Origin: Blastomonas sp.
Lineage (GTDB): Bacteria > Pseudomonadota > Alphaproteobacteria > Sphingomonadales > Sphingomonadaceae
NCBI RefSeq assembly: GCF_030373265.1
Contig: NZ_JAUCZC010000009.1
Span: 62,001 to 126,000 of the forward strand
Reading direction: 5' to 3'
DNA length: 64,000 nucleotides
The translations under genes and the position numbers were made by a program. The notes under the pieces were generated by a model that saw only the letters and a list, made by a program, of their open reading frames with translations, was not told the DNA's origin and searched no databases. This document shows positions 1 to 64,000 of this stretch, in pieces. Positions within the stretch are counted from its first letter, which is position 1, and each line of letters starts with the position of its first letter.

Positions 1-358
1 ATAGTGCGGGAATTGGCAGGAGAGCCTCGGATACCGAATTTATCCCAACGTCATTCTCCCAAAGCATTATCAACGGTTTAGAAAGTGCAAGCTCATAAAT
101 ACCAAAAAGAGCGATGACAGCGAAAGTGTTCTGCGGGATCTTGTAGGTTTTCCCAGCCACAATCTTAAGAAGCTCTTCGAAGAAAGCTGCACTCATCACT
201 AGCGCTACGGTCCTGATGGTCGTGCCTCCTGCATCTATCATGGCTATTTCGAGCGAGATCTGCGGAATTGCGACCACAAGCCCGCCCCTATGAAGTAGAC
301 CGTAGCTGTTTTTAAAAAGCAGATTCTGTTGTTGCTCCTGCGTGTTGCATAGAGCCAT
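1..358 (-). CDS. Partial membrane protein with an EExxK motif, possibly PrsW/CPBP-like
   Basis: An open frame runs from an ATG at 356-358 leftward off the window edge, giving 119 residues. It has a hydrophilic N-terminus, then hydrophobic stretches around residues 26-40, 50-60 and 74-90. The second hydrophobic stretch is followed by AFFEELLK, so Glu61-Glu62-x-x-Lys65 is visible. A glutamate pair of this kind at a membrane segment is typical of PrsW and CPBP glutamic intramembrane proteases, but the rest of the family motifs lie outside the window. GC is lower than in the neighbours. The frame stays open upstream of the ATG to a TAA near 418, with no alternative start codon. A 63-residue frame from a TTG at 435 overlaps it in another phase and is less convincing. 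Function is tentative. Confidence 0.4.
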   Translation of the reverse strand, partial: MALCNTQEQQQNLLFKNSYGLLHRGGLVVAIPQISLEIAMIDAGGTTIRTVALVMSAAFFEELLKIVAGKTYKIPQNTFAVIALFGIYELALSKPLIMLWENDVGINSVSEALLPIPAL

Positions 359-561
359 GCTAGAAATGCCAAGATCCCGAGCGAGAACGTAATTAGTGCC
401 GCCAATTGTCCCACCTGCTTAATCGAGTTGAACAAAATCTATCAACGCGCGCGATCGCCCCATTCCACAAGAAGTCGAATGTCAGCAATGGGGTCGCTTG
501 CCGAACGGCAGCTTGTTTCTCGCAGCTATCACAAGCCGACATAGCAACGATTCAACTCGCG

Positions 562-1206
562 CTACGCCGAACGCTTCCGATAAACCAGCGTGAGATTGTT
601 GGCTGGCATTGCGTGGCGGCTGGTGCGCGCGAAGCCATGGTCCGATGCGACGCGATCCATGTCATCGAGGTGGCGCAGGCCCCATGCCGGGTTTCTCGCC
701 TTGAGCGAGTCATCGAATGCAAGATTGGAGGCTGTCGTCTCCACGCCTTCCTCGAGATAAGGCCCATAGAGAAGGATGGGCGCCTCATCCGCGAGTGCCT
801 GCGCGCAGCCCTTGAACAATCCCAGCGTCGCATCCCACGGGCTGATATGCACCATGTTGATGCAGATGATGGCGTCGGCGCTCTCGATCGGCCAGCCGGG
901 CTGCGCGGCATTGATCGGCAGAGGCGGCCGCACATTGGATGCGCCCGCTTGCGCAGCCCAGGCCGCGATCGAGGCGAGCGCGGCGGGTTCGCAATCGCTG
1001 GGCTGCCAGACGAGGTGCGGGAAGGCTTGCGCAAAATGCACGATATGCTCGCCGCTGCCGCTGGCGATCTCGAGTACATTGCCGGTGGCGGGCAGATGGT
1101 CGCGCAGCACCTCGGCGATCGCGTCGCGGTTGCGCAGGGTGGCAGGCGCATGGCGGCGCGCTTCTGCGCCTGCCTCGTCGATCAGCCAGGGTTTTGGGTC
1201 GGTCAT
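562..1206 (-). CDS. DUF938 family class I SAM-dependent methyltransferase
   Basis: A 214-residue protein matching the DUF938 family, predicted cytosolic methyltransferases of unknown substrate. The family-typical N-terminal RHAPATLRNRD stretch precedes motif I, VLEIASGSGEH, at residues 44-54, which binds S-adenosylmethionine. A WQPSD stretch follows where strand 2 ends. The start is placed at MTDPKPW (1206) because the in-frame upstream codons run toward the divergent gene at 1290 and look unlike the family. It stands alone, with about 200 bases downstream that hold no gene. Fold and family are well supported. The substrate cannot be read from the sequence. Confidence 0.8.
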   Translation of the reverse strand: MTDPKPWLIDEAGAEARRHAPATLRNRDAIAEVLRDHLPATGNVLEIASGSGEHIVHFAQAFPHLVWQPSDCEPAALASIAAWAAQAGASNVRPPLPINAAQPGWPIESADAIICINMVHISPWDATLGLFKGCAQALADEAPILLYGPYLEEGVETTASNLAFDDSLKARNPAWGLRHLDDMDRVASDHGFARTSRHAMPANNLTLVYRKRSA

Positions 1207-1289
1207 CGAGCGAACCATGCCGCGATATCGGCTACCGCGCAATCGGGCAGCTTGCCACAGCCGATGCGAGCCGCCACGGTGGCCCGATC

Positions 1290-1787
1290 ATGCAAGACGA
1301 ACCGCCTCAGTTGCCGCGCATCGATGCCAGCATCGCGCCATCGGTCGGCTTTCCGCCGCCTCTGGTGTTCCTGGGCTTCATCCTGCTCGGGCTGCTCGCC
1401 GACCGGGTGCTCGGCCTTCCGGCGATGCCGATCAGCCGCGATATCGGCTGGATCGGCTTTGCGCTGATGATGGCGGGGATTGCGGTGCTGATCGTCTCGC
1501 TCGGCATGTTCCGCGCCTATGGCGAGAACCCCGAACCGTGGACGCCGAGCCAGGCGATCATCGCGCGCGGGCCCTATCGGCACAGCCGCAACCCGATGTA
1601 TCTGGCGATGGTGATCATCCATATCGGCTATGCGATCTGGGATGCGAGCGCGGGTGTGCTGCTGTTCGTGCCGTTCGCGTTCATCGCCATCGACCGCGCG
1701 GTGATTGCCAAGGAAGAGACATACTTAACCCAGAGATTTGGCAAGCCGTATCAGGATTATTGCCGCCGCGTGCGCCGCTGGCTCTGA
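1290..1787 (+). CDS. Isoprenylcysteine carboxyl methyltransferase (ICMT/PEMT) family membrane protein
   Basis: A 165-residue membrane protein with hydrophobic segments near residues 22-45, 50-72 and 105-130. The family signature GPYRHSRNPMYLAM is at 94-107. In PEMT/ICMT enzymes this region contacts S-adenosylmethionine, and the C-terminal half (FGKPYQDYCRRVRRWL) also fits the family. Bacterial members methylate small molecules or lipids and their substrates are mostly unknown. The ATG at 1290 gives a protein of normal length. A longer in-frame reading starts inside the divergent methyltransferase and has no family support. It converges on gcvPB with a 57-base gap. Confidence 0.78.
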   Translation: MQDEPPQLPRIDASIAPSVGFPPPLVFLGFILLGLLADRVLGLPAMPISRDIGWIGFALMMAGIAVLIVSLGMFRAYGENPEPWTPSQAIIARGPYRHSRNPMYLAMVIIHIGYAIWDASAGVLLFVPFAFIAIDRAVIAKEETYLTQRFGKPYQDYCRRVRRWL

Positions 1788-1844
1788 CCTCCGGCAGCCA
1801 AGAAAGTGCCCGCCTGGCGCTGGGCCGGACGGGCCTTCCCTCTC

Positions 1845-3422
1845 CTATTCTGCAGCCTCGGCCTGTTCAGCGGCGGGCTCGGTCCACACCAGCACCGGCT
1901 TGCGCGCGGCCAGCGTCTCGTCGAGACGGCGGCGCGGGGCGAAATGCGGTGCGCTGTGCAGCGACGCATCGCCCGCCTTGGCGCGCTCGGCCACCGAGCG
2001 CAGCGCGCCGATGAACTGGTCGAGCGCGGCCTTGCTTTCGGTCTCGGTCGGTTCGACCAGCATCGCGCCATGCACCACCAGCGGGAAATAGACCGTCATC
2101 GGGTGGAAGCCCTCGTCGATCAGTCCCTTTGCGATGTCGATGGTCGAGAAGCCATCGGCCAGTCCCGCATCGGAGAACAGGGCTTCGTGCATGCACGGCC
2201 CGGCGCCCGCGAACGGCGCATCGAGAACGTCTTCGAGCGAGCGCAGGATGTAGTTGGCGTTGAGCACCGCGTCCTCGGCAACCTGCTTGAGTCCGTCTGC
2301 GCCATGGCTAAGGATATAGGCCAAAGCGCGCGTAAACATGCCCATCTGGCCATGGAACGCGACCATGCGACCAAAGCTCGACGCGTGATGGTCCTCGGCG
2401 CTTTCCTCCTCGATCAACGCGAGACGGCCATCGTCCATCCGCTCGACGAACGGCAAAGGCGCGAACGGCGCGAGCGCCTCGGAGAACACCACCGGACCCG
2501 AACCCGGACCGCCACCGCCATGCGGGGTCGAGAAGGTCTTGTGCAGGTTGATGTGCATCGCATCGACGCCGAGGTCGCCCGGGCGCACCTTGCCGACCAC
2601 CGCGTTGAAGTTGGCGCCATCGCAATAGACGAAGCCGCCTGCTTCATGCACCGCGTCCGAAATCGTCTTGAGATCGCGCTCGAACAGCCCGCAGGTGTTG
2701 GGGTTGGTGATCATCACGCCCGCAACATCGGGGCCCAGACGCGCGATCAGCGCCTCGAGGTTGATCCGGCCATCGGGGTTGGCGGGAATGTCCTCGACCT
2801 GATAGCCGACGAATGCCGCGGTAGCCGGGTTGGTGCCGTGCGCGCTTTCAGGCACCAGGATCACCGAGCGCTTGTCGCCGCGTGCCTCGAGCGCCGATCG
2901 GATCGCGAGGATGCCGCAAAGCTCGCCATGCGCGCCCGCCTTGGGCGACATCGCGACGCCTGCCATCCCAGTGAGCTTGATCAGCCATTCGCCGAGTTCG
3001 TCGATGACGGCGAGTGCGCCCTGCACGGTGTGGATCGGCTGGAGCGGGTGGATGTCAGCAAAGCCAGGAAGCCGCGCCATCTTTTCGTTGAGCCGCGGAT
3101 TGTGCTTCATCGTGCACGATCCCAGCGGGAACAGGCCAAGATCGATGGCATAATTCTGGCGACTGAGGCGGGTGTAATGCCGCACGGTTTCCTGCTCGGA
3201 CAGGCCCGGCAGGCCGATCGCGGCCTTGCGCTCGAGCCCGCCGAGGCGCGATGCGACCTTGGGCGCGTCCATCAGATCGACGCCGGTGCGGGTGGAATCG
3301 CTGATCTCGAAGATCAGTGCTTCCTCGAGCATCAGCGCGCGGTTGCCGGTGCTGGTCTGCTGGACGCCGCCTGCGTCATCGACCGACTGGCGAGTCGGGC
3401 GGCCCTGGTTGTTCATGCTCAT
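1845..3422 (-). CDS. gcvPB: Glycine dehydrogenase (decarboxylating) subunit 2
   Basis: The 525-residue C-terminal half of the glycine-cleavage P-protein. It carries the PLP lysine in HINLHKTFS (Lys295), followed by the glycine-rich GGGGPGSGP loop. With subunit 1 it decarboxylates glycine and passes the aminomethyl group to the lipoyl arm of GcvH. Its start overlaps the gcvPA stop by four bases (ATGA), so translation is probably coupled and yields the two subunits in equal amounts. It is the last gene of the gcvT-gcvH-gcvPA-gcvPB operon. The split P-protein is the usual state in sphingomonads and many other bacteria. In E. coli it is one polypeptide. Confidence 0.96.
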   Translation of the reverse strand: MSMNNQGRPTRQSVDDAGGVQQTSTGNRALMLEEALIFEISDSTRTGVDLMDAPKVASRLGGLERKAAIGLPGLSEQETVRHYTRLSRQNYAIDLGLFPLGSCTMKHNPRLNEKMARLPGFADIHPLQPIHTVQGALAVIDELGEWLIKLTGMAGVAMSPKAGAHGELCGILAIRSALEARGDKRSVILVPESAHGTNPATAAFVGYQVEDIPANPDGRINLEALIARLGPDVAGVMITNPNTCGLFERDLKTISDAVHEAGGFVYCDGANFNAVVGKVRPGDLGVDAMHINLHKTFSTPHGGGGPGSGPVVFSEALAPFAPLPFVERMDDGRLALIEEESAEDHHASSFGRMVAFHGQMGMFTRALAYILSHGADGLKQVAEDAVLNANYILRSLEDVLDAPFAGAGPCMHEALFSDAGLADGFSTIDIAKGLIDEGFHPMTVYFPLVVHGAMLVEPTETESKAALDQFIGALRSVAERAKAGDASLHSAPHFAPRRRLDETLAARKPVLVWTEPAAEQAEAAE

Positions 3423-4777
3423 GCCAGCACCTCCTGCAAAGCGGCCGCAAAGGCCTCGATATCCTCGACCGTCGCGGTTTCGGTCACCGCTACGATCAGT
3501 CCGTGCGAAAGCTCGTCTTCATCCGGATACAGCCGTCCGAGCGACACCCCGCCCAGGATCTGGCGATCGGCCAGTTCGCGCACGATTGCGCGCGCATCCT
3601 TGGGAAGAACCAGCGTGAACTCGTTGAAAAAGCTCTCGTTCATCACCGACACGCCGGGGACCTTCGCCAGACGGTCGGCGGCGGTCACAGCCATCGCATG
3701 GTTGATCTCGGCGAGCGAGCGCAGACCCTTTTCGCCCAGCAAGGTCATGTGGATGCTGAACGCGAGCGCGCACAGACCCGAGTTGGTGCAGATGTTGCTC
3801 GTCGCCTTTTCGCGGCGGATATGCTGCTCGCGGGTCGACAGCGTCAGCACGTAGCCGCGCTTGCCCTCGGCATCGACGGTCTCGCCGCACAGCCGGCCGG
3901 GCATCTGACGGACATATTTCTGCTTGCAGCCGAACAGGCCGACATACGGCCCGCCGAACTGCAGCCCGACGCCGAGCGACTGGCCTTCGCCAACCACGAT
4001 GTCCGCGCCCATTTCGCCCGGGCTGCGCAGCGCGCCCAGCGCCACCGGCTCGGTGACCACCGCGATCAGCAGCGCACCGGCGGCCTGTGTCGCCTTGGCC
4101 AGCGCGGTGAGATCACCGACGCGGCCCAGGATGTCGGGGTATTGCACCACGACACAGCTGGTGTTCTTGTCGATCTGCGCGATCAGCTCGTCGATGTCGG
4201 TCTCGGCGGTCAGGCTCGGCGCGGAGTGCACCAGCGCATCGCCGGTGAACCGCGCCATGGTCTTGGCGACGCCGACATAATGCGGGTGCAGGCCCGACGA
4301 CAGCAGGGCGGTCGCGCGCTTGGTGATCCGCCGCGCCATGCCGATCGCTTCCCAGCACGCGGTCGAGCCATCGTACATCGACGCATTGGCGACATCGACG
4401 CCGAGCAGCCGCGCCACCTGGGTCTGGAACTCGAACAGCATCTGCAGCGTGCCCTGCGCGATTTCGGGCTGATACGGGGTATAGGCGGTGAGGAACTCGC
4501 CGCGCTGGATCAGGTGATCGACCGACGCCGGGACGTGGTGGCGATACGCCCCTGCCCCCATGAAGAACGGCACCTCCCCCGCAACCAGATTCTGCCCGGC
4601 GAGCTTTTTCATGTGGCGCTCGACCATCATTTCAGGCGCGTGCATCGGCAGATCGTGGATCGGGCCGGTCAGCCGCGCTTCCTCGGGGATATCGATGAAC
4701 AGGTCATCGATCGTCGAGGCACCGACGGTGGCCAGCATGGCCTGACGATCATGGGAGTTGAGGGGGAGATAACGCAT
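3419..4777 (-). CDS. gcvPA: Glycine dehydrogenase (decarboxylating) subunit 1
   Basis: The 452-residue N-terminal half of the glycine-cleavage P-protein. It begins MRYLPLNSHDRQAML, typical of bacterial GcvPA, and is full length. It carries the family stretches FMGAGAYRHHVP and ASMYDGSTA, then a fold-type-I aminotransferase-like domain without the PLP lysine, which sits in subunit 2. It follows gcvH with a 59-base gap and overlaps gcvPB by four bases. Glycine control is expected through the riboswitch upstream of gcvT. Confidence 0.96.
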   Translation of the reverse strand: MRYLPLNSHDRQAMLATVGASTIDDLFIDIPEEARLTGPIHDLPMHAPEMMVERHMKKLAGQNLVAGEVPFFMGAGAYRHHVPASVDHLIQRGEFLTAYTPYQPEIAQGTLQMLFEFQTQVARLLGVDVANASMYDGSTACWEAIGMARRITKRATALLSSGLHPHYVGVAKTMARFTGDALVHSAPSLTAETDIDELIAQIDKNTSCVVVQYPDILGRVGDLTALAKATQAAGALLIAVVTEPVALGALRSPGEMGADIVVGEGQSLGVGLQFGGPYVGLFGCKQKYVRQMPGRLCGETVDAEGKRGYVLTLSTREQHIRREKATSNICTNSGLCALAFSIHMTLLGEKGLRSLAEINHAMAVTAADRLAKVPGVSVMNESFFNEFTLVLPKDARAIVRELADRQILGGVSLGRLYPDEDELSHGLIVAVTETATVEDIEAFAAALQEVLA

Positions 4778-4836
4778 GGTCGATCAAATGTCCTTTGGCG
4801 GGATAGCCAGGGTGACGTCAGAGATTGCTAATGAAA

Positions 4837-5208
4837 TCAGAGGCCTTTGACATATTTCTTGTAGGCGCCCTCATCCATCAGGCCTTCGAGCTCGCTGGCA
4901 TCGCTGAGCTCGAGCTTGAAGAACCAGCCATCGCCTTCGGGGTCGGTATTGACCAGGGCAGGCTCGTCGGCGAGCACGTCGTTGCCCTCGACGATGGTGC
5001 CCGAAACCGGGCTGTAGACATCGCTAGCGGCCTTGACCGATTCGACCACGGCGGCTTCATCGCCCTTGTCGAACTGCTTGCCCTCGGCAGGCACGTCGAC
5101 AAACACGACATCGCCCAGCTGCTGTTGCGCATATTCGGTGATGCCGACGGTGGCGATATCGCCCTCGACTTCGACCCATTCATGTTCTTCGGTAAAATAG
5201 CGGCTCAT
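4837..5208 (-). CDS. gcvH: Glycine cleavage system H protein (lipoyl carrier)
   Basis: A 123-residue protein of standard length for GcvH. It shows the conserved EEHEWV start region, [19 protein letters not shown], and the lipoylation site [15 protein letters not shown] with Lys59 as the modified residue. It shuttles the aminomethyl group from GcvP to GcvT and is re-oxidised by lipoamide dehydrogenase, which is not in the window. It lies 27 bases downstream of gcvT and 59 bases before gcvPA. Confidence 0.97.
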
Positions 5209-5235
5209 GATCTGGCTCCGTAGGTGCTTGAAGGT

Positions 5236-6372
5236 TCAGGTTTTATTGACGCGGTGATAGCGGTGCGGGACAAAAGGCATGGCCGCGACCGTCACTGCGA
5301 TACGCTTGCCGCGCACTTCGGCTTCCAGCGCGGTGCCGATTTCTGCAACGCCCGCCGTGACCATGGCCATCGCGATCGGAACGCCGAGGCTGGGCGCAAA
5401 TCCGCCCGAGGTGACCTTGCCGACGAGGCGGTCGCCCAGGAAAAGCTCCGCGCCCTCGCGCACCGGCTGGCGCCCCTCGACGGAGAGCCCGACGCGCTTG
5501 CGCGGGGCTCCATCGGCGAGCTCGCCCAGCACGCGCTCGGCGCCTGCGAATCCACCTTCGGCGCGACGACGCTTGCTGATCGCAAAGATCAGGTCACCTT
5601 CGACCGGACTGGTCTCTTCGTCGAGATCATGGCCGTAGAGCGGCAGGCCCGCCTCGAGCCGCAGCGAATCGCGCGCGCCCAGCCCGATAGGCTTGACGCT
5701 GTCGATCGCGCACAGCCGGTCGGCAAAGGCCGCAGCGTGGTCGCAATCCAGGCTGATCTCGAAGCCGTCCTCGCCGGTATAGCCCGAGCGGCTGATCCAC
5801 AGCGACATGCCCTCGAAGGTGAAGGCGCCGGCTTGCATGAAATACAGGTCTGCGACCTCGGGGATCAGGCTGGCCAGCGCCTCGGCGGCCTTGGGGCCCT
5901 GCAGCGCGAACAAGGCGCGCTCGTCGAGCAAGGTGATCACCACCTCGTCGGGGAAGGTCTCGCGCATATGGGCAAGGTCGTCGTACTTGCAGGCGCCGTT
6001 GACCACCAGATAGAGGTCACGCTCGCGCCGGGTGACCATCAGGTCGTCAAGGATGCCGCCCTCGTCACCCAGCAGCAGCGAATAGCGCATGCGGTTGACG
6101 GGCAGCTTGGCGATCTCGCCGGGAACCACCGATTCGAGCGCACCGTCGGGATCCTCGCCGGTGAGCAGCACCTGGCCCATATGACTGACATCGAACAGAC
6201 CCGCGTTCTCGCGGGTCCACAGATGCTCGGCCATCACGCCTTCATACTGCACCGGCATCTGATAGCCCGCGAACGACACCATCCGGCCACCGCGCGCGCG
6301 GTGCCAGGCGTCCAGCGGCAGCAGTTTGTCGGGAATGCGCTCGAGCATTTCGGCGATATAGTCGGTGGTCAT
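5236..6372 (-). CDS. gcvT: Glycine cleavage system T protein (aminomethyltransferase)
   Basis: A 378-residue aminomethyltransferase that transfers the one-carbon unit from aminomethyl-lipoyl-GcvH to tetrahydrofolate and releases ammonia. The folate-binding region has the FDVSHMGQ and RYSLLLGDEGGILDD motifs, and the C-terminal barrel ends with a proper GcvT tail. The start is set at MTTDYIAEM (6372) because a GGAG Shine-Dalgarno lies about eight bases upstream. The in-frame codons before it fall into the riboswitch region. It is the first gene of the gcv operon. Confidence 0.95.
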   Translation of the reverse strand: MTTDYIAEMLERIPDKLLPLDAWHRARGGRMVSFAGYQMPVQYEGVMAEHLWTRENAGLFDVSHMGQVLLTGEDPDGALESVVPGEIAKLPVNRMRYSLLLGDEGGILDDLMVTRRERDLYLVVNGACKYDDLAHMRETFPDEVVITLLDERALFALQGPKAAEALASLIPEVADLYFMQAGAFTFEGMSLWISRSGYTGEDGFEISLDCDHAAAFADRLCAIDSVKPIGLGARDSLRLEAGLPLYGHDLDEETSPVEGDLIFAISKRRRAEGGFAGAERVLGELADGAPRKRVGLSVEGRQPVREGAELFLGDRLVGKVTSGGFAPSLGVPIAMAMVTAGVAEIGTALEAEVRGKRIAVTVAAMPFVPHRYHRVNKT

Positions 6373-6437
6373 CAGGCGCTCCGGTGGCATGAGGCTGAAT
6401 GGCACAGCACGGCCTTGTGGCCCTGCCCGACATCCAA

Positions 6438-6634
6438 CCCCCTCTGTCACTTGAACCTGAGAGCTTTCATGATGATCCGCATCGCGGACCCCCATTTACC
6501 CCTTCGGTGGAGCAGCCCGGCAGGGCCACTCGCTTTCCAGAGCGCCGACTAACGACACGGTCCCGATGACCTGAGAGATTCCGGGGCGGTTGCTCCTTCG
6601 GTGGCGGGGCTTGCACCCCGCGCTCTCCCGTGTC
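6438..6634 (-). promoter_or_regulatory. Tandem glycine riboswitch upstream of gcvT
   Basis: On the minus strand two glycine-aptamer cores lie in tandem. The first (about 6634-6554) has GGGAGAG, CACCGAAGGAGCAA and the conserved ATCTCTCAGG, closed by a GACAC/GTGTC stem. The second (about 6545-6438) has CACCGAAGGGG, GCTCTCAGG and GACAGAGGGGG. These are hallmarks of the cooperative two-aptamer gcvT riboswitch. It sits in a 356-base gap with gcvT starting 66 bases beyond it, and glycine most likely turns the operon on. Aptamer ends are approximate. Confidence 0.93.
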
Positions 6635-6728
6635 GTTTTCAAGGGCTTGCGCCCCATCGACGGCTCAGGGAATGACCAAAGCCAAACGGGCTGTCAATCG
6701 AATTACGCTGCGATGCAATATATGCACG

Positions 6729-7898
6729 TCAGACGTGGCTGAGGCCCTCGGGTGCGTGGCCGAAAATCTGGCGATGGCAGGTCAGCGCGAAGCGATCGGT
6801 CATCCCGGCGAGGAAGTCGGCGATATGGCGGCTCTGCGCCGGCTCTGCGCCGGGCAACCGTGTGCGCCAGTCCTCGGGCAGCAGCGCCGGATCGGCGCGA
6901 TACGCCGCGAACAGCGCCGCGACCACCTCGCGCGCCAGCGCAGCCGCCTCAAGCTGGCGGGGATGGTGATAGACGCGTTCGTACATGAACGTCTTGAGCT
7001 GGCGCTCCTGCGCCGCCATCGCATCGGAGAAGCCCGCGATCGTCTGCCCTGCGGCGCGGACATCCTCGATGCTGGCAACACCCAGATCGGTGATTCGCGC
7101 CCGGGTGGCGGCGATGACGTCGTTGACCATCAGGCCGATCTGGTCGCGCACGAACTCGGCCTGCAGCCGCTCTGGCGGCACATCGGCAAAGCGCGCCCGG
7201 ATCCCGTCCCATTGCGCGGCGGCGAAGGGCAACGCGAGCAAATCGTCGAACGCCAGAAAGCCGGCGCGCAAGCCATCGTCGATATCGTGATTGTCATAGG
7301 CGATGTCGTCGGCCACCGCCGCGACCTGCGCCTCGAGCGAGGCAAAGCGGGTGAGGTCAAGATCGAAGCCCGCGTCGATGTCCTCGAGCGCCCAGGGCGC
7401 CTGTCCGACCGGGCCGTTATGCTTGGCGAGGCCCTCGAGCACTTCCCAGCTCAGGTTCAATCCCTGCCAGCGCGGATAGGGGCATTCGAGCACATGCAGC
7501 GCGCGCAGCGTGTGGGCATTGTGGTCGAAGCCGCCCTGCCCTGCCATCGCCTCTTCCAGCGCATCTTCGCCCGAATGGCCGAAGGGCGGATGGCCGATGT
7601 CGTGCGCGAGGCACAGGGCTTCGGTCAGATCCTCGTCCAGCCCCAAGGCCCGAGCAATTGTCCGGCCGATCTGCGCGACCTCGAGGCTGTGGGTCAGGCG
7701 GACGCGGTAATGATCACCATCGGGCGCGACGAACACCTGCGTCTTGTGGCGCAGGCGGCGGAAGCTGATCGAGTGGATGATGCGGTCGCGGTCGCGCTGG
7801 AAGGCGCTGCGTGGGCCACGCGTCGGGGCTCCGCCCTCGGCATATTGCCGCCCGTGCGTGGCGGCCGGATCGCAGGCATAAGGAGCGCGGGGGTGCAT
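6729..7898 (-). CDS. dgt: Deoxyguanosinetriphosphate triphosphohydrolase-like protein (HD domain)
   Basis: A 389-residue dNTPase of the short dGTPase-like family. The HD metal-binding residues are visible: His70 in RLTHSLEVAQ, His99-Asp100 and His103 in AHDIGHPPFGH, and a later Asp in the DDIAYDNHDID stretch near residue 190. The N-terminal RSAFQRDRDRIIHSISFRRLRHKTQV is the usual family signature. The enzyme hydrolyses dNTPs to nucleosides plus triphosphate. It may help balance nucleotide pools, though the true substrate of bacterial short forms varies. It is transcribed away from the riboswitch region and no operon partner is evident. Confidence 0.92.
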   Translation of the reverse strand: MHPRAPYACDPAATHGRQYAEGGAPTRGPRSAFQRDRDRIIHSISFRRLRHKTQVFVAPDGDHYRVRLTHSLEVAQIGRTIARALGLDEDLTEALCLAHDIGHPPFGHSGEDALEEAMAGQGGFDHNAHTLRALHVLECPYPRWQGLNLSWEVLEGLAKHNGPVGQAPWALEDIDAGFDLDLTRFASLEAQVAAVADDIAYDNHDIDDGLRAGFLAFDDLLALPFAAAQWDGIRARFADVPPERLQAEFVRDQIGLMVNDVIAATRARITDLGVASIEDVRAAGQTIAGFSDAMAAQERQLKTFMYERVYHHPRQLEAAALAREVVAALFAAYRADPALLPEDWRTRLPGAEPAQSRHIADFLAGMTDRFALTCHRQIFGHAPEGLSHV

Positions 7899-8032
7899 AT
7901 GTCTGATACCGTTCCATAAGATCGCCGTTCCCCAGCGAACGCCGGAGCCCAGGAATCAGAGTGTGCAAGATCGCCCTGGAGTCCGGTGTTCGCCGGAAAA
8001 CGGACATTCCATCGGGCAAAGCGGGTTAACGA

Positions 8033-8728
8033 TCAACCCTCGCCCATGATCCAGTCGACCGCGGCATGCGCGTGGATCGCTGTGCCGTCATAGATCGGCA
8101 GCACGTTGGCCTTGGTGTCGATGATCATCTCGAGCTCGGTGCAACCCAGCACGACCGCCTCGACGTCTTCCTTGGCGATGTTGGTGAGGAAGGTCTTCAT
8201 CGTCCGCTCCGACTCGCGGACCACCCGGCCTTCCATCAGCTCGTCATAGATGATCCGGTCGATCTCCTCGACCCGCTCCATGTTCGGGGCCAGCAGGCCG
8301 ATGCCGTGACGGATCAGCCGCTGGCGGTAGAAGCTCTCGAGCATCACGTTGCGCGTTCCGATCAAGGCGGCGCGCTTGATGCCATCGGCCTGCATCTTCT
8401 CGCCGACGCAATCGGCGATATGCAGGATCGGCACCGAGATTGCGCCCTGAACCCGGTCATAGACCTTGTGCATCGAATTCGCGCAGATCAGGATCGCGGT
8501 GGCGCCCGCCTGTTCGAGTGAACGCGCCGCTGCGGTCAGCCTTTCGGCCGCATGGTCCCAGCCCTCGGGCGTGGTGACCTGCGCGATATCGCAGAAGTTC
8601 AGGCTTTCGATCGCGATCGGACCGCTGCACAGCGATCCGGCGCGTTTCTGCACTTCCTTGTTGATCAACCGGTAATAGGTTTCGGTCGAAACCCAGCTCA
8701 TCCCGCCGATCAGGCCGATTTTCCGCAT
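8033..8728 (-). CDS. Aspartate/glutamate racemase family protein
   Basis: A 231-residue cofactor-independent racemase. It starts MRKIGLIGGMSW and has both catalytic cysteines, Cys82 in ICANSMHK and Cys196 in GCTELEM. The arrangement C-x-N-x-M-H resembles the YgeA branch, which racemises several amino acids, more than the MurI glutamate racemases. Substrate specificity is therefore open. It lies five bases after the pntB stop, so it may be read through from the pnt operon. A functional link to transhydrogenase is not obvious. Confidence 0.85.
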   Translation of the reverse strand: MRKIGLIGGMSWVSTETYYRLINKEVQKRAGSLCSGPIAIESLNFCDIAQVTTPEGWDHAAERLTAAARSLEQAGATAILICANSMHKVYDRVQGAISVPILHIADCVGEKMQADGIKRAALIGTRNVMLESFYRQRLIRHGIGLLAPNMERVEEIDRIIYDELMEGRVVRESERTMKTFLTNIAKEDVEAVVLGCTELEMIIDTKANVLPIYDGTAIHAHAAVDWIMGEG

Positions 8729-8733
8729 GCGGC

Positions 8734-10245
8734 TCAGTGCCCCAGATTCTTGCAGATATCCTCGACCATCTTCTTCGCGTCAGCCAGCAGCATCATCGTC
8801 TGGTCCATGTAGAAGACGTCGTTGTCGACGCCTGCATAGCCTACGCCGCCCATCGAGCGCTTGATGAAGAACACGGTCTTGGCCTTGTCGACATCGAACA
8901 CCGGCATGCCATAGATCGGCGAGGACTTGTCGGTCTTGGCCGCGGGATTGACCACGTCGTTGGCGCCGATGATGAACGCGACATCGGTCTGAGCGAACTC
9001 GCTGTTGATGTCCTCGAGCTCGAACACTTCGTCATAGGGCACGTTGGCTTCGGCGAGCAGCACGTTCATGTGGCCGGGCATGCGGCCTGCGACCGGGTGG
9101 ATCGCATATTTGACGCTGACGCCTTCCTTCTTGAGCAGGTCGCCCATTTCGCGCAGCGCGTGCTGCGCTTGCGCCACCGCCATGCCGTATCCGGGCACGA
9201 TGATCACGCTTTCGGCCTGCTTCATCATATAGGCCGCGTCTTCGGCGCTGCCGCGCTTCCACGGCCTGTCGACCTTGGCCGCGCCTGCGCCACCGCCGCT
9301 GGTGTCGGCACCGAAGCCGCCCGCGATCACAGAGATGAAGCTGCGGTTCATCGCCTTGCACATGATGTAGGAGAGGATCGCACCCGACGAGCCGACCAGC
9401 GCGCCGGTGATGATCATCGCGGTGTTCGACAGGGTGAAGCCCATCGCCGCGGCCGCCCAGCCCGAATAGCTGTTGAGCATCGAGACGACGACCGGCATGT
9501 CCGCGCCGCCGATGGGGATGATCAGCAGGAAGCCGATGATGAACGCGAGCAAAGTGATCGCCAGGAACAGCCAGCCTTCGCCGGGGCCGCCCGCAGGCGA
9601 CACCGTGTAGACCGCGATCATCCCGAGGATCGCGGCAAGCACGCCCAGGTTGATCACATGACGGCCCGGCAGCATGATCGGCGAGCCCGACATGTTGCCG
9701 TTCAATTTCAGGAACGCGATGACCGAGCCTGAGAAGGTGATCGCACCGATCGCAACGCCCAGCCCCATTTCGATGCGGCTGACCGCAAGGATCTGGCCGG
9801 TCGCATCGAGAATGCCGAACGCATCCGGGTTGAGCCACGCGGCCAGTGCCACCAGCACCGCGGCCAGGCCGACCAAGGAGTGGAACGCCGCAACCAGCTG
9901 CGGCATGTCGGTCATCTTGATCCGCCGTGCGATCACGAAACCGGCGACGCCGCCGATTGCAATCGCCGCAATGATTTCGACGATGTTGGCGATATCATGC
10001 GTGATCAGCGTGGTGATCACCGCGATGCCCATGCCGATCATGCCGAAACGGTTGCCGTCGCGGCTGGTCTCGGGGCTCGAGAGCCCACGCAATGCGAGGA
10101 TGAAGAACACGCCCGCGACCAGATAGGCCAGCGAAACCCAGGGGCTCACCGCGGTGCCTTCGCCGCCCGCAGCAAACGCGGGAACCGAGGTCATCGCGCC
10201 GGCCGCGGCCGCAGCGAAGGTCAAGGGATGACGGTTGAAATTCAT
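8734..10245 (-). CDS. pntB: NAD(P) transhydrogenase subunit beta
   Basis: A 503-residue membrane subunit of the proton-translocating transhydrogenase, which moves hydride from NADH to NADP+ using the proton gradient. It has about nine membrane spans in residues 35-270, then the soluble NADP-binding domain III with VIIVPGYGMAVAQAQ and GANDVVNPAA. The N-terminus is unusual: before the normal VSLAYLVAGVFFILALRG beginning there are about 35 extra residues that read like a signal peptide ending AFA-AGG. The start is set at MNFNRHPLTF (10245), which has GGGGGC upstream. An ATG at 10263 that overlaps the pntAB stop (TGATG) is the alternative. Confidence 0.94.
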   Translation of the reverse strand: MNFNRHPLTFAAAAAGAMTSVPAFAAGGEGTAVSPWVSLAYLVAGVFFILALRGLSSPETSRDGNRFGMIGMGIAVITTLITHDIANIVEIIAAIAIGGVAGFVIARRIKMTDMPQLVAAFHSLVGLAAVLVALAAWLNPDAFGILDATGQILAVSRIEMGLGVAIGAITFSGSVIAFLKLNGNMSGSPIMLPGRHVINLGVLAAILGMIAVYTVSPAGGPGEGWLFLAITLLAFIIGFLLIIPIGGADMPVVVSMLNSYSGWAAAAMGFTLSNTAMIITGALVGSSGAILSYIMCKAMNRSFISVIAGGFGADTSGGGAGAAKVDRPWKRGSAEDAAYMMKQAESVIIVPGYGMAVAQAQHALREMGDLLKKEGVSVKYAIHPVAGRMPGHMNVLLAEANVPYDEVFELEDINSEFAQTDVAFIIGANDVVNPAAKTDKSSPIYGMPVFDVDKAKTVFFIKRSMGGVGYAGVDNDVFYMDQTMMLLADAKKMVEDICKNLGH

Positions 10246-10262
10246 GATTGCCCCCAGCGCCA

Positions 10263-10547
10263 TCACTTGCGCTCCTTCTTCTTGTACATCGCAAGCATGC
10301 GCTCGGTGACGGCAAAGCCACCGAAAATGTTCACCGATGCAAACACCACCGCCAGCAGACCCAGATATTTCGCGATATCCGACCCGGCCTCGGCGCTGGC
10401 AATCAGCGCGCCGACGATGATCACCGACGAAATCGCATTGGTCACCGCCATCAGCGGCGTGTGCAGCGCAGGGGTCACCGACCAGACGACGTAATAGCCG
10501 ACAAAGCAGGCCATCACGAAAATCGAGAGGATTGAGATGAAGTCCAT
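10263..10547 (-). CDS. pntAB: NAD(P) transhydrogenase subunit alpha, membrane part
   Basis: A 94-residue membrane protein with three to four hydrophobic segments. It is the separate membrane portion (alpha-2) of the transhydrogenase alpha subunit in bacteria with a split PntA. The sequence PALHTPLMAVTNAISSVIIVGAL is the conserved core. It works with PntAA and PntB in the inner membrane. Its stop abuts pntB. Upstream, where pntAA would normally be adjacent, lies the HicAB pair. Confidence 0.95.
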   Translation of the reverse strand: MDFISILSIFVMACFVGYYVVWSVTPALHTPLMAVTNAISSVIIVGALIASAEAGSDIAKYLGLLAVVFASVNIFGGFAVTERMLAMYKKKERK

Positions 10548-10568
10548 ATAGCTCGCCCTTTTTCGTTA

Positions 10569-10784
10569 TCAGGCCGCCGCTCGGCGCGGCTGGGGAATGG
10601 CACGCCCCATTTCGTGCGATGCCTCAAGCCAGCAGGCTATGGCATCATAGATATTTTCGAGAGCTTCTTGCGGAGTGGAACCATCCGAACGACACCCAGG
10701 CAGATCCGGAGCAACAGCACCAAAACCTCCGCCGTCCTCAGGCGAAAGCGGGAATATGTCGACCTCATAATCGTGTGGCTTCAT
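10569..10784 (-). CDS. hicB: HicB-like antitoxin
   Basis: A 71-residue protein with the HicB partial RNase-H fold: YEVDIFPLSPEDGGGFGAVAPDLPGCRSDGSTPQEALENIYDA is the standard core, seen here in outline. It lacks an obvious added DNA-binding domain after residue 60, so it is a short HicB. It should neutralise the HicA mRNA interferase. Its start overlaps the hicA stop by four bases, the usual toxin-first order. It is followed after 21 bases by pntAB, so pnt transcription must pass through it unless it has its own promoter. Confidence 0.85.
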   Translation of the reverse strand: MKPHDYEVDIFPLSPEDGGGFGAVAPDLPGCRSDGSTPQEALENIYDAIACWLEASHEMGRAIPQPRRAAA

Positions 10785-11029
10785 CTCGAACTTCCTTTGA
10801 CCGCATCTATGAACTGGACCAGTTCGCGGATGTATACTGGCTTGATCGGACGATGTGCCGGTATCGTCAATATCTCAGCCCTGGCGATGTGCTTCACCTT
10901 ATAGTGCGATCCCTTGGTGGGCGGAGTGCAGGCTATGCCTGCCGACCCACACACCTTTATGATATCTTCGATACGCCAATCCCTGGGGTTGTTGCGCATT
11001 TGGGTGAGGAGCTTGTCACTCTTGGCCAT
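10781..11029 (-). CDS. hicA: HicA-like toxin (mRNA interferase)
   Basis: An 82-residue double-stranded-RNA-binding-like toxin. The conserved glycine-serine-histidine of HicA is present as TKGSHYKVKH (His42, the catalytic residue in the family), followed by ILTIPAHRPIKPVYIRELVQFI. HicA cleaves mRNA and is held inactive by HicB. The start is placed at MAKSDKLL. Upstream in-frame ATGs at 11044 and 11038 would add three to five residues. It begins about 30 bases after the pntAA stop, inside the pnt operon. Codon use is visibly more AT-rich than in the pnt genes, which fits acquisition. Confidence 0.85.
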   Translation of the reverse strand: MAKSDKLLTQMRNNPRDWRIEDIIKVCGSAGIACTPPTKGSHYKVKHIARAEILTIPAHRPIKPVYIRELVQFIDAVKGSSR

Positions 11030-11059
11030 ATGCAGCATCAACATCCCAAAGCCGTTCGG

Positions 11060-12187
11060 CTAACCCAGCAACCTTTCGCTGACCACCTTGCCGCCCATCG
11101 TCACGCGAACGCCCTGGACGATCTCGTCGTCGTCGGGGAAGACGGGCGCCTTGGCTTCCTTGTCCCAGAAGGCGGAGAAGAAGTTGAACAGGTTGCGCGA
11201 GAACAGCGCGGAGGCGTCGGTGGCAAGCCGCGAGGGCACGTTGCGGTGGCCGACGATCTTGACGCCATGCTTGACGACGATCTCGCCCGCCACGGCGCCT
11301 TCGACATTGCCGCCCTGCTCGACCGCAAGATCGACCAGAACGCTGCCCGGCTTCATGCTGGCGATCTGCGCGTCCGAAACCAGCCGCGGCGCGGCACGTC
11401 CCGGGATCAGCGCGGTGGTGATGACGATGTCCTGCTTGGCGATGTGCGACGATACCAATTCGGCCTGCGCCGCCTTGTATTCGTCGGACATTTCGGTGGC
11501 ATAGCCGCCTGCGCCTTCACCCTCGATGCCGGCGACGTTCTCGACGAAGATCGCCTTGGCACCCAGCGACTGGATCTGCTCCTTGGTCGCCGAACGCACG
11601 TCGGTGGCAGAGACCTGCGCGCCCAGACGGCGTGCGGTGGCGATCGCCTGGAGCCCGGCGACGCCGACGCCCATCACGAACACCTTGGCGGCAGACACGG
11701 TGCCCGCTGCGGTCATCATCATCGGAAAGGCCTTGCCATATTCCGATGCGCCGTCGAGCACCGCCTTGTATCCGGCGAGGTTCGATTGCGATGACAGGAT
11801 GTCCATCGACTGCGCACGGGTGATGCGCGGCATGAACTCGAGCGCCAGGGCCTGGAAGCCTGCGCTCGCATAGGCGTCGATCCGGGCGCGCTCGCCGAAC
11901 GGGTTGAGCGAAGCGGCGATCATCGCGCCGGGCTTTGCGCCGGCAAGACTGGCAGGGTCGGGTCCCTGCACACCGAAGATGATGTCGGCCCCGGCCAGAA
12001 CCTCGGCGCGCGAAGCAACGGTGGCCCCGGCAGCGGCGAAATCGGCATCGGAGACCGATGCAAACTCGCCTGCCCCGGTTTCCACCGCCATGTCCGCGCC
12101 GAGCGCGATGAATTTCTTGACCGTTTCCGGGCTCGCCGAAACGCGCCGTTCACCCGATGCCTGCTCCTTGAGGACCGCGATTTTCAT
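11060..12187 (-). CDS. pntAA: NAD(P) transhydrogenase subunit alpha, soluble part
   Basis: A 375-residue NAD(H)-binding domain I subunit (alpha-1). The N-terminus MKIAVLKEQASGERRVSASPETV is the alanine-dehydrogenase/PNT signature. The dinucleotide-binding loop VMGVGVAGLQAIATARRLG and the mobile-loop region before LVDLAVEQGG are present. It completes the three-part transhydrogenase with pntAB and pntB, but is separated from them by hicAB. It starts 12 bases after the frameshifted oxidase subunit IV remnant. Confidence 0.95.
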   Translation of the reverse strand: MKIAVLKEQASGERRVSASPETVKKFIALGADMAVETGAGEFASVSDADFAAAGATVASRAEVLAGADIIFGVQGPDPASLAGAKPGAMIAASLNPFGERARIDAYASAGFQALALEFMPRITRAQSMDILSSQSNLAGYKAVLDGASEYGKAFPMMMTAAGTVSAAKVFVMGVGVAGLQAIATARRLGAQVSATDVRSATKEQIQSLGAKAIFVENVAGIEGEGAGGYATEMSDEYKAAQAELVSSHIAKQDIVITTALIPGRAAPRLVSDAQIASMKPGSVLVDLAVEQGGNVEGAVAGEIVVKHGVKIVGHRNVPSRLATDASALFSRNLFNFFSAFWDKEAKAPVFPDDDEIVQGVRVTMGGKVVSERLLG

Positions 12188-12199
12188 GCAGGTCGCCGC

Positions 12200-12336
12200 T
12201 TAGCTGGCGATAAGAACGACGACGAACGCTGTCACCAGCGCCGCGATGATCGAGCCGGTCTTCATCCAGCCCATAAAGCCTTCATAGGTCTGGCGGGCAG
12301 AGTCGATGTTGTTGGTGGATGTATCGTTGGCCATGG
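12200..12336 (-). pseudogene. aa3-type cytochrome c oxidase subunit IV, frameshifted
   Basis: From an ATG at 12334-12336 the sequence reads MANDTSTNNIDS. It then needs a 2-base shift to continue as ARQTYEGFMGWMKTGS, a hydrophobic span, and a TAA at 12200-12202. The joined 44-residue product fits the small aa3-oxidase subunit IV family (N-terminal TYxGF followed by one membrane helix), which often precedes pntAA in alphaproteobacteria. The extra two bases lie in an AGAGAG run on the plus strand (near 12299-12304), a plausible slippage site. As written, the gene stops after about 20 residues. A sequencing error cannot be excluded. Confidence 0.7.
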
Positions 12337-12472
12337 TCAGAGCCTTCCCCATTACAAATGTTGCCGAAATTAAAGTCGGTTCGCCTTAACCGAATGGCGG
12401 GCGCGGCTCAATCCCGCAAGCCTCATTTCGCTAGTGTGCGCACAAGCATAGCTTTAATCGGGTTTTTACCAC

Positions 12473-13930
12473 ATGCCGTTAGACGAACCCATGATGGCAA
12501 AAGAACGAACAGACGCAGATCAGCAAATCCGCCGTGTGATGCTGATCGACAACGAACCGGCGCAATGCCGTCTGGTGGCTGCACTGGCCGCCAAGGCGGG
12601 ATGGCGTACGGTGTTCGCGCATGATTCGGAAACCGCGATCGCGATGCTGGGCACGCAGGAAGGGATGATGCTCGATGCGATCATCCTCGATCAGTGGGTG
12701 CCGGGCGACGAAGCCGCCGAGCTGATCGCCGAACTCAAATCGCGCCGCCCTGCCCTGCCGATTCTGATGCTCACCGCCAGCACCTCGCCCCTGCTTGCGG
12801 TCGAAGCGATGCGCGCGGGCGCCACCGATTACCTGATCAAGCCGATCGCGCCCGATCGCCTGGTCGCCGCGCTCAACGCCGCCACCCGCAAGGACGATGC
12901 CGACGAGCTGCGCCCGCTGACCGAGAAGATCGCCGCGCCGCTCGATTTCGACGAGATGATCGGATCCTCGCCGCGCTTCCGCGCCGCGCTGGCCATCGCC
13001 GCCAAATCCGCGCGCACCCACAGCCCGGTGCTGATCGAGGGCGAAAGCGGCACCGGCAAGGAGATGATCGCGCGCGCCATCCACGCCTCGAGCCCGCGCT
13101 CGAAGCTGGCGCTGCGGTTGGTCACCTGTTCGGGCGCGTCGAGCGGCCAGATCGAATCGCAACTGTTCGGCCATGAACGCGGTGCCTTTCCCGGTGCCTT
13201 CGACCGGCACGTCGGCGTGATCCAGCGAGTCGATGGCGGCACGCTGTTCATCGACGAGATCGATCAGATCCCGCTTGAATCGCAGGCCAAGCTCGCCGAC
13301 GCGATCCGCGAGGGCGAAATCCGTCCGCTCGGCGCACGGCACGGTCTGCGCTGTGATGTGCGCTTTATCTGCGCCAGCAATTCGCCACTCAAACCCATGG
13401 TCGAGGCGGGCACCTTCCGCGAAGACCTGTATTACGCCATCGCGCCGGTGCAGATCACCATTCCGGCACTCCGCGATCGCTCCAGCGACATCCCGGCGCT
13501 GGTCCGCCATTTCCTCAACCGCATCGCCGAACAGCCGGGGATGCGCGGCCTCGGCATTACCGACGAAGCGCTGTCGCTCCTGTCGAGCTTCGGCTGGCCG
13601 GGCAATGTCCGCCAGCTGCAGAACGCCCTGTTCCGCGCCGCGATCTTCTGCGACGGCGATGCGCTGACCACATCCGAGTTTCCGCAGCTGACCACGATAC
13701 TGGGCGAGGACGAACCGCGCCGCGCATCGCCCAGCCATGACGGGATCGGCATCCAGCTCTATGCCGAAGACGGCAACCTCCGCCCGCTCGAGGAGATCGA
13801 GGCGGATGTCATTCGCCTCGCCATCGGCCATTATCGCGGGCGGATGACCGAAGTCGCACGGCGGCTGGGGATCGGCCGGTCGACGCTGTACCGCAAGCTC
13901 ACCGAACTGGGCATCGACAACGCCGCCTGA
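12473..13930 (+). CDS. NtrC-family response regulator (REC-AAA+-HTH) with GAFPGA loop
   Basis: A 485-residue regulator. The receiver domain (about 20-140) has the acidic pair in LIDNEP, a candidate phospho-Asp in IILDQWVPG, and the KPI switch lysine. The AAA+ domain (about 160-390) has Walker A GESGTGKE, Walker B GGTLFIDEID, and FREDLYY with its arginine. The Fis-type HTH is at the C-terminus (MTEVARRLGIGRSTLYRKL). The sigma-54 contact loop normally reads GAFTGA but here reads GAFPGA (in HERGAFPGAF). It may not activate sigma-54 promoters, or may do so differently. No partner kinase is adjacent. Start at MPLDEPMMAKERTD is probable, and the ATG 18 bases later is an alternative. Confidence 0.88.
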   Translation: MPLDEPMMAKERTDADQQIRRVMLIDNEPAQCRLVAALAAKAGWRTVFAHDSETAIAMLGTQEGMMLDAIILDQWVPGDEAAELIAELKSRRPALPILMLTASTSPLLAVEAMRAGATDYLIKPIAPDRLVAALNAATRKDDADELRPLTEKIAAPLDFDEMIGSSPRFRAALAIAAKSARTHSPVLIEGESGTGKEMIARAIHASSPRSKLALRLVTCSGASSGQIESQLFGHERGAFPGAFDRHVGVIQRVDGGTLFIDEIDQIPLESQAKLADAIREGEIRPLGARHGLRCDVRFICASNSPLKPMVEAGTFREDLYYAIAPVQITIPALRDRSSDIPALVRHFLNRIAEQPGMRGLGITDEALSLLSSFGWPGNVRQLQNALFRAAIFCDGDALTTSEFPQLTTILGEDEPRRASPSHDGIGIQLYAEDGNLRPLEEIEADVIRLAIGHYRGRMTEVARRLGIGRSTLYRKLTELGIDNAA

Positions 13931-13995
13931 CCGCGACGCCGTCCCCGCGGCTTTTTCCCTTCCCTGTGCACGCTGCCGCCCATAAGAGCGGGCGG

Positions 13996-15771
<1,776 letters not shown>

Positions 15772-15784
15772 CGCAGCGGATGTA

Positions 15785-15805
15785 TTGACAGGCATTATGC
15801 CAATA
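15785..15805. promoter_or_regulatory. Operator site 1 of the sulfatase regulon, overlapping a promoter
   Basis: TTGACAGGCATTATGCCAATA. The right half (TATGCCAATA) is identical to the right half of the perfect palindrome at 20985-21003 and the left half is partial. TTGACA also reads as a -35 box, with TAGCCT 17 bases later as a weak -10, so a bound repressor would cover the promoter. It lies 41 bases before the DUF1330-like gene, ahead of the unit that includes the TetR gene itself, which points to autoregulation. Confidence 0.65.
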
Positions 15806-15846
15806 TATAGCCTCGCCCTCTAAAATGAGAGTGAGAGGATAGCGTC

Positions 15847-16329
15847 ATGCCCCAGCCGTTCACCGTCTTGAACGAGGTCTTCCCCGGCGACCCGGCGACC
15901 ATGGCAGGGCTGATGCAGCCGGGGCCCGACGGCCCGATTTTCATGATCAACCTGCTCAAGTTCAAGGACAAGGCGGTCTATGACGATGGCCGCGCCACCG
16001 ACCTTAGCGGGCGCGAGGCGTATATGATCTATGGCCGCGCGGTTTCGCAGCTGCTGCCGAAGTTTGGCGGGATCGCAATGTTCGCTGCCGACGTTACCTA
16101 TCTGTCGCTCGGTCAGGTCGGCGAGCTTTGGGACGAGGTCGCGATCGGCGTCTATCCCAAGCGCGGCGATATGGTCCGGATGTCGATGTCCGAAGAATGG
16201 CGCGAAATTGCGGTGCACCGCAGCGCGGGCCTCGACGGGCAGCTCAACATCGAGACCGTGCTTTCGACCGAGGCGATGGCCATGCCGTGGCTGCAACCTA
16301 TCCTAGCGCAGGTCGGCGCGAAGGGGTGA
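15847..16329 (+). CDS. DUF1330-like protein
   Basis: A 160-residue protein whose IFMINLLKFKDKAVYDDG and EAYMIYGRAVSQLLPKFGG stretches fit the DUF1330 family of small dimeric alpha/beta-barrel proteins. No enzyme activity is established for this family. No signal peptide is seen, so it is probably cytosolic. It is the first gene of a unit with tetR (32-base gap) and the formylglycine-generating enzyme. Placement behind operator site 1 makes it part of the sulfatase regulon, perhaps acting on a desulfated product, though this is inference. Confidence 0.72.
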   Translation: MPQPFTVLNEVFPGDPATMAGLMQPGPDGPIFMINLLKFKDKAVYDDGRATDLSGREAYMIYGRAVSQLLPKFGGIAMFAADVTYLSLGQVGELWDEVAIGVYPKRGDMVRMSMSEEWREIAVHRSAGLDGQLNIETVLSTEAMAMPWLQPILAQVGAKG

Positions 16330-16361
16330 CAGACGCAAGGCAGCAGACTAAGGCGTCTTAC

Positions 16362-16958
16362 ATGACTGAAACACCCCAGGACCCCGCGCCAACTCCCCAT
16401 CCCGATGGCCGCAAACAGCGCAGCGAGCGCAGCCGCCTCGCGATTGTCGATGCGATGCTCGACATCATCATGGGCGGCAAGATGGAACCCAGCGCTGCCG
16501 AAATCGCCGAGCGTGCCGGTGTCAGCGCGCGCACCGTGTTTCGCCACTTCGAGGAAATGGACAGTCTTTACAGCGAGATGACCGAACGGATGGAGGCACA
16601 GATCATGCCCATCATCCAACAGCCGTTCACCGGCGATGGCTGGCAGGCGCAACTCGACCAGTTGCTCGAACGCCGTGCGACGATCTACGAAAAGATCATG
16701 CCGCTCAAGATCGCCGCCAGCATCCGGAGGTTCAGTTCGCAGTATCTGATGCTCAACTACCAGCGCTTCCTGCATCTCGAGCGGACCGGGCTGGAGAACG
16801 TGCTGCCCGAGCCGGTGCGCCGCAACGCCACCCAGTTCTCGGCGATCGAGATGTGCGCGGGCTTCCAGACCTGGCGCAGGCTGCGGCAGGACCAGAATCT
16901 GTCGATCGAACAGGCCGCCGATGTCGTGAAGCTGACCATCACCAAATTGCTCGACTGA
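16362..16958 (+). CDS. TetR family transcriptional regulator, candidate repressor of the sulfatase genes
   Basis: A 198-residue one-domain-pair regulator. The N-terminal HTH is EPSAAEIAERAGVSARTVFRHFEEMDSLYSEM at about residues 43-74. The helical ligand-binding part has a WRRLRQDQNLSIEQAADVV segment near the end, typical of a TetR C-terminal region. The start is at MTETPQDP. An unstructured tail of about 20 residues precedes the HTH. It lies between a DUF1330-like gene and the FGE gene, with only five bases to the FGE start, so the three are co-transcribed. Its likely target is the near-palindrome found at three places within 7 kb. The inducer is unknown. Confidence 0.88.
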   Translation: MTETPQDPAPTPHPDGRKQRSERSRLAIVDAMLDIIMGGKMEPSAAEIAERAGVSARTVFRHFEEMDSLYSEMTERMEAQIMPIIQQPFTGDGWQAQLDQLLERRATIYEKIMPLKIAASIRRFSSQYLMLNYQRFLHLERTGLENVLPEPVRRNATQFSAIEMCAGFQTWRRLRQDQNLSIEQAADVVKLTITKLLD

Positions 16959-16963
16959 TCGCT

Positions 16964-17896
16964 GTGCGCGGAGCGCTTGTTCTGGTGTGCGCCGCGTCGC
17001 TCGCCTTGCCCGCGTGCACCGGTCAGCCAGCGGCTCAGCCAGACCAGCAGACCGCGACCCGCCCCGGTTGCCCAGCGGATGCGTTCGAACCCGGGCGCTT
17101 CATCCCCCTGCCCGCAGGGTCCTTCCTCAAGGGCGCCGATCCGCTGTATCCCGAGGAGAGCCCGTCGATGCGGCTCAGCGTCAGCGGCTTTGCGATCCAG
17201 AGCCACGAGGTGACCAACGACCAGTTCGCTGCGTTCGTGCAGGCAACCGGCTATATCACCGAGGCGGAGACAGCCGCGACCAGCGACGATCCCGCAGCCG
17301 GATCAGCGCTGTTCCTGCGCGACGCTGACGGGCGCAACGGCCGCTGGGTGCTGCGCAAGGGCGCGACCTGGCGCGAACCCGAGGGCAAGGGGTCCTCGAT
17401 CGCGGGCAAGGGTCGCCACCCGGTGGTGCACGTCACGCTCGCCGATGCGCGCGCCTATGCCAAATGGGCGGGCGGACGCCTGCCGACCGAGGAGGAATGG
17501 GAATATGCCGCGAGCACCGGCCTGCCCGATCCGGCCAACCGCTTTTCGGGCGCGGTCGATGATTCCGGCACGCCGCGCGCCAACCACTGGCAGGGCGTGT
17601 TTCCGGTGGTCGACGAAGGCAAGGATGGCTTTTCGGGCACCGCGCCCGCGGCCTGTTTTCCTGCCGACCGCAACGGCGTGCACGACCTGATCGGCAATGT
17701 CTGGGAATGGACCGACAGCCCGGTCGACGAGGCCCGGATGATCATCAAGGGCGGCAGCTGGCTGTGCGCCGCGAACTTCTGTGCGCGCTATCGTCCGGCG
17801 GCGCGCCAGCCGCAGGAAAACGACTTTTCCTCCAACCATATCGGCTTTCGCATCATCCGCGATGCCGCAGCGCCAGCGCCAGGAACAGCGCGATGA
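16964..17896 (+). CDS. Exported formylglycine-generating enzyme (sulfatase-modifying factor)
   Basis: A 310-residue SUMF1/FGE-family protein. The GTG start gives RGALVLVCAASLALPAC, a signal peptide with a lipobox-like LPAC and Cys18 as lipidation candidate, so the enzyme should sit in the periplasm. The C-terminus has KGGSWLCAANFCARYRPAAR with Cys268 and Cys273 in the same spacing as the two copper-binding catalytic cysteines of aerobic FGE, which are lost in many other family members. GNVWEW and the FRIIR ending also fit. It should convert the CxPxR cysteine of sulfatases to formylglycine. It directly follows the tetR gene, and its 3' end overlaps the convergent membrane gene by 44 bases. 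Confidence 0.88.
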   Translation: MRGALVLVCAASLALPACTGQPAAQPDQQTATRPGCPADAFEPGRFIPLPAGSFLKGADPLYPEESPSMRLSVSGFAIQSHEVTNDQFAAFVQATGYITEAETAATSDDPAAGSALFLRDADGRNGRWVLRKGATWREPEGKGSSIAGKGRHPVVHVTLADARAYAKWAGGRLPTEEEWEYAASTGLPDPANRFSGAVDDSGTPRANHWQGVFPVVDEGKDGFSGTAPAACFPADRNGVHDLIGNVWEWTDSPVDEARMIIKGGSWLCAANFCARYRPAARQPQENDFSSNHIGFRIIRDAAAPAPGTAR

Positions 17897-18275
17897 TCGG
17901 CAGCGCGACCAGCACCGCGTAGCTTTCGGGCGGGTGATGGGTGCCGGGTTTGAGCACCCAGAAATTGAGCGCGTGCAAGGTCCGTTCGAGCAGCAGCAAC
18001 GTCAGTGCCAGCGGGACCAGAGCGCGATAACGCAAAGCGATCGCCAGCATCGTCAGCCCCCAGACGATCTGCGTCGCGCCCGCCCAGGCGAACAGCCCGA
18101 TGGTGCGCCCACCGTCCCGTGCCAGATCGAGCCCGGCGATCACCCCCGCCCCGCCATCGGGCAGAAAGACATGGATCGCGCCCGGCACGACCGACAACAC
18201 GCCGCACAGCACCAGAAATCGCGACGATGCCGTGGCGGGCAAGCGCGTCTCGGGCGCAGGCAGCAGGTCGGCCAT
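17853..18275 (-). CDS. Small four-helix membrane protein of unknown function
   Basis: A 140-residue protein with four hydrophobic segments at about 20-38, 60-80, 85-102 and 118-137. No catalytic motif is recognised. Charged residues are few and include RDGGRTIG and ERTLHALNFW. It starts on the ATG that overlaps the sulfatase stop (TGATG), so it is translated with the upstream sulfatase and belongs to the same unit. Its 3' end runs 44 bases into the FGE gene on the other strand. It could be a DUF4345/DoxX-like protein, but I cannot assign it firmly. Confidence 0.72.
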   Translation of the reverse strand: MADLLPAPETRLPATASSRFLVLCGVLSVVPGAIHVFLPDGGAGVIAGLDLARDGGRTIGLFAWAGATQIVWGLTMLAIALRYRALVPLALTLLLLERTLHALNFWVLKPGTHHPPESYAVLVALPIIALFLALALRHRG

Positions 18276-19936
18276 CAATTGGGCCAGTAGATATACGGAT
18301 CACCCTTTTTGAACTTGACGTTCAGCGGCTTGTCGATCGCCACCGGCGCCTCGATCGTGTGCGGATACAGCGGCTTGCGCGCGCCTTGCTGGTGCTTGGC
18401 GAGCAGCGCCTTGAGCTCGGTCACCTTGGCCGGATTGCTTGCTGCAAGATCGCGCTTTTCGGTGGGATCCTGCTTCAGGTTGAACAGCCAGGTCTTGGCC
18501 GGACGTTCGGTGACCTGCAGCTTCCAGTCCCCTTGCCGCACCACCTTGTAATAAGCGCTCTGCCAGTAGATTGCGTCGTCGGGCCGCTTGCCCACCGGAT
18601 TGGCGGGATCGTCGCCGAGCAGGTCGACGCCATCGATGATAAGATCGGCGGGCAAGGTTGCGCCGCCCGCCTTGGCGAAGGTCGGCATCAGGTCGATATG
18701 CGCCACCGGCGTGTCCACCACCGTGCCGGGCTTGATCCGTCCGGGCCAGCGCACGAACATCGGCACGCGGATACCGCCTTCGAACAGCGTGAGCTTCCAG
18801 CCGCGATACGGCGCGTTGATCTGGGGGAGACCGACATAGCCCGCGCCGCCATTGTCGCTCGAGAACACGATGATTGTGTTGTCGTCGAGCCCCTGCTCTT
18901 TCAGCGACGCCATGATCCGCCCGACGCTGCGGTCGAGCGCGCGAACCATCGCGGCGTAGACCCGCAACCGGTGCGGCTTGATGTCGCCGACCGCCTCGTA
19001 GTCGGCCTTGGTCGCCTGCAGCGGGGTGTGGACGTTCCAGTGCGCAAGGTAGAGGAAGAACGGCCGGTTGCGGTTGGCCTCGATCACCTTGATCGCCTCG
19101 TCGGTCCAGTAATCGGCGAGATAGCCCTTGGGCTTGAACCAGTCGCCGCCATTGTAGCTGTTGGCATATTGCATCCGCGCCCACAGGAACTTGTCGATCG
19201 GATCGAAGGGCAGCTTGGCGTTGACCGTATTGGGATCGTCCTCGGGCAGGTGCAGCGCGCTGGCCATCAACAGGCTCTCGTCAAACCCCTGCGCATTGGC
19301 GCCGAACTCGGGTCCATCGCCCAGATGCCATTTGCCGATATGCACGCTGTGATAGCCTGCGGGCTTGAGGATCTCAGCGATCGTCTGCTCGCTGCCGGGA
19401 AGGCCCTGGCCGTCGAAGCTGGGCGCGCCCTCCACCGCGGCTTCCTTGTAGGTCAGCGGCGGCAGACCCGAATCCATTTCGTCGGACAGCGCCGAAACGA
19501 TGCGGCCCATGCCGTCGGGCGTCGGCGTAAACTCGAAACCGGTGCGGGTGGGGTAACGCCCGGTCAGGATCATCGCGCGCGAGGGCGCACAGCTCGCGGT
19601 ACCGGCATAGGCGTTGGAATAGATCGCGCCCTCGCCCGCGAGCCGATCGATGTTCGGCGTCGGCACCATGCCGCCAGCGACCCCGCCGCCAAAGGTCGAG
19701 ATATCGTTGATGCCAAGGTCGTCGGCGAGGATGAAGACGATGTTGGGCGGGCGCTGGTCCGCTGGCACCGCGGGCGCATCCGGCCCCCTCTGCCACGCCA
19801 CATCCCGATTGGGCCCGACATCGTGCTTGCCGAAGTTGGCCGCTGCAAACAGCAGCACCGTGCTCTTGTTGAACCATGCCCAGGTTCCGCCTGCCAGCAG
19901 CAGAACGAGCAGAGCGATCAGACCCTTGCGGATCAT
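18275..19936 (-). CDS. Arylsulfatase-type sulfatase with CAPSR site
   Basis: A 553-residue sulfatase. It has an N-terminal hydrophobic segment (residues 5-21, signal peptide or anchor), then PNIVFILADDLGIND with the first metal-binding aspartates. The modification site is SCAPSRAMILTGRYPTRTG with Cys116 as the future formylglycine. The second signature GYHSVHIGKWHLGDGPEFG and the metal site FSSDNGG follow. It hydrolyses a sulfate ester in the periplasm. The start at MIRKGLIALL overlaps the stop of the GST-like gene by four bases (ATGA). Together with the membrane gene downstream the unit is GST-like, sulfatase, membrane protein. The substrate is unknown. Confidence 0.92.
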   Translation of the reverse strand: MIRKGLIALLVLLLAGGTWAWFNKSTVLLFAAANFGKHDVGPNRDVAWQRGPDAPAVPADQRPPNIVFILADDLGINDISTFGGGVAGGMVPTPNIDRLAGEGAIYSNAYAGTASCAPSRAMILTGRYPTRTGFEFTPTPDGMGRIVSALSDEMDSGLPPLTYKEAAVEGAPSFDGQGLPGSEQTIAEILKPAGYHSVHIGKWHLGDGPEFGANAQGFDESLLMASALHLPEDDPNTVNAKLPFDPIDKFLWARMQYANSYNGGDWFKPKGYLADYWTDEAIKVIEANRNRPFFLYLAHWNVHTPLQATKADYEAVGDIKPHRLRVYAAMVRALDRSVGRIMASLKEQGLDDNTIIVFSSDNGGAGYVGLPQINAPYRGWKLTLFEGGIRVPMFVRWPGRIKPGTVVDTPVAHIDLMPTFAKAGGATLPADLIIDGVDLLGDDPANPVGKRPDDAIYWQSAYYKVVRQGDWKLQVTERPAKTWLFNLKQDPTEKRDLAASNPAKVTELKALLAKHQQGARKPLYPHTIEAPVAIDKPLNVKFKKGDPYIYWPN

Positions 19937-20961
19937 GCCGCCGGTTCCGCTACGAACATCTCGTTGCATCCGGTTCCCGCGAGCAGCGCGTCGAGCGCCT
20001 GCCTCGCGTCTTCGGACAAGGCCTCGCGCGCCGCACGCAGCGTCAGCAGGCACTTGGCCTGGTAAGGGAACACCGGCTGGGTCCAAAGCTGACCATCGAT
20101 GGTCGCCTCGAACTCGCTTTTTCCAGCCGCGGCGGCCTGCGCATTGGCGAGCAGGAACGGCACATAGACGCGGCCGATCTCGGCGAGCAGCTCGCCCAGA
20201 TGCCCCCACAAAGAGGCAAGCCCAAGCCACTGGCCATCAGGAAGACCCGACAGGTCTTCGACCCGGTCGAGCCAGGCGCGCAGACGCGGCGAGGCTGCGG
20301 CCATGATCCGCGCCGGCGTGGGATCGACGATGCCCAATTGGGTCAGTTGGCCATAGATCGCGAAATCCGCCGCCGAGGGGCGCGTGCCGAGCACGAAGCC
20401 CTGGCGCTGGACGATGCGGTCGAAAATGCCGACCAGCCTTTTGTAACTCGCCTCGATGATCGGTGCCGTGGTGTCGTTCGAGCCGACAACATACAGCCGG
20501 TCGATCTGCCGCTTGGCAAAGCCATCCGCCATCGGTCTGGCAACAGCGTCAGTGTAGGTGCTGTCCTGCCAGAAGATCAGCAGCGGCCCGGCATTGGCGG
20601 CGTCCTCGCTGTAATGCCAGCGATAGTGGAACATTGCCTTGGTCATCCACTCGTCGGCAAAGTCCTCGATCAGGATGTCGAGGAAACGCAGCAGTTCGTC
20701 CTCGGGGATGACCGACCGCCCGGCGTGCTCGGCCTCCAGCCGCCGGATGATCGGCGTGGAATCGACCACTGCCTCGCGCGCATCGCCCTCCCCGAAATAC
20801 ACCGTCGGCAGCAGCTTGACCTTGGGCGCGGGATAGCCGGGCATCGGGTTCATATGGCTGCCCCAGATCATCCGGTGCGCGATCCGGCGATAGCGCAGCA
20901 ACGCCAGCATCTTGCGCGAATATGGCGATCCCGGAGCCCCGAGCAGTTCGACCGCGTGCAT
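19933..20961 (-). CDS. Glutathione S-transferase family protein
   Basis: A 342-residue protein with an N-terminal thioredoxin-like GST domain (VELLGAPGSPYSRKMLALLRY, Ser or Tyr as possible catalytic residue, then LLPTVYF and DSTPIIRRLE). The long helical C-terminal domain includes GTRPSAADFAIYGQLTQLG. It is longer than usual GSTs. The start is set at MHAVELLG because GGAGG lies five bases upstream, and in-frame ATGs further upstream run into the operator. It heads a unit with a sulfatase, which suggests a role in handling the sulfatase substrate or product, for example glutathione conjugation or ether cleavage. No reaction can be assigned. Confidence 0.82.
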   Translation of the reverse strand: MHAVELLGAPGSPYSRKMLALLRYRRIAHRMIWGSHMNPMPGYPAPKVKLLPTVYFGEGDAREAVVDSTPIIRRLEAEHAGRSVIPEDELLRFLDILIEDFADEWMTKAMFHYRWHYSEDAANAGPLLIFWQDSTYTDAVARPMADGFAKRQIDRLYVVGSNDTTAPIIEASYKRLVGIFDRIVQRQGFVLGTRPSAADFAIYGQLTQLGIVDPTPARIMAAASPRLRAWLDRVEDLSGLPDGQWLGLASLWGHLGELLAEIGRVYVPFLLANAQAAAAGKSEFEATIDGQLWTQPVFPYQAKCLLTLRAAREALSEDARQALDALLAGTGCNEMFVAEPAA

Positions 20962-20984
20962 CGCATCCTCCGACATGGTTTTTA

Positions 20985-21005
20985 TTGGCATAGGCTATGC
21001 CAATA
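20985..21005. promoter_or_regulatory. Operator site 2 of the sulfatase regulon (perfect palindrome)
   Basis: TTGGCATAGGCTATGCCAA (20985-21003) is a perfect 9-1-9 palindrome, followed by TA. It lies 24 bases before the chosen start of the GST-like gene, in the gap between it and the end of the second sulfatase gene. Length and symmetry fit a TetR-dimer site. It matches the sites at 15785 and 22875. Confidence 0.8.
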
Positions 21006-21016
21006 CCATGAAGAGG

Positions 21017-22837
21017 TCAAGCCGCGCGCGCTTGCCTCCGGCGGCGGAACAGCCTGACCAGGCCATAAATGCCGAGCACGATCGCCAGCGCCACCCCGGC
21101 CAGCACCCACCAATAGTGCCCAGCCATCTTCTTGAGCGTATTGATGCCGATCTGTTGGGTGGAATCATAGCCATCGGGCATGTCCAGCACGCCATTGCGT
21201 CGGGCATAAGCGCGGTAATCCGCCATCAGTTCGCGAAACTTTGCCGGGTCCGCCTGGCTCAGGTCCCTGGTCTCGCCCGGATCGCTGGATATATCGAACA
21301 AGCGCCATTCGCCATCGCCATAGGGCTTGAGGTTGCGCACCAGCTTGTAGGCCCCCTTGAACAGCGCCGCGTTGCCCGAGACCTCGAAACCCACCGGCAC
21401 GTCTGCCGAGCGCACGGCATCCGCCTCGCCCGTGAGCAGCGGCACCAGCGACGCGCCGTCGAACGCATCGGCATTCGCGCTGCCGCCGGCCATCGCCAGC
21501 ACTGTCGGCGCGATATCGCTGACCAGCGTCATCGCAGCGCTCGGCCCCGCCGGGGCGATCCCGGGCCCGGCCATGATCATCGGCACATGCAGCCCGCCCT
21601 CGCTGGTGTAGAATTTGAACATCGCGCCCGGCGAGGCTGCGGCATTGGCGAACTCTGGTCCGATAAACCCATAGGTCCCTTTCTCGCCCCAGTTGTCCGC
21701 CGAAACGCTATAGCCATTGGCGCGGGTCCACAGGTCCATCATGCGCGATCCCGCCATCGGGTTGCTCGGCTCGGGGCCGTTGTCCGAGGTGAACACGAAC
21801 ACCGTGTTGTCATATTGCCCGGTGGCCTTGAGATGCGCGACCAGCCGGCCGATATGGTGGTCCATCGCCTCGATCATCCCGGCGTTGATCGCCATGTGCC
21901 GCGCGAACAGCGCCTGCTCCTTTGTGCTCAGGCTTTCCCATGCGCGCAGGCCCTGGGGCGGTTCAGCGAGCGGCGCACCCTGCGGGATCAGCCCCATCGC
22001 CTGCGCGCGCTGCCAGCGCGCGGTGCGCATCGCCGCCCAGCCCTCGCGATAGGTGTCGGCATATTTGCGGGTGAACTCTGCTGGGGCCTGCACCGGAATA
22101 TGGACTGCCTGGAAGCCGATATAGGCAAAGAACGGCTGATCATCGCGTCCGCCGTCGATATAGTCGATCATCCGGTCGATGAGGAAGCGGGACGAATAGA
22201 AATCCTTGGGCAGGGTAGCGGGCTTGCCGTCCTCGAACCAGGGCGCCGTCTTGTAATACGGCATATAGGATTTCTGCTCCCAGTTGTCCGCGCCCGAGGC
22301 ATCGAGGATGAACGAGCGGTCAAAGCCGTGATCGCCCGGCAGGTCGCCCGGCCCATGGCCCAGATGCCACTTGCCGGTCATGTAGGTGCGATAGCCCTGC
22401 CCCTTCAGCCGCTCGGAAATCGTGGTGACGCCCGGCTCGAAGCGCAGCGAATAGCCGGGCTTGCCGATATGCTCGGCAGGGATCACCTCCTGGATGGTCG
22501 AGACCCCGGTACGGTGATTGTCGAGCCCGGTGAGCAGCATCGCGCGCGATGGCGAGCACAGGGGCGACGTGTAATACCGGGTGAACATCCGTCCGCGCTG
22601 CGCCAGCATGTCGATATTCGGCGTATTCGCCTCGCCGCCGTAAATGCCCAGATCCATCAAAGCCAGATCATCGGCCAGCAGCACGACGAAATTGGGTGAC
22701 GCGCCTGTCTTGGGGGCAGCGGCGACGGGATCCGTGCTGTCCGGACCAGACATTGCGAGCGGGGCAGCCAGCGCAATCGACACGGCACCTGACGCGGCGA
22801 GCAGCAGCCACGCGATTTTTTGCCCGATGCCTGTCAC
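21017..22837 (-). CDS. Arylsulfatase-type sulfatase with CSPSR site and C-terminal membrane anchor
   Basis: A 606-residue sulfatase. An N-terminal hydrophobic segment (about 8-28) acts as signal or anchor. PNFVVLLADDLALMDLGIYGG gives metal ligands. PLCSPSRAMLLTGLDNHRTG holds Cys94, the formylglycine precursor. MTGKWHLGHGPGDLPGDHGFD and FTSDNGPEP complete the active site. A membrane helix lies near the C-terminus (YWWVLAGVALAIVLGIYGLV) followed by an arginine-rich tail, so the enzyme is probably tethered on the periplasmic face. The GTG start at 22837 is chosen because GAGAGG precedes it and the upstream in-frame ATG touches the operator. It is not closely similar to the neighbouring sulfatase. 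Confidence 0.9.
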   Translation of the reverse strand: MTGIGQKIAWLLLAASGAVSIALAAPLAMSGPDSTDPVAAAPKTGASPNFVVLLADDLALMDLGIYGGEANTPNIDMLAQRGRMFTRYYTSPLCSPSRAMLLTGLDNHRTGVSTIQEVIPAEHIGKPGYSLRFEPGVTTISERLKGQGYRTYMTGKWHLGHGPGDLPGDHGFDRSFILDASGADNWEQKSYMPYYKTAPWFEDGKPATLPKDFYSSRFLIDRMIDYIDGGRDDQPFFAYIGFQAVHIPVQAPAEFTRKYADTYREGWAAMRTARWQRAQAMGLIPQGAPLAEPPQGLRAWESLSTKEQALFARHMAINAGMIEAMDHHIGRLVAHLKATGQYDNTVFVFTSDNGPEPSNPMAGSRMMDLWTRANGYSVSADNWGEKGTYGFIGPEFANAAASPGAMFKFYTSEGGLHVPMIMAGPGIAPAGPSAAMTLVSDIAPTVLAMAGGSANADAFDGASLVPLLTGEADAVRSADVPVGFEVSGNAALFKGAYKLVRNLKPYGDGEWRLFDISSDPGETRDLSQADPAKFRELMADYRAYARRNGVLDMPDGYDSTQQIGINTLKKMAGHYWWVLAGVALAIVLGIYGLVRLFRRRRQARAA

Positions 22838-22874
22838 GCGCCCGCCTCTCTTCAAACATGGCCTTACAGCCATT

Positions 22875-22893
22875 TTGACATACGCTATGACAT
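22875..22893. promoter_or_regulatory. Operator site 3 of the sulfatase regulon
   Basis: TTGACATACGCTATGACAT matches site 2 at 16 of 19 positions, with the same central GCTATG and the same half-site arrangement. It lies 37 bases before the GTG start of the second sulfatase, like the other two sites (24 and 41 bases). Confidence 0.75.
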
Positions 22894-22934
22894 ATCCATG
22901 ATGGGCGCAAGACCGGCCGATGGCGTGCGACGCG

Positions 22935-25601
22935 TCAGGCGCGCAGCAGATCGGGAACGCTGCTCGTGATCGGCGGCGGGGTCGAGCGGCGGAATTTCTC
23001 GAGGCTGATCGGCATGTCGAACTGCAGTCCGGTGCGGTCTTCGATCGACCAGCGCGCCACCGCCTTGACCTTGAGGTTCACCCCAAGCGCCACTTCGAAT
23101 TCGGTGCCCTGCGGCACATCCCACAGCCCCTCGATGAGCGCACCGCCGGGCGAAATGTTCTTGATCCGGGCCGGATAGCAATAGCCATCATGGTGGATGC
23201 CGATCGTCCGCAGCACCTTGTAGCGCGTTTCGCGGCTGTGCCGGTGGCCGATCGGTTCGACATGGCTGTCGACCCCCGCCAGCCGCTCGTTCGCCTCTTT
23301 CAGGCCCACCGGCTTGCCGTAGATATAGCCCTGGACATGGCTGCAGCCGAGCGAGCGGATCAGTTCGAGCTCATCGATGGTTTCGGCGCCTTCGGCGGTG
23401 GTTTCCATGTTGAGCGCCTCGGCAAGCGAGACGATCGAGCGGATGATCGCGCTGTTGGCGCTGCCCGACTGGGCGGCACCCCGGACGAAGCTCTGGTCGA
23501 TCTTGATCTTGTCGAACGGCGCGCTGCGCAGATAGCCCAGCGCCGAATAGCCGGTGCCGAAATCGTCCAGCGCCAGCCGCACGCCGATTGCCTTGAGCCG
23601 TTCGAAGATCCGCGCCGCGTCGAGCTTGTCGTCGAGAAACACGCTTTCGGTAATTTCCAGCTCGAGCCGCTCGGGTTCCAGCCCGCTTTGCGCCAGCGCA
23701 TTGAGCACGATCGCCGGAAACGCGGGATCGGCAAACTGCATCGGCGAAACGTTGACCGCGATCCGCACCTGGCGCGGCCAGGCGGCGGCATCGGCACACG
23801 CCGTGCGCAGCACCCATTCGCCAAGCTGCATGATCAGGCCCGACTCCTCGGCGATGGGAACGAAAACGCCGGGACTGATCGCGCCGCGCACCGGGTGCTC
23901 CCAGCGCGCCAGGGCCTCGAACCCGCTGATCGTCTCGGTAGCGACATTGACCACCGGCTGATAGGCAACGCTCATTCCGCCGGCCTGCAGCGCGGCGCGG
24001 AGCTCGCCTTCCAGCGCGCGGCGCTCGTGCGCGACCTTGTGCATGTCCTCGTTGTAGAATTTCCAGATGCCGCGGCCGTTTTCCTTCGCCGAATAAAGCG
24101 CAAGGTCGGCGTTACGGATCAGCGTTTCCGCGCCCGAGACATGGCGGCCATCGGCAATCGCGATGCCCACCGATGCGCCGATGACGATCTGGTTGCCTTC
24201 GACCATATAGGGATGGCTGAGATTGACGATCACCGAACGGGCAATATCGGCCAGCCGCTCCTCGCTGATGATCCCGGGCAGCACCACCTGGAACTCGTCT
24301 CCCCCCACGCGTCCCACTTCACCGCTGTCGCCGATCGTGCGCTTCAGCCGCTCGGACACCTGCTTGAGCAGAGCATCGCCGATCGGGTGGCCCAGCGTAT
24401 CGTTGACCTGCTTGAAACGGTCGAGATCGAGCAGGAACAGCGAGCACGGGCTGGGTTCGCCGCGATGCCCGGCCAGGGCCTTTTCGAACAGCTCCTTGAT
24501 GTAGAGACGGTTGGCCAGGCCCGTGAGGTTATCGTAGCGCGCGAGCTGGGTGACCGCCTCGTGCGACCGCTTGACCTCGGTCAGATCGGTACCGTGCCCG
24601 CGAAAGCCGACGAACTGGCCAAAGTCGTTGTAGAACGGACCACCCGACAAGGACCAGGCGCGCTCTTCCTTGGACTGCGCGACATGCACCGCCAGATCGT
24701 TGAACGCGGTGCGTGCGGAAAAATGGAAGTTGAAGGTGCGCTCGCTGCCGCCGCCCTCGACGCCGGGCGAGCAGATCACGGCGCTCAGCGGCTGGCCGAT
24801 GATCGTTTCGGGATCGGCCTCGATCGCGCTGATCGCTTCGCGGCTGATATAGACGATCCGGCCGTGGCGGTCGGTCTCCCAGAACCAGCCGCGCCCCGAT
24901 TTCTCATAATCGGAAAGCAGGCAGCGCGCGCGTTCGTTGTTGAGCTTCTGCTCGTCGACCTTGGCTTCGGCATCATGGTCTTCCTTGCTGCGGATCAACG
25001 CCACCAGCAGCATCGCAGGCAGGAACACCATCGCGCCCAGCATGATCCGCACGTCGCCGCAGGCACCCAATACGCCCAGCGCGGTGGCAACGCTCGCAAG
25101 GAACATCAGCATCCGGTGCGGAACCAGCACGGCCAGCGAAGGCAGCAGCGCCCCGAGCAGCGCAATCAGGCCGAACAGCTCGCCAACCGACCCCAGAGTA
25201 TGCGCAATGCTGAGCAGCGCAAAGCCGTAGGCAGCAGACGACAGGCAGACAACCGTCGCCAGCAGCCGTGGAAACCGCACCCCTGCAAGCAGCCGTGCGC
25301 GCTTGCTGACTGCGGGCAGGACAATCGCGACGTCGATGACGATCGACAGCAGGATGGCCAGCACGATGGGCAGCGAAACCTGGCTGAGCGCAAAGCCACC
25401 AGCGACAACGGTGATGACCAAGGCGAGCGTCCGCACCCCGATGACGATGGGCCACAAGGCCGAGATCGCCAGCAGGGACGTTGCCGAAATGGGGTTGATT
25501 CCGCTCAGGGGTTCGGTGACGCCGTGATCCGAGCGGGTAATCAACGGCGTTTGGGCATAATCAGGTTCTGATCGCTTCTGTCCGAACATGGATCTGCGCA
25601 T
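22935..25601 (-). CDS. Membrane GGDEF-EAL protein with PAS and PilZ domains
   Basis: An 888-residue cyclic-di-GMP signalling protein. The N-terminal part (about 35-205) is a membrane domain of six or so helices. A PAS-like region follows (about 235-345). GGDEF is intact at 433-437 and EAL at 562-564 in GFEALARWEHP, with further EAL-domain residues (NVSPMQF, LELEITESVF, LALDDFGTGYS). A C-terminal PilZ-like segment is at about 780-870 (NISPGGALIEG). The allosteric RxxD site before GGDEF is missing. Both synthesis and hydrolysis motifs look complete, so the net direction is unclear. PilZ could make it self-responsive to cyclic-di-GMP. It is divergent from the DUF2236 gene. Confidence 0.9.
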   Translation of the reverse strand: MRRSMFGQKRSEPDYAQTPLITRSDHGVTEPLSGINPISATSLLAISALWPIVIGVRTLALVITVVAGGFALSQVSLPIVLAILLSIVIDVAIVLPAVSKRARLLAGVRFPRLLATVVCLSSAAYGFALLSIAHTLGSVGELFGLIALLGALLPSLAVLVPHRMLMFLASVATALGVLGACGDVRIMLGAMVFLPAMLLVALIRSKEDHDAEAKVDEQKLNNERARCLLSDYEKSGRGWFWETDRHGRIVYISREAISAIEADPETIIGQPLSAVICSPGVEGGGSERTFNFHFSARTAFNDLAVHVAQSKEERAWSLSGGPFYNDFGQFVGFRGHGTDLTEVKRSHEAVTQLARYDNLTGLANRLYIKELFEKALAGHRGEPSPCSLFLLDLDRFKQVNDTLGHPIGDALLKQVSERLKRTIGDSGEVGRVGGDEFQVVLPGIISEERLADIARSVIVNLSHPYMVEGNQIVIGASVGIAIADGRHVSGAETLIRNADLALYSAKENGRGIWKFYNEDMHKVAHERRALEGELRAALQAGGMSVAYQPVVNVATETISGFEALARWEHPVRGAISPGVFVPIAEESGLIMQLGEWVLRTACADAAAWPRQVRIAVNVSPMQFADPAFPAIVLNALAQSGLEPERLELEITESVFLDDKLDAARIFERLKAIGVRLALDDFGTGYSALGYLRSAPFDKIKIDQSFVRGAAQSGSANSAIIRSIVSLAEALNMETTAEGAETIDELELIRSLGCSHVQGYIYGKPVGLKEANERLAGVDSHVEPIGHRHSRETRYKVLRTIGIHHDGYCYPARIKNISPGGALIEGLWDVPQGTEFEVALGVNLKVKAVARWSIEDRTGLQFDMPISLEKFRRSTPPPITSSVPDLLRA

Positions 25602-25735
25602 AAAGCGTTGCGATTAGCAAAGCGTTACTGACGGCCCCGGATTGGTGCGAAACCCGTGTAAAATCGGGGGTTCTCTGGCAGCTCGTCGCAAAACTGCCAA
25701 TTGGCAAACCGCATGTGCGCCCCCATATTGGAGCC

Positions 25736-26596
25736 ATGCAAAACCTGCGCGAGTCCATCGGAACCGAAATCCGCAGAATCTTCGCCGACCCCACCGGCAA
25801 GGTGATCGAAATCTCGCACGAGGATGAAGGGCTGTTCGGGCCGCAATCGGTCTGCTGGCAGGTGCACGGCGATGTCACCGCGATGATGATCGGCGGCATA
25901 GCCTCGCTGCTGCTGCAGATGCTCGACCCGAAGGTGCTGGCGGGCGTCTGGGACCATTCGGTGTTCCGCCAGGACATGCGCGGCCGGCTGCGGCGCACAG
26001 CGGGGTTCCTGGCCCGCACCACTTTTGGCGACAAGGCCCAGGCGCTGGGCGAAATGGCACGGATCCGACGGATCCACGATCATGTCCGCGGCACCCTGCC
26101 CGATGGTACACCCTATGAGGCCAACGATCCGCAGTCGCTGGCCTGGGTGCACGTCACCGAGAGCCTGTGCTTCGTCGAAAGCTATATCCGCTATTCCAAG
26201 CCGCATATGTCGCTGCGCGACCGCGACCGCTATTTTGCCGAGATGGCCGAGGTCGGTGCGATGCTGGGCGCCGATCCGGTGCCACGGTCGTATCGCGCCG
26301 CGCAGCAGTTCATCCGCGATGCGCGCCCGTCGCTGCGCTTCGACGAACGCACCCGCGAGATCGCCGACCTGCTGCTCCACCAGCCGGCCGCAAGCCCCAG
26401 GCTAGCCCCGTTCCACCACATGACCATGCAGGCCGGCGTCGATCTGCTGCCCGGCTGGGCACGATCGATGCACGGACTTTCGATCTCGCTGCCCGCGCGG
26501 CTCGCGGTGCGCGGCGGCACCACCGGTATGGCCGCGATCACCCGCTGGGCGCTGTCGCAAGGCAGCACCGTGCGCAGCTCGACCGCCTCGGCGTGA
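25736..26596 (+). CDS. Oxygenase-MpaB (DUF2236) family protein
   Basis: A 286-residue protein of the DUF2236 / ER-bound oxygenase MpaB-like family. Family-typical features include a WQVHGD stretch, LDPKVLAGVWDHSVFRQDMRGRLRRT, HDHVRG, and a WVHVTESLCFVESYIRY helix with the conserved histidine. Family members are heme-containing oxidases in the studied cases, but this one is uncharacterised. An in-frame ATG at 25715 would add seven residues. It lies four bases from the convergent mtnP stop, with no gene partner evident. Confidence 0.78.
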   Translation: MQNLRESIGTEIRRIFADPTGKVIEISHEDEGLFGPQSVCWQVHGDVTAMMIGGIASLLLQMLDPKVLAGVWDHSVFRQDMRGRLRRTAGFLARTTFGDKAQALGEMARIRRIHDHVRGTLPDGTPYEANDPQSLAWVHVTESLCFVESYIRYSKPHMSLRDRDRYFAEMAEVGAMLGADPVPRSYRAAQQFIRDARPSLRFDERTREIADLLLHQPAASPRLAPFHHMTMQAGVDLLPGWARSMHGLSISLPARLAVRGGTTGMAAITRWALSQGSTVRSSTASA

Positions 26597-26599
26597 CCC

Positions 26600-27472
<873 letters not shown>

Positions 27473-27538
27473 CGCGCCTTGCCCTTTGTGTGATGATTCC
27501 GGAAACTGGACTAGCCCATGGCGGGGCGGGTGCAATGG

Positions 27539-28564
27539 CTATTTGGCGGGGAGCGACGCAATCCAGGACCGGATCAGCGCCACGCCCTCGTCATGCACCA
27601 GCGACCGGCCGACCTCGGGCATTGCCACGCCGGGCTCGGTCGAATTCATCCGGTGCACCATGATCGAGCGTTCGGGCGCACCAGGCGCGATGGCGAAGTC
27701 ATGCCCGCCGCTGCCGCGCCCGGCGGCGACCGGGCGCTTGTAGGGGCCAAGCGCGGTATCGGCATCGGCAACCGAATAGCTCAGGTACAGCCCCGAATTG
27801 CTCGCCGAGCCCGCCGGGTTGTGGCAATGCGCGCAGTTAGAGTGCAGGTACGCGCGCGCGCGAACGGCCAGCGGGCCGCTTTTCGGATCGTCCCATACGG
27901 GCCATTTCGCCAAAGCCGTGCCTGGCATCGTCGCCCGGCTGATGAACCGCGTTTCGGTTTCCGGATCGGCGAAGGCCATGTTCATCCACACCGGGCCGAT
28001 CGGCACGATCTGGCTGCCCGACTGATGGCATTCCTTGCACTGGTTCTTGTTGGGGACGGCATAACTGATATCGACCGCCGCGCCCGACGTGCGCGAGACG
28101 GTGAGCGCAAGCCGCGTGCCTGCGACCTTCAGCGCGGCATCCGATCCGTCCGCGTTCCACACATAGGGCAGCGCTTCCCAGCCCGATGCGCGGTGCAGCA
28201 GCACCCGCGTTTCGATCGGGCGGAAGCCTGCACCCTGCCCCACGCCGAATGTCTTGATGATCGCCGCACCTTGCGGAAACGCCACCTCGCCATTGTCCCG
28301 AACCGTGGCACGCTGTCCTGCAGGCAGATAAACGAAGCGCTGCTTTTCGGTATAGTCGGAAAACAGCGGTGACCTCAGGCCATAGCCGATCAACTGCGGC
28401 GACGGGCTGGCGGTTCCGGTGCCCGTGAAAAAGCGGTATTCGGAGAGCGCGCGCGGCAGGCCGGGCGCGGTGATCGCATCGTCGTTGACCAGCGGTGGCG
28501 CAGGGTGCGCGCTGGTCAGCGTGGCCACGCACGCCAGCGCCAAGGCGACGCGCAAAGCCCTCAC
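27539..28564 (-). CDS. SO2930-type diheme c-type cytochrome
   Basis: A 341-residue secreted protein with a signal peptide (about 1-20) and two heme-c motifs, CKECH at 176-180 and CAHCH at 244-248. It fits the SO2930/HNE_0200 group of conserved diheme cytochromes, often encoded beside a beta-helix protein, as here. The GTG start overlaps the beta-helix stop (GTGA). Its physiological electron partner is unknown. MNMAF and RFISR nearby could supply distal heme ligands, but I cannot assign them. Confidence 0.85.
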   Translation of the reverse strand: MRALRVALALACVATLTSAHPAPPLVNDDAITAPGLPRALSEYRFFTGTGTASPSPQLIGYGLRSPLFSDYTEKQRFVYLPAGQRATVRDNGEVAFPQGAAIIKTFGVGQGAGFRPIETRVLLHRASGWEALPYVWNADGSDAALKVAGTRLALTVSRTSGAAVDISYAVPNKNQCKECHQSGSQIVPIGPVWMNMAFADPETETRFISRATMPGTALAKWPVWDDPKSGPLAVRARAYLHSNCAHCHNPAGSASNSGLYLSYSVADADTALGPYKRPVAAGRGSGGHDFAIAPGAPERSIMVHRMNSTEPGVAMPEVGRSLVHDEGVALIRSWIASLPAK

Positions 28565-29766
28565 CGGATCGCCGCCTCCATCGCCTCGGGCATCACGATC
28601 TGAGGCAGCTTGGGCGCGGCGTTCCCGTCCAGCTTCGCGAGTGATGGCTGCGCGCTCTCCATGGGCTGGTCAGGGCGGGTCATTCCGAGGCTGAGCGCAG
28701 GCACGCCATCGCTTGAGACGATTCCGGCATCGGCACCCCCCACGCCATCCCAGATGATCGGCGGGACCGTGCCGCCAAAGGCGGCGGCCAGCATATCGCC
28801 GCCATCGAACTTCGGCGCGAAGCCGGTCTTGCCATGAACGTTATCGCTGATCCGCACATTGCGCACCATCGGCTGATATTTGGCATCATCGAACGGCTGG
28901 CGATAGCCGATGATCATGATGTTCGAGGAGCCGTTGCCATCGAACACGTTCTCGAAGATCTCGATATCCCGATTGGCCATCACCATGACGCCGGTGCCTG
29001 CAGGCACGCTGGCGACGATGTTGCCTTTCGGCGCGAAATTGGGGGTGTCGTTCTCGACCACCACATTGTCGAATACCCGCACATTGTGCCCGCCCTGTTG
29101 CGGCAGGTTGGGCAGATCGAACACCAGGATGCCGCCGGTGTTCTTGGTCGCGATGTTGTCATGCACATCGGCGTTGAAGCAGTTCTCGATCTCGATCCCG
29201 GCAACATTGAACCGGGCAATGGAATCGCGCACGATGATATTGCGCGACTGACCGACATAGATGCCGGCATCCGACGCGCCGATCACCAGCACCGAATCGA
29301 TCAGCACGTTTTCGGACTCGACCGGGTAGATGCCGTAGGCGCCGTTGGTTTCCTTCGGCCCGCCGGTCCATTCGACCCGGATGTTGTGATAGACGATGTT
29401 GTCGGCACCCTTGGACTTGATCGCATCGCCCTTGCTGTCTTCCACCGCGAAATCGCGCAGCACGACATTGTCCGACGTGACAAGCAGCCCCTCGCCCGCA
29501 GCAAGCTGTCCGGCAAAGTTGAGCACCGATTTGGTGGGTCCCGCGCCTTTGACCGTCACGCCCGCGACATCGAGCGACAGGCCGTCGGTCAGTTCGAACC
29601 GGCCCTCGGCCAGCATGACGACATCACCTGGCTGCGCGAGGATCAGCGCTTCCTGCAGCCGCTCCTGCGCGCCAGCGCCGGCCGCAACCGGGATGTCCTT
29701 CGCCATCAAGGGCGATGTTGCGGCACATGCCATCAGTGCCACAATCGCTGCAAAATTCCGCTTCAT
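28561..29766 (-). CDS. Secreted parallel beta-helix repeat protein
   Basis: A 401-residue protein. After a signal peptide (about 1-23, ending LMA) it forms repeats of about 22-25 residues rich in Val, Ile, Asn and Asp, such as NVLIDSVLVIGASDAGIYVG and NIIVRDSIARFNVAGIEI, the pattern of a right-handed parallel beta-helix. It is the partner usually found with SO2930-type diheme cytochromes. It should act in the periplasm, perhaps on polysaccharide, but no catalytic residues are clear. The start at MKRNFAAIV has GGAAGG upstream. It overlaps the cytochrome gene by four bases. Confidence 0.83.
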   Translation of the reverse strand: MKRNFAAIVALMACAATSPLMAKDIPVAAGAGAQERLQEALILAQPGDVVMLAEGRFELTDGLSLDVAGVTVKGAGPTKSVLNFAGQLAAGEGLLVTSDNVVLRDFAVEDSKGDAIKSKGADNIVYHNIRVEWTGGPKETNGAYGIYPVESENVLIDSVLVIGASDAGIYVGQSRNIIVRDSIARFNVAGIEIENCFNADVHDNIATKNTGGILVFDLPNLPQQGGHNVRVFDNVVVENDTPNFAPKGNIVASVPAGTGVMVMANRDIEIFENVFDGNGSSNIMIIGYRQPFDDAKYQPMVRNVRISDNVHGKTGFAPKFDGGDMLAAAFGGTVPPIIWDGVGGADAGIVSSDGVPALSLGMTRPDQPMESAQPSLAKLDGNAAPKLPQIVMPEAMEAAIR

Positions 29767-29870
29767 GCTTTTCCTTCCCCGCGTTATCACCGGACCGGCC
29801 ATGCCGATCGGGCGCCCGTCTGGTGCGGGATCTTGGGTCAAGGCTAATCCTATTCCGAATGGAGAACAAT

Positions 29871-30293
29871 ATGCGGGTGATCAGCCTTGTCGCAATTTTC
29901 ATGGCCGCGAGCGTGGCGGTCGCAGCCCCGGCCTTCGCAGCCGATAGTATCACGGGACGGTGGTACACCAAGGACAAGCGCGCGCTGGTCACCATTGCGC
30001 CGTGCGGTGCGACGCTGTGCGGCAAGATAAGCCGCCTGCTCGAGCCGACCAAGAGCGGGGTGACGACCGATGTCAACAACCCTGACCCGGCGCTCAAGAA
30101 GCGCAAGCTGGTCGGCCTTCCCATCCTCAGCGACTTCGTCGCCGATGGCAGCAAATGGCGCGGAAAGATCTATGATCCCAATACCGGCAAGACCTATCGG
30201 TCGATCGTCACGGCGACCAGCGGCGGAAAACTTAATGTCGAAGGATGCGTCGCAATGTTTTGCCAGACCCAGATCTGGACCCAGGCCAAGTAA
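29871..30293 (+). CDS. Secreted DUF2147 family protein
   Basis: A 140-residue exported protein with signal peptide MRVISLVAIFMAASVAVAAPAFA and a DUF2147 core: ITGRWYTKDKRALVTIAPCGATLCGKI and DPNTGKTYRSIVT. Cysteines in PCGATLCG and at the C-terminus (EGCVAMFC) could form disulfides. The family is periplasmic or outer-membrane associated with unknown function. GGAGAA seven bases before the ATG supports the start. It is divergent from the beta-helix gene, with about 100 bases between, and is followed by a hairpin. Confidence 0.85.
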   Translation: MRVISLVAIFMAASVAVAAPAFAADSITGRWYTKDKRALVTIAPCGATLCGKISRLLEPTKSGVTTDVNNPDPALKKRKLVGLPILSDFVADGSKWRGKIYDPNTGKTYRSIVTATSGGKLNVEGCVAMFCQTQIWTQAK

Positions 30294-30379
30294 CCGCACG
30301 ATACGCAGGAATAGTCAAACGGATCGGTTACATAGTGACATAGCGACTGTCATTAAACCGTAACATGGGTTCATTTAAT

Positions 30380-30424
30380 GGCGGGTCGGTGCGTAACTTG
30401 CCTCAAAGCCGCGACCGACCCGCC
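30380..30424. repeat. Long inverted repeat in the gap between DUF2147 gene and hypothetical gene
   Basis: GGCGGGTCGGT at 30380-30390 pairs perfectly with ACCGACCCGCC at 30414-30424 over a 23-base loop. A smaller TGCCTG/CAGGCA pair follows at about 30431-30464. There is no U-tract, so it is not a standard terminator on either strand. It lies between two convergent genes and may act as a bidirectional transcription block or an RNA structure. Confidence 0.6.
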
Positions 30425-30482
30425 TCTTCCTGCCTGCAACCGTTTGCGACCCGGCAGGCATGAAGACCCAGAACCTGATTGG

Positions 30483-30821
30483 TCAGTTTTGCACGCGATC
30501 TCTTTGGTGACCGAGCAGAGCCTTGTCGTTAACATGGCGGTCCGCTTCCCACAGCAGCGATACGGTCGTGCGCAGTCCCTGCTTGTCCGACCGCCAGAAA
30601 CCGGCGTCGCGCAGCTTGACCGCGATCGAGCGCAGCGACTGCCGCGCCTCTGCAACATCGTCGCTCCGCTCTTCGCCGCCCGCATCCTGCAAGGCCTGAC
30701 GCAGCCGCAGCGAGGCAGCTTCGAAGGCCTGCTGGTCAGCAAGGCTGATCTCGGCAGGACGCTGTTCGTGCTCACGATCAAACCTGCGGTCGGGACTCGA
30801 AAGGGGGGCGGGCGTGTTCAT
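30483..30821 (-). CDS. Hypothetical protein, charged and helical
   Basis: A 112-residue protein with a mainly helical, charged composition and repeated Arg/Glu/Asp heptad-like spacing (FEAASLRLRQALQDA, ARQSLRSIAVKLRDAGFW). There is no membrane segment or signal peptide. I recognise no family. The region upstream (30822-30921) is AT-richer and could hold its promoter. It is convergent with the DUF2147 gene. The frame has normal third-position GC bias, which favours a real gene. A competing overlapping frame on the same strand is less biased. Confidence 0.55.
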   Translation of the reverse strand: MNTPAPLSSPDRRFDREHEQRPAEISLADQQAFEAASLRLRQALQDAGGEERSDDVAEARQSLRSIAVKLRDAGFWRSDKQGLRTTVSLLWEADRHVNDKALLGHQRDRVQN

Positions 30822-30921
30822 CCCGCCTCTCTACAGAAGTTTCCGACGATTGTAAGTTTATTACCGTAAAGCGATTTAATGTAACGAGCGGTTCATCTGG
30901 CGTTCACCCCGACACCGGTGT

Positions 30922-31563
30922 CTATGTGGCTTTAGGGTGACGCAACAGGCCTGGCATCAGGATATCGAGCGTGTGGTCGGCATAGTCGTCGCGCATCTGT
31001 TCGGTCATCTCGCTCTGGCCGTAACAGTGGTGCAGCACCAGCCGCGCGGAGAAGAACCGGTCGGCGGCGCCCGTGACGGTGAAGTAGAACAGTTGCGGGT
31101 CGATCGGCCGGAAAAGGCCCTTCTGCACCCCTTCGTCGATCAGCCGCGTATAGGCGAGCGAGATCGGCCGCAGGTAATCGTCGGCGATCTTGCGCGATAC
31201 ATCGGGCGAGGCATCGCGGACCAGCCGCATCAGCAGCCGGTTGAGATAGGGAAAGCGGAAATAGGTGCCGATCGCGGCACGGATATGCACGCGCAGTTTC
31301 TCGTCGGGTGCAAAATCCTTGGCGAGCAAGGCATCGAGGCTGTTGACGATATTGCGCATGTCGCGCTCGAGCAGCGCCAGCATGAGCCCCTGCTTGTTGC
31401 CGAAATAATATTTGACCAAGGCGCTGTTGAGCCCCGAGCGCAGCGACAGTTCGCTCAGCGACAGGTCGACCGTGTCGCCATCGCGCATGATCTGGCTCGC
31501 CGCCTCGATCAGCTGCTCGCGGGCATTGCGTTCGCCATCCAGAGCCGGAGGCGCATCATTCAT
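30922..31563 (-). CDS. TetR family regulator of the acyl-CoA/P450 cluster
   Basis: A 213-residue TetR protein. The HTH is at about residues 20-55 (IMRDGDTVDLSLSELSLRSGLNSALVKYYFGNKQGLM), followed by a long helical ligand domain with PYLNRLLMRLV. Its start lies inside the 3' end of the enoyl-CoA hydratase gene (an 8-base overlap), so it is co-transcribed with the thiolase-SDR-hydratase set. MNPIMNDAPP allows a start at 31575 or 31563. It probably binds TTTAATCGANCGGTTAAA, found before the thiolase gene and the acyl-CoA synthetase gene, and an acyl-CoA would be the natural ligand. Confidence 0.85.
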   Translation of the reverse strand: MNDAPPALDGERNAREQLIEAASQIMRDGDTVDLSLSELSLRSGLNSALVKYYFGNKQGLMLALLERDMRNIVNSLDALLAKDFAPDEKLRVHIRAAIGTYFRFPYLNRLLMRLVRDASPDVSRKIADDYLRPISLAYTRLIDEGVQKGLFRPIDPQLFYFTVTGAADRFFSARLVLHHCYGQSEMTEQMRDDYADHTLDILMPGLLRHPKAT

Positions 31564-32425
31564 AATTGGGTTCATCCCACCAAGGATAGAAACCCGGCAT
31601 GCCCGATGCAACCCGGTCGGGATAAGTTGCGGCACGCTTCTCAAGGAAGCTGGATATGCCTTCAGCGGCATCGCCCGAGCGCGAGCGGGTGTAGATTGCC
31701 CGGCTGTCGACACGGTGCGCGTGCATCGGATGCGGCGCCGACGGCAACCGCCACAGCATCGCGCGGGTTAGCGCAATGGACACAGGCGCGGTGTTGTCGG
31801 CGATCTCGCGTGCCAGAGCGGTCGCTGCCGGGATGAGGTCGTCCGGCGCATGCACCGATCGCACCAGCCCGCCTGCCAGCGCTTCGTCCGCATCGAACAC
31901 CCGTCCGGTCATGCACCATTCGAGCGCCTGCTGATAGCCGACGAGCTTGGGCAGGAACCAAGAGGATGCCGCTTCGGGCACGATCCCGCGCCGGGCGAAC
32001 ACGAACCCGAACCGCGCCGCGCTCGAGGCCAGCCGCATGTCCATCGGCAACTGCATCGTCGCGCCGATGCCCACCGCCGCGCCGTTGATCGCGCCGATCA
32101 CCGGCTTGGTGCACTGGAACATCCGCAAGGTCAGCATCCCGCCGCCGTCGCGGACACGCGGGTCGGAGAGGTCACTGACCGGATCGTCGCTGGAGAATGG
32201 TCCGCCGCCGCTGTCGGGCGTCAGGTCCGCCCCGGCGCAGAACGCCCTGCCCTCACCGGTCACGATCACCGCGCGAACATCGTCGTCGGCATCGATCCGG
32301 TCGAACGCGTCGATCATCTCGGCCATCATCGTGTTGGTGAAGGCGTTCATCTTCTCGGGGCGGTACAGGGTGATGGTCGCGATACCGTCGTCAACCGCGT
32401 AGCGAATGGCTGTATACTCGGTCAT
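31556..32425 (-). CDS. Enoyl-CoA hydratase/isomerase family protein
   Basis: A 289-residue crotonase-fold protein. Oxyanion-hole backbone residues lie in AFCAGADL (about 62-68) and AAVGIGATM. A glutamate in RRGIVPEAASSWFLP is positioned as one of the catalytic acids. The C-terminus SGMPGFYPWWDE is extended. It should hydrate a 2-enoyl-CoA in a beta-oxidation-like sequence. The ATG at 32425 is preceded by GGAG. It is downstream of the SDR gene with a 48-base gap holding a short hairpin. Confidence 0.9.
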   Translation of the reverse strand: MTEYTAIRYAVDDGIATITLYRPEKMNAFTNTMMAEMIDAFDRIDADDDVRAVIVTGEGRAFCAGADLTPDSGGGPFSSDDPVSDLSDPRVRDGGGMLTLRMFQCTKPVIGAINGAAVGIGATMQLPMDMRLASSAARFGFVFARRGIVPEAASSWFLPKLVGYQQALEWCMTGRVFDADEALAGGLVRSVHAPDDLIPAATALAREIADNTAPVSIALTRAMLWRLPSAPHPMHAHRVDSRAIYTRSRSGDAAEGISSFLEKRAATYPDRVASGMPGFYPWWDEPNYE

Positions 32426-32442
32426 CACCCTGCTCCCGTTTC

Positions 32443-32465
32443 GACCCTCCCCAAGCGGGAGGGTC
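32443..32465. repeat. Short perfect hairpin between SDR and enoyl-CoA hydratase genes
   Basis: GACCCTCCC and GGGAGGGTC form a 9-bp stem around CAAGC. It resembles half of the larger hairpin elements at 33293-33422 and 34716-34857 and is probably a shortened member of the same intergenic repeat class. It may tune mRNA stability between the two genes. Confidence 0.65.
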
Positions 32466-32473
32466 AGGTCAAA

Positions 32474-33256
32474 TCAACGCGGCGCCATGCGGATGCCGCC
32501 GTCGAGGCGCACGTCCTCGCCGTTGAAATAGCCGCACTCGATCATCGTCATCGCCAGCTGGGCATATTCCTCGGGGTTGCCGAGGCGCTTGGGATAGGGA
32601 ACCGACGCGCCCAAGGCATCCTTGACCTGCTGCGGCGCGGCGGCGAGCAGCGGGGTGTTGAAGATGCCCGGCAGGATGGTGTTGACGCGGATCGCCTCGC
32701 TCGAAAGATCGCGCGCGATCGGCAGGGTCATGCCGACGACGCCGCCCTTGGAGGCCGAATACGCTGCCTGGCCGATCTGGCCGTCCTCGGCCGCCACCGA
32801 TGCGGTGTTGACGATTGCGCCGCGGTCGCCATCGGGCAGCGGATCGAGCGTCATCATGCCGGCCGCCGACTTGGCGATGCAGCGGAAAGTGCCGACGAGG
32901 TTGATCTGGATGATCCAGTTGAACGCATCGAGCGGGAAGTGCTTGATGCTGCCGTCGTCGCGCGAGCGGCTGGCGGTCTTGATCGCATTGCCGGTGCCGG
33001 CACAGCAGACCAGAATACGCTCCTGGCCAATCGCGGCGCGGGCCTTTTCAAATCCGGCATCGACGCTGGCGTCGTCGGTGACGTTGACTTCGCAGAACAC
33101 GCCGCCGATTTCATTGGCGAGCGCAGTGCCCTTTTCTTCCTGCAGGTCGAAGATCGCGACCTTGACGCCCTTGGCGGCGAGCGCGCGCGCGGTGGCCGCA
33201 CCCAGGCCCGAGGCGCCGCCGGTGACGACGGCGGAAATGCTGGAATCGAGTATCAT
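32474..33256 (-). CDS. Short-chain dehydrogenase, 3-hydroxyacyl-CoA dehydrogenase-like
   Basis: A 260-residue SDR. It has the NAD-binding GGASGLGAAT motif near the N-terminus, CCAGTG, and the catalytic Ser-Tyr-Lys set in NTASVAAEDGQIGQAAYSASKGG. It resembles HSD17B10-type 3-hydroxyacyl-CoA dehydrogenases, which fits its place between thiolase and enoyl-CoA hydratase. NAD is favoured by the acidic FDLQEE after strand 2. It may also accept steroid-like alcohols, as some relatives do. The start is MILDSSIS, with AGGAGAG upstream. Confidence 0.9.
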   Translation of the reverse strand: MILDSSISAVVTGGASGLGAATARALAAKGVKVAIFDLQEEKGTALANEIGGVFCEVNVTDDASVDAGFEKARAAIGQERILVCCAGTGNAIKTASRSRDDGSIKHFPLDAFNWIIQINLVGTFRCIAKSAAGMMTLDPLPDGDRGAIVNTASVAAEDGQIGQAAYSASKGGVVGMTLPIARDLSSEAIRVNTILPGIFNTPLLAAAPQQVKDALGASVPYPKRLGNPEEYAQLAMTMIECGYFNGEDVRLDGGIRMAPR

Positions 33257-33292
33257 GTTGGGTCTCTCCTGAAAGTGGAATCGAATTTCAAT

Positions 33293-33422
33293 CCTCCCCG
33301 AAACGGGGAGGTGGCAGTCCGCAGGACTGACGGAGGGGCAGCGGGGTCATGCCAACAGTCGCGACAGCGCCTGGACGCTTCCCCTCCACCGCTCCGCGGT
33401 CCCCCTCCCCGTTCCGGGGAGG
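33293..33422. repeat. Intergenic repeat bounded by two hairpins
   Basis: About 130 bases, framed by CCTCCCCGAAACGGGGAGG at 33293-33311 and CCTCCCCGTTCCGGGGAGG at 33404-33422. Inside is GTGGCAGTCCGCAGGACTGACGG, itself a small stem. This pattern is common between genes in Caulobacter and sphingomonad genomes. It lies between the thiolase and SDR genes and probably does not encode protein. Confidence 0.75.
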
Positions 33423-33433
33423 ATTGATAGAGC

Positions 33434-34606
33434 TCAGCTCAGACGTTCGATGATCGTGACGTTGGCCTGGCCACCGCCTTCGCACATCGTCTGCAGGCCG
33501 TACTTGCCGCCGCGCTTTTCGAGCGCATTGAGCAACGTCGCCATCAGCTTGGTGCCCGAGGCGCCCAGCGGATGGCCCAGAGCGATCGCGCCGCCGTTGA
33601 CGTTGAGCCGGTCGTGGCTGGCACCAAGATACGACAGCCAGGCCAGCGGCACCGGCGCGAACGCCTCGTTGACCTCGTACAGATCGATGTCCCCGATCGA
33701 CATGCCCGCGCGCTTGAGCGCGCGCTCGGTGGCGAACAGCGGCTCTTCGAGCATGATCACCGGATCGCCCGCGGTCACCGACACGTGGTGGATGCGTGCA
33801 CGCGGGGTCAGGCCATGATCCTTGAGCGCCTGCTCCGACACGATCAGCACCGCCGAGGCGCCATCGCAGATCTGGCTGGCGTTGGCAGCCGACAGCAGCC
33901 CGGTTTCCGAGATGCGCTTGACCCCGGCAATGCCTTCGAGCGTCGCATCGAAGCGAATGCCCTCATCGACCTTGTGCCATTCCTTGCCCTCGGGGGTCTC
34001 GATCTCGATCGGAACGATCTCGTTGTCGAACGCGCCGGCCTCGGTGGCAGCCGCCGCACGGCGGTGGCTCTCGAGCGAATAGCCGTCGAGCTGCTCCCTG
34101 GTCAGGCCGTGCTTCTTGACGATCATTTCGGCGCCATCGAACTGGCTGAACATCACGCCGGGAAAGGCCTCTTCGAGCCGCGCCGACTTATAGTTGCCAA
34201 GGCCGGCCTTCATGTACAGCACCGCGGGGCTGCCCATCGGCACGCGGGTCATGCTTTCGATGCCGCTCGCCAGCACGATATCCTGCGTGCCGCTCATCAC
34301 CGCCTGGGCAGCGAACTGCATTGCCTGCTGCGAGGAGCCGCACTGGCGGTCGATCGTGACGGCAGGAATGCTGTCGGGGAGCTTCGATGCCAGCACCGCG
34401 TTGCGGCCCAGATCCATCGTCTGTTCGCCACCCTGGCCGACACAGCCGGTGATGACGTCGTCGATCGCCTTGGTATCGAAATCATTGCGGCTGGCGATCG
34501 CATCGAACACCGCCGCGCCGAGATCGACGGGGTGAACCCCCGCCAGCCGGCCGCCACGACGGCCTCCTGCGGTGCGGACCGCGTCTACGATATATGCATG
34601 GGCCAT
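33434..34606 (-). CDS. Acetyl-CoA C-acyltransferase (thiolase)
   Basis: A 390-residue thiolase. The acyl-accepting Cys89 is in DRQCGSSQQA, and the C-terminal active-site His and Cys are in ALGHPLGASG and TMCEGGGQ. It splits 3-ketoacyl-CoA to a shorter acyl-CoA and acetyl-CoA. The start at MAHAYIVDA has AGGAG upstream, and in-frame codons upstream are not conserved. It heads the unit thiolase, SDR, hydratase, TetR, with an operator 56 bases before the ATG. Confidence 0.93.
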   Translation of the reverse strand: MAHAYIVDAVRTAGGRRGGRLAGVHPVDLGAAVFDAIASRNDFDTKAIDDVITGCVGQGGEQTMDLGRNAVLASKLPDSIPAVTIDRQCGSSQQAMQFAAQAVMSGTQDIVLASGIESMTRVPMGSPAVLYMKAGLGNYKSARLEEAFPGVMFSQFDGAEMIVKKHGLTREQLDGYSLESHRRAAAATEAGAFDNEIVPIEIETPEGKEWHKVDEGIRFDATLEGIAGVKRISETGLLSAANASQICDGASAVLIVSEQALKDHGLTPRARIHHVSVTAGDPVIMLEEPLFATERALKRAGMSIGDIDLYEVNEAFAPVPLAWLSYLGASHDRLNVNGGAIALGHPLGASGTKLMATLLNALEKRGGKYGLQTMCEGGGQANVTIIERLS

Positions 34607-34661
34607 GGGGTCTCTCCTGATTGAATAGCACAAAGGGTGTCGGGTCGACTCCGGCACCGGA

Positions 34662-34679
34662 TTTAATCGAACGGTTAAA
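34662..34679. promoter_or_regulatory. Operator of the acyl-CoA cluster, site A
   Basis: TTTAATCGAACGGTTAAA, an imperfect palindrome. It lies 56 bases upstream of the thiolase start and differs from the site at 39324 at one of 18 positions. It is a likely site for the TetR protein encoded at 30922-31563. Confidence 0.7.
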
Positions 34680-34715
34680 GCGATATGGAATATCCGTCAA
34701 CGGCGCACCGTGCAG

Positions 34716-34857
34716 CTCTCTCCCCTTCAGGGGAGAGATACGCAGCCTTATCGGCTTGCCGATTAGGCGGAGTTGAGAGGGGGCCGAAGTGAAGGTCGCT
34801 TTTTGAAACCACCGTTCAGGCCCCTCTCCCAACCCTCTCCCCTCAAGGGGAGAGGGC
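34716..34857. repeat. Intergenic repeat with CTCTCCCC hairpins
   Basis: About 140 bases, framed by TCTCTCCCCTTCAGGGGAGAGA (34717-34738, seen as stem and loop) and CCCTCTCCCCTCAAGGGGAGAGGG (34833-34856, likewise). The inside contains GGCCGAAGTGAAGG and CCCCTCTCCC, in the style of the intergenic element at 33293 but of different sequence. It fills most of the gap between aldehyde dehydrogenase and thiolase genes. Confidence 0.72.
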
Positions 34858-34864
34858 TAAGTCC

Positions 34865-36292
34865 TTACGCCGCCGCCTTCTCCCGCTTGACCGTGATCAC
34901 CTGCGGGTAGGTGAACTCGAGCAGGCCTTCCTTGCCGTATTCGGCGCCGAAGCCCGACTGCTTGTGCCCACCAAACGGCGCGAACGGCGACAGGTGAAGG
35001 AACTCGTTGATCCACACCGTGCCGGTCTCGAGCTGCTCGGCAACGCGTACGCCCTCGTCGGTGTCGCTGGTCCACACCGCGCCGGCCAGGCCGTAATCCG
35101 ACGCATTGGCGCGCGCGATGGCCTCGTCGACGGTGGCGAACTTCATCAAAGGCATCACCGGGCCGAACTGCTCCTCGGCGACGATGCGTGCGTCTTCGGG
35201 CGGGTTGTCGAGGATGGTGATCGGCACGTAATAGCCCGGCACCGAAGGATCGTGATCGCCGCCGACCAGGAACTTGTAGCCATTGTCTTTGGCGTCCTTG
35301 ATCAGCTCCAGCACGCGCTCATACTGCTTCTTGTTCTGGATCGGGCCCACGGCGGTGCCCTGCTCGGCGCCGTCGCCGACCTTCACGTGGCGGGCGTATT
35401 CGGCGATGGCGGCGGACAGTTCGTCATAGATATCCTCGTGGATATAGATGCGCTTGGCCGCGACACAGATCTGCCCGGCGTTGGTGAAGCTCGACCAGAA
35501 CAGTTGCTCGGCCACCTTCTTGACGTCGGCATCGGGCAGCACGATCGAAGCATCGTTGCCGCCCAGCTCGAGCGTGATGCGCTTGAGGTCCTTCGACGCC
35601 GATTCCATCACCCGCTTGCCGGTTGCGGTCGAACCGGTGAAGGTGATCTTGTTGATATCGGGGTGCGCGGTGATCATCGGGCCCAGGTCGTCGCCGCCGG
35701 TGATCACGTTGAGCACGCCTGCAGGCACCTGATCGGCGACCAGTTCCATGATCCGCAGCGTCGCCAGCGGGGTGAACGGCGAGGGCTTGAGCACGATGGT
35801 GCAGCCCGAGAGCAAAGCGGGCACGATCTTCTGGATCGCCATCATCACCGGGAAGTTCCACGGCACGATACCGCCGACCACGCCCACCGGAACGCGCCGC
35901 GTCCGCGACAGCCGGGTCTCGCTGTCCTCGTTGATCTCGTCTTCCAGGGTGAGCGTGGACTGGGCTGCAGCCATCCCGGCGGCGCCGTAGATCTCGCCGG
36001 TCGCCTGCGCATGCGGCTTGCCCTGCTCAGCCGTCAGCAGCCGCATCAGCTCATCGGCGTTTTCCTTGATCGCGGCCGATATCTTCATGATCACCGCGCG
36101 GCGATCGTCGATGGGTGTCTTCGACCAGGTCTTGAACGCCTTGCGCGCGGCGGCAACGGCGCGGTTCAGCTCTTCCTCGCCGCAATCGGGCACCTGGCCG
36201 ATCACCTGCTCGTTGGCGGGATTGACCACGTCGATCCACTTGCCGGGCTTTTCGAGCTTGCCATCGATGAGCACGCTGTACTGCTGAACCAT
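34865..36292 (-). CDS. Aldehyde dehydrogenase family protein
   Basis: A 475-residue NAD(P)-dependent aldehyde dehydrogenase. WNFPVMMAIQKIVPALLSGC, ITFTGSTATGKRV, the catalytic Glu242 (LELGGNDA) and Cys276 (NAGQICVAAKR) are present. It oxidises an aldehyde to an acid, which the acyl-CoA synthetase of the same cluster could activate. AGGAAAGGAA before the ATG at 36292 supports the start. It lies 110 bases after the P450 gene, a gap with no recognisable feature. Confidence 0.94.
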   Translation of the reverse strand: MVQQYSVLIDGKLEKPGKWIDVVNPANEQVIGQVPDCGEEELNRAVAAARKAFKTWSKTPIDDRRAVIMKISAAIKENADELMRLLTAEQGKPHAQATGEIYGAAGMAAAQSTLTLEDEINEDSETRLSRTRRVPVGVVGGIVPWNFPVMMAIQKIVPALLSGCTIVLKPSPFTPLATLRIMELVADQVPAGVLNVITGGDDLGPMITAHPDINKITFTGSTATGKRVMESASKDLKRITLELGGNDASIVLPDADVKKVAEQLFWSSFTNAGQICVAAKRIYIHEDIYDELSAAIAEYARHVKVGDGAEQGTAVGPIQNKKQYERVLELIKDAKDNGYKFLVGGDHDPSVPGYYVPITILDNPPEDARIVAEEQFGPVMPLMKFATVDEAIARANASDYGLAGAVWTSDTDEGVRVAEQLETGTVWINEFLHLSPFAPFGGHKQSGFGAEYGKEGLLEFTYPQVITVKREKAAA

Positions 36293-36402
36293 GAGATGTT
36301 CCTTTCCTGTGAGGTCTGTTTGCATATGGGCCTTTGCCGCGAAGCTACATCGCCTGCCGGTCGCAAGCCACTAACTATTCGGCTGGCTCTTGCCGGGGAC
36401 TG

Positions 36403-37695
36403 TCATCGCGCGACGAACCGGATCGGCAGCGTCTTGGGCCCGCCGACAAAGGTGCTGGAAGCGCGTTGCGGGGTGCCTGCGAGTTCAACCGACTCCACCC
36501 GGTCGAGCAATTCCTCGAACAGGATCCGCATCTCCATCCGCGCCAAATGCAGCCCCAGGCACTGGTGGACGCCCGCCCCGAAGGCAACGTGCCGGTTGGG
36601 GCCGCGCGCGGCATCGAACCGATCGGGACTGTCGAACACCCGCTCGTCGTAATTGCCCGAGACATAGCACAGCATCAGCCAGTCATCCTTGGCGATGGCC
36701 TGGCCTGCGATCTCGCAGTCTTCCGCTGCGGTGCGCATGAAATGCTGCACCGGCGTGGTCCAGCGGATCGCCTCCTCGATCAGCCCGGGCAGCAGGCTGC
36801 GGTCGGCCTTGATCCGGGCAAACTGTTCGGGATCGTCGGCGAGCGCCCACATCGCGCCTGCGGTCGAGGCCGAGGTGGTATCGTGCCCGGCCGCTGCAAC
36901 GATGATGTAATAGCCCGCCGCATTGCGGTCGCTGATCGGTTCGCCGTCGATGGTCGCATTGGCGATGACGCTGGCGACATCATCGCGCGGATGGGTGCGC
37001 CGATCCGCGGCCATCGCCATGAAATAGCTCTCGAAATCGCGCACCGCGTCGACCACCAGTTGCGATATCTGCTCAGGCGTCAGCTCTACCGAGCGGGCGC
37101 GATTGAGATCGGGGTCCTCGCCGCCGAACATCTCCTGGGTCAGCTTGAGCATCAGCGGCTCGTCCGCGTCGGGCACGCCCAGGATCTGCATCACGACATG
37201 CAGCGGATACAGCGCCGAGACCTCGCGAACGAAATCGCAGGTCCCGCCGGTCGCGATCATCGCATTGATCGAACTGCGCGCGATCTCGCGCACCCGCGCC
37301 TCGATGTTCGCGAGGTTTTTGGGCATGAACCAGCTTTGCGTCAGCTTGCGATAGTCCATGTGCTCGGGGGCATCCATGGTGACCAGCGAGGACACCAGAT
37401 GCGGGCTGCCGCCGGTGATCATATGGGTGAGCATCTGCACCGCCACCGGTGACAGCACCACCGATTTGGGCGCGTTCAAGAACCGCGCATTGTCCTTGCT
37501 GATGGCGAGGATATCCTCGTGCCGGGTCACCGCCCAGAACGGCATATAGCCCTCGGCCTGCACCAGCGCGACCGGCATGTTGTCACGCGCCCAGCGGAAC
37601 TTGTCCTTGAGCTCGCTCCACTGGCCATAGGCCACCGGGTTGACGATCGCCGATGCAATCTCGCCCGGCAGCGTGGCAGGTGCGATCGTCGCCAT
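36403..37695 (-). CDS. Cytochrome P450
   Basis: A 430-residue soluble bacterial P450. The oxygen-activation motif AAAGHDTTSA is at about 270, ExxR is in EEAIRW, and the heme-ligand Cys379 is in FGAGVHQCLGLHLAR. It needs ferredoxin and reductase, neither of which is in the window. It starts three bases after the acyl-CoA synthetase stop and is surely co-transcribed. It is probably a hydroxylase acting early in the pathway. The substrate is unknown, and a terpenoid, steroid side chain or fatty acid are reasonable candidates. Confidence 0.93.
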   Translation of the reverse strand: MATIAPATLPGEIASAIVNPVAYGQWSELKDKFRWARDNMPVALVQAEGYMPFWAVTRHEDILAISKDNARFLNAPKSVVLSPVAVQMLTHMITGGSPHLVSSLVTMDAPEHMDYRKLTQSWFMPKNLANIEARVREIARSSINAMIATGGTCDFVREVSALYPLHVVMQILGVPDADEPLMLKLTQEMFGGEDPDLNRARSVELTPEQISQLVVDAVRDFESYFMAMAADRRTHPRDDVASVIANATIDGEPISDRNAAGYYIIVAAAGHDTTSASTAGAMWALADDPEQFARIKADRSLLPGLIEEAIRWTTPVQHFMRTAAEDCEIAGQAIAKDDWLMLCYVSGNYDERVFDSPDRFDAARGPNRHVAFGAGVHQCLGLHLARMEMRILFEELLDRVESVELAGTPQRASSTFVGGPKTLPIRFVAR

Positions 37696-37698
37696 GGC

Positions 37699-39237
37699 TC
37701 AGCCTCCTGCCATTTCGGCGTCGGCCTTGGCCTTGGCCCAATATTCGTCGCGCAGCAGCCGTTTGTAGAGCTTGCCGGTGGCATGGCGGGGCAATTCGTC
37801 GCGAAAATCGATCTGCCGCGGCATCTTCACGCCGGACAGCGACTGGCGCAGATAGCCGCTGAGTTCATCCGCCAGCGCCTCGCCTGCATCGTCCAGATCG
37901 AGCGGCTGGACGATAGCGACGACGCGCTCACCCATGTCCGGGCACGGCGCGCCGATCACTGCGGCGTCGGCGACGCGCGGGTGGCTGACCAGCAGGTTCT
38001 CGATCTCCTGCGGGTAGATGTTGACCCCGCCCGAGATGATCATGAAGCTCTTGCGGTCGGTGAGATAGAGATAGCCGTCCTCATCGACCCAGCCGACATC
38101 ACCCAAGGTCGTCCAGCCTTGCGGGTGCGTCGCCTCGCGGGTCTTGGCGGTGTCGTTGTGATATTCGAACTTGCCGCCGCCTTCGAAATAGACCGTGCCT
38201 TCGCTGCGCGCGGGCACGTCGTTGCCCTCCTCGTCGCAGATATGGACGACCCCGAGCAAGGCGCGCCCGACCGATCCAGGGTGCGTCAGCCACTCCTCGC
38301 TCGAGATGAAGGTGAAGCCGTTGCCCTCGGTCCCGGCATAATATTCCTTGAGCACCGGGCCCCACCAGTCGATCATCGCCTGCTTGACCGGCACCGGGCA
38401 CGGCGCTGCGGCATGGACCGCGGACCTGAGGCTCGAGACGTCGTAGCGCAGCCGCACCTCTTCGGGCAGCTTGAGCATCCGGGTGAAGTGCGTCGGCACC
38501 CACTGGCTGACATTGATCTTGTATTTTTCGATCAGCGCCAGCGCGTTTTCCGGATCGAACTTTTCCATTACGATCACGGTGCCGCCGAGCTTGTGCACCG
38601 TCATGCACCAGCGCAACGGTGCAGCGTGATACAGCGGCGCGGGCGACAGATAGATGCTGTCGCCGCTGAAACCGAACGCGCCCTGGGCCAATGCGACCAG
38701 CGAGTTGGTGGCGGCGATATTGCCGTCCTCGGGCAGCGGCAGCCGCACCCCTTTGGGGCGTCCGGTGGTGCCGGACGAGTAGAGCATGTCCGATCCCGCG
38801 CGCTCGTCGGCAATCGGTGTATCGGGCATCGCGTCGATGGCGGCCAGCGTTGCCGCATCATCCAGATTGGCGATCGGAATGCCGGGGCAATGACCGCGGA
38901 TCGCGTCCAGCTGCGCGCTGAGCGTGTTTGAGGTGAACAGCAGCTTGGCGCCCGAGTCCTGCAGGATATAGGCGATCTCGTCGGTGGTGAGCCGGTTGGA
39001 TATCGCCACGAAGATCAGCCCCGAGCGCTGCGCGCCCCAGACGGCATCGAAATATTCCGCTCGGTTTTCCAGGCACAACGCCACCGTATCGCCGATGCCG
39101 ATTCCCTGACCGCGCAGATACTGCGCAATCTGGTTCGATCGGCGATCCAGCTGGTCATAGCTGATCTCACGCCCCGAACCTGCCATGATGACAGCAGCCT
39201 TGGCGCCGTCCGCCCCGGCATGGACCGATGGATGCAT
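37699..39237 (-). CDS. Acyl-CoA synthetase (AMP-binding)
   Basis: A 512-residue adenylate-forming ligase. The P-loop is LYSSGTTGRPKG at 152-163, with the A5-A8 region including YYAGTEGNG and LGDVGWVDEDGYLYLTDRKSFMIISGG. The C-terminal catalytic lysine is in the ATGKLYKR stretch near 490. It activates a carboxylic acid to its CoA thioester. It heads the unit acyl-CoA synthetase, P450, perhaps aldehyde dehydrogenase. AGGAGG ten bases before the ATG supports the start. Confidence 0.93.
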   Translation of the reverse strand: MHPSVHAGADGAKAAVIMAGSGREISYDQLDRRSNQIAQYLRGQGIGIGDTVALCLENRAEYFDAVWGAQRSGLIFVAISNRLTTDEIAYILQDSGAKLLFTSNTLSAQLDAIRGHCPGIPIANLDDAATLAAIDAMPDTPIADERAGSDMLYSSGTTGRPKGVRLPLPEDGNIAATNSLVALAQGAFGFSGDSIYLSPAPLYHAAPLRWCMTVHKLGGTVIVMEKFDPENALALIEKYKINVSQWVPTHFTRMLKLPEEVRLRYDVSSLRSAVHAAAPCPVPVKQAMIDWWGPVLKEYYAGTEGNGFTFISSEEWLTHPGSVGRALLGVVHICDEEGNDVPARSEGTVYFEGGGKFEYHNDTAKTREATHPQGWTTLGDVGWVDEDGYLYLTDRKSFMIISGGVNIYPQEIENLLVSHPRVADAAVIGAPCPDMGERVVAIVQPLDLDDAGEALADELSGYLRQSLSGVKMPRQIDFRDELPRHATGKLYKRLLRDEYWAKAKADAEMAGG

Positions 39238-39323
39238 TGCGACATTCCCTCCTGTTCGCGAAATCTCTTCACGCGGCGCTCAACGCGGTCCGGTGGCGAT
39301 TCCCGTTCTTGTCAGGAGCATCG

Positions 39324-39341
39324 TTTAATCGAGCGGTTAAA
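39324..39341. promoter_or_regulatory. Operator of the acyl-CoA cluster, site B
   Basis: TTTAATCGAGCGGTTAAA, 86 bases upstream of the acyl-CoA synthetase start. It differs from site A at one of 18 positions and has the same imperfect palindrome, TTTAAtCG..CGgTTAAA. Confidence 0.7.
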
Positions 39342-39377
39342 GCAACGCCAAACTGCGCATTTCGGGCTGCCCAAACG

Positions 39378-39401
39378 AAAAAAGCGCCGGAAATCCGGCG
39401 C
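39378..39401 (-). terminator. Rho-independent terminator after the M23 peptidase gene
   Basis: On the minus strand GCGCCGGATTTCCGGCGC is followed by a T-run (plus-strand A-run 39378-39383). Stem of seven to eight GC-rich pairs. It lies about 50 bases after the M23 stop and in front of the acyl-CoA synthetase promoter. Confidence 0.85.
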
Positions 39402-39449
39402 CCTTCTCGAAGGATCTGAATACTGGTTGCAGGCTGCGCTGCGCTCCGA

Positions 39450-40118
39450 TTATTCGGCGGGGCCGCCCTGGGCCACGCGTCCACCGTCGTTGATCGCCAG
39501 CAGATAATCACGCGAGGAGATGAAGGGCATCGGGTTCACCGAGTTGCCGGCGATGCGCACTTCGTAATGCAGGTGGCTGCCGGTGGAGCGGCCGGTCGAG
39601 CCCATCAGGCCGATGACCTGGCCCTTGGTGACGCGCTGGTTCGGCTGAACCAGGATTTCCGACATATGGCCGTAGCGGGTCTGGATTTCGCCGCCGTGCT
39701 CGACCTCGACATACTTGCCGTAACCGCCAACCCACTGGGCGCGGCCGACAATGCCGTCGGCAGTGGCGTAAATCGGGGTGCCGATCGGGCCTGCCATATC
39801 GACGCCCTTGTGGCGGGCGCGGCGGCCGGCGAAGGGATCGGCGCGGAAGCCGTACTGGCTGGTCAGCTTGAAATGATCGACGGGTTTGCGCGAGGGAATG
39901 GCGATGCGGCCGGTTTCGCGATTTTCGAGAGATTTCCAGTTCGCGAACAACGCGCGGAATTCGGTGTCCTGTGCGCCCAATTGGGTTTCGCTGGCGACCG
40001 AGGGAACGGTGGAGGCGACATCGGTTGAACCACTGTCAGCGAGAGCCGGTGATGCAGCGCACAACAGGGTGGCTGCGGATGTGGTAAATACCGTTGCGAC
40101 GATTCTGGTTGCGACCAT
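39450..40118 (-). CDS. M23 family metallopeptidase (LytM/peptidoglycan hydrolase-like)
   Basis: A 222-residue secreted protein with signal peptide (about 1-27, ending ALA-D) and a C-terminal M23 domain. Zinc ligands and active-site residues are in RHKGVDMAGPIGTP (His and Asp), GYGKYVEVEHGGEIQTRYGHM and GSHLHYEVRIAG (HxH). It probably cleaves peptidoglycan crosslinks in the periplasm, or regulates such enzymes. It is monocistronic, with a terminator after it and 437 bases upstream. Confidence 0.92.
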   Translation of the reverse strand: MVATRIVATVFTTSAATLLCAASPALADSGSTDVASTVPSVASETQLGAQDTEFRALFANWKSLENRETGRIAIPSRKPVDHFKLTSQYGFRADPFAGRRARHKGVDMAGPIGTPIYATADGIVGRAQWVGGYGKYVEVEHGGEIQTRYGHMSEILVQPNQRVTKGQVIGLMGSTGRSTGSHLHYEVRIAGNSVNPMPFISSRDYLLAINDGGRVAQGGPAE

Positions 40119-40555
40119 GAATATTCAGCACCTTGTTTATCGGGCAAATCACCCGGCTTGTTGGCCTTGGCGTCTGCCCTTCTTTCCACCAACCTCAATT
40201 GAGGCTGGGGTAGAAAACCGAAAAATCGTTGGAACCCCTTCCCTCCGACTTCGTTGGATTGTGAGTAGAGGCAAAAGTTTGTGCGCCGCAACCCGTCCCG
40301 ACCAATCGCGCGTTGAAGCGCTTGGTTGACGCGTTGAGTCGTTTAGTCGCACACGAAAAGGGCCGATTTTCAGGACTTGCGCGCGGATTGAACATCCATC
40401 CGGCGTGAATCGGCACGGCTCATCTAAGCCCGCCGTTCCCGCGCGTATTGCACGGATCTGCCATTTCCCCCGGTGCGCGACAGAAAAATGGCCCGCTGGA
40501 AACCCAGCGAGCCACTGAGAATCGCGCGTCCGATTCGAAAATGCCGATCAGCCTT
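40119..40555. other. Intergenic region between M23 peptidase and peroxiredoxin genes
   Basis: 437 bases without a credible gene. It holds the promoter region of the M23 gene on its left, a stretch at about 40300-40350 with the near-repeated CGCGTTGA and GTCGTTTAGTCGC words, and the peroxiredoxin terminator at 40484-40514. Frames that remain open have no Shine-Dalgarno or codon bias. Confidence 0.6.
40484..40514 (-). terminator. Rho-independent terminator after the peroxiredoxin gene
   Basis: On the minus strand, a hairpin made of TGGCTCGCTGG and CCAGCGGGCCA (loop GTTT) is followed by T5. It lies 40 bases after the bcp stop and is the strongest terminator of the window. Confidence 0.9.
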
Positions 40556-41020
40556 TTACAGCGCCTTCGCCGCTGCGAGCACATCGTCGATATGGCCTGC
40601 AACCTTCACCTTGCGCCAGACGCGGGCGACCTTGCCGTCCTTGCCGACCAGGAATGTCGAGCGGTCCATGCCCATGTACTTCTTGCCGTACATCGATTTT
40701 TCGATCCACACGCCCATCGCTTCGGCCAGACCGTCGGTTTCCGCGTCGCTGGCCAGTGGCACCGTCAGGCCGTATTTCTCGATGAACTTGATGTGCTTCT
40801 TGGGTGGATCCTTGGACACGCCAAGCACCGACACGCCTGCCGCGTCGAATGCGGCCAGTTGCGCGCTGAACTCCTGCGCCTGCTTGGTGCAGCCGGTGGT
40901 GTCGTCCTTGGGATAGAAATACAGCACCCAGGTTTTGCCCGCATAATCGCTGGCGCGCACCTCGCTGCCATCGGGCCGGGTAAGTGCCACGTCGGGGATC
41001 GTGTCTCCAATATCGGTCAT
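40556..41020 (-). CDS. bcp: Thioredoxin-dependent peroxiredoxin (Bcp/PrxQ-like)
   Basis: A 154-residue peroxiredoxin. The peroxidatic Cys44 is in YPKDDTTGCTKQA, and LGVSKDPPKKHIKFIEKYGL is the family stretch. The usual PrxQ resolving cysteine five residues after Cys44 is missing (Gln instead), so it would need an outside thiol or act as a 1-Cys enzyme. It reduces hydroperoxides in the cytosol. The start at MTDIGD has AGGAAAGGAAAG upstream. It lies 32 bases after glnE and may share its transcript. Confidence 0.93.
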   Translation of the reverse strand: MTDIGDTIPDVALTRPDGSEVRASDYAGKTWVLYFYPKDDTTGCTKQAQEFSAQLAAFDAAGVSVLGVSKDPPKKHIKFIEKYGLTVPLASDAETDGLAEAMGVWIEKSMYGKKYMGMDRSTFLVGKDGKVARVWRKVKVAGHIDDVLAAAKAL

Positions 41021-41052
41021 CGTCTTTCCTTTCCTGTGTCCGGCCGAGCGTG

Positions 41053-43755
41053 TCAGCCGGTCGTAAAAACCGTGTGCCAGATCTGTTGCACATGACCGCG
41101 CGCGGTGTCGATTTCGGCCAGCAAGCCGCTCCATGATTCGCAGCCGCAGGCGCGGGCGATCAGCACCTGGCTGGCGGGCGGCGGCTCGGTGCAGTCGGGT
41201 GCGACCAGCCGCAGCGTCACCAGCAACCGCGTCATCAGATCGTGCGCCGGAGCCAGCGTGGCATCAACCAGCCCGGCCTCGGTCAACGCCGCCAGCGCCG
41301 CCCGCAGATCCGGATGGAAGCCGGTCCGGTGCTGGAGCTGAAGGGTGTGGACGATGAACTCGACGTCGACCAGCCCGCCGGGGAGCAGTTTGACATCGAG
41401 CGGACCCAAAGGGCGTTTGTGGTTGGCGATGTCGGTGCGCATCTTGAGCGCGGCGGCAGCGATCTCACCCGCATCGCGCGGCGTGTGCAGCACCTCGTCG
41501 ATGATCCCCTGCAGCCGCGCGCGCGCTTCGTCAGACCCATAGACCACGCGCGCCCGGCACAGCGCCATATGCTCCCAGGTCCACGCCTGATCGCGCTGAT
41601 ACTCGGCAAAGCTGGCGAAGGAGACCGCAAGCAGTCCCTGCGCGCCATTGGGTCGCAGCCGGGTATCGACTTCGTACAGCGCACCCGCTGCGGTCGGCAC
41701 GCTCAATGCGGCGATGATCCGCTGCGCCAGCCGGTTGTAATATTGCGTACTGCCCAAAGGGCGCCCGCCGTCCGATTCGGTGCCGATCTCGCCGCTGAAC
41801 AGGAAGATGAGATCGAGGTCGGATGCGTGGGTAAGCGCCCCGCCGCCCAGCCGCCCGAGCGCGAGAATAACCGGCTCGCTGCCCGCAATCGTGCCGTGCA
41901 CCTGCGTGAACTCGTGCACCGCGCAATTGGCCAATCGGATGATCGCGGCTTCCGCCACCCGCGCATACCCGCCCGCGATCGCGACCGGATCGTGTCGCCC
42001 CTCGATCAGCTGGACGCCGAGCGCAAAGCGCATCTCGCCCACCCGCACCCGCACCGCATCAAGCCTTTGCTGATAATCGTCGCCCGGCTCCTCGCGCGAC
42101 AGGCGCTTTGCGATCTCCTCGACGCTGCCCACCAGATCATAGGCGCTGGCATCGATCAGCCCGTCGAGCAGGTCGCCGCGCCGCGCCAGCGATTCGGCGA
42201 GCGGCGGCGCGTGGCTCAGGATGTCGACCATCGTCTGCATCAGCGCCGGCCGCGCCTGCAACAGGCGGAAGACGTTGACCGTGCTGGGCAAGTGTCGCAG
42301 CAGATCGTCGAACCGGTTGAGCGCGCCCGCCTGGTCGGGGGCCTCGGCAAAGGCTTCGAGCAGCGCCGGGAGAACCGCCTCGAACGCCTTGCGCCCCGCC
42401 GCGCTGCGCAACGCGCGCACCGCGCCGCCGCGCCAGGCCTGCACCCGCGCCGCGAGAGCTTCGGGGGCTTCCAGCCCGGCGCTGGCGAGCGCATCGACCA
42501 GCAGTTCAGGATCGCTGCTCAGCGTGATCGCAGCATCGTCGCTGCCCGCCCGCTGCGACGCGATCAGCCCGTCATAGACACCGGCGACATCGCCCGTGAC
42601 GCCCTCCAGCGCGGCGATCATCGCAGCCCCATCGGCCAGGCCATGCAGCATAGCGACATTGTCCAGCGCCGCCGGGTCCTGCGGCAGGCTGTGGGTCTGC
42701 TGGTCATCGACCATCTGCAGCCGGTGCTCGAAGGTGCGCAAGCTGCGGTAATGCCCTGCCAGCATCGCGGCCTCCTCGCGCGGGACGATACCCTGCGCCG
42801 ACAGCGCATCCAGCGCGTCGAGGGTCGAGCGGGCTCGCAATGCGGGGTTGCGCCCGCCATGGATCAGCTGATGCGCCTGGGTGAAGAATTCGACCTCGCG
42901 GATGCCGCCGCGCCCGCGCTTGAGATCGAACCCGGGCCCCAGCAGCTGGCCCTTGCTGTAATGGTCGCGGATCTGCCGGGTGAGCGCGGCGATCTCGTCG
43001 ATCGTGCCGAAGTCGAGCGAGCGCCGCCAGATAAAGGGCCGCAGCGCCTCCATGAAATAGGGCCCGAGCTCCGGGTCCCCCGCCGCCGCGCGCGAGCGGA
43101 TGAACGCCGCCTGCTCCCAGGTCAGCGCCTGCGATTCATAATGCGACAGCGCGGCATCGACCGGGATCGCCAGCGGCGTGACCTCGGCCGCCGGGCGCAG
43201 CCTGAGGTCCATGCGGAAGACATAGCCATGGCCGTCGCGCGCGCTCATCATGTCGATCAGTTGCCGCGCGATCCGCTGCGCAGCATCGGCGGGGTCCTCG
43301 CGCGGGCGCACCGGCAGCGTCTCGGGATCGTAGATGAAGATCGGATCGATATCCGACGAGTAATTGAGCTCCTGCCCGCCATGCTTGCCCAGCGCGATCA
43401 CGGCAAAACCGCGCACCGGCTCACCCGGCGTGCGCTTGGCGAAGACATCGCCCAGCGCGGCATCGAGCGCCGCATCGGCAAAGTCTGACAGGCAGCGCGT
43501 CACCTGGTCGACACCAATCACGCCGGCGAGATCCGCCACAGCCAGCACCATCGCCAGCGCGTTCTTGCGTCGGCGCAACGCCTCGCTCACCGGGGTGTCG
43601 GCAAAAGCGGCCATGATCGCCGTGATCGCAGCATCCACGCCTTCGCGCCGCAGCCGCTGCAGAAAATCGGGGTGCCGTTCGATCGCGAGCGCGAGAAACG
43701 GCGAATGGCGGCACGCGCGGTCGATGGCGTCGGTATAAGCGTCGGGCGTGGTCAT
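41053..43755 (-). CDS. glnE: Bifunctional glutamine synthetase adenylyltransferase/deadenylase
   Basis: A 900-residue protein of normal GlnE length with two nucleotidyltransferase domains. The first (about 100-250) has GGQELNYSSDIDPIFIYD and the second (about 600-780) has GGGALTHASDLDLIFLF. Both metal-binding Asp-x-Asp sets are complete, so both the AMP-adding and AMP-removing domains look active. It adjusts glutamine synthetase activity to nitrogen supply in the cytosol together with PII. The start at MTTPDAYTD (43755) fits better than one 12 codons earlier. Confidence 0.95.
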   Translation of the reverse strand: MTTPDAYTDAIDRACRHSPFLALAIERHPDFLQRLRREGVDAAITAIMAAFADTPVSEALRRRKNALAMVLAVADLAGVIGVDQVTRCLSDFADAALDAALGDVFAKRTPGEPVRGFAVIALGKHGGQELNYSSDIDPIFIYDPETLPVRPREDPADAAQRIARQLIDMMSARDGHGYVFRMDLRLRPAAEVTPLAIPVDAALSHYESQALTWEQAAFIRSRAAAGDPELGPYFMEALRPFIWRRSLDFGTIDEIAALTRQIRDHYSKGQLLGPGFDLKRGRGGIREVEFFTQAHQLIHGGRNPALRARSTLDALDALSAQGIVPREEAAMLAGHYRSLRTFEHRLQMVDDQQTHSLPQDPAALDNVAMLHGLADGAAMIAALEGVTGDVAGVYDGLIASQRAGSDDAAITLSSDPELLVDALASAGLEAPEALAARVQAWRGGAVRALRSAAGRKAFEAVLPALLEAFAEAPDQAGALNRFDDLLRHLPSTVNVFRLLQARPALMQTMVDILSHAPPLAESLARRGDLLDGLIDASAYDLVGSVEEIAKRLSREEPGDDYQQRLDAVRVRVGEMRFALGVQLIEGRHDPVAIAGGYARVAEAAIIRLANCAVHEFTQVHGTIAGSEPVILALGRLGGGALTHASDLDLIFLFSGEIGTESDGGRPLGSTQYYNRLAQRIIAALSVPTAAGALYEVDTRLRPNGAQGLLAVSFASFAEYQRDQAWTWEHMALCRARVVYGSDEARARLQGIIDEVLHTPRDAGEIAAAALKMRTDIANHKRPLGPLDVKLLPGGLVDVEFIVHTLQLQHRTGFHPDLRAALAALTEAGLVDATLAPAHDLMTRLLVTLRLVAPDCTEPPPASQVLIARACGCESWSGLLAEIDTARGHVQQIWHTVFTTG

Positions 43756-43821
43756 GCCAGCGGTGCTAATCGCCCACCGGCGTCTTCGCAATCATCGATC
43801 GGCTGATGATGCCCGGGCGGC

Positions 43822-44466
43822 TCAATCGTTGTCGTTTCCGCGTCCCGGAAGCCCGCCGCTCATCCGGTCGACATCGGCCATAATTGCCGCCATCGGATCG
43901 GCGGTGCGCTCGCCGCGGCTGTCGTTGCTGACCACCTCGTCGATCAGCGCCAGCAGCGCCGCGCGGCCGCGTGCGACCCGGCTCTTGATCGTGCCGAGCG
44001 CAACCCCACAGATTTCGGCCGCCTCCTCATAAGAAAAGCCGCCCGCCCCTACCAGGATCAGCGCCTCGCGCTGGCTCTCGGGAAGCTGCATCAACGCGCG
44101 CTGGACATCGGCGAGATGGAGCTGGTCGCCCTGGTCGGCGGGCATCGACAGGATGCGATCGGCGACGACATCGTCCCACTCGGTGGTGAACCGCGCACGG
44201 CGGCGCTGTGACAGGAACGAGTTGCGCAGAATAATGAATGTCCAGGCGCGCATGTTGGTGCCCGCCGCAAAGCGTTCGCGCGCCGCCCAAGCCTTGAGCA
44301 TCGTGTCCTGCACAAGATCGTCGGCGACATCGCGGTTGCCGCTGAGCGACCGGCCATAGGCGCGCAGATGCGGGATCAGCGCAGCCAGTTGCGCCTTGAA
44401 GGCTCCGTCGTCGAGTGGAGCACCGCCGATTTCCGGCGTTGTTTCTGCTGGGCTATCAACCGCCAT
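43822..44466 (-). CDS. EcfG-like RNA polymerase sigma factor (ECF15 group)
   Basis: A 214-residue ECF sigma factor. Region 2 includes LAQD-like DDLVQDTMLKAWAARERF and TNMRAWTFIILRNSF, and region 4 includes LPESQREALILVGAGGFSYEEAAEICGVALGTIKSRVARGRAAL. These match the EcfG group, which drives the alphaproteobacterial general stress response and is normally held by NepR and released by PhyR. Neither gene lies next to it here. The N-terminal 25 and C-terminal 30 residues are non-conserved. It is divergent from the M28 peptidase gene. Confidence 0.85.
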   Translation of the reverse strand: MAVDSPAETTPEIGGAPLDDGAFKAQLAALIPHLRAYGRSLSGNRDVADDLVQDTMLKAWAARERFAAGTNMRAWTFIILRNSFLSQRRRARFTTEWDDVVADRILSMPADQGDQLHLADVQRALMQLPESQREALILVGAGGFSYEEAAEICGVALGTIKSRVARGRAALLALIDEVVSNDSRGERTADPMAAIMADVDRMSGGLPGRGNDND

Positions 44467-44709
44467 CAGCTTTGGGCCTGACCTTCACGCATGGGTTGTA
44501 CGGGGTCATGAACATGACGTCCGACCCGCGCCGTATTGACGCATGTTAACTTCGATACGAGCGATAGGGAAATTCGTTGCATATCACAAGCATGGCCCTG
44601 AACGGTTCGTCCCGCTCCTCTTGCCTGCCGAGGGGCAAGCTGGCACAGATGCCGCCCAGCCGGATTGCCCATCCGGACCCCTGTCCTCCGGTCGGAAGGC
44701 CTGCCTGCC

Positions 44710-46389
44710 ATGATCAAAACGCTGCTCAAGTTCGCTCCCATGACGCTTGTTCTGTTTGGCGCTGCCCAGGCTGGCGCGCAGGGGACGGCATCGCTTGATA
44801 TCCCGGATGTCTCCCCCCAACCCGTATCGCAAGCTACGATGCAGGACGTGACCCGGATGCTTGCCTCGGACGAATTTGAAGGTCGGGCGCCCGGCAGCGT
44901 CGGTGAACAGAAAACGATCGCGCTGCTGACCGAGCGTTTCGCCAAGGCGGGGCTGAAGCCGGGCAATGGCGATAGCTGGTTGCAGGCGGTGCCGCTGGTC
45001 AGCATCGAGGCGGGCAAGGTCAGCCCGCTGACGATCACAGGCGGCAAGACCCCGCTGTCGTTCGCTTATGGCACCGACATGGTCATCGGCAGCTACCGCC
45101 AGACACCGACCACCGACCTTGCGGGCAGCGATGTCGTGTTCGTCGGCTATGGCATCAACGCACCCGAAAAGGGCTGGAACGATTACGAAGGGCTCGACGT
45201 CAAGGGCAAGACCGTGGTCATCCTCGTCAACGATCCCGATTACGACAGCCCGGACCTGACCGGCGACTTCGGCGGCAAGGCGATGACCTATTATGGCCGC
45301 TGGACCTACAAATACGAAGAAGCCGCGCGCCAAGGTGCCGCCGCCGCGCTGATCGTGCACGATACCGTGCCCGCCGCCTATGGCTGGGGCGTGGTCGAAT
45401 CGAGCTGGACCGGTCCGCAGTTCTTCGCGCAGAGCGCCGACCAGGGCGCCAGCCAGACCCAGGCCAATGGCTGGATCCAGAAGTCCGCCGCCGAACAGCT
45501 GTTCGCGAGCGCGGGCAAGGATTTCGCCGTGTTGAGCCAGGCTGCCAAGGCCAAGGGCTTCAAGCCGGTGCCGCTGGGGGTCAAGGCCTCGGTATCCTTC
45601 GCCAACGCCATCGACACGACGATGTCCAACAACATCATCGGCATCCTGCCCGGTGCCAAGCGCCCCGACGAATATGTGCTCTACACCGCGCACTGGGATC
45701 ACCTCGGCCGCTGCAAGCCAGCGGCCGATGGCGATGACATCTGCAACGGCGCGGTCGACAATGCGACCGGCACCGCAGCGCTGGTGGCGCTCGCCGAAAC
45801 CTTCGCCAAGGCGGGCGCGCCCGACCGCAGCGTGGTGTTCCTGGCGGTGACCGCCGAGGAATCGGGGCTGCTGGGTTCGGCCTATTATGGTCAGAACCCG
45901 GTCTATCCGCTGGCAAAGACGGTCGGCGGCATCAACATGGATGCGTTTCTGGTGGCAGGGCCCGCGCGCAATGTCACGGTGGTCGGCAAGGGCAAGTCCG
46001 AACTCGAGGATTATCTCGATGCCGCGCTCACTTCGGCCAACCGCGTCGCGACCGCCGATCCGATGCCGCAGAACGGCTATTACTACCGCTCGGATCATTT
46101 CAGCCTCGCCAAGCAGGGCGTCCCGATGCTGTACATCGATGGCGGCGAGGACCTGATCGACGGTGGCACTGCGGCAGGCGCGGCGGCATCGAAGGACTAT
46201 TCGGCCAACCGCTATCACGGCCCCAAGGACGAATATAATCCGAACTGGGATTGGTCGGGCGTGATGGCCGACCTCTCGCTCTATTACCGCATCGGGCGTT
46301 CGCTGGCGATGTCGACAAGCTGGCCCAACTGGAACGAAGGCGACGAATTCCGCGCCACCCGCGACGCCAGCCGCGCAACCGCACAGTAA
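44710..46389 (+). CDS. Secreted M28 family metallopeptidase with PA-like insert
   Basis: A 559-residue exported peptidase. After a signal peptide (about 1-28) there is a protease-associated insert (about 120-280). The zinc-dependent catalytic part has YTAHWDHLGRC, NGAVDNATGTAALVALAE, TAEESGLLGSAYY, INMDAF and YRSDHFSLAKQGVPMLY, which supply the co-catalytic zinc ligands. It is probably an aminopeptidase in the periplasm or outside the cell. The start at MIKTLLKFAP gives a clean signal peptide. It is followed after ten bases by aguA, so they may share a transcript. Confidence 0.92.
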   Translation: MIKTLLKFAPMTLVLFGAAQAGAQGTASLDIPDVSPQPVSQATMQDVTRMLASDEFEGRAPGSVGEQKTIALLTERFAKAGLKPGNGDSWLQAVPLVSIEAGKVSPLTITGGKTPLSFAYGTDMVIGSYRQTPTTDLAGSDVVFVGYGINAPEKGWNDYEGLDVKGKTVVILVNDPDYDSPDLTGDFGGKAMTYYGRWTYKYEEAARQGAAAALIVHDTVPAAYGWGVVESSWTGPQFFAQSADQGASQTQANGWIQKSAAEQLFASAGKDFAVLSQAAKAKGFKPVPLGVKASVSFANAIDTTMSNNIIGILPGAKRPDEYVLYTAHWDHLGRCKPAADGDDICNGAVDNATGTAALVALAETFAKAGAPDRSVVFLAVTAEESGLLGSAYYGQNPVYPLAKTVGGINMDAFLVAGPARNVTVVGKGKSELEDYLDAALTSANRVATADPMPQNGYYYRSDHFSLAKQGVPMLYIDGGEDLIDGGTAAGAAASKDYSANRYHGPKDEYNPNWDWSGVMADLSLYYRIGRSLAMSTSWPNWNEGDEFRATRDASRATAQ

Positions 46390-46399
46390 GGACAATCCG

Positions 46400-47398
46400 G
46401 TGACGTACCGCATGCCCCCCGAATGGGCGCCGCAATCCTGGCTGTGGATCGGCTTTCCGCATCTTGCCGATGAGTGGCAGGGTTTCCTGTCAGCGGCGCA
46501 GGCCGAGATCGCAGCGTTTGCGCGCACCGTTGCCGAAAGCGGCCAGCCCGCGCGCCTGGTGTGTCCCAATGAGGCGTGCGCCGCCCTGGCGCGCGCGATG
46601 GCGGGCGATAAGGTGGATATCCGCATCCGTCATTACGGCGACATCTGGCTGCGCGACACCGGACCTTTGGTGGTCAGCGACAGTACCGGCGTGCTGCACG
46701 CCCGGCGCTTCGGCTTCAACGGCTGGGGCGGCAAATATGTCATGCCGGGCGATACCGAGATCGGCGACGCGCTCGCCAACGAGGCGGGGCTGCCGCAGTC
46801 GATGGCCGACTGGGTGCTCGAAGGCGGCGCGATCGATGTCGATGGCGAAGGGCTGGGCGTGACCACCGAACAGTGCCTGCTCAACCCCAACCGCAACCCG
46901 CATCTGTCGCGCGCCGACATCGAGGCGCGGCTGCATCGCGATCTGGGCATCGAGCGGCTGCTGTGGCTGGGCGACGGGCTGCTCAACGATCACACCGATG
47001 GCCATGTCGACAATCTTGCGCGCTTCGTCGCGCCGGGGACGCTGGCGCTGCCGGTGGCGGCGGGCGGTGATGACCCCAATGCGGCGGTCTATGCCAATGC
47101 CAAGGCGCGCGCCGAGGCCTTCGGGCTGACGGTCGTGCCCATCCCCTCGCCCGGCCTGGTCGAGCGCGTCGATGCCGAAGGCGAACTGAAGGTCCAGCCC
47201 GCAAGCCACATGAACTTCGCGATCACCACGCACGCGGTGATCGTGCCCACGTACGGCACCGCGTCCGACCAGCGCGCGGTCGAGGCAATCGCCGCGTGCT
47301 TCCCCGGTCGCAAGACGATCGGGCTGCGCGCCGATGCGGTGCTCGCCGGCGGCGGCAGTTTCCATTGCGCCAGCCAGCAGATGCCCACCTCCGCCTAG
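46400..47398 (+). CDS. aguA: Agmatine deiminase
   Basis: A 332-residue guanidino-group enzyme. MPPEWAPQSWLWIGFP begins the family, RDTGPLVV and DGHVDNLARFV are the substrate and catalytic regions, and Cys323 in GGGSFHCASQQ is the nucleophile. It converts agmatine to N-carbamoylputrescine. The GTG start is ten bases after the peptidase stop, with GGAC weakly placed upstream. The next step, aguB, is two genes downstream. Arginine decarboxylase is not in the window. Confidence 0.94.
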   Translation: MTYRMPPEWAPQSWLWIGFPHLADEWQGFLSAAQAEIAAFARTVAESGQPARLVCPNEACAALARAMAGDKVDIRIRHYGDIWLRDTGPLVVSDSTGVLHARRFGFNGWGGKYVMPGDTEIGDALANEAGLPQSMADWVLEGGAIDVDGEGLGVTTEQCLLNPNRNPHLSRADIEARLHRDLGIERLLWLGDGLLNDHTDGHVDNLARFVAPGTLALPVAAGGDDPNAAVYANAKARAEAFGLTVVPIPSPGLVERVDAEGELKVQPASHMNFAITTHAVIVPTYGTASDQRAVEAIAACFPGRKTIGLRADAVLAGGGSFHCASQQMPTSA

Positions 47399-47491
47399 CC
47401 CGCAGATCGATTGATCGCCTCGCCCGGCCGGGGTATAGCGCCGGTCAGGTTACTGCCTATATTCCCCAGAACCTAAAAGAGGATTGCCCCC

Positions 47492-48343
47492 ATGCGCCAT
47501 TTGATCATCCCTGCCCTGATTGCGGGCACCGCCCTGCCCTGCCTCGCTTTTGCCCAGCCCGCCTTCGCCGCCCAGGCGACCGACGCTGCTGCTGCATCGG
47601 CCATTGACGCCGCCGTCGCCGCCGATCTGCGTGGTGACGACAAGGCGCGCGACCAGTATCGCCATCCCAAGGAGACGCTCGCGTTCTTCCAGGTGAAGCC
47701 CGACATGGTGGTCGCCGAATATGCCGCCGATGCCGGCTGGTACAGCAAGATCCTGGCGCCGCTGACCGCGACCAACGGCAAATATGTCGCGCTCGGCGTA
47801 TCGCCCAGCAGCCCTTCGCTGAGCGCCGAGCGCAAGGCCACGATGGCAGCGTATCCAACCGCCTATCCCGAGCGCGCCGCCAAGGCGACCGGAGTGGGTG
47901 CGGACAAGATCCACGCCTATGTCGCGAACGCGGTACCCGCCGAGATGCAGGGCAAGATCGACCGCGTGCTGATCTTCCGCATGCTGCACAATCTGCAGCG
48001 TTCGGGCATCCTGGGCAGCGAGCTTGACGCAATCCACGCGTCGCTGGCCCCCGGCGGCATGGTCGGCGTCGTGCAGCATCGCGCCAAGGCCGATGCGCCT
48101 GCCGCCTATGTCGATGGATCCAAGGGCTATCTCAAAGAAGCCGATGTGATCGCCATGTTCGAAAAGCACGGCTTCGTGCTCGCGGGCAAGAGCGAGATCA
48201 ACGCCAACCCCAAGGACCCGGCCGACCACGCGCAGGGCGTCTGGACGCTTCCGCCCAATTACGCGCTCAAGGACGTGGACAAGGCCAAGTACGCCGCGAT
48301 CGGCGAATCCGACCGCATGACCCTGTTGTTCAAGAAGAAGTAA
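47492..48343 (+). CDS. Exported methyltransferase-like protein
   Basis: A 283-residue protein with a signal peptide (about 1-27, ending AFA-AQA) and a Rossmann-like methyltransferase core: VVAEYAADAGWYSKILAPL replaces the usual glycine-rich motif I, with LHNLQRSGILGSELDAIHASLAPGGMVGVVQHR after. The changed motif I leaves S-adenosylmethionine binding uncertain. Similar exported proteins occur in sphingomonads, without known function. It lies between aguA and aguB on the same strand, with 93 bases upstream and 10 downstream. Confidence 0.78.
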   Translation: MRHLIIPALIAGTALPCLAFAQPAFAAQATDAAAASAIDAAVAADLRGDDKARDQYRHPKETLAFFQVKPDMVVAEYAADAGWYSKILAPLTATNGKYVALGVSPSSPSLSAERKATMAAYPTAYPERAAKATGVGADKIHAYVANAVPAEMQGKIDRVLIFRMLHNLQRSGILGSELDAIHASLAPGGMVGVVQHRAKADAPAAYVDGSKGYLKEADVIAMFEKHGFVLAGKSEINANPKDPADHAQGVWTLPPNYALKDVDKAKYAAIGESDRMTLLFKKK

Positions 48344-48353
48344 GCCTGCACTG

Positions 48354-49202
48354 ATGACCGAGATCACCGTCGCCGCCTTGCAGCTCGCGCTGGGCGCAAG
48401 CGAAGCCGAAAACATCGAGGCGGTGACGGATCTGGTCGCCCATGCAGCCGACAAGGGGGCGCAGATCATCCTGCCCCCCGAGCTGTTCGAGGGGCCGTAT
48501 TTCTGCCGGGTGGAGGACGAAGCCCTGTTCGCGTCGGCGCGCCCGACCGCCGAGCACCCCAGCGTGCGCGCGATGGCCAAGCTGGCCAAGCAGCTCAAGG
48601 TCGCGATCCCGACCAGCTTCTTCGAGCGCGACGGGCCGCACCATTACAACTCGCTGGCGATGATCAACCCCGAAGGCGAGATCATGGGGGTGTACCGCAA
48701 AAGCCATATCCCCGACGGTCCGGGCTATGAAGAGAAATACTATTTCCGTCCCGGCAACACCGGGTTCAAGGTGTGGGATGTCTGCGGCACGCGGATCGGC
48801 GTCGGCATCTGCTGGGACCAATGGTACCCCGAATGCGCCCGCGCGATGGCGCTGATGGGGGCAGAGCTGCTGTTCTATCCCACCGCGATCGGCTCCGAAC
48901 CCTATGACTCCAGCCTCGACACCAGCCGGATGTGGCAGCGCGCGATGCAGGGCCATGCGGTCTCCAACTGCATGCCGGTGATCGCCAGCAACCGCATCGG
49001 CCAGGAAGGCGACCAGAGCTTCTACGGTCACAGCTTCATCACCAACCAATGGGGCGACAAGGTGCTCGAATACGGCGCGGAGGAAACCGGCGTGCTGGTC
49101 GCGACGCTAGACCTTGACCTCGCCCGCATGCACCGCGCCGGAATGGGCTTCTTCCGCGACCGCCGGCCGGAGCTTTACGGGCGGCTGGCGCAGGACGTTT
49201 GA
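48354..49202 (+). CDS. aguB: N-carbamoylputrescine amidase
   Basis: A 282-residue nitrilase-superfamily enzyme with its triad visible: Glu43 in LPPELFEG, Lys116 in YRKSHIPD, and Cys153 in GICWDQWYPE. It hydrolyses N-carbamoylputrescine to putrescine, CO2 and ammonia, completing the agmatine route begun by aguA. The start 10 bases after the methyltransferase-like gene suggests one transcript for all three. Full family length. Confidence 0.95.
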   Translation: MTEITVAALQLALGASEAENIEAVTDLVAHAADKGAQIILPPELFEGPYFCRVEDEALFASARPTAEHPSVRAMAKLAKQLKVAIPTSFFERDGPHHYNSLAMINPEGEIMGVYRKSHIPDGPGYEEKYYFRPGNTGFKVWDVCGTRIGVGICWDQWYPECARAMALMGAELLFYPTAIGSEPYDSSLDTSRMWQRAMQGHAVSNCMPVIASNRIGQEGDQSFYGHSFITNQWGDKVLEYGAEETGVLVATLDLDLARMHRAGMGFFRDRRPELYGRLAQDV

Positions 49203-49272
49203 CATAACGTCATCGAGGATCCGGCAGCCGTTGGCAAACCACGCCTCGGTTGCGCAATCGGTTCTCCGCAGC

Positions 49273-49343
49273 CCTGGGCCCCGGATCAAGTCCGGGGTGA
49301 CGGAAGTTTCAATCGTCATCCCGGACTTGATCCGGGACCCAGG
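49273..49343. repeat. Inverted intergenic repeat that runs into the UDG gene end
   Basis: A 30-base arm at 49273-49302 (starts CCTGGGCCCCGGATCAAG) faces its reverse complement at 49314-49343, with 28 of 30 positions matching and an 11-base spacer. It is the well-known 'ccggacttgatccgg' type of element scattered between genes in sphingomonads. The right arm includes the last codons and the stop of the UDG gene. Confidence 0.8.
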
Positions 49344-50014
49344 GTTGATCCCGCTGCACGGCCGTCGCGCACGCCGCAGGCGATTTCGAACACCTGTTCG
49401 AACATCGGCGCAGTCAGCCGTCCGGTGTTCGTGTTGTACCGGCTGCAGTGATAGCTGTCGATCAGCACCCTGCCCTCGCCGATATCGTGCACCGCGGCAT
49501 GGCCGAAGGGGTGATCGGCGAGCCGCAGCCCCCAGTGGCGCAGGAAGCTGTCGTGTGCGATCCGTCCCAGCGCGACGAACACGCCCAGGCTGGGGAGCGC
49601 GGCGATCTGTGCGGTCAGAAACCGGCGGCAGGTGTTGATCTCCTGCGGGGTCGGCTTGTTCTGCGGCGGCAGGCACTTGACCGAGTTGATGATCACCGCG
49701 CCGGTGAGCGCAAGCCCGTCGTCCAGCCGGCTGTCATAGCAATCGTTGCTCAGCCCGAACTTGGCCAGCGTCGCGAACAACAGGTCGCCGGCATAGTCGC
49801 CGGTGAACGGGCGTCCGGTGCGGTTGGCACCGTGCTTGCCCGGCGCCAGCCCGACGATCCCCAGCCAGGCGTCGGCATCGCCAAAGGCTGCCACCGGAGC
49901 GTTCCACCAATCGGGATATTCGGTCTGGCACGCGTGCCGGAGGGCCACCAGCCTGGGGCACAAGGGACAATCGCGCGGCGGCTCGGTATCGGGAATCGGG
50001 CTTACGTTGATCAC
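49316..50014 (-). CDS. Family 5 uracil-DNA glycosylase (UdgB-like)
   Basis: A 232-residue DNA-repair glycosylase. Four cysteines for a 4Fe-4S cluster are visible: Cys16, Cys19 (CPLCP), Cys114 and Cys129. The motif GLAPGKHGANRTGRPFTGDYAGDLL at 55-79 is of the UDGb kind, and the C-terminal DSYHCSRYNTNTGRLT region supplies the second motif. It removes uracil and perhaps other deaminated bases from DNA. The last nine residues (LGPGSSPG end) and the stop codon come from the inverted intergenic repeat, so the natural tail has been replaced. It is divergent from folK with 22 bases between starts. Confidence 0.9.
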   Translation of the reverse strand: MINVSPIPDTEPPRDCPLCPRLVALRHACQTEYPDWWNAPVAAFGDADAWLGIVGLAPGKHGANRTGRPFTGDYAGDLLFATLAKFGLSNDCYDSRLDDGLALTGAVIINSVKCLPPQNKPTPQEINTCRRFLTAQIAALPSLGVFVALGRIAHDSFLRHWGLRLADHPFGHAAVHDIGEGRVLIDSYHCSRYNTNTGRLTAPMFEQVFEIACGVRDGRAAGSTLGPGSSPG

Positions 50015-50036
50015 CCGTACCAGCTAGGTGCTGGGC

Positions 50037-50531
50037 ATGCGCGAGACAACCCATGCCACCTATCTGATCGCGCTGGGATCGAACCGTCGGCACCATCGCA
50101 TCGGCCCGCCCGAGCGGGTGCTGGAAGCCGCGATGGCGGCGCTGGCGGCGCAGGATATCGATATCCTTGCGCTTGCGCCGCCCATCCGCAGCCGCCCGAT
50201 CGGCCCATCGCAACGGCTCTATGCCAACAGCGCCGCGCTGATCCGCAGCGCGCTCGCCCCGGATGCCTTGCTGGCGCTGCTCAAGACGCTGGAGGCCCGC
50301 TTCGGGACCCGGCGCGGCCAGCGCTGGTCGGCGCGCACACTCGACCTCGACATCATCTGGTGGTCGGGCGGCACCTGGCATTCGCGCCATCCCGAGCTGA
50401 TCATCCCGCACCTCGCCTTTCGCGAGCGCCGCTTCGTGCTGCAGCCCGCGGCGGTGATCGCACCGCGCCTGCGTGATCCGGTCAGCGGGCGCAGTGTCGC
50501 CCAGTTGCTATACCGGCTCACGCGGGCTTGA
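50037..50531 (+). CDS. folK: 2-Amino-4-hydroxy-6-hydroxymethyldihydropteridine diphosphokinase
   Basis: A 164-residue HPPK of standard size. YLIALGSNRRHH at the start, RSRPIGPSQRLYANSAALI, and the signature RRGQRWSARTLDLDIIWW (with the metal-binding Asp-x-Asp) are intact. It transfers pyrophosphate from ATP to the pterin in folate synthesis. folB and folP are not nearby. The start at MRETTHATY is preferred to a GTG three codons upstream. Confidence 0.93.
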   Translation: MRETTHATYLIALGSNRRHHRIGPPERVLEAAMAALAAQDIDILALAPPIRSRPIGPSQRLYANSAALIRSALAPDALLALLKTLEARFGTRRGQRWSARTLDLDIIWWSGGTWHSRHPELIIPHLAFRERRFVLQPAAVIAPRLRDPVSGRSVAQLLYRLTRA

Positions 50532-50622
50532 CCCATCCCGGCTGCCCGACTAGGGGAGACGCCGCACCGGGGCGCGCCCCGGTCGACATCCGATGGCGCC
50601 ACACCGCTGCGCCACCCCTTAC

Positions 50623-50698
50623 GGGCCCTTAGCTCAGTCGGTAGAGCAACTGACTTTTAATCAGTAGGTCGCTGGTTCGAACCCAGCAGGGCTCACCA
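50623..50698 (+). tRNA. tRNA-Lys (anticodon TTT)
   Basis: A 76-base cloverleaf. Acceptor GGGCCCT pairs with AGGGCTC with one G-T. The D-arm is AGCTCAGTCGGTAGAGC. The anticodon arm is CTGACTTTTAATCAG with TTT, the T-arm is CTGGTTCGAACCCAG, and CCA is encoded at the end. No integrase or attachment-site duplication is seen next to it. Confidence 0.98.
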
Positions 50699-50786
50699 TA
50701 TCGTTTCTGCAAGGCAAGCACTCAGGCAATCGGGCACAAGGGCGCTGCCCGCGTCGCTCTTGCCGCGTGCGCAGAGCGCGCAATTT

Positions 50787-52460
50787 TCAGACGTTCGAGG
50801 ATCGTGCGGGGCGGGCGGCGCGGTCGGCCGAGGGGGCAAGGCTGGCGCCGAGGCTCAAGGCCACGGCTTCGGCGATCTTGATGCCATCCACCGCTGCCGA
50901 CAGGATGCCGCCGGCATAGCCTGCCCCTTCGCCGGCAGGAAACAGCCCGCGTGTGTTCAGGCTTTGCAGATTGTCGCCGCGGGTGAAGCGGATCGGTGAG
51001 GAGGTGCGGGTCTCGACACCGGTCATCAGCACGTCGGGATGGTCATAGCCCGGGATCTGGCGGCCGAAGACGGGCAGTGCCTCGCGCATCGCGGTGACCG
51101 CATAGTCGGGCAGGCACTGCGCCAGATCGGTCATGTGCACGCCCGGCTTGTAGGAGTTAACGACCGACCCAAGCGCTTCTGAGGGGCGTCCTGCAAGGAA
51201 GTCGCCCAGTCTTTGCGCCGGGGCCTGGTAGTTCGATCCGCCCGCGACATAGGCCAAGGATTCCCAGTGGCGCTGCAGCGCGATTCCCGCGAGCGGATCG
51301 CCGGGAAAGTCGCGCGCCGGATCGATCGCGACGACCAGCCCGGAGTTCGCGTTGCGCTCGTTGCGCGAATACTGGCTCATGCCGTTGGTGGCGACGCGGC
51401 CTTCCTCGGACGTTGCCGCCACCACGGTGCCGCCGGGGCACATGCAGAAGCTGTAGACGGTCCGGTCATTCTTGCAGTGGTGCGAGATGTGATATTCGGC
51501 CGCACCCAGGATCGGATGGCCGGCGTCGTGCCCGAACCTCGCCTTGTCGATCCACGATTGCGGGTGCTCGATCCTTACCCCGATCGAAAACGGCTTGGCT
51601 TCGACATGAACGCCTGCCGCATGCAGCATCGCAAAGGTGTCGCGCGCGCTGTGACCGATGGCGAGCACGACATGGTCGGCCTCGAGATAGTCGCCGGTGC
51701 TCAAATGGACTCCGCGAACGTGGCGCTCGCCCTGCGCATCGGTGGTGATATCGATGCCATCGACGCGGTTCGAGAAGCGGTATTCGCCGCCAAGCTCCTC
51801 GATGCTATTGCGCATGCTCTCGACCATCGTCACCAGCCGGAATGTCCCGATATGCGGATGCGCCTCGGTGAGGATCTCGGCCGGTGCGCCGGCCTTGACG
51901 AACTCGGTCAGCACCTTGCGGTCGCGATTGCACGGATCCTTGATCCGGCTGTAGAGCTTGCCGTCGGAGAAGGTTCCCGCGCCGCCCTCGCCGAACTGGG
52001 CGTTCGATTCCGGGTTGAGCACCCCGCGCCGCCACAGTCCCCAGGTATCCTTGGTCCGCTCGCGCACCACCTTGCCCCGGTCGAGGATGATCGGGCGAAA
52101 CCCCATCTGGGCCAGGATCAGCCCGGCAAAAAGCCCGCACGGCCCTGCGCCGATGACGACGGGCCTTTTGGCCCCGCTATTCTCCGGTGCTTTGGCGACG
52201 AGGTGATACCGCGGGTCCGGGGTGCGCTGGACGTTGTTGTCCTTGCGAAAGCGCGCCAGCACCGCCGCCTCGTCCTTCACGTTCACGTCGACCGAATAAA
52301 CCAGCATTATGTTGGTCTTGTCGCGCGCATCATGGCCGCGGCGCGCGACGACATGGCGCACCAGATCGCGCGGGCCAATTCGCAGCCGCTTGCAGATGGC
52401 TGCGGGCAGTGCCTCGTCCGGATGATGGAGCGGCAGGGACAGTTCGGTGATGCGCAACAT
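50787..52460 (-). CDS. FAD-dependent oxidoreductase (NAD(FAD)-utilising dehydrogenase family)
   Basis: A 557-residue flavoprotein. After an N-terminal domain of about 95 residues that fits this family only, the FAD Rossmann motif VVIGAGPCGLFAGLILAQMG is at about 100-120. GEGGAGTFSDGKLYSR, an AIGHSARDTFAML strand and the C-terminal FPAGEGAGYAGGILSAAVDGIKIAEAV FAD loop follow. It resembles uncharacterised FAD dehydrogenases conserved in many bacteria. The substrate is unknown. AAGG before the ATG supports the start. It stands between tRNA-Lys and a hydrolase, apparently alone. Confidence 0.9.
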   Translation of the reverse strand: MLRITELSLPLHHPDEALPAAICKRLRIGPRDLVRHVVARRGHDARDKTNIMLVYSVDVNVKDEAAVLARFRKDNNVQRTPDPRYHLVAKAPENSGAKRPVVIGAGPCGLFAGLILAQMGFRPIILDRGKVVRERTKDTWGLWRRGVLNPESNAQFGEGGAGTFSDGKLYSRIKDPCNRDRKVLTEFVKAGAPAEILTEAHPHIGTFRLVTMVESMRNSIEELGGEYRFSNRVDGIDITTDAQGERHVRGVHLSTGDYLEADHVVLAIGHSARDTFAMLHAAGVHVEAKPFSIGVRIEHPQSWIDKARFGHDAGHPILGAAEYHISHHCKNDRTVYSFCMCPGGTVVAATSEEGRVATNGMSQYSRNERNANSGLVVAIDPARDFPGDPLAGIALQRHWESLAYVAGGSNYQAPAQRLGDFLAGRPSEALGSVVNSYKPGVHMTDLAQCLPDYAVTAMREALPVFGRQIPGYDHPDVLMTGVETRTSSPIRFTRGDNLQSLNTRGLFPAGEGAGYAGGILSAAVDGIKIAEAVALSLGASLAPSADRAARPARSSNV

Positions 52461-52618
52461 TGCGCAGCCTTAGAGACTGATCGCGCGAAATGCCAATCGC
52501 TCATGCGCGATCTGCTGAAGTCTCACCCCAGGAAAGCAGATTGATCGTTGCCTGAGCCTCGACGTGCTTTCGACACCGGGAGCCGGCGGCGTATCCGCTT
52601 GGCACGGCTTCGCAGCCC

Positions 52619-53410
52619 CTAGTGCAGGGCTGGTGTATCCGTAGCCTCCAGGATCACCCGGACGGTTTCGTCGGGCTGATCCCACATCGGAAAATGTCCG
52701 CTGCGCTCGAACCAGTGCATTGTTGCCGTGGGGAACGCCGCCATCGCGCGGTCAGCCTGTTGCGGAAGGCACAGCCGATCCTTGCGGCCCCAGCCGATGA
52801 CAATTGGCGCATCGGTATTGGCCGGGCCATGCTGGTTTGCCCCATTGGCAAGATCGCTCACGAGCGCATCGAAGGTGCCAGTGTCCGCTAAAGCCTTCAG
52901 TTCCTGCGCGATCAGCGCCGGATCCAACGCCCACGGCCTTGCTGAAAGCTGGAGCATGAGCGCGGTCCGACCTGCGATGTTGCTGGAAATGGCCGGAAGC
53001 GCGGGCCGCAATGCGCGGACCAGAGCGATCGATGCCGAGATCGTGGTTCTGAAAAACGTGCGCTCCCAGCCTTTCCAGAAGCCACCAGGGTCGAGCGCGA
53101 CGACCGCACCGGCGCGGCCGCGTCGCGCCATCTCGAGCACCAGCCGGGCGCCCATGGAACTGCCCACCATATCGATCGCCGTCAGGCCTTGCTCACCCAG
53201 CCAATCATCGAGGCTGCGCGCAAGGCCGTCAAACGTGCCACTGTCCGCTTGGGCGGCTGACTGTCCATGGCCTGGCAGATCGAGCGCGATAACCTCTCTG
53301 GTCTGCGCGAGCGCCGGCGAAATCGTGTTCCACGAGTTGATGCTTCCGCCCAGTCCGTGGACCAGCAGAAGGGGTTTGCCGCGACCGGTGCGCGTATGGT
53401 GGATGTTCAT
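52619..53410 (-). CDS. Alpha/beta hydrolase
   Basis: A 263-residue alpha/beta-fold hydrolase. The oxyanion HGLGGS is at 19-23. The nucleophile elbow is GSSMG with Ser85, the acid is probably in WGRKDRL, and the His is in ERSGHFPMWDQP near 243. There is no signal peptide, so it is cytosolic. Substrate unknown, and an ester or C-C bond are both possible for this fold. The 158 bases after it and the 263 before it hold no recognised gene. Confidence 0.88.
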   Translation of the reverse strand: MNIHHTRTGRGKPLLLVHGLGGSINSWNTISPALAQTREVIALDLPGHGQSAAQADSGTFDGLARSLDDWLGEQGLTAIDMVGSSMGARLVLEMARRGRAGAVVALDPGGFWKGWERTFFRTTISASIALVRALRPALPAISSNIAGRTALMLQLSARPWALDPALIAQELKALADTGTFDALVSDLANGANQHGPANTDAPIVIGWGRKDRLCLPQQADRAMAAFPTATMHWFERSGHFPMWDQPDETVRVILEATDTPALH

Positions 53411-53673
53411 GGGGTTACAACGCCGCTGAACGGTTTATGGTTCACCTCGACCCGCAATTGGCCAAGCTTTCGTGGACGTTCGCACGAACGGATATCTTGC
53501 GCCCTATCCGGATACGGCGAAAACTCTGCTGCCGCCAGCGATTGAGACCAAAATGTCTGGCGTCGGGTGGAAAACCGCCATCGGTGTTTCTATGTGTCGG
53601 ATGGCGCGGATCGTGTCTTCGCACCCGATGGCGGCCACCGCAGGCGGCTTTCACACACATGAGGGAAACAGTG

Positions 53674-54336
53674 GTGTCGAAAATTGTCAACGGCGCCAGC
53701 CTGAAGCCGCGGAGCGGCGCTCGGCCCAAGTCCATCGTTCTGCTGCTTCACGGCTACGGCTCGAGCGGCACGGACATGATCTCGCTCGCGCCGCAATGGC
53801 AGGACGCGCTTCCCGACACGTTGTTCCTTGCGCCGCACGCGCCGCAGCGCTGCGGGATGATGGGTGCGGGCTATCAGTGGTGGGGATTGTCAGGGTTTGC
53901 GCCCGCAGCGCTGGCGGCGGGTGCGGCATCGGCGGCGCCCGCCATCGATGCCTTTATCGACCGCAAGCTGACCGAATATGAATTGACCGAAGCGGACCTG
54001 GCGCTGGTCGGCTTCAGCCAGGGCACGATGATGGCGCTGCACGTCGCGCTGCGCCGACCGCGCGCGGTCGCCGCCGTGGTGGGCTATTCGGGGATGCTCA
54101 CCGGAACCGCCGGCCTAGCGCACGCCGACCTTGCAAAGCCCCCGGTGCTGCTGGTGCATGGGACGGCGGATCCCGTGGTGCCGATCGCAGCGCTGCATAT
54201 GGCCGAAAGCGAACTCAAACGGCTTGGAGTCGCGGTCACGACGCACATATCCCACGGGGTCGCGCATAGTGTCGACCCTGTCGGCTTGCGCCTGGGGCGG
54301 GACTTTGTGTCCGACGCCCTCGATCGCTCAGCCTGA
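53674..54336 (+). CDS. Phospholipase/carboxylesterase family alpha/beta hydrolase
   Basis: A 220-residue hydrolase like bacterial carboxylesterases of the acyl-protein-thioesterase type. LLLHGYGSSGTDMISLA is the oxyanion region. The nucleophile is in VGFSQGTMMA, Asp is in HGTADPVVP and His in HGVAHSVD. The start is uncertain: GTG at 53674 with GAGGG eight bases before it is chosen, GTG at 53671 is next to it, and an ATG at 53659 lacks a Shine-Dalgarno. It is followed after about 110 bases by an aminotransferase on the same strand. Confidence 0.88.
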   Translation: MSKIVNGASLKPRSGARPKSIVLLLHGYGSSGTDMISLAPQWQDALPDTLFLAPHAPQRCGMMGAGYQWWGLSGFAPAALAAGAASAAPAIDAFIDRKLTEYELTEADLALVGFSQGTMMALHVALRRPRAVAAVVGYSGMLTGTAGLAHADLAKPPVLLVHGTADPVVPIAALHMAESELKRLGVAVTTHISHGVAHSVDPVGLRLGRDFVSDALDRSA

Positions 54337-54448
54337 CCGGCAGCGGCCTGCGCCCAGCGGGCCCGCACGCCTGAGAGCAATCCAGCACGAGCGTTGCTGG
54401 CTAGCCGAACCGGACCGCATGCGATATGCGACATCGAACAAACGGAGC

Positions 54449-55606
54449 ATGTCCGCCGTGCCGGTCACGATCGATCCTTTCCACGCCATCACCATCAGCC
54501 GTCTGGCGCACCAGCTTGGGGCCGAGGGACGGTCGGTCATCCATATGGAGTTTGGCCAGCCCTCGACCGGGGCGCCGGCAGCGGCGATCAGTGCCGCGCA
54601 TCGAATTCTGGATTCCGATGGCATGGGCTATTGGGAGAGCCCCGCATTGAAGGCGCGCATCGCCGCGCATTATGGCGAAAGCTACGGTGTTGCGGTCGAC
54701 CCGGAACGGGTGATCCTGACCTGCGGCGCGTCGCCCGCGTTTGTCCTGGCGCTGTCGTGCCTGTTCTCCCCCGGGGCCAGGGTGGCGTTGGCACGCCCGG
54801 GCTATGTTGCCTATCGCAACACGCTCAAGGCGCTGCATCTCGAGCCGGTCGAACTGGCCTGTGGCGAGGCCGAGCGCTTCCAGATCACCGCCGATGCCAT
54901 CGAACGGCTCGACCCTGCCCCCGATGGGCTGATCATCGCCAGCCCCGCAAACCCCACCGGCACGATCATCCTGCCCGACGAGATGCGTGCGCTCGCAATG
55001 GTCTGCAAACGCCGCGGCATCGCGCTGGTTTCGGACGAAATCTATCACGGCCTGAGCTATACGCTGCCCGCCGACAGCATTCTGCAGCACGCGCCCGACG
55101 CGCTGGTGGTCAACAGTTTCTCGAAGTATTTCAGCATGGCCGGTTGGCGGCTCGGTTGGCTCATCGTGCCCGAAGCGCTGGTCGATGCCGCGCGCGCGCG
55201 GATGGGCAACCTGTTCCTGACCCCGCCCTCGCTCGCGCAGCACGCCGGGCTGATCGCGTTCGACTGCCGCGAGGAGCTGGAAGGGCATCTGGAAACCTAT
55301 GCGCGCAATCGCGCACTGCTGCTCGAGGCATTGCCGCAAATGGGGCTGAAGCGGATCGCGCCACCCGACGGCGCGTTCTATATCTACACCGATGTCGGAC
55401 ACCTGACCAACGACAGCCTCGCCTCCTGCGAAGCCCTGTTGCGCGAGACGGGTGTAGCGGTGGCGCCCGGGCTGGATTTCGACCCGGTCGATGGCAAGGG
55501 CTTCATCCGCATCAGCTTCGCCGTCTCCACTGCGTTGGTGAAGGAGGCGATCCGCCGCATGCAACCCTGGTTTGCGGAAAAGTCGCGGGTCACCACGCCA
55601 GCCTGA
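54449..55606 (+). CDS. Pyridoxal-phosphate-dependent aminotransferase (class I/II)
   Basis: A 385-residue fold-type-I aminotransferase. TCGASPAFVLALSCL, the ASPANPTGTI stretch, SDEIYHGLSY with Asp and Tyr for PLP, and the Schiff-base Lys226 in NSFSKYFSMAGWRLGW are present. The arginine that binds the substrate carboxylate is in FIRISFAVS. The amino-acid substrate cannot be set. An aspartate-type or alanine-type donor would be usual. The start has GGAG close upstream, and an in-frame ATG at 54419 is an alternative. Confidence 0.9.
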   Translation: MSAVPVTIDPFHAITISRLAHQLGAEGRSVIHMEFGQPSTGAPAAAISAAHRILDSDGMGYWESPALKARIAAHYGESYGVAVDPERVILTCGASPAFVLALSCLFSPGARVALARPGYVAYRNTLKALHLEPVELACGEAERFQITADAIERLDPAPDGLIIASPANPTGTIILPDEMRALAMVCKRRGIALVSDEIYHGLSYTLPADSILQHAPDALVVNSFSKYFSMAGWRLGWLIVPEALVDAARARMGNLFLTPPSLAQHAGLIAFDCREELEGHLETYARNRALLLEALPQMGLKRIAPPDGAFYIYTDVGHLTNDSLASCEALLRETGVAVAPGLDFDPVDGKGFIRISFAVSTALVKEAIRRMQPWFAEKSRVTTPA

Positions 55607-55665
55607 CCCGCATTGCGCGGCCAGCCCTCACACCACCGCCGCGGCTGCATTTCGCAACGCTGCGG

Positions 55666-56805
55666 TCAGCCCGCAAGCGGCAGCCGCACCTCGAATGTGC
55701 TGCCCTCGCCCGGTGCGCTGCTTTTGAGCGCGATCTGTCCGCCGTGCAGTTCCACAAGCTGCTTGACCAGCGCAAGGCCGATGCCCAGGCCATCCTGGTT
55801 CATCCGCCCGTCTGCCGCGACCTGCGCGAAAATGTCGAATATCCGGTCCTGCTGACCGGGAGGAATGCCGATCCCATTGTCCGAAATGGTGATCACGGCC
55901 CATTCCCCTTCGGCGGCCAGCGTCGCCTGGATATCTCCGCCATCGGCGGTGTAGCGCGCCGCATTGCTGATCAGATTGCCAATGATCTGGGTAACCCTGG
56001 CATGGTCGGCCACCAGCCGCATCGGCGCATCGGGCTGTTCGATGTGAAGCGCGTGGCCCGCGAAGTCGATCGCCGGCTGCACCGTCTCCACCGCAAAGCC
56101 GAGCACGTCCTGCAGCACCAGCTCTTCGCGCTTGAGCGCAATCTTGCCCTGCTCGATCCGCGATATATCGAGCAGATCCTCGACCAGCCGCGTCATGTGG
56201 CTGAGGCTGCGGTTCATTGCGCTGCGGATTTCAGGGACCGCGTCGGTGCCCGCACGGCGTTCGAGCAGGCGCAGACCCGCGATCAGCGCCATGATCGGGT
56301 TGCGCAGCTCATGGGCCAGCACCGCAAGGAACCGGTTTTTCTGCGCGTCGGCGGCCTTGAGCGACACGCCCAGCGCAGCAAGTTCGTCGCGTTGCGCGGC
56401 GATCTGCACCCGCTGATCGTACAGATCGAAAAACACGTTGGCTTTGGATCTGAGGATATGGGCTTCGATGGGCTTCTGGATGAAATCCACCGCGCCGGCC
56501 TCGTAGCCGCGAAAGCGCCGTGCGGTATCGCCTGTCCCGGCGGTGACGAAAATGATCGGGATGCGCCGTGAGCGTTCGCTGCTGCGCATGAACTCGGCGA
56601 GTTCGAAGCCATCCATCCCCGGCATCTGCACATCGAGCAGCGCAAGCGCGTAATCGTGCACCAGCATCAGCTCCAGCGCATCCTCGCCGCTGCGCGCGGT
56701 ATGACACACCAGACCGTCCCGCTTCAGCAGCGCCTCGAGCGCGATCAGATTTTCCTCCAGGTCATCGACCAGCAGAAACTTGATGGGTCCGTCCGTGACT
56801 GTCAT
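55666..56805 (-). CDS. Response-regulator/histidine-kinase fusion (REC-HisKA-HATPase)
   Basis: A 379-residue soluble protein with receiver first: Asp58 in LLDVQMPGMDGFE, acidic DD at 14-15, Lys at 111. A coiled-coil link follows, then HisKA with His165 in LAHELRNPIM, and an ATP-binding domain with NLISNAARYTADGG, ISDNGIGIPPG and DGLGIGLALVKQLVELHGG. It could take a phosphoryl group from the large hybrid kinase upstream in the operon and relay it, or serve as a regulated kinase. Its start overlaps the cheB stop (ATGA). Last gene of the four-gene unit. Confidence 0.92.
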   Translation of the reverse strand: MTVTDGPIKFLLVDDLEENLIALEALLKRDGLVCHTARSGEDALELMLVHDYALALLDVQMPGMDGFELAEFMRSSERSRRIPIIFVTAGTGDTARRFRGYEAGAVDFIQKPIEAHILRSKANVFFDLYDQRVQIAAQRDELAALGVSLKAADAQKNRFLAVLAHELRNPIMALIAGLRLLERRAGTDAVPEIRSAMNRSLSHMTRLVEDLLDISRIEQGKIALKREELVLQDVLGFAVETVQPAIDFAGHALHIEQPDAPMRLVADHARVTQIIGNLISNAARYTADGGDIQATLAAEGEWAVITISDNGIGIPPGQQDRIFDIFAQVAADGRMNQDGLGIGLALVKQLVELHGGQIALKSSAPGEGSTFEVRLPLAG

Positions 56806-57368
56806 GACGCTGCCAGTTCCTGTAAATGGGTGGTGATCTGGTCGTAGCTCATCGGGATCGCCGAGGGACACGCCGCCAGCGCCGCTGAAGGCATTGTCGC
56901 GACTTCGGCGGTGGCAGGGTCCTCGACGATCGCCATGCCGCCGGCAGCCGCCACGGCTTTCAGCCCCTGCGCTCCGTCATGGTTCGCACCGGTGAGCACG
57001 ATGGCGCTCAACCCCGGTCCGAAGGCGTCGGCTGCCGTCTCGAACAGCACGTCGATCGCGGGCCTGGAATGGTTGACCGGCTCCTCCGAAGACAGCGCCA
57101 CGGCCCCGTCGGTCTCGACCATCAGGTGATAGTTGGCCGGTGCGAAATAGATCGTCCCGCCGCGCAGGCTTTCCTTGTCCTCGGCCTCCTTGACACCGAG
57201 CCTGCATTTGGCTGCGAACAGCTCGACCAGCGCATTGTCCCGGCGCGGCGGGACATGCACCACCACCAGAACCGGCAGGGGAAAGCCCTCGGGCAGCGCG
57301 GGCAGAATCTGCGACAGCGCCTGCACCCCGCCAGCCGATGCGCCGATGACGACCGCCCTGCCCGTCAT
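56802..57368 (-). CDS. CheB-type methylesterase domain protein
   Basis: A 188-residue CheB catalytic domain alone. Ser11 is in VVIGASAGGVQAL, His is in VVVHVPPRRDN, and the Asp is in LTGANHDGAQG. The usual N-terminal receiver is absent. It would demethylate or deamidate methyl-accepting proteins, but none is encoded nearby. It overlaps cheR upstream and the REC-kinase downstream, four bases each, so all three are co-translated. The start MTGRAVVIG is set by this overlap and by family comparison. Confidence 0.93.
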   Translation of the reverse strand: MTGRAVVIGASAGGVQALSQILPALPEGFPLPVLVVVHVPPRRDNALVELFAAKCRLGVKEAEDKESLRGGTIYFAPANYHLMVETDGAVALSSEEPVNHSRPAIDVLFETAADAFGPGLSAIVLTGANHDGAQGLKAVAAAGGMAIVEDPATAEVATMPSAALAACPSAIPMSYDQITTHLQELAAS

Positions 57369-58204
57369 GGCAGCGTCCTCTGATAGATTTTCTCGCCCCC
57401 GACGAACTCGGAGAACGCGCTCGCATGTTCGGAAAAGCGCAGGCTTTCCTTCGAGCCGAGCCCCAAGAATCCCCGGCGGGCAAGCGAATCGCGGAACAGC
57501 CCGACCGCGCGGTTCTGCAGCTCGCGGTTGAAATAGATCAGCACATTGCGGCACGAGATCAGGTGCATCTCGCCAAACACCGCATCGGTGACGAGGCTGT
57601 GATCGGAAAATACGACCTGGCTGCGCAACGACTTGTCGAACACCGCGCGGCCATACGCGGCGGTGTAATAATCGGACAGCGACGAATGCCCGCCGGACTT
57701 CTGGTGGTTTGCCGTGAACAGCCTGATCTGCTCAAGCGGGTAGACCCCGGCTTCGGCCGCCTTCAGCGCGCTGGGATTGATGTCGGTCGCATAGAACATG
57801 GTCTTGTGCGCAAGGCCCTCCTCGCGGAACAGGATCGACAGCGAATAGAGCTCCTCGCCGTTGCTGCACCCTGCGACCCATACCTTGAGCGAAGCATAGG
57901 TCCGCAGGTGCGGAATGACCTTTTCGCGCAGCGCCCGGAAATAGGACGGATCGCGGAACATCTCGCTGACCTGCACGGTGAGATAGTTCAGCAGACGCGG
58001 CAGCATCGTCCTGTCGCGCAAAACGTCCGACTGCATCGCCGAGATGCTGTCATACCCCAACTGGCTGCGCGCGTGAAGCAGCCGTCGCTTGATCGATGCG
58101 CGCGCATAGTGCCGGAAGTCGTAATGAAAATGCTGGTAGACAGCCTCGAGCAGCAGCTCGATCTCGATGTCCTCAATGGTGTCGGGCACTATCTTGGCAT
58201 CCAT
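57365..58204 (-). CDS. CheR-type protein-glutamate O-methyltransferase
   Basis: A 279-residue CheR. The N-terminal helical part includes YDFRHYARASIKRRL, and the methyltransferase part has KVWVAGCSNGEELYSLSILF (S-adenosylmethionine loop), FYATDINPSAL and ISCRNVLIYFN. It starts at MDAKIVPD, 16 bases inside the 3' end of the hybrid kinase gene, and overlaps cheB by four bases at its end. Target proteins are not in the window. It may act on the hybrid kinase or a distant chemoreceptor. Confidence 0.94.
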   Translation of the reverse strand: MDAKIVPDTIEDIEIELLLEAVYQHFHYDFRHYARASIKRRLLHARSQLGYDSISAMQSDVLRDRTMLPRLLNYLTVQVSEMFRDPSYFRALREKVIPHLRTYASLKVWVAGCSNGEELYSLSILFREEGLAHKTMFYATDINPSALKAAEAGVYPLEQIRLFTANHQKSGGHSSLSDYYTAAYGRAVFDKSLRSQVVFSDHSLVTDAVFGEMHLISCRNVLIYFNRELQNRAVGLFRDSLARRGFLGLGSKESLRFSEHASAFSEFVGGEKIYQRTLP

Positions 58205-61200
58205 ACCCGCACCAGCGAAAGCAGTTTGTCGACATCGATGGGCTTGGCCATATAGTCGTTCGCGCCCGCATCCAGGCAGTTCTGCTGATCGTCGGGCATC
58301 GCCTTGGCGGTCAGCATGATGATCGGAAGCTTGCCCCATCTGGGCTCGCCGCGGATCGTGCGCGCTGCGGTCAGCCCATCCATCACCGGCATCATCACGT
58401 CCATCAGCACCAGGTCGATCTTTCCGTCGGCGTTCTTGTCTGCCGCCTGCAGTGCATCGATCGCCTCCTGGCCGTTGCGCGCGATCTGGGTGACCACCCC
58501 GCGCGGCTCGAGCACGCTGGTCAGCGAATAGACGTTGCGCACATCGTCCTCGACGATGAGGATGCGGCGCCCCTCGAGCGCAGCGTCGCGATGGCGCGCC
58601 TTTTCGATCATCTTGCGGTGCTCGGGCGGAAGTTCCGCGACCACCTGGTGCAGGAACAGCGACACCTCGTCGAGCAACCGCTCGGGCGACTTTGCCCCCT
58701 TGATGATGATCGAGCTCGAATAGCGCCGCAGCCGCTGCTCTTCGTCCGCCGTCAGTTCGCGCCCGGTATAGACGATCACCGGCGGGAAGGTGTGCACGCC
58801 ATCCGCGCTCAGCCCCTCGAGCAGCGCAAAGCCCGAGGCATCGGGCAGCGACAGATCGAGCACCATGCAGTCGTAGACTTCGCTGCGCAGCCGTTCGAGG
58901 CATTCCGCCGCGGTGCCGACACCCACCGTCTCGACATCCTGCGACTTGAGCAACTGCCCCACCGCATCGCGCTGCACGTCGTCGTCCTCGACGATCAGCA
59001 CGCGACGCACCCGCGAGGCGAGCTTGGCTTGCAGGCCGGCCAGCACGTCGGCCAGCTGATCGCGCCGGGCCGGTTTGCCCAGAAACCCGATCGCCCCCAG
59101 CGCCAGCGCGATCTGGCTCTGGTCGGCGCCCGAAACGACATGGATGGGAATGTGGCGCGTGTCGTCATTGTGCTTGAGCTGATCGAGCACGGTGAGGCCC
59201 GACTGATCGGGCAGCCCGATATCGAGGACGATGGCGTTGGGCCGGTAGTCGCGGGCGATCTCGATCGCCTCCTCGGCGGTGCCCGCGATGATGCACTGAA
59301 ACCCCATCTCGTGCGAGAGATCGCACATGATCGATGCGAACGTCGGGTCGTCCTCGATCACCAGCAGAAGCTGCTTGCCCTCGGTCAGGGCGTTGCGATC
59401 GTCATCGGCGAGCCGCACGACCGAAGCTGCGGCAGGCTTGGGCTTGGCCTTGGCCGTGGGAACCGCTGCCGCAACGGTGGCGGGCGCAGCATGCTGGCGC
59501 GCCGGGACCAAGGCGGGGTCATAGGCGACCGGAATCGTCAAGGTAAAGCAACTGCCCTCGCCGACCTTGCTGTCGAGCCGGATCGTGCCGCCGAGCAGCC
59601 GGGTGAGTTCGCGCGAGATGGAGAGGCCCAGCCCGGTGCCGCCGTATCTCCGGCTGATCGTGCCATCGGCCTGCTGGAACGCTTCGAAAATGCTGTCCTG
59701 CTGGTCCCGGGCGATGCCGATGCCGGTGTCCGATACCGCGATCGCCAGCATGTCGTTGGCGGCGGGTGACAGGGTCAACCGCACGCTGCCGCGCTCGGTG
59801 AACTTGAGCGCGTTCGACATCAGGTTCTTGATCACCTGTTCCACACGCATGCGGTCGGTCTCGATGGTGGCCGGGCAATCGTCGGTCAGTTGGATGTCGA
59901 GGGTCAGGCCGCGCTCATCGGCGATCGGCTGGAACACCTTCTGCATGTCGACGGCCAGCCGCTCGGTGGCTACAGGCGCGGGCTGGATCTCGATGTGCCC
60001 CGCCTCGATCTTCGACAGATCGAGGATATCGTTGATCAGCACCAGCAGATCGTTGCCGGCCGAATGGATGGTCGTGGCGAACTTGACCTGCTCGGGCGAC
60101 AGCCTGTCATCGGGATTGTCGGCCAGCAACTTCGACAGGATCAGCAGCGAATTGAGCGGCGTCCGCAGCTCGTGGCTCATATTGGCGAGGAAGTCGGACT
60201 TGTACTGGCTCGCCTGCTCAAGCTCGCGCGCCTTGAGCTGAAGCGCCGACGAAGCGCGTTCCAGCTCATCGCGCTGGGCCTCGAGCGTCTGTGCCTGCTC
60301 CTCGAGCTGGCTGTTGGTCTGCTCGAGCTCGACCTGCTGGAGTTCCAGCCGTGACTGGGTTTCCCGCAAGGCTGCGCTCTGCTCTTCGAGTTCCTCGTTG
60401 GAAACGCGAAGTTCCTCGCTTTGCGCCTGCAGTTCGCCCGCCTGACGCTGGGTTTCCTCCAGCGCTTCCTGAAGCCGGGCGCGAAAGCGCGCAGATCGCA
60501 ACGCGATGCCGATCGCACCCTTTGACTGGTCGAGAAGTTCGAGCACCAGATCATCGACGGGTTCGAAAAAGCCAAGCTCGATGATCCCGTTCACGACGTC
60601 ATCCGCCTTGGTCGGCGCGATCACCAGATGGCGCGGCGTGTCGCGCCCGAGCGCAGAGCCGATCGTCAGATAGCCTGGCGGGACGTCGTTCAGCACGACG
60701 ACCTGGCCATCCGCGGCGGTCTTGCCCATCAATCCCTCGTTGAGACCGAAGTTTTGCGGAACCTCGGCGCCATCGGGAACACCGATCATCCCGGCGCGGC
60801 GAAAGCGACCATCCTCGCCCTTGAACAGAGCGCCCGCACTGCTGCCGGTCCTGCTGGCGAGGAACGCAAGGATGGCTGCGGCCAGATCGCCAATCGACTT
60901 GTCGCCCATCATCGCGGTCGACAGTTCCACCTGCGCCTTTTGCAGCCATTGCTGCCGCTCGCGATCGCGCACGTTGCGCGCCAGCAGGAAGAACATCGCA
61001 ATCGTCAGCGCGATGCCGCTCAAGCTTGTCCCGATAGCGCTGATGACCGCGGTCGAGGAAGCACCCGCCATCTCCTCGACATGGAACTCGCGCAGCCGAA
61101 GCTCCTCGCGCACCATGTCGGCAATCTGCGCCCTGATCGCGTCCATCGCGGCTTTTCCGCGATCCGATCCGACCGCGTCGATCGCCGCCTGCAACCCGCG

Positions 61201-61668
61201 CTCGCGGCGCAGATCCACCGTGGCGGCCATTTCGCGCAATTTCTGTTCGACACGGGCGCTGAGCCGGTCGAGATTTTCGCTCTGCACCGCGCTGTCGCGG
61301 GTGATCGTGTCCAGGACACCGAGTTTCTCGCGGGCGGTCGCAATGCCATCGACATAAGGCGCCAGATAGTTTTGCCGCCCCGTCAGCAGATAGCCGCGCT
61401 GGCCGGTTTCGGCATCCAGCGTTGCAGCAAGAAGATCGTCCAGCGTCGTCAGGACGGTGTGCGTCCGGCGGATTTCGGCGTCGCTTGCGCGAATGTTGGC
61501 GATGTTGAGATACGCCACCCCCGCGCTGATCACGAAGAACGCGATGCCGACGAACAGTCCGATGGCTGACCACCGACGCGCCAGCGCGCTCGCCCGGGTC
61601 GCATATTGGGTTTTCTTCACTTCAGCTGTTCTTTCTGCAACGGTCCAGAGCCAGTAACCGGGTTGCAT
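58189..61668 (-). CDS. Hybrid sensor histidine kinase: CHASE3-like, GAF, HisKA, HATPase, three REC domains
   Basis: An 1159-residue membrane kinase. Two membrane segments (about 36-56 and 212-231) enclose a periplasmic helical sensor resembling CHASE3 (LDAETGQRGYLLTG at about 84-97). A GAF-like domain (245-395), a Gln/Glu-rich coiled coil (397-490), HisKA with His499 in NMSHELRTPLNS and an ATP domain (NLMSNALKFTERG, GTGLGLSISRELTRLLGG) follow. Three receivers come at the C-terminus, with Asp in IVLDIGLPD, MVLDLSLPD and LMDVMMP. It is first in the operon with cheR, cheB and the REC-kinase. The start at MQPGYW has AAGG just upstream. Confidence 0.93.
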   Translation of the reverse strand: MQPGYWLWTVAERTAEVKKTQYATRASALARRWSAIGLFVGIAFFVISAGVAYLNIANIRASDAEIRRTHTVLTTLDDLLAATLDAETGQRGYLLTGRQNYLAPYVDGIATAREKLGVLDTITRDSAVQSENLDRLSARVEQKLREMAATVDLRRERGLQAAIDAVGSDRGKAAMDAIRAQIADMVREELRLREFHVEEMAGASSTAVISAIGTSLSGIALTIAMFFLLARNVRDRERQQWLQKAQVELSTAMMGDKSIGDLAAAILAFLASRTGSSAGALFKGEDGRFRRAGMIGVPDGAEVPQNFGLNEGLMGKTAADGQVVVLNDVPPGYLTIGSALGRDTPRHLVIAPTKADDVVNGIIELGFFEPVDDLVLELLDQSKGAIGIALRSARFRARLQEALEETQRQAGELQAQSEELRVSNEELEEQSAALRETQSRLELQQVELEQTNSQLEEQAQTLEAQRDELERASSALQLKARELEQASQYKSDFLANMSHELRTPLNSLLILSKLLADNPDDRLSPEQVKFATTIHSAGNDLLVLINDILDLSKIEAGHIEIQPAPVATERLAVDMQKVFQPIADERGLTLDIQLTDDCPATIETDRMRVEQVIKNLMSNALKFTERGSVRLTLSPAANDMLAIAVSDTGIGIARDQQDSIFEAFQQADGTISRRYGGTGLGLSISRELTRLLGGTIRLDSKVGEGSCFTLTIPVAYDPALVPARQHAAPATVAAAVPTAKAKPKPAAASVVRLADDDRNALTEGKQLLLVIEDDPTFASIMCDLSHEMGFQCIIAGTAEEAIEIARDYRPNAIVLDIGLPDQSGLTVLDQLKHNDDTRHIPIHVVSGADQSQIALALGAIGFLGKPARRDQLADVLAGLQAKLASRVRRVLIVEDDDVQRDAVGQLLKSQDVETVGVGTAAECLERLRSEVYDCMVLDLSLPDASGFALLEGLSADGVHTFPPVIVYTGRELTADEEQRLRRYSSSIIIKGAKSPERLLDEVSLFLHQVVAELPPEHRKMIEKARHRDAALEGRRILIVEDDVRNVYSLTSVLEPRGVVTQIARNGQEAIDALQAADKNADGKIDLVLMDVMMPVMDGLTAARTIRGEPRWGKLPIIMLTAKAMPDDQQNCLDAGANDYMAKPIDVDKLLSLVRVWMPR

Positions 61669-62233
61669 GGCCTTGTTCAAGCACGCAGGCGCGCACAAGG
61701 CGAAATGATATCAGGATGCTGGCGATCCGACCGGACGAACTGGACGCAGGCCCCCGGTCGCAACGTGTCGCCAGCCGCGGCATCGATCGCGGCAGCCAGG
61801 TTGGTGCCGCACACCATCACGCCGCCAGTTCGCTGCGCACTATAGTTGGCGCAAGACCGGACCCTTGGGCATATAGTACCTAACCCCCTATCTTTGCTGC
61901 ATAATCCTTGTGTTGGGCGTACCTTGTCAGATTTAATAAGTATTAACTATACAATAGATTCGACAGATGCAGCGACATAACCTACGGGCGTGATTCTGTC
62001 ACACTAAAGACAGTACGCATCAGGTGCTGACAGCCCGATGCGACCTCCCGACATTGCCAGCCCTATAGTTCCGTTGCCGACTGGTCATGCTGCCCGGCAG
62101 CAACGGGCTCGGGCGTCTGGAACACATCCGTCAACCAACTGTGGCCAGCCCCAGCTTCCATTCAGTTCGAACCCGCGCGCTTGCGGGACACTGCCCTGTG
62201 ATGCTGGTTGGGACAGCAAGTTGGAGCTGACCT
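61669..62233. other. 565-base intergenic region between hybrid kinase and CAP-domain genes
   Basis: No convincing gene. The middle (about 61890-61970) is much more AT-rich than the surroundings and probably holds divergent promoters. An interrupted inverted repeat CGCATCAGG / CCCGATGCG lies at 62016-62042 and could be a regulatory site. Confidence 0.55.
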
Positions 62234-62839
62234 ATGCCATTGCACCCTATCTCGTCTTCCGCACAACGCCCGCTCAAGTCGCCCACCGCGCGCGACACCG
62301 GGCGGTTCACCCTGCGGCGGTCCGCCTGCCTGCTGGCGGCAGTGGCGGCAATGGGGCTGGCTGGCCCCGGCCAGGCCCGGGGTGAACTTCGCTCGGTCGA
62401 ATTGAAGACCGACATGCTCGCGGCGCACAATGCCGCTCGGAAGCAGGTCGGGCTCGGGCCGATGGTGTGGAGCCCGATCCTCGCCGCCGACGCCAAGAAA
62501 TACGCCAGCCAGATGTCGCGTTCACGGCAGTTCGCGCACAGCAACCCGGTTCGCGGTGCAAAGCCGCAGGGCGAAAATCTGTGGATGGGAACGCACGATG
62601 CCTACAGCTTTGCCGAGATGGCAGGATCGTGGGTCGACGAGCGCCAGCTTTATGACGGCGGGTCGATCAGCCAGGCTATGTCCAACGGCACCTTTGGCGC
62701 CATCGGCCATTACACGCAGATCATCTGGCGCGGGACAAGCAAGGTCGGCTGCGCGGTCGTCTCCAACCCGGACGAGGACTATCTGGTGTGTCGGTATCTT
62801 CCTGCCGGCAACGTCATGGGCGCCAGCCCGCTCGATTGA
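62234..62839 (+). CDS. Secreted CAP-domain (SCP/PR1-like) protein
   Basis: A 201-residue protein with an N-terminal region ending in a hydrophobic segment (SACLLAAVAAMGLAGPGQARG), probably a late signal peptide. The CAP domain includes MLAAHNAARKQVGLGPMVWSPILAADAKKYAS, the metal/active-site histidines in FAHSN and GHYTQIIWRGTSKVGCAV, and ENLWMG. Two cysteines near the end (GCAVV, VCRYLP) may pair. The role in bacteria is unclear; lipid binding or surface functions are proposed. GGAG seven bases before the ATG supports the start. Confidence 0.9.
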   Translation: MPLHPISSSAQRPLKSPTARDTGRFTLRRSACLLAAVAAMGLAGPGQARGELRSVELKTDMLAAHNAARKQVGLGPMVWSPILAADAKKYASQMSRSRQFAHSNPVRGAKPQGENLWMGTHDAYSFAEMAGSWVDERQLYDGGSISQAMSNGTFGAIGHYTQIIWRGTSKVGCAVVSNPDEDYLVCRYLPAGNVMGASPLD

Positions 62840-62973
62840 GCGCAAGCCCCAAGCGGCACCCCGCGCCCCTCGAAAGACGGCCTGATTGCTCGGACTGCCG
62901 CGCTGGCACGATTCTGCACTTGCCCGCTTTGTAATCAGGCTCTTATGGTCGCCGCCTAACCACGGGGACCATC

Positions 62974-64000
62974 ATGCACCATAAAGTTCGCCTTACCGTA
63001 TCCGCGCTTGCCATTGCGCTTGCCGTACCCAGCACGATCGCGTTTGCTCCCGCCATCGCCGCGCAGCCGGCCGAAGCCAACCAGGACGCCGCGTTGACCG
63101 CGTTTCTGGATGCGGAGTTCGAGCAGTGGGTCGCGCTGCAGCCGCAGCTCGCCACCCGGCTGGGCCGCAAGGATGGCGGCGACCGTTGGAACGACATCGG
63201 CGATGAGGCAGCCGACGCCCAGCTCGCCTGGCGCAAGGCCAGCGTTGCGCGGATGAAGGCGCAGTTCGACCGCGCGAAGCTCTCGTCCGAGGCGCAGGTG
63301 AACTACGACATCTGGGAGCTCGAGGCCGAGCGCGCCGAAATGCAGCAGGCCAACCGCGTCTACCGCCCGCCTTTCTATTCGCGGCTTTATTCGGCGCACA
63401 GCCAGCTCCCCGATTTCCTGATCAACACCCATAGCGTTGCCGATGCCACCGATCTGAAGAACTACATTGCCCGGCTGCGCGGCATCCCCGCGGTGCTCGA
63501 TGTCGCGATCGAACGCACCCAGGCGAGCGAGGCTGCAGGCATCCGCGCGCCCAGGTTCCAGATCGAGACGATCATCGCGGGCAGCGAAAAGCTGACCAGC
63601 GGTGCGCCGTACGGCGATGGCCCTGATGCTGCGCTGTGGGCCGATGTGCAGGCCAAGACCGAGGCGCTGGTGAGCGGCGGCACGCTGCCCCGCGCCGAGG
63701 CCGACGCGATGCTGGCCGAAGCGCGCGCTGCGATCGTCGCTCTCAAACCCGCGTATGACCGGGTGGTCGCCTGGGCGAAGGCAAGCTTGCCCAATGCTCC
63801 CAGCGGTAAGGTCGGCGCGCTGACCCTGCCCGAGGGCGCGGCCTATTATGCCAATGAGCTGAAGCTCAACACGACCAGCGACTATACCGCCGAGCAGATC
63901 CACGCTATCGGCCGGTCGGAAGTCGCGCGGATCGAGGCGGAGCAGGATGCGCTGGCCAAGCAGGCCGGGTTCGCCGACCGCAGCGCCTATTACGCCGAGC
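62974..64000 (+). CDS. DUF885 family protein, 3'-truncated by window end
   Basis: The first 342 residues of a DUF885 protein. The signal peptide MHHKVRLTVSALAIALAVPSTIAFAPAIAAQ is followed by the usual start of the domain (LDAEFEQWVALQPQLATRLGRKDGGDRW), DYTAEQIHAIGRSEVARIEAEQ, and helices typical of the family. Members are thought to be secreted metal-dependent peptidase-like proteins with an HExxH-type site, which would lie beyond the window. Start ATG at 62974 is preceded by GGGGACC. Confidence 0.88.
   Translation, partial: MHHKVRLTVSALAIALAVPSTIAFAPAIAAQPAEANQDAALTAFLDAEFEQWVALQPQLATRLGRKDGGDRWNDIGDEAADAQLAWRKASVARMKAQFDRAKLSSEAQVNYDIWELEAERAEMQQANRVYRPPFYSRLYSAHSQLPDFLINTHSVADATDLKNYIARLRGIPAVLDVAIERTQASEAAGIRAPRFQIETIIAGSEKLTSGAPYGDGPDAALWADVQAKTEALVSGGTLPRAEADAMLAEARAAIVALKPAYDRVVAWAKASLPNAPSGKVGALTLPEGAAYYANELKLNTTSDYTAEQIHAIGRSEVARIEAEQDALAKQAGFADRSAYYAE

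Follow-up and report, generated by a model that had tools for sequence, protein, structure and literature searches.

The window, a 64-kb stretch of a Blastomonas sp. genome, contains a locus of seven genes: two sulfatase genes, a gene for a formylglycine-generating enzyme (FGE), a tetR gene and three further genes. The initial annotation had described all seven, and each was recovered, together with three putative operators and a possible fourth site.

15783-15805, no strand: operator 1, TATTGACAGGCATTATGCCAATA, ahead of the DUF1330-like gene; 30.3 bits; 8/8 Blastomonas-type loci
15847-16329, plus strand: DUF1330-like gene, 160 aa; dimeric-barrel-like fold; no signal peptide seen
16362-16958, plus strand: tetR, TetR-family regulator, 198 aa; PF00440
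16964-17896, plus strand: FGE gene, GTG start; lipoprotein-type signal MRGALVLVCAASLALPAC; both catalytic cysteines; PF03781
17853-18278, minus strand: small hydrophobic protein, probably membrane, 141 aa; last gene, after sulfatase 1
18275-19936, minus strand: sulfatase 1, class I, CAPSR; PF00884; N-terminal anchor or signal
19933-20976, minus strand: GST-like protein, 347 aa; long C-terminal extension; PF13410, PF13417
20983-21005, no strand: operator 2, TATTGGCATAGGCTATGCCAATA, perfect palindrome; 39.1 bits; 8/8 Blastomonas-type loci
21017-22873, minus strand: sulfatase 2, class I, CSPSR; PF00884; start perhaps GTG 22837; signal-like N-terminus, C-terminal membrane helix
22873-22895, no strand: operator 3, TTTTGACATACGCTATGACATAT, 26.2 bits (21.1 with the window sites out of the matrix); 8/8 Blastomonas-type loci
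30333-30355, no strand: possible fourth operator, TAGTGACATAGCGACTGTCATTA, 22 bits; ahead of a conserved structured element

The palindromes were found where they had been placed (15785-15805, 20985-21003 and 22875-22893), and each is a copy of the same 23-bp operator, TATTGRCAY-N5-RTGYCAATA. The middle site is indeed a perfect 9-1-9 palindrome. In sites 1 and 3 pairing is incomplete, at 5/9 and 6/9 half-site positions when counted from the sequences, and both sites start with TTGACA, resembling a -35 box. A consensus promoter scan gave 2 promoter-like sites against a mean of 1.3 in shuffles, which is near shuffle level and hence no evidence on operator/promoter overlap. The annotated spacing of 24 to 41 bases to the first gene holds for site 1 (41 bases) but not for site 2, which lies 8 bases from the preferred GST start at 20976. 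The distance of site 3 is 1 base if the longest reading frame of sulfatase 2 is used and 37 bases with GTG 22837, the likelier start. Of the three transcription units originally drawn, units 2 and 3 share a strand and are separated by 40 bases, a gap that holds site 2, so they may be read together.

The GST-like protein has both GST domains over cut-off (N-terminal PF13417, C-terminal PF13410), and its AlphaFold model (mean pLDDT 93.7) matches GST folds in the PDB (best E 1.4e-5); against the beta-etherase model it reached 21 of 440 bits. The "DUF1330" label finds no Pfam family up to E 1 and no NCBIfam family, but both fold and profile searches point to RPA0582 (profile E 3e-27, fold E 1.7e-11) and 3lo3, which we take to be DUF1330 proteins. 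The two structure models give folds only and point to no substrate. The small hydrophobic protein matches no Pfam family and has homologues in other loci.

Sulfatases and the site of formylglycine formation

Both sulfatases carry the annotated C-x-P-x-R site and match PF00884 (194 bits for sulfatase 1, 202 bits for sulfatase 2), which places them among class I (S1) formylglycine sulfatases as putative sulfate-ester hydrolases; the site is kept in 108/113 relatives of sulfatase 1 and 66/69 of sulfatase 2. The nearest PDB entries to sulfatase 1 are carrageenan S1 sulfatases, and the nearest to sulfatase 2 is the arylsulfatase 1hdh (E 4e-98), AtsA of Pseudomonas aeruginosa, listed under S1_4 in PMC5066984. 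AtsA is the closest solved relative of sulfatase 2 and has the same kind of C-x-P-x-R site. Sulfatase 2 differs from AtsA, a cytosolic enzyme also called PAS, by a membrane helix at its C-terminus and an N-terminus that resembles a signal. Among relatives of sulfatase 2 the C-terminal helix is found in 66/68 and a clearly hydrophobic N-terminus in only 41/69, and a hydrophobic N-terminus occurs in 102/113 relatives of sulfatase 1. For both enzymes, export and attachment to the membrane are predicted.

The FGE matches PF03781 with 203 bits, its best PDB match is a human FGE chain (E 2e-54), and it retains both catalytic cysteines as had been claimed (WLCAANFC aligned to human YMCHRSYC). In family and in both active-site cysteines it resembles the aerobic FGEs of human and Streptomyces coelicolor treated in part of PMC4505483. 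The cysteine motif was absent from only one (L172) of 62 FGE matches. In another locus (L095), whose FGE belongs to the cytosolic clade, the motif reads GGSHLC. A further PF03781 protein of the genome was set aside as an FGE, since it adjoins an EgtD-like gene and on reading looks like EgtB. Only one true FGE was found in the draft genome, and anSME had no match there. The description as self-contained with an FGE of its own has to be amended: a third, unlinked sulfatase lies on contig C23 beside a TauD/AtsK-like dioxygenase, and since no second FGE came to light in the draft genome, the window FGE would have this sulfatase to serve as well.

Simple sequence rules predict a lipoprotein-type signal on the window FGE, a feature absent from the initial annotation. 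Its lipobox, LPAC, is atypical in having proline at -2 and falls outside the lipobox expression used for relatives. Lipoprotein-type signals occur in 67 of the 89 FGEs compared and another hydrophobic N-terminus in 5 more; 17/89 have no signal, and 16 of those 17 form one clade. PvdO and GldK/PorK are exported proteins with an FGE-like domain, and the window FGE would share with them a location outside the cytosol. Both are weak matches to it (52 bits against a cut-off of 500, 65 against 350), and, unlike them, it keeps the FGE cysteines.

A passage of PMC4505483 describes prokaryotic FGE as cytosolic, and the window enzyme departs from that description in its predicted lipoprotein-type signal. 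It might nevertheless act in the cytosol before export of its substrates, as the described bacterial enzymes do, with the hydrophobic N-terminus serving only as an anchor. Sec-like sulfatases also adjoin cytosolic-type FGEs: among 19 sulfatases beside such FGEs, 7 seem to be exported through Sec (5 others lack a clear signal), and Sec export alone therefore does not force periplasmic modification. Tat-like signals were found in 7/19 of these sulfatases versus 12/104 others (p 0.011; 3 of 107 sulfatases without a core match were dropped), though several of the 12 have Sec-like starts, such as MIRRILLG, and a pairing of cytosolic-type FGEs with Tat-exported sulfatases is a hint only. Against cytosolic action stand the prevalence of the lipoprotein-type signal and the near confinement of signal-less FGEs to one clade, and we consider it rather unlikely.

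The operator and the genes it precedes

The 3.66-Mb draft genome was searched by patterns, and the full matrix was scanned over the window and the compared loci. With at most 3 mismatches, the full operator pattern occurs at four places in the genome: sites 1 and 2, position 30333 of the window, and C21:38250 (13.4 bits); site 3 is too diverged for it and was recovered by other patterns. A looser pattern gave 5 further places, four of which were scored (a place on contig C19 was left out): C12:66046 reached 16.8 bits and the other three fell below 10 bits. Once the window sites had been taken out of the matrix, the top scores in the 64 kb were still sites 2, 1, 30333 and 3 (38, 28, 22 and 21 bits), and the next was 5.7. 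The genome-wide search for the motif proposed with the annotation, made by patterns, returned few matches. At the syntenic place of the 30333 site TGRCA-N7-TGYCA is present in 7/7 species aligned, with matrix scores of 6.3 to 21.4 in six congeners; this site may be a PhoB box instead of an operator.

Synteny in other sphingomonads, a further proposed check, agreed: all 8 Blastomonas-type loci compared have an operator at each of the same three places, 13 of these 24 sites being matrix seeds and 11 not. When 122 other loci were scanned with a matrix made from the Blastomonas-type group alone, 124 sites exceeded 15 bits; 100 permuted matrices gave a mean of 1.12 and a maximum of 6. Only 2 of the 124 fall within annotated homologues, which make up 21% of bases, and outside the group sites precede members of the seven gene families 64 times and lie just downstream of them 8 times. 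Per gene, a site above 15 bits directly upstream is rare outside the group (sulfatase 1, 12/105; tetR, 14/79). The palindromes are not chance.

Operators elsewhere precede genes for alpha/beta hydrolases, metallo-beta-lactamase-fold proteins, DsbA-like proteins and TonB receptors. These genes look catabolic, which argues against a general sulfur-scavenging response to sulfate starvation in place of the use of one compound. In favour of scavenging, the two sulfatases differ in kind, which points to a wide range, and arylsulfatases of the PAS type belong to the sulfur-starvation genes of pseudomonads. The likelier scavenging gene here, however, is the C23 sulfatase beside its dioxygenase, and no operator stands in that 4.2-kb locus, where the best score is -6.6 bits. 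We regard scavenging as unlikely.

Linkage of the operator to TetR

The window TetR has a TetR_N domain (PF00440, 28.8 bits; cut-off 24) and one match at E 1e-3 in the genome it comes from (scores cover 10 of 13 candidates). A TetR gene of this kind was present in 19/20 Sphingomonadaceae genomes with a strong site versus 41/278 without (p 7.5e-14), and among 40 sulfatase loci without a nearby TetR, a site above 15 bits occurred in 15/28 whose genome encodes TetR elsewhere versus 0/12 whose genome has none (p 9e-4; near-identical loci, L134-L136, L138 and L168, account for 5 of the 15 sites), both p values being optimistic because the genomes are related. The best site in the 12 sulfatase-locus genomes lacking TetR scored 12.1 bits. 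Linkage follows similarity to the window protein: sites above 11 bits accompany a TetR at least 40% identical in 58/62 loci and one below 40% in 14/28, falling to 0/10 where TetR is below 40% and sulfatase 1 is absent. TetR-bearing loci without a site above 11 bits numbered 18/90 with the seed matrix and 13/90 with the refined one, and 41/60 TetR-bearing Sphingomonadaceae genomes have no strict-pattern site.

The operators could be real and yet belong to another regulator, TetR being a passenger of the locus; sites above 11 bits in 17/40 loci without a nearby TetR would fit, as would the exception among the 20 strict-pattern genomes, G189, which has a site and no close TetR. However, wherever a locus without TetR has a site above 15 bits (15 loci), the genome encodes TetR elsewhere, a 23-bp palindrome fits a TetR dimer, and such sites precede tetR itself in 14/79 loci outside the genus, which leaves another regulator quite improbable. 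That the palindromes are chance or functionless AT-rich promoter sequence, for which the divergence of site 3 and the -35-like TTGACA might speak, has a negligible probability given the conservation and specificity tests. Phylogenetic footprinting and regulator-operator co-occurrence lend strong support to the annotated regulon, with its common operator and internal tetR gene.

The principle of such control is known: in passages of PMC12442346, the TetR-family repressor BetI acts through a promoter palindrome on betC of Alphaproteobacteria, the gene for choline sulfatase, which is likewise a class I sulfatase under TetR-family control. The BetI1 box given there, ATTGACG*CGTCAAT, has the ATTGAC half-site in common with the window operator but is 14 bp long rather than 23. 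The window TetR is not a candidate BetI, as the 11 matches to TIGR03384 (cut-off 201 bits) at E 1e-3 in its genome do not include it and none is above cut-off; nor are the sulfatases choline sulfatases (128 and 107 bits versus the TIGR03417 cut-off of 433). The motifs shown in parts of PMC12882949, for a bile-salt TetR, and PMC13273656, for the IclR-type PheR, differ from the operator. The locus had been annotated as unlike described sulfatase clusters, and apart from the BetI/BetC precedent this stood: our search of mostly open-access literature, largely judged on titles and abstract openings, found no description of such a system, and neither the operator sequence nor a pairing of sulfatase with DUF1330 brought up anything relevant.

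A proposed periplasmic sulfatase system

We consider it probable that the locus directs TetR-controlled periplasmic hydrolysis of a sulfate ester, with formylglycine made outside the cytosol. From sequence we infer that TetR would bind the 23-bp operators at three promoters, those of its own unit (DUF1330-like, tetR, FGE), of the GST-like unit (with sulfatase 1 and the membrane protein) and of sulfatase 2, and would most likely repress them until a sulfated compound or its product binds TetR. Both sulfatases would leave the cytosol, probably through Sec, and be retained in the inner membrane by an N-terminal helix (sulfatase 1) or a C-terminal helix (sulfatase 2). The FGE, exported as a lipoprotein, would act outside the cytosol on sulfatases that are not yet folded, converting their active-site cysteine to formylglycine, in parallel with FGE in the eukaryotic ER; these locations are read from sequence signals. 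The signal-less GST-like and DUF1330-like proteins may then process the imported alcohol or phenol. As to the substrate, our guess is a hydrophobic lipid, sterol or aromatic sulfate.

Beyond this locus, we lean towards the view that in many Alphaproteobacteria, and perhaps some Gammaproteobacteria, a lipoprotein FGE activates Sec-exported cysteine-type sulfatases outside the cytosol, with one TetR regulon extending over several orders. Formylglycine formation is an oxygen- and copper-dependent protein modification that is used for aldehyde tags. If the proposal is true, it would also take place in the bacterial periplasm, contrary to the cytosolic prokaryotic FGE described in the passage of PMC4505483, and the lipoprotein FGE would be a bacterial counterpart of the ER enzyme. 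The operator would offer a direct handle on the system: since regulon members are predicted by it across many uncharacterised genomes, the sulfate ester could be searched for with a simple reporter.

Gene layout and the palindromic operator

The positions that the initial annotation had given for seven genes and three palindromes were confirmed in the sequence. Gene packing is tight: 5 bases separate tetR from the gene for the formylglycine-generating enzyme (FGE), 4-base overlaps join the GST-like gene to sulfatase 1 and sulfatase 1 to the membrane protein gene, and site 2 lies inside the 40-base gap between the end of sulfatase 2 and the start of the GST-like gene. The genome is a draft (3.66 Mb, 58 contigs, 95.8% complete), which we term Blastomonas-type because the closest named relatives of sulfatase 1 are from Blastomonas (B. 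aquatica, 93%), in a search that possibly excluded its own records. The operator positions are as follows:

15783-15805: site 1, palindromic operator
20983-21005: site 2, palindromic operator
22873-22895: site 3, palindromic operator
30333: possible fourth site

A symmetric seed matrix was built from 13 sites of the window and six same-genus loci. It finds three sites, in the identical three places, in all eight Blastomonas-type loci (the window, six same-genus genomes, plus L169, a locus of identical gene order that is filed under Sphingomonas sp. 35-24ZXX); 11 of these 24 sites are non-seed, and the scan returned no further site above 15 bits in the eight stretches. The comparison set joined 60 stretches around Sphingomonadaceae TetR relatives with 79 named loci that contain sulfatase 1 relatives, making 140 stretches with the window, of which 130 were kept after removal of 10 duplicates and 122 lie outside the Blastomonas-type group. 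These 122 loci hold 124 sites above 15 bits with the seed matrix, 102 in 82 TetR-bearing loci and 22 in 40 others, against 1.12 on average, and never more than 6, for 100 column-permuted palindromic matrices. Two of the 124 fall within annotated homologues; homologues cover 21% of bases. The refined operator reads TATTGRCAY-N5-RTGYCAATA (135 distinct sites, with the refined matrix trained on the same loci). Across the 64-kb window, sites 1, 2, 3 and 30333 rank top with a matrix lacking the window sites, and also with one made from outside-group sites only.

The fourth operator-like site (22 bits) lies 39 bases past the stop of what we take to be a DUF2147-like gene, and its right half also resembles a PhoB box. 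Syntenic sites in the six congeners score 14.5, 20.5, 12.3, 20.1, 21.4 and 6.3 bits. A conserved double hairpin follows (z -5.4; compensatory change in 4 of 28 pairs), site and hairpin together spanning window 30333-30470; the hairpin has no Rfam match and is possibly a small RNA. Between this hairpin and a second TetR gene lies a small ORF of about 110 aa by reading (about 30500-30840, - strand), whose DNA is partially conserved in congeners. Another operator-like place in the genome (L038, contig C12, 66046) reaches 16.8 bits under the seed matrix, falling to 11.6 under the refined matrix.

Co-occurrence of operator and regulator

A site above 11 bits accompanies 58 of the 62 TetR genes at least 40% identical to the window TetR, 14 of 28 below 40%, and none of the ten below 40% whose loci lack sulfatase 1. 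Seven loci with remoter TetR relatives (33-38%; L085, L086, L091, L094, L095, L097, L098) have neither sulfatases nor operator, and several lie near PEP-CTERM-, TIR/TPR- and histidine kinase-looking genes by reading. The strict pattern (at most one mismatch) is present in 20 of 298 Sphingomonadaceae genomes, and a reversed control pattern in one. TetR at E <=1e-20 occurs in 19 of the 20 site-bearing genomes, G189 being the sole exception, vs 41 of 278 site-less ones (p 7.5e-14, with congeners not independent). Among the 298 genomes searched, the strict-pattern site is missing from 41 of 60 with TetR, which counts against a simple rule and slightly lowers confidence in the overall reading of TetR-controlled periplasmic sulfate-ester hydrolysis.

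A further test used 40 loci with sulfatase 1 and no TetR found within the stretch. A TetR profile search placed the regulator elsewhere in the genome for 28 (E <=5.5e-47); in the other 12 genomes the best match was E 3.1e-7 or weaker, or none. Fifteen of the 28 carry a site above 15 bits vs 0 of the 12 (p 9e-4); near-identical loci supply five of these 15, MAGs make up many of the genomes, and several of the stretches are short. One of the 12 has a site at 12.1 bits. The operator tends to disappear where the regulator is lost though the sulfatase is retained. Short of a binding result, this loss pattern is the strongest evidence available, and it suggests that this TetR reads the operator.

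FGE signals and sulfatase export

The window FGE (16964-17896, + strand) begins with MRGALVLVCAASLALPAC, predicted to be a lipoprotein-type signal; its lipobox has a proline at -2 and is not matched by the lipobox regex. Congener lipoboxes read LAAC, VAGC, IAAC, IAGC, LAGC and LQGC. Of 62 FGE matches in the loci, the lipobox regex accepts 56 and the two-cysteine regex 60; that of L095 failed the latter yet has GGSHLC, its cysteines retained, and that of L172 is without the two cysteines. Searching 349 genomes from the phylum gave matches in 52 and added 29 FGE loci. The resulting set, biased toward the window's kind because the additions were the closest matches, holds 89 FGEs that retain the two cysteines (86 distinct). 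Under a looser rule 67 of them are lipoprotein-like; another 5 start with a hydrophobic N-terminus of a different type, and the remaining 17 lack any. All but one of these 17 fall into a single clade (support 100/99) with GGSHLC in 14 of 16, nine of these GGSHLCAPNYC; the seventeenth (L136) is placed among lipoprotein FGEs in the tree.

Neither a second true FGE nor an anSME match was found in the draft genome. Its other PF03781 protein looks like EgtB instead; on contig C35 (L108) an EgtB-like gene adjoins an EgtD-like one by reading, an arrangement of ergothioneine-type synthesis.

The genome's three sulfatases all carry cysteine sites and N-termini that are export-type by reading. The N-terminus is hydrophobic in 102 of 113 sulfatase 1 relatives and in only 41 of 69 sulfatase 2 relatives, the latter count slightly lowering confidence in the overall reading; a C-terminal membrane helix is present in 66 of 68 sulfatase 2 relatives, and twin-arginine-like motifs occur in 6 of the 113 sulfatase 1 and 3 of the 69 sulfatase 2 relatives. 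The nearest solved structures, carrageenan sulfatases for sulfatase 1 and PAS for sulfatase 2, say little at such distance. The third sulfatase (L106, contig C23; CSPTR, signal-like N-terminus) lies directly downstream of a TauD/AtsK-like dioxygenase by reading, and the matrix scan found no operator in its locus. Beside cytosolic-type FGEs, 7 of 19 sulfatases were classed as twin-arginine-like (L252, L253, L257, L260, L262, L266, L267), which would be consistent with folding and activation taking place ahead of export. Prokaryotic FGE is described as cytosolic (PMC4505483) and cysteine-type sulfatases as typically cytosolic (PMC3920027); by sequence prediction only, the set compared here departs from both descriptions.

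Breadth of the regulon and its possible role

No signal was seen in the GST-like or DUF1330-like protein. Their AlphaFold models (mean pLDDT 93.7 and 88.2) match GSTs (best 9qd3, E 1.4e-5) and RPA0582 (E 1.7e-11), respectively. In other loci the operator also stands upstream of members of several protein clusters, each typed from one scanned representative: alpha/beta hydrolase (30 loci), metallo-beta-lactamase fold (15), DsbA-like (15) and TonB receptor (10), from ORFs called mechanically and in part spurious. An SCP2-like protein follows an operator site in three loci. Strong operator-like sites apart from the seven gene families (L084:356, L143:16682, L181:1419 and 15825) point to an extended regulon.

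Control of a class I sulfatase by a TetR repressor is already described for BetI/BetC (PMC12442346), whose box has an ATTGAC half in common with the window operator. In profile searches the window TetR does not come out as a BetI, nor do sulfatases 1 and 2 as choline sulfatases. New here would be the predicted export of the FGE and how widely the regulon extends. The system looks like one for the breakdown of a hydrophobic sulfate ester, with no single compound picked out.
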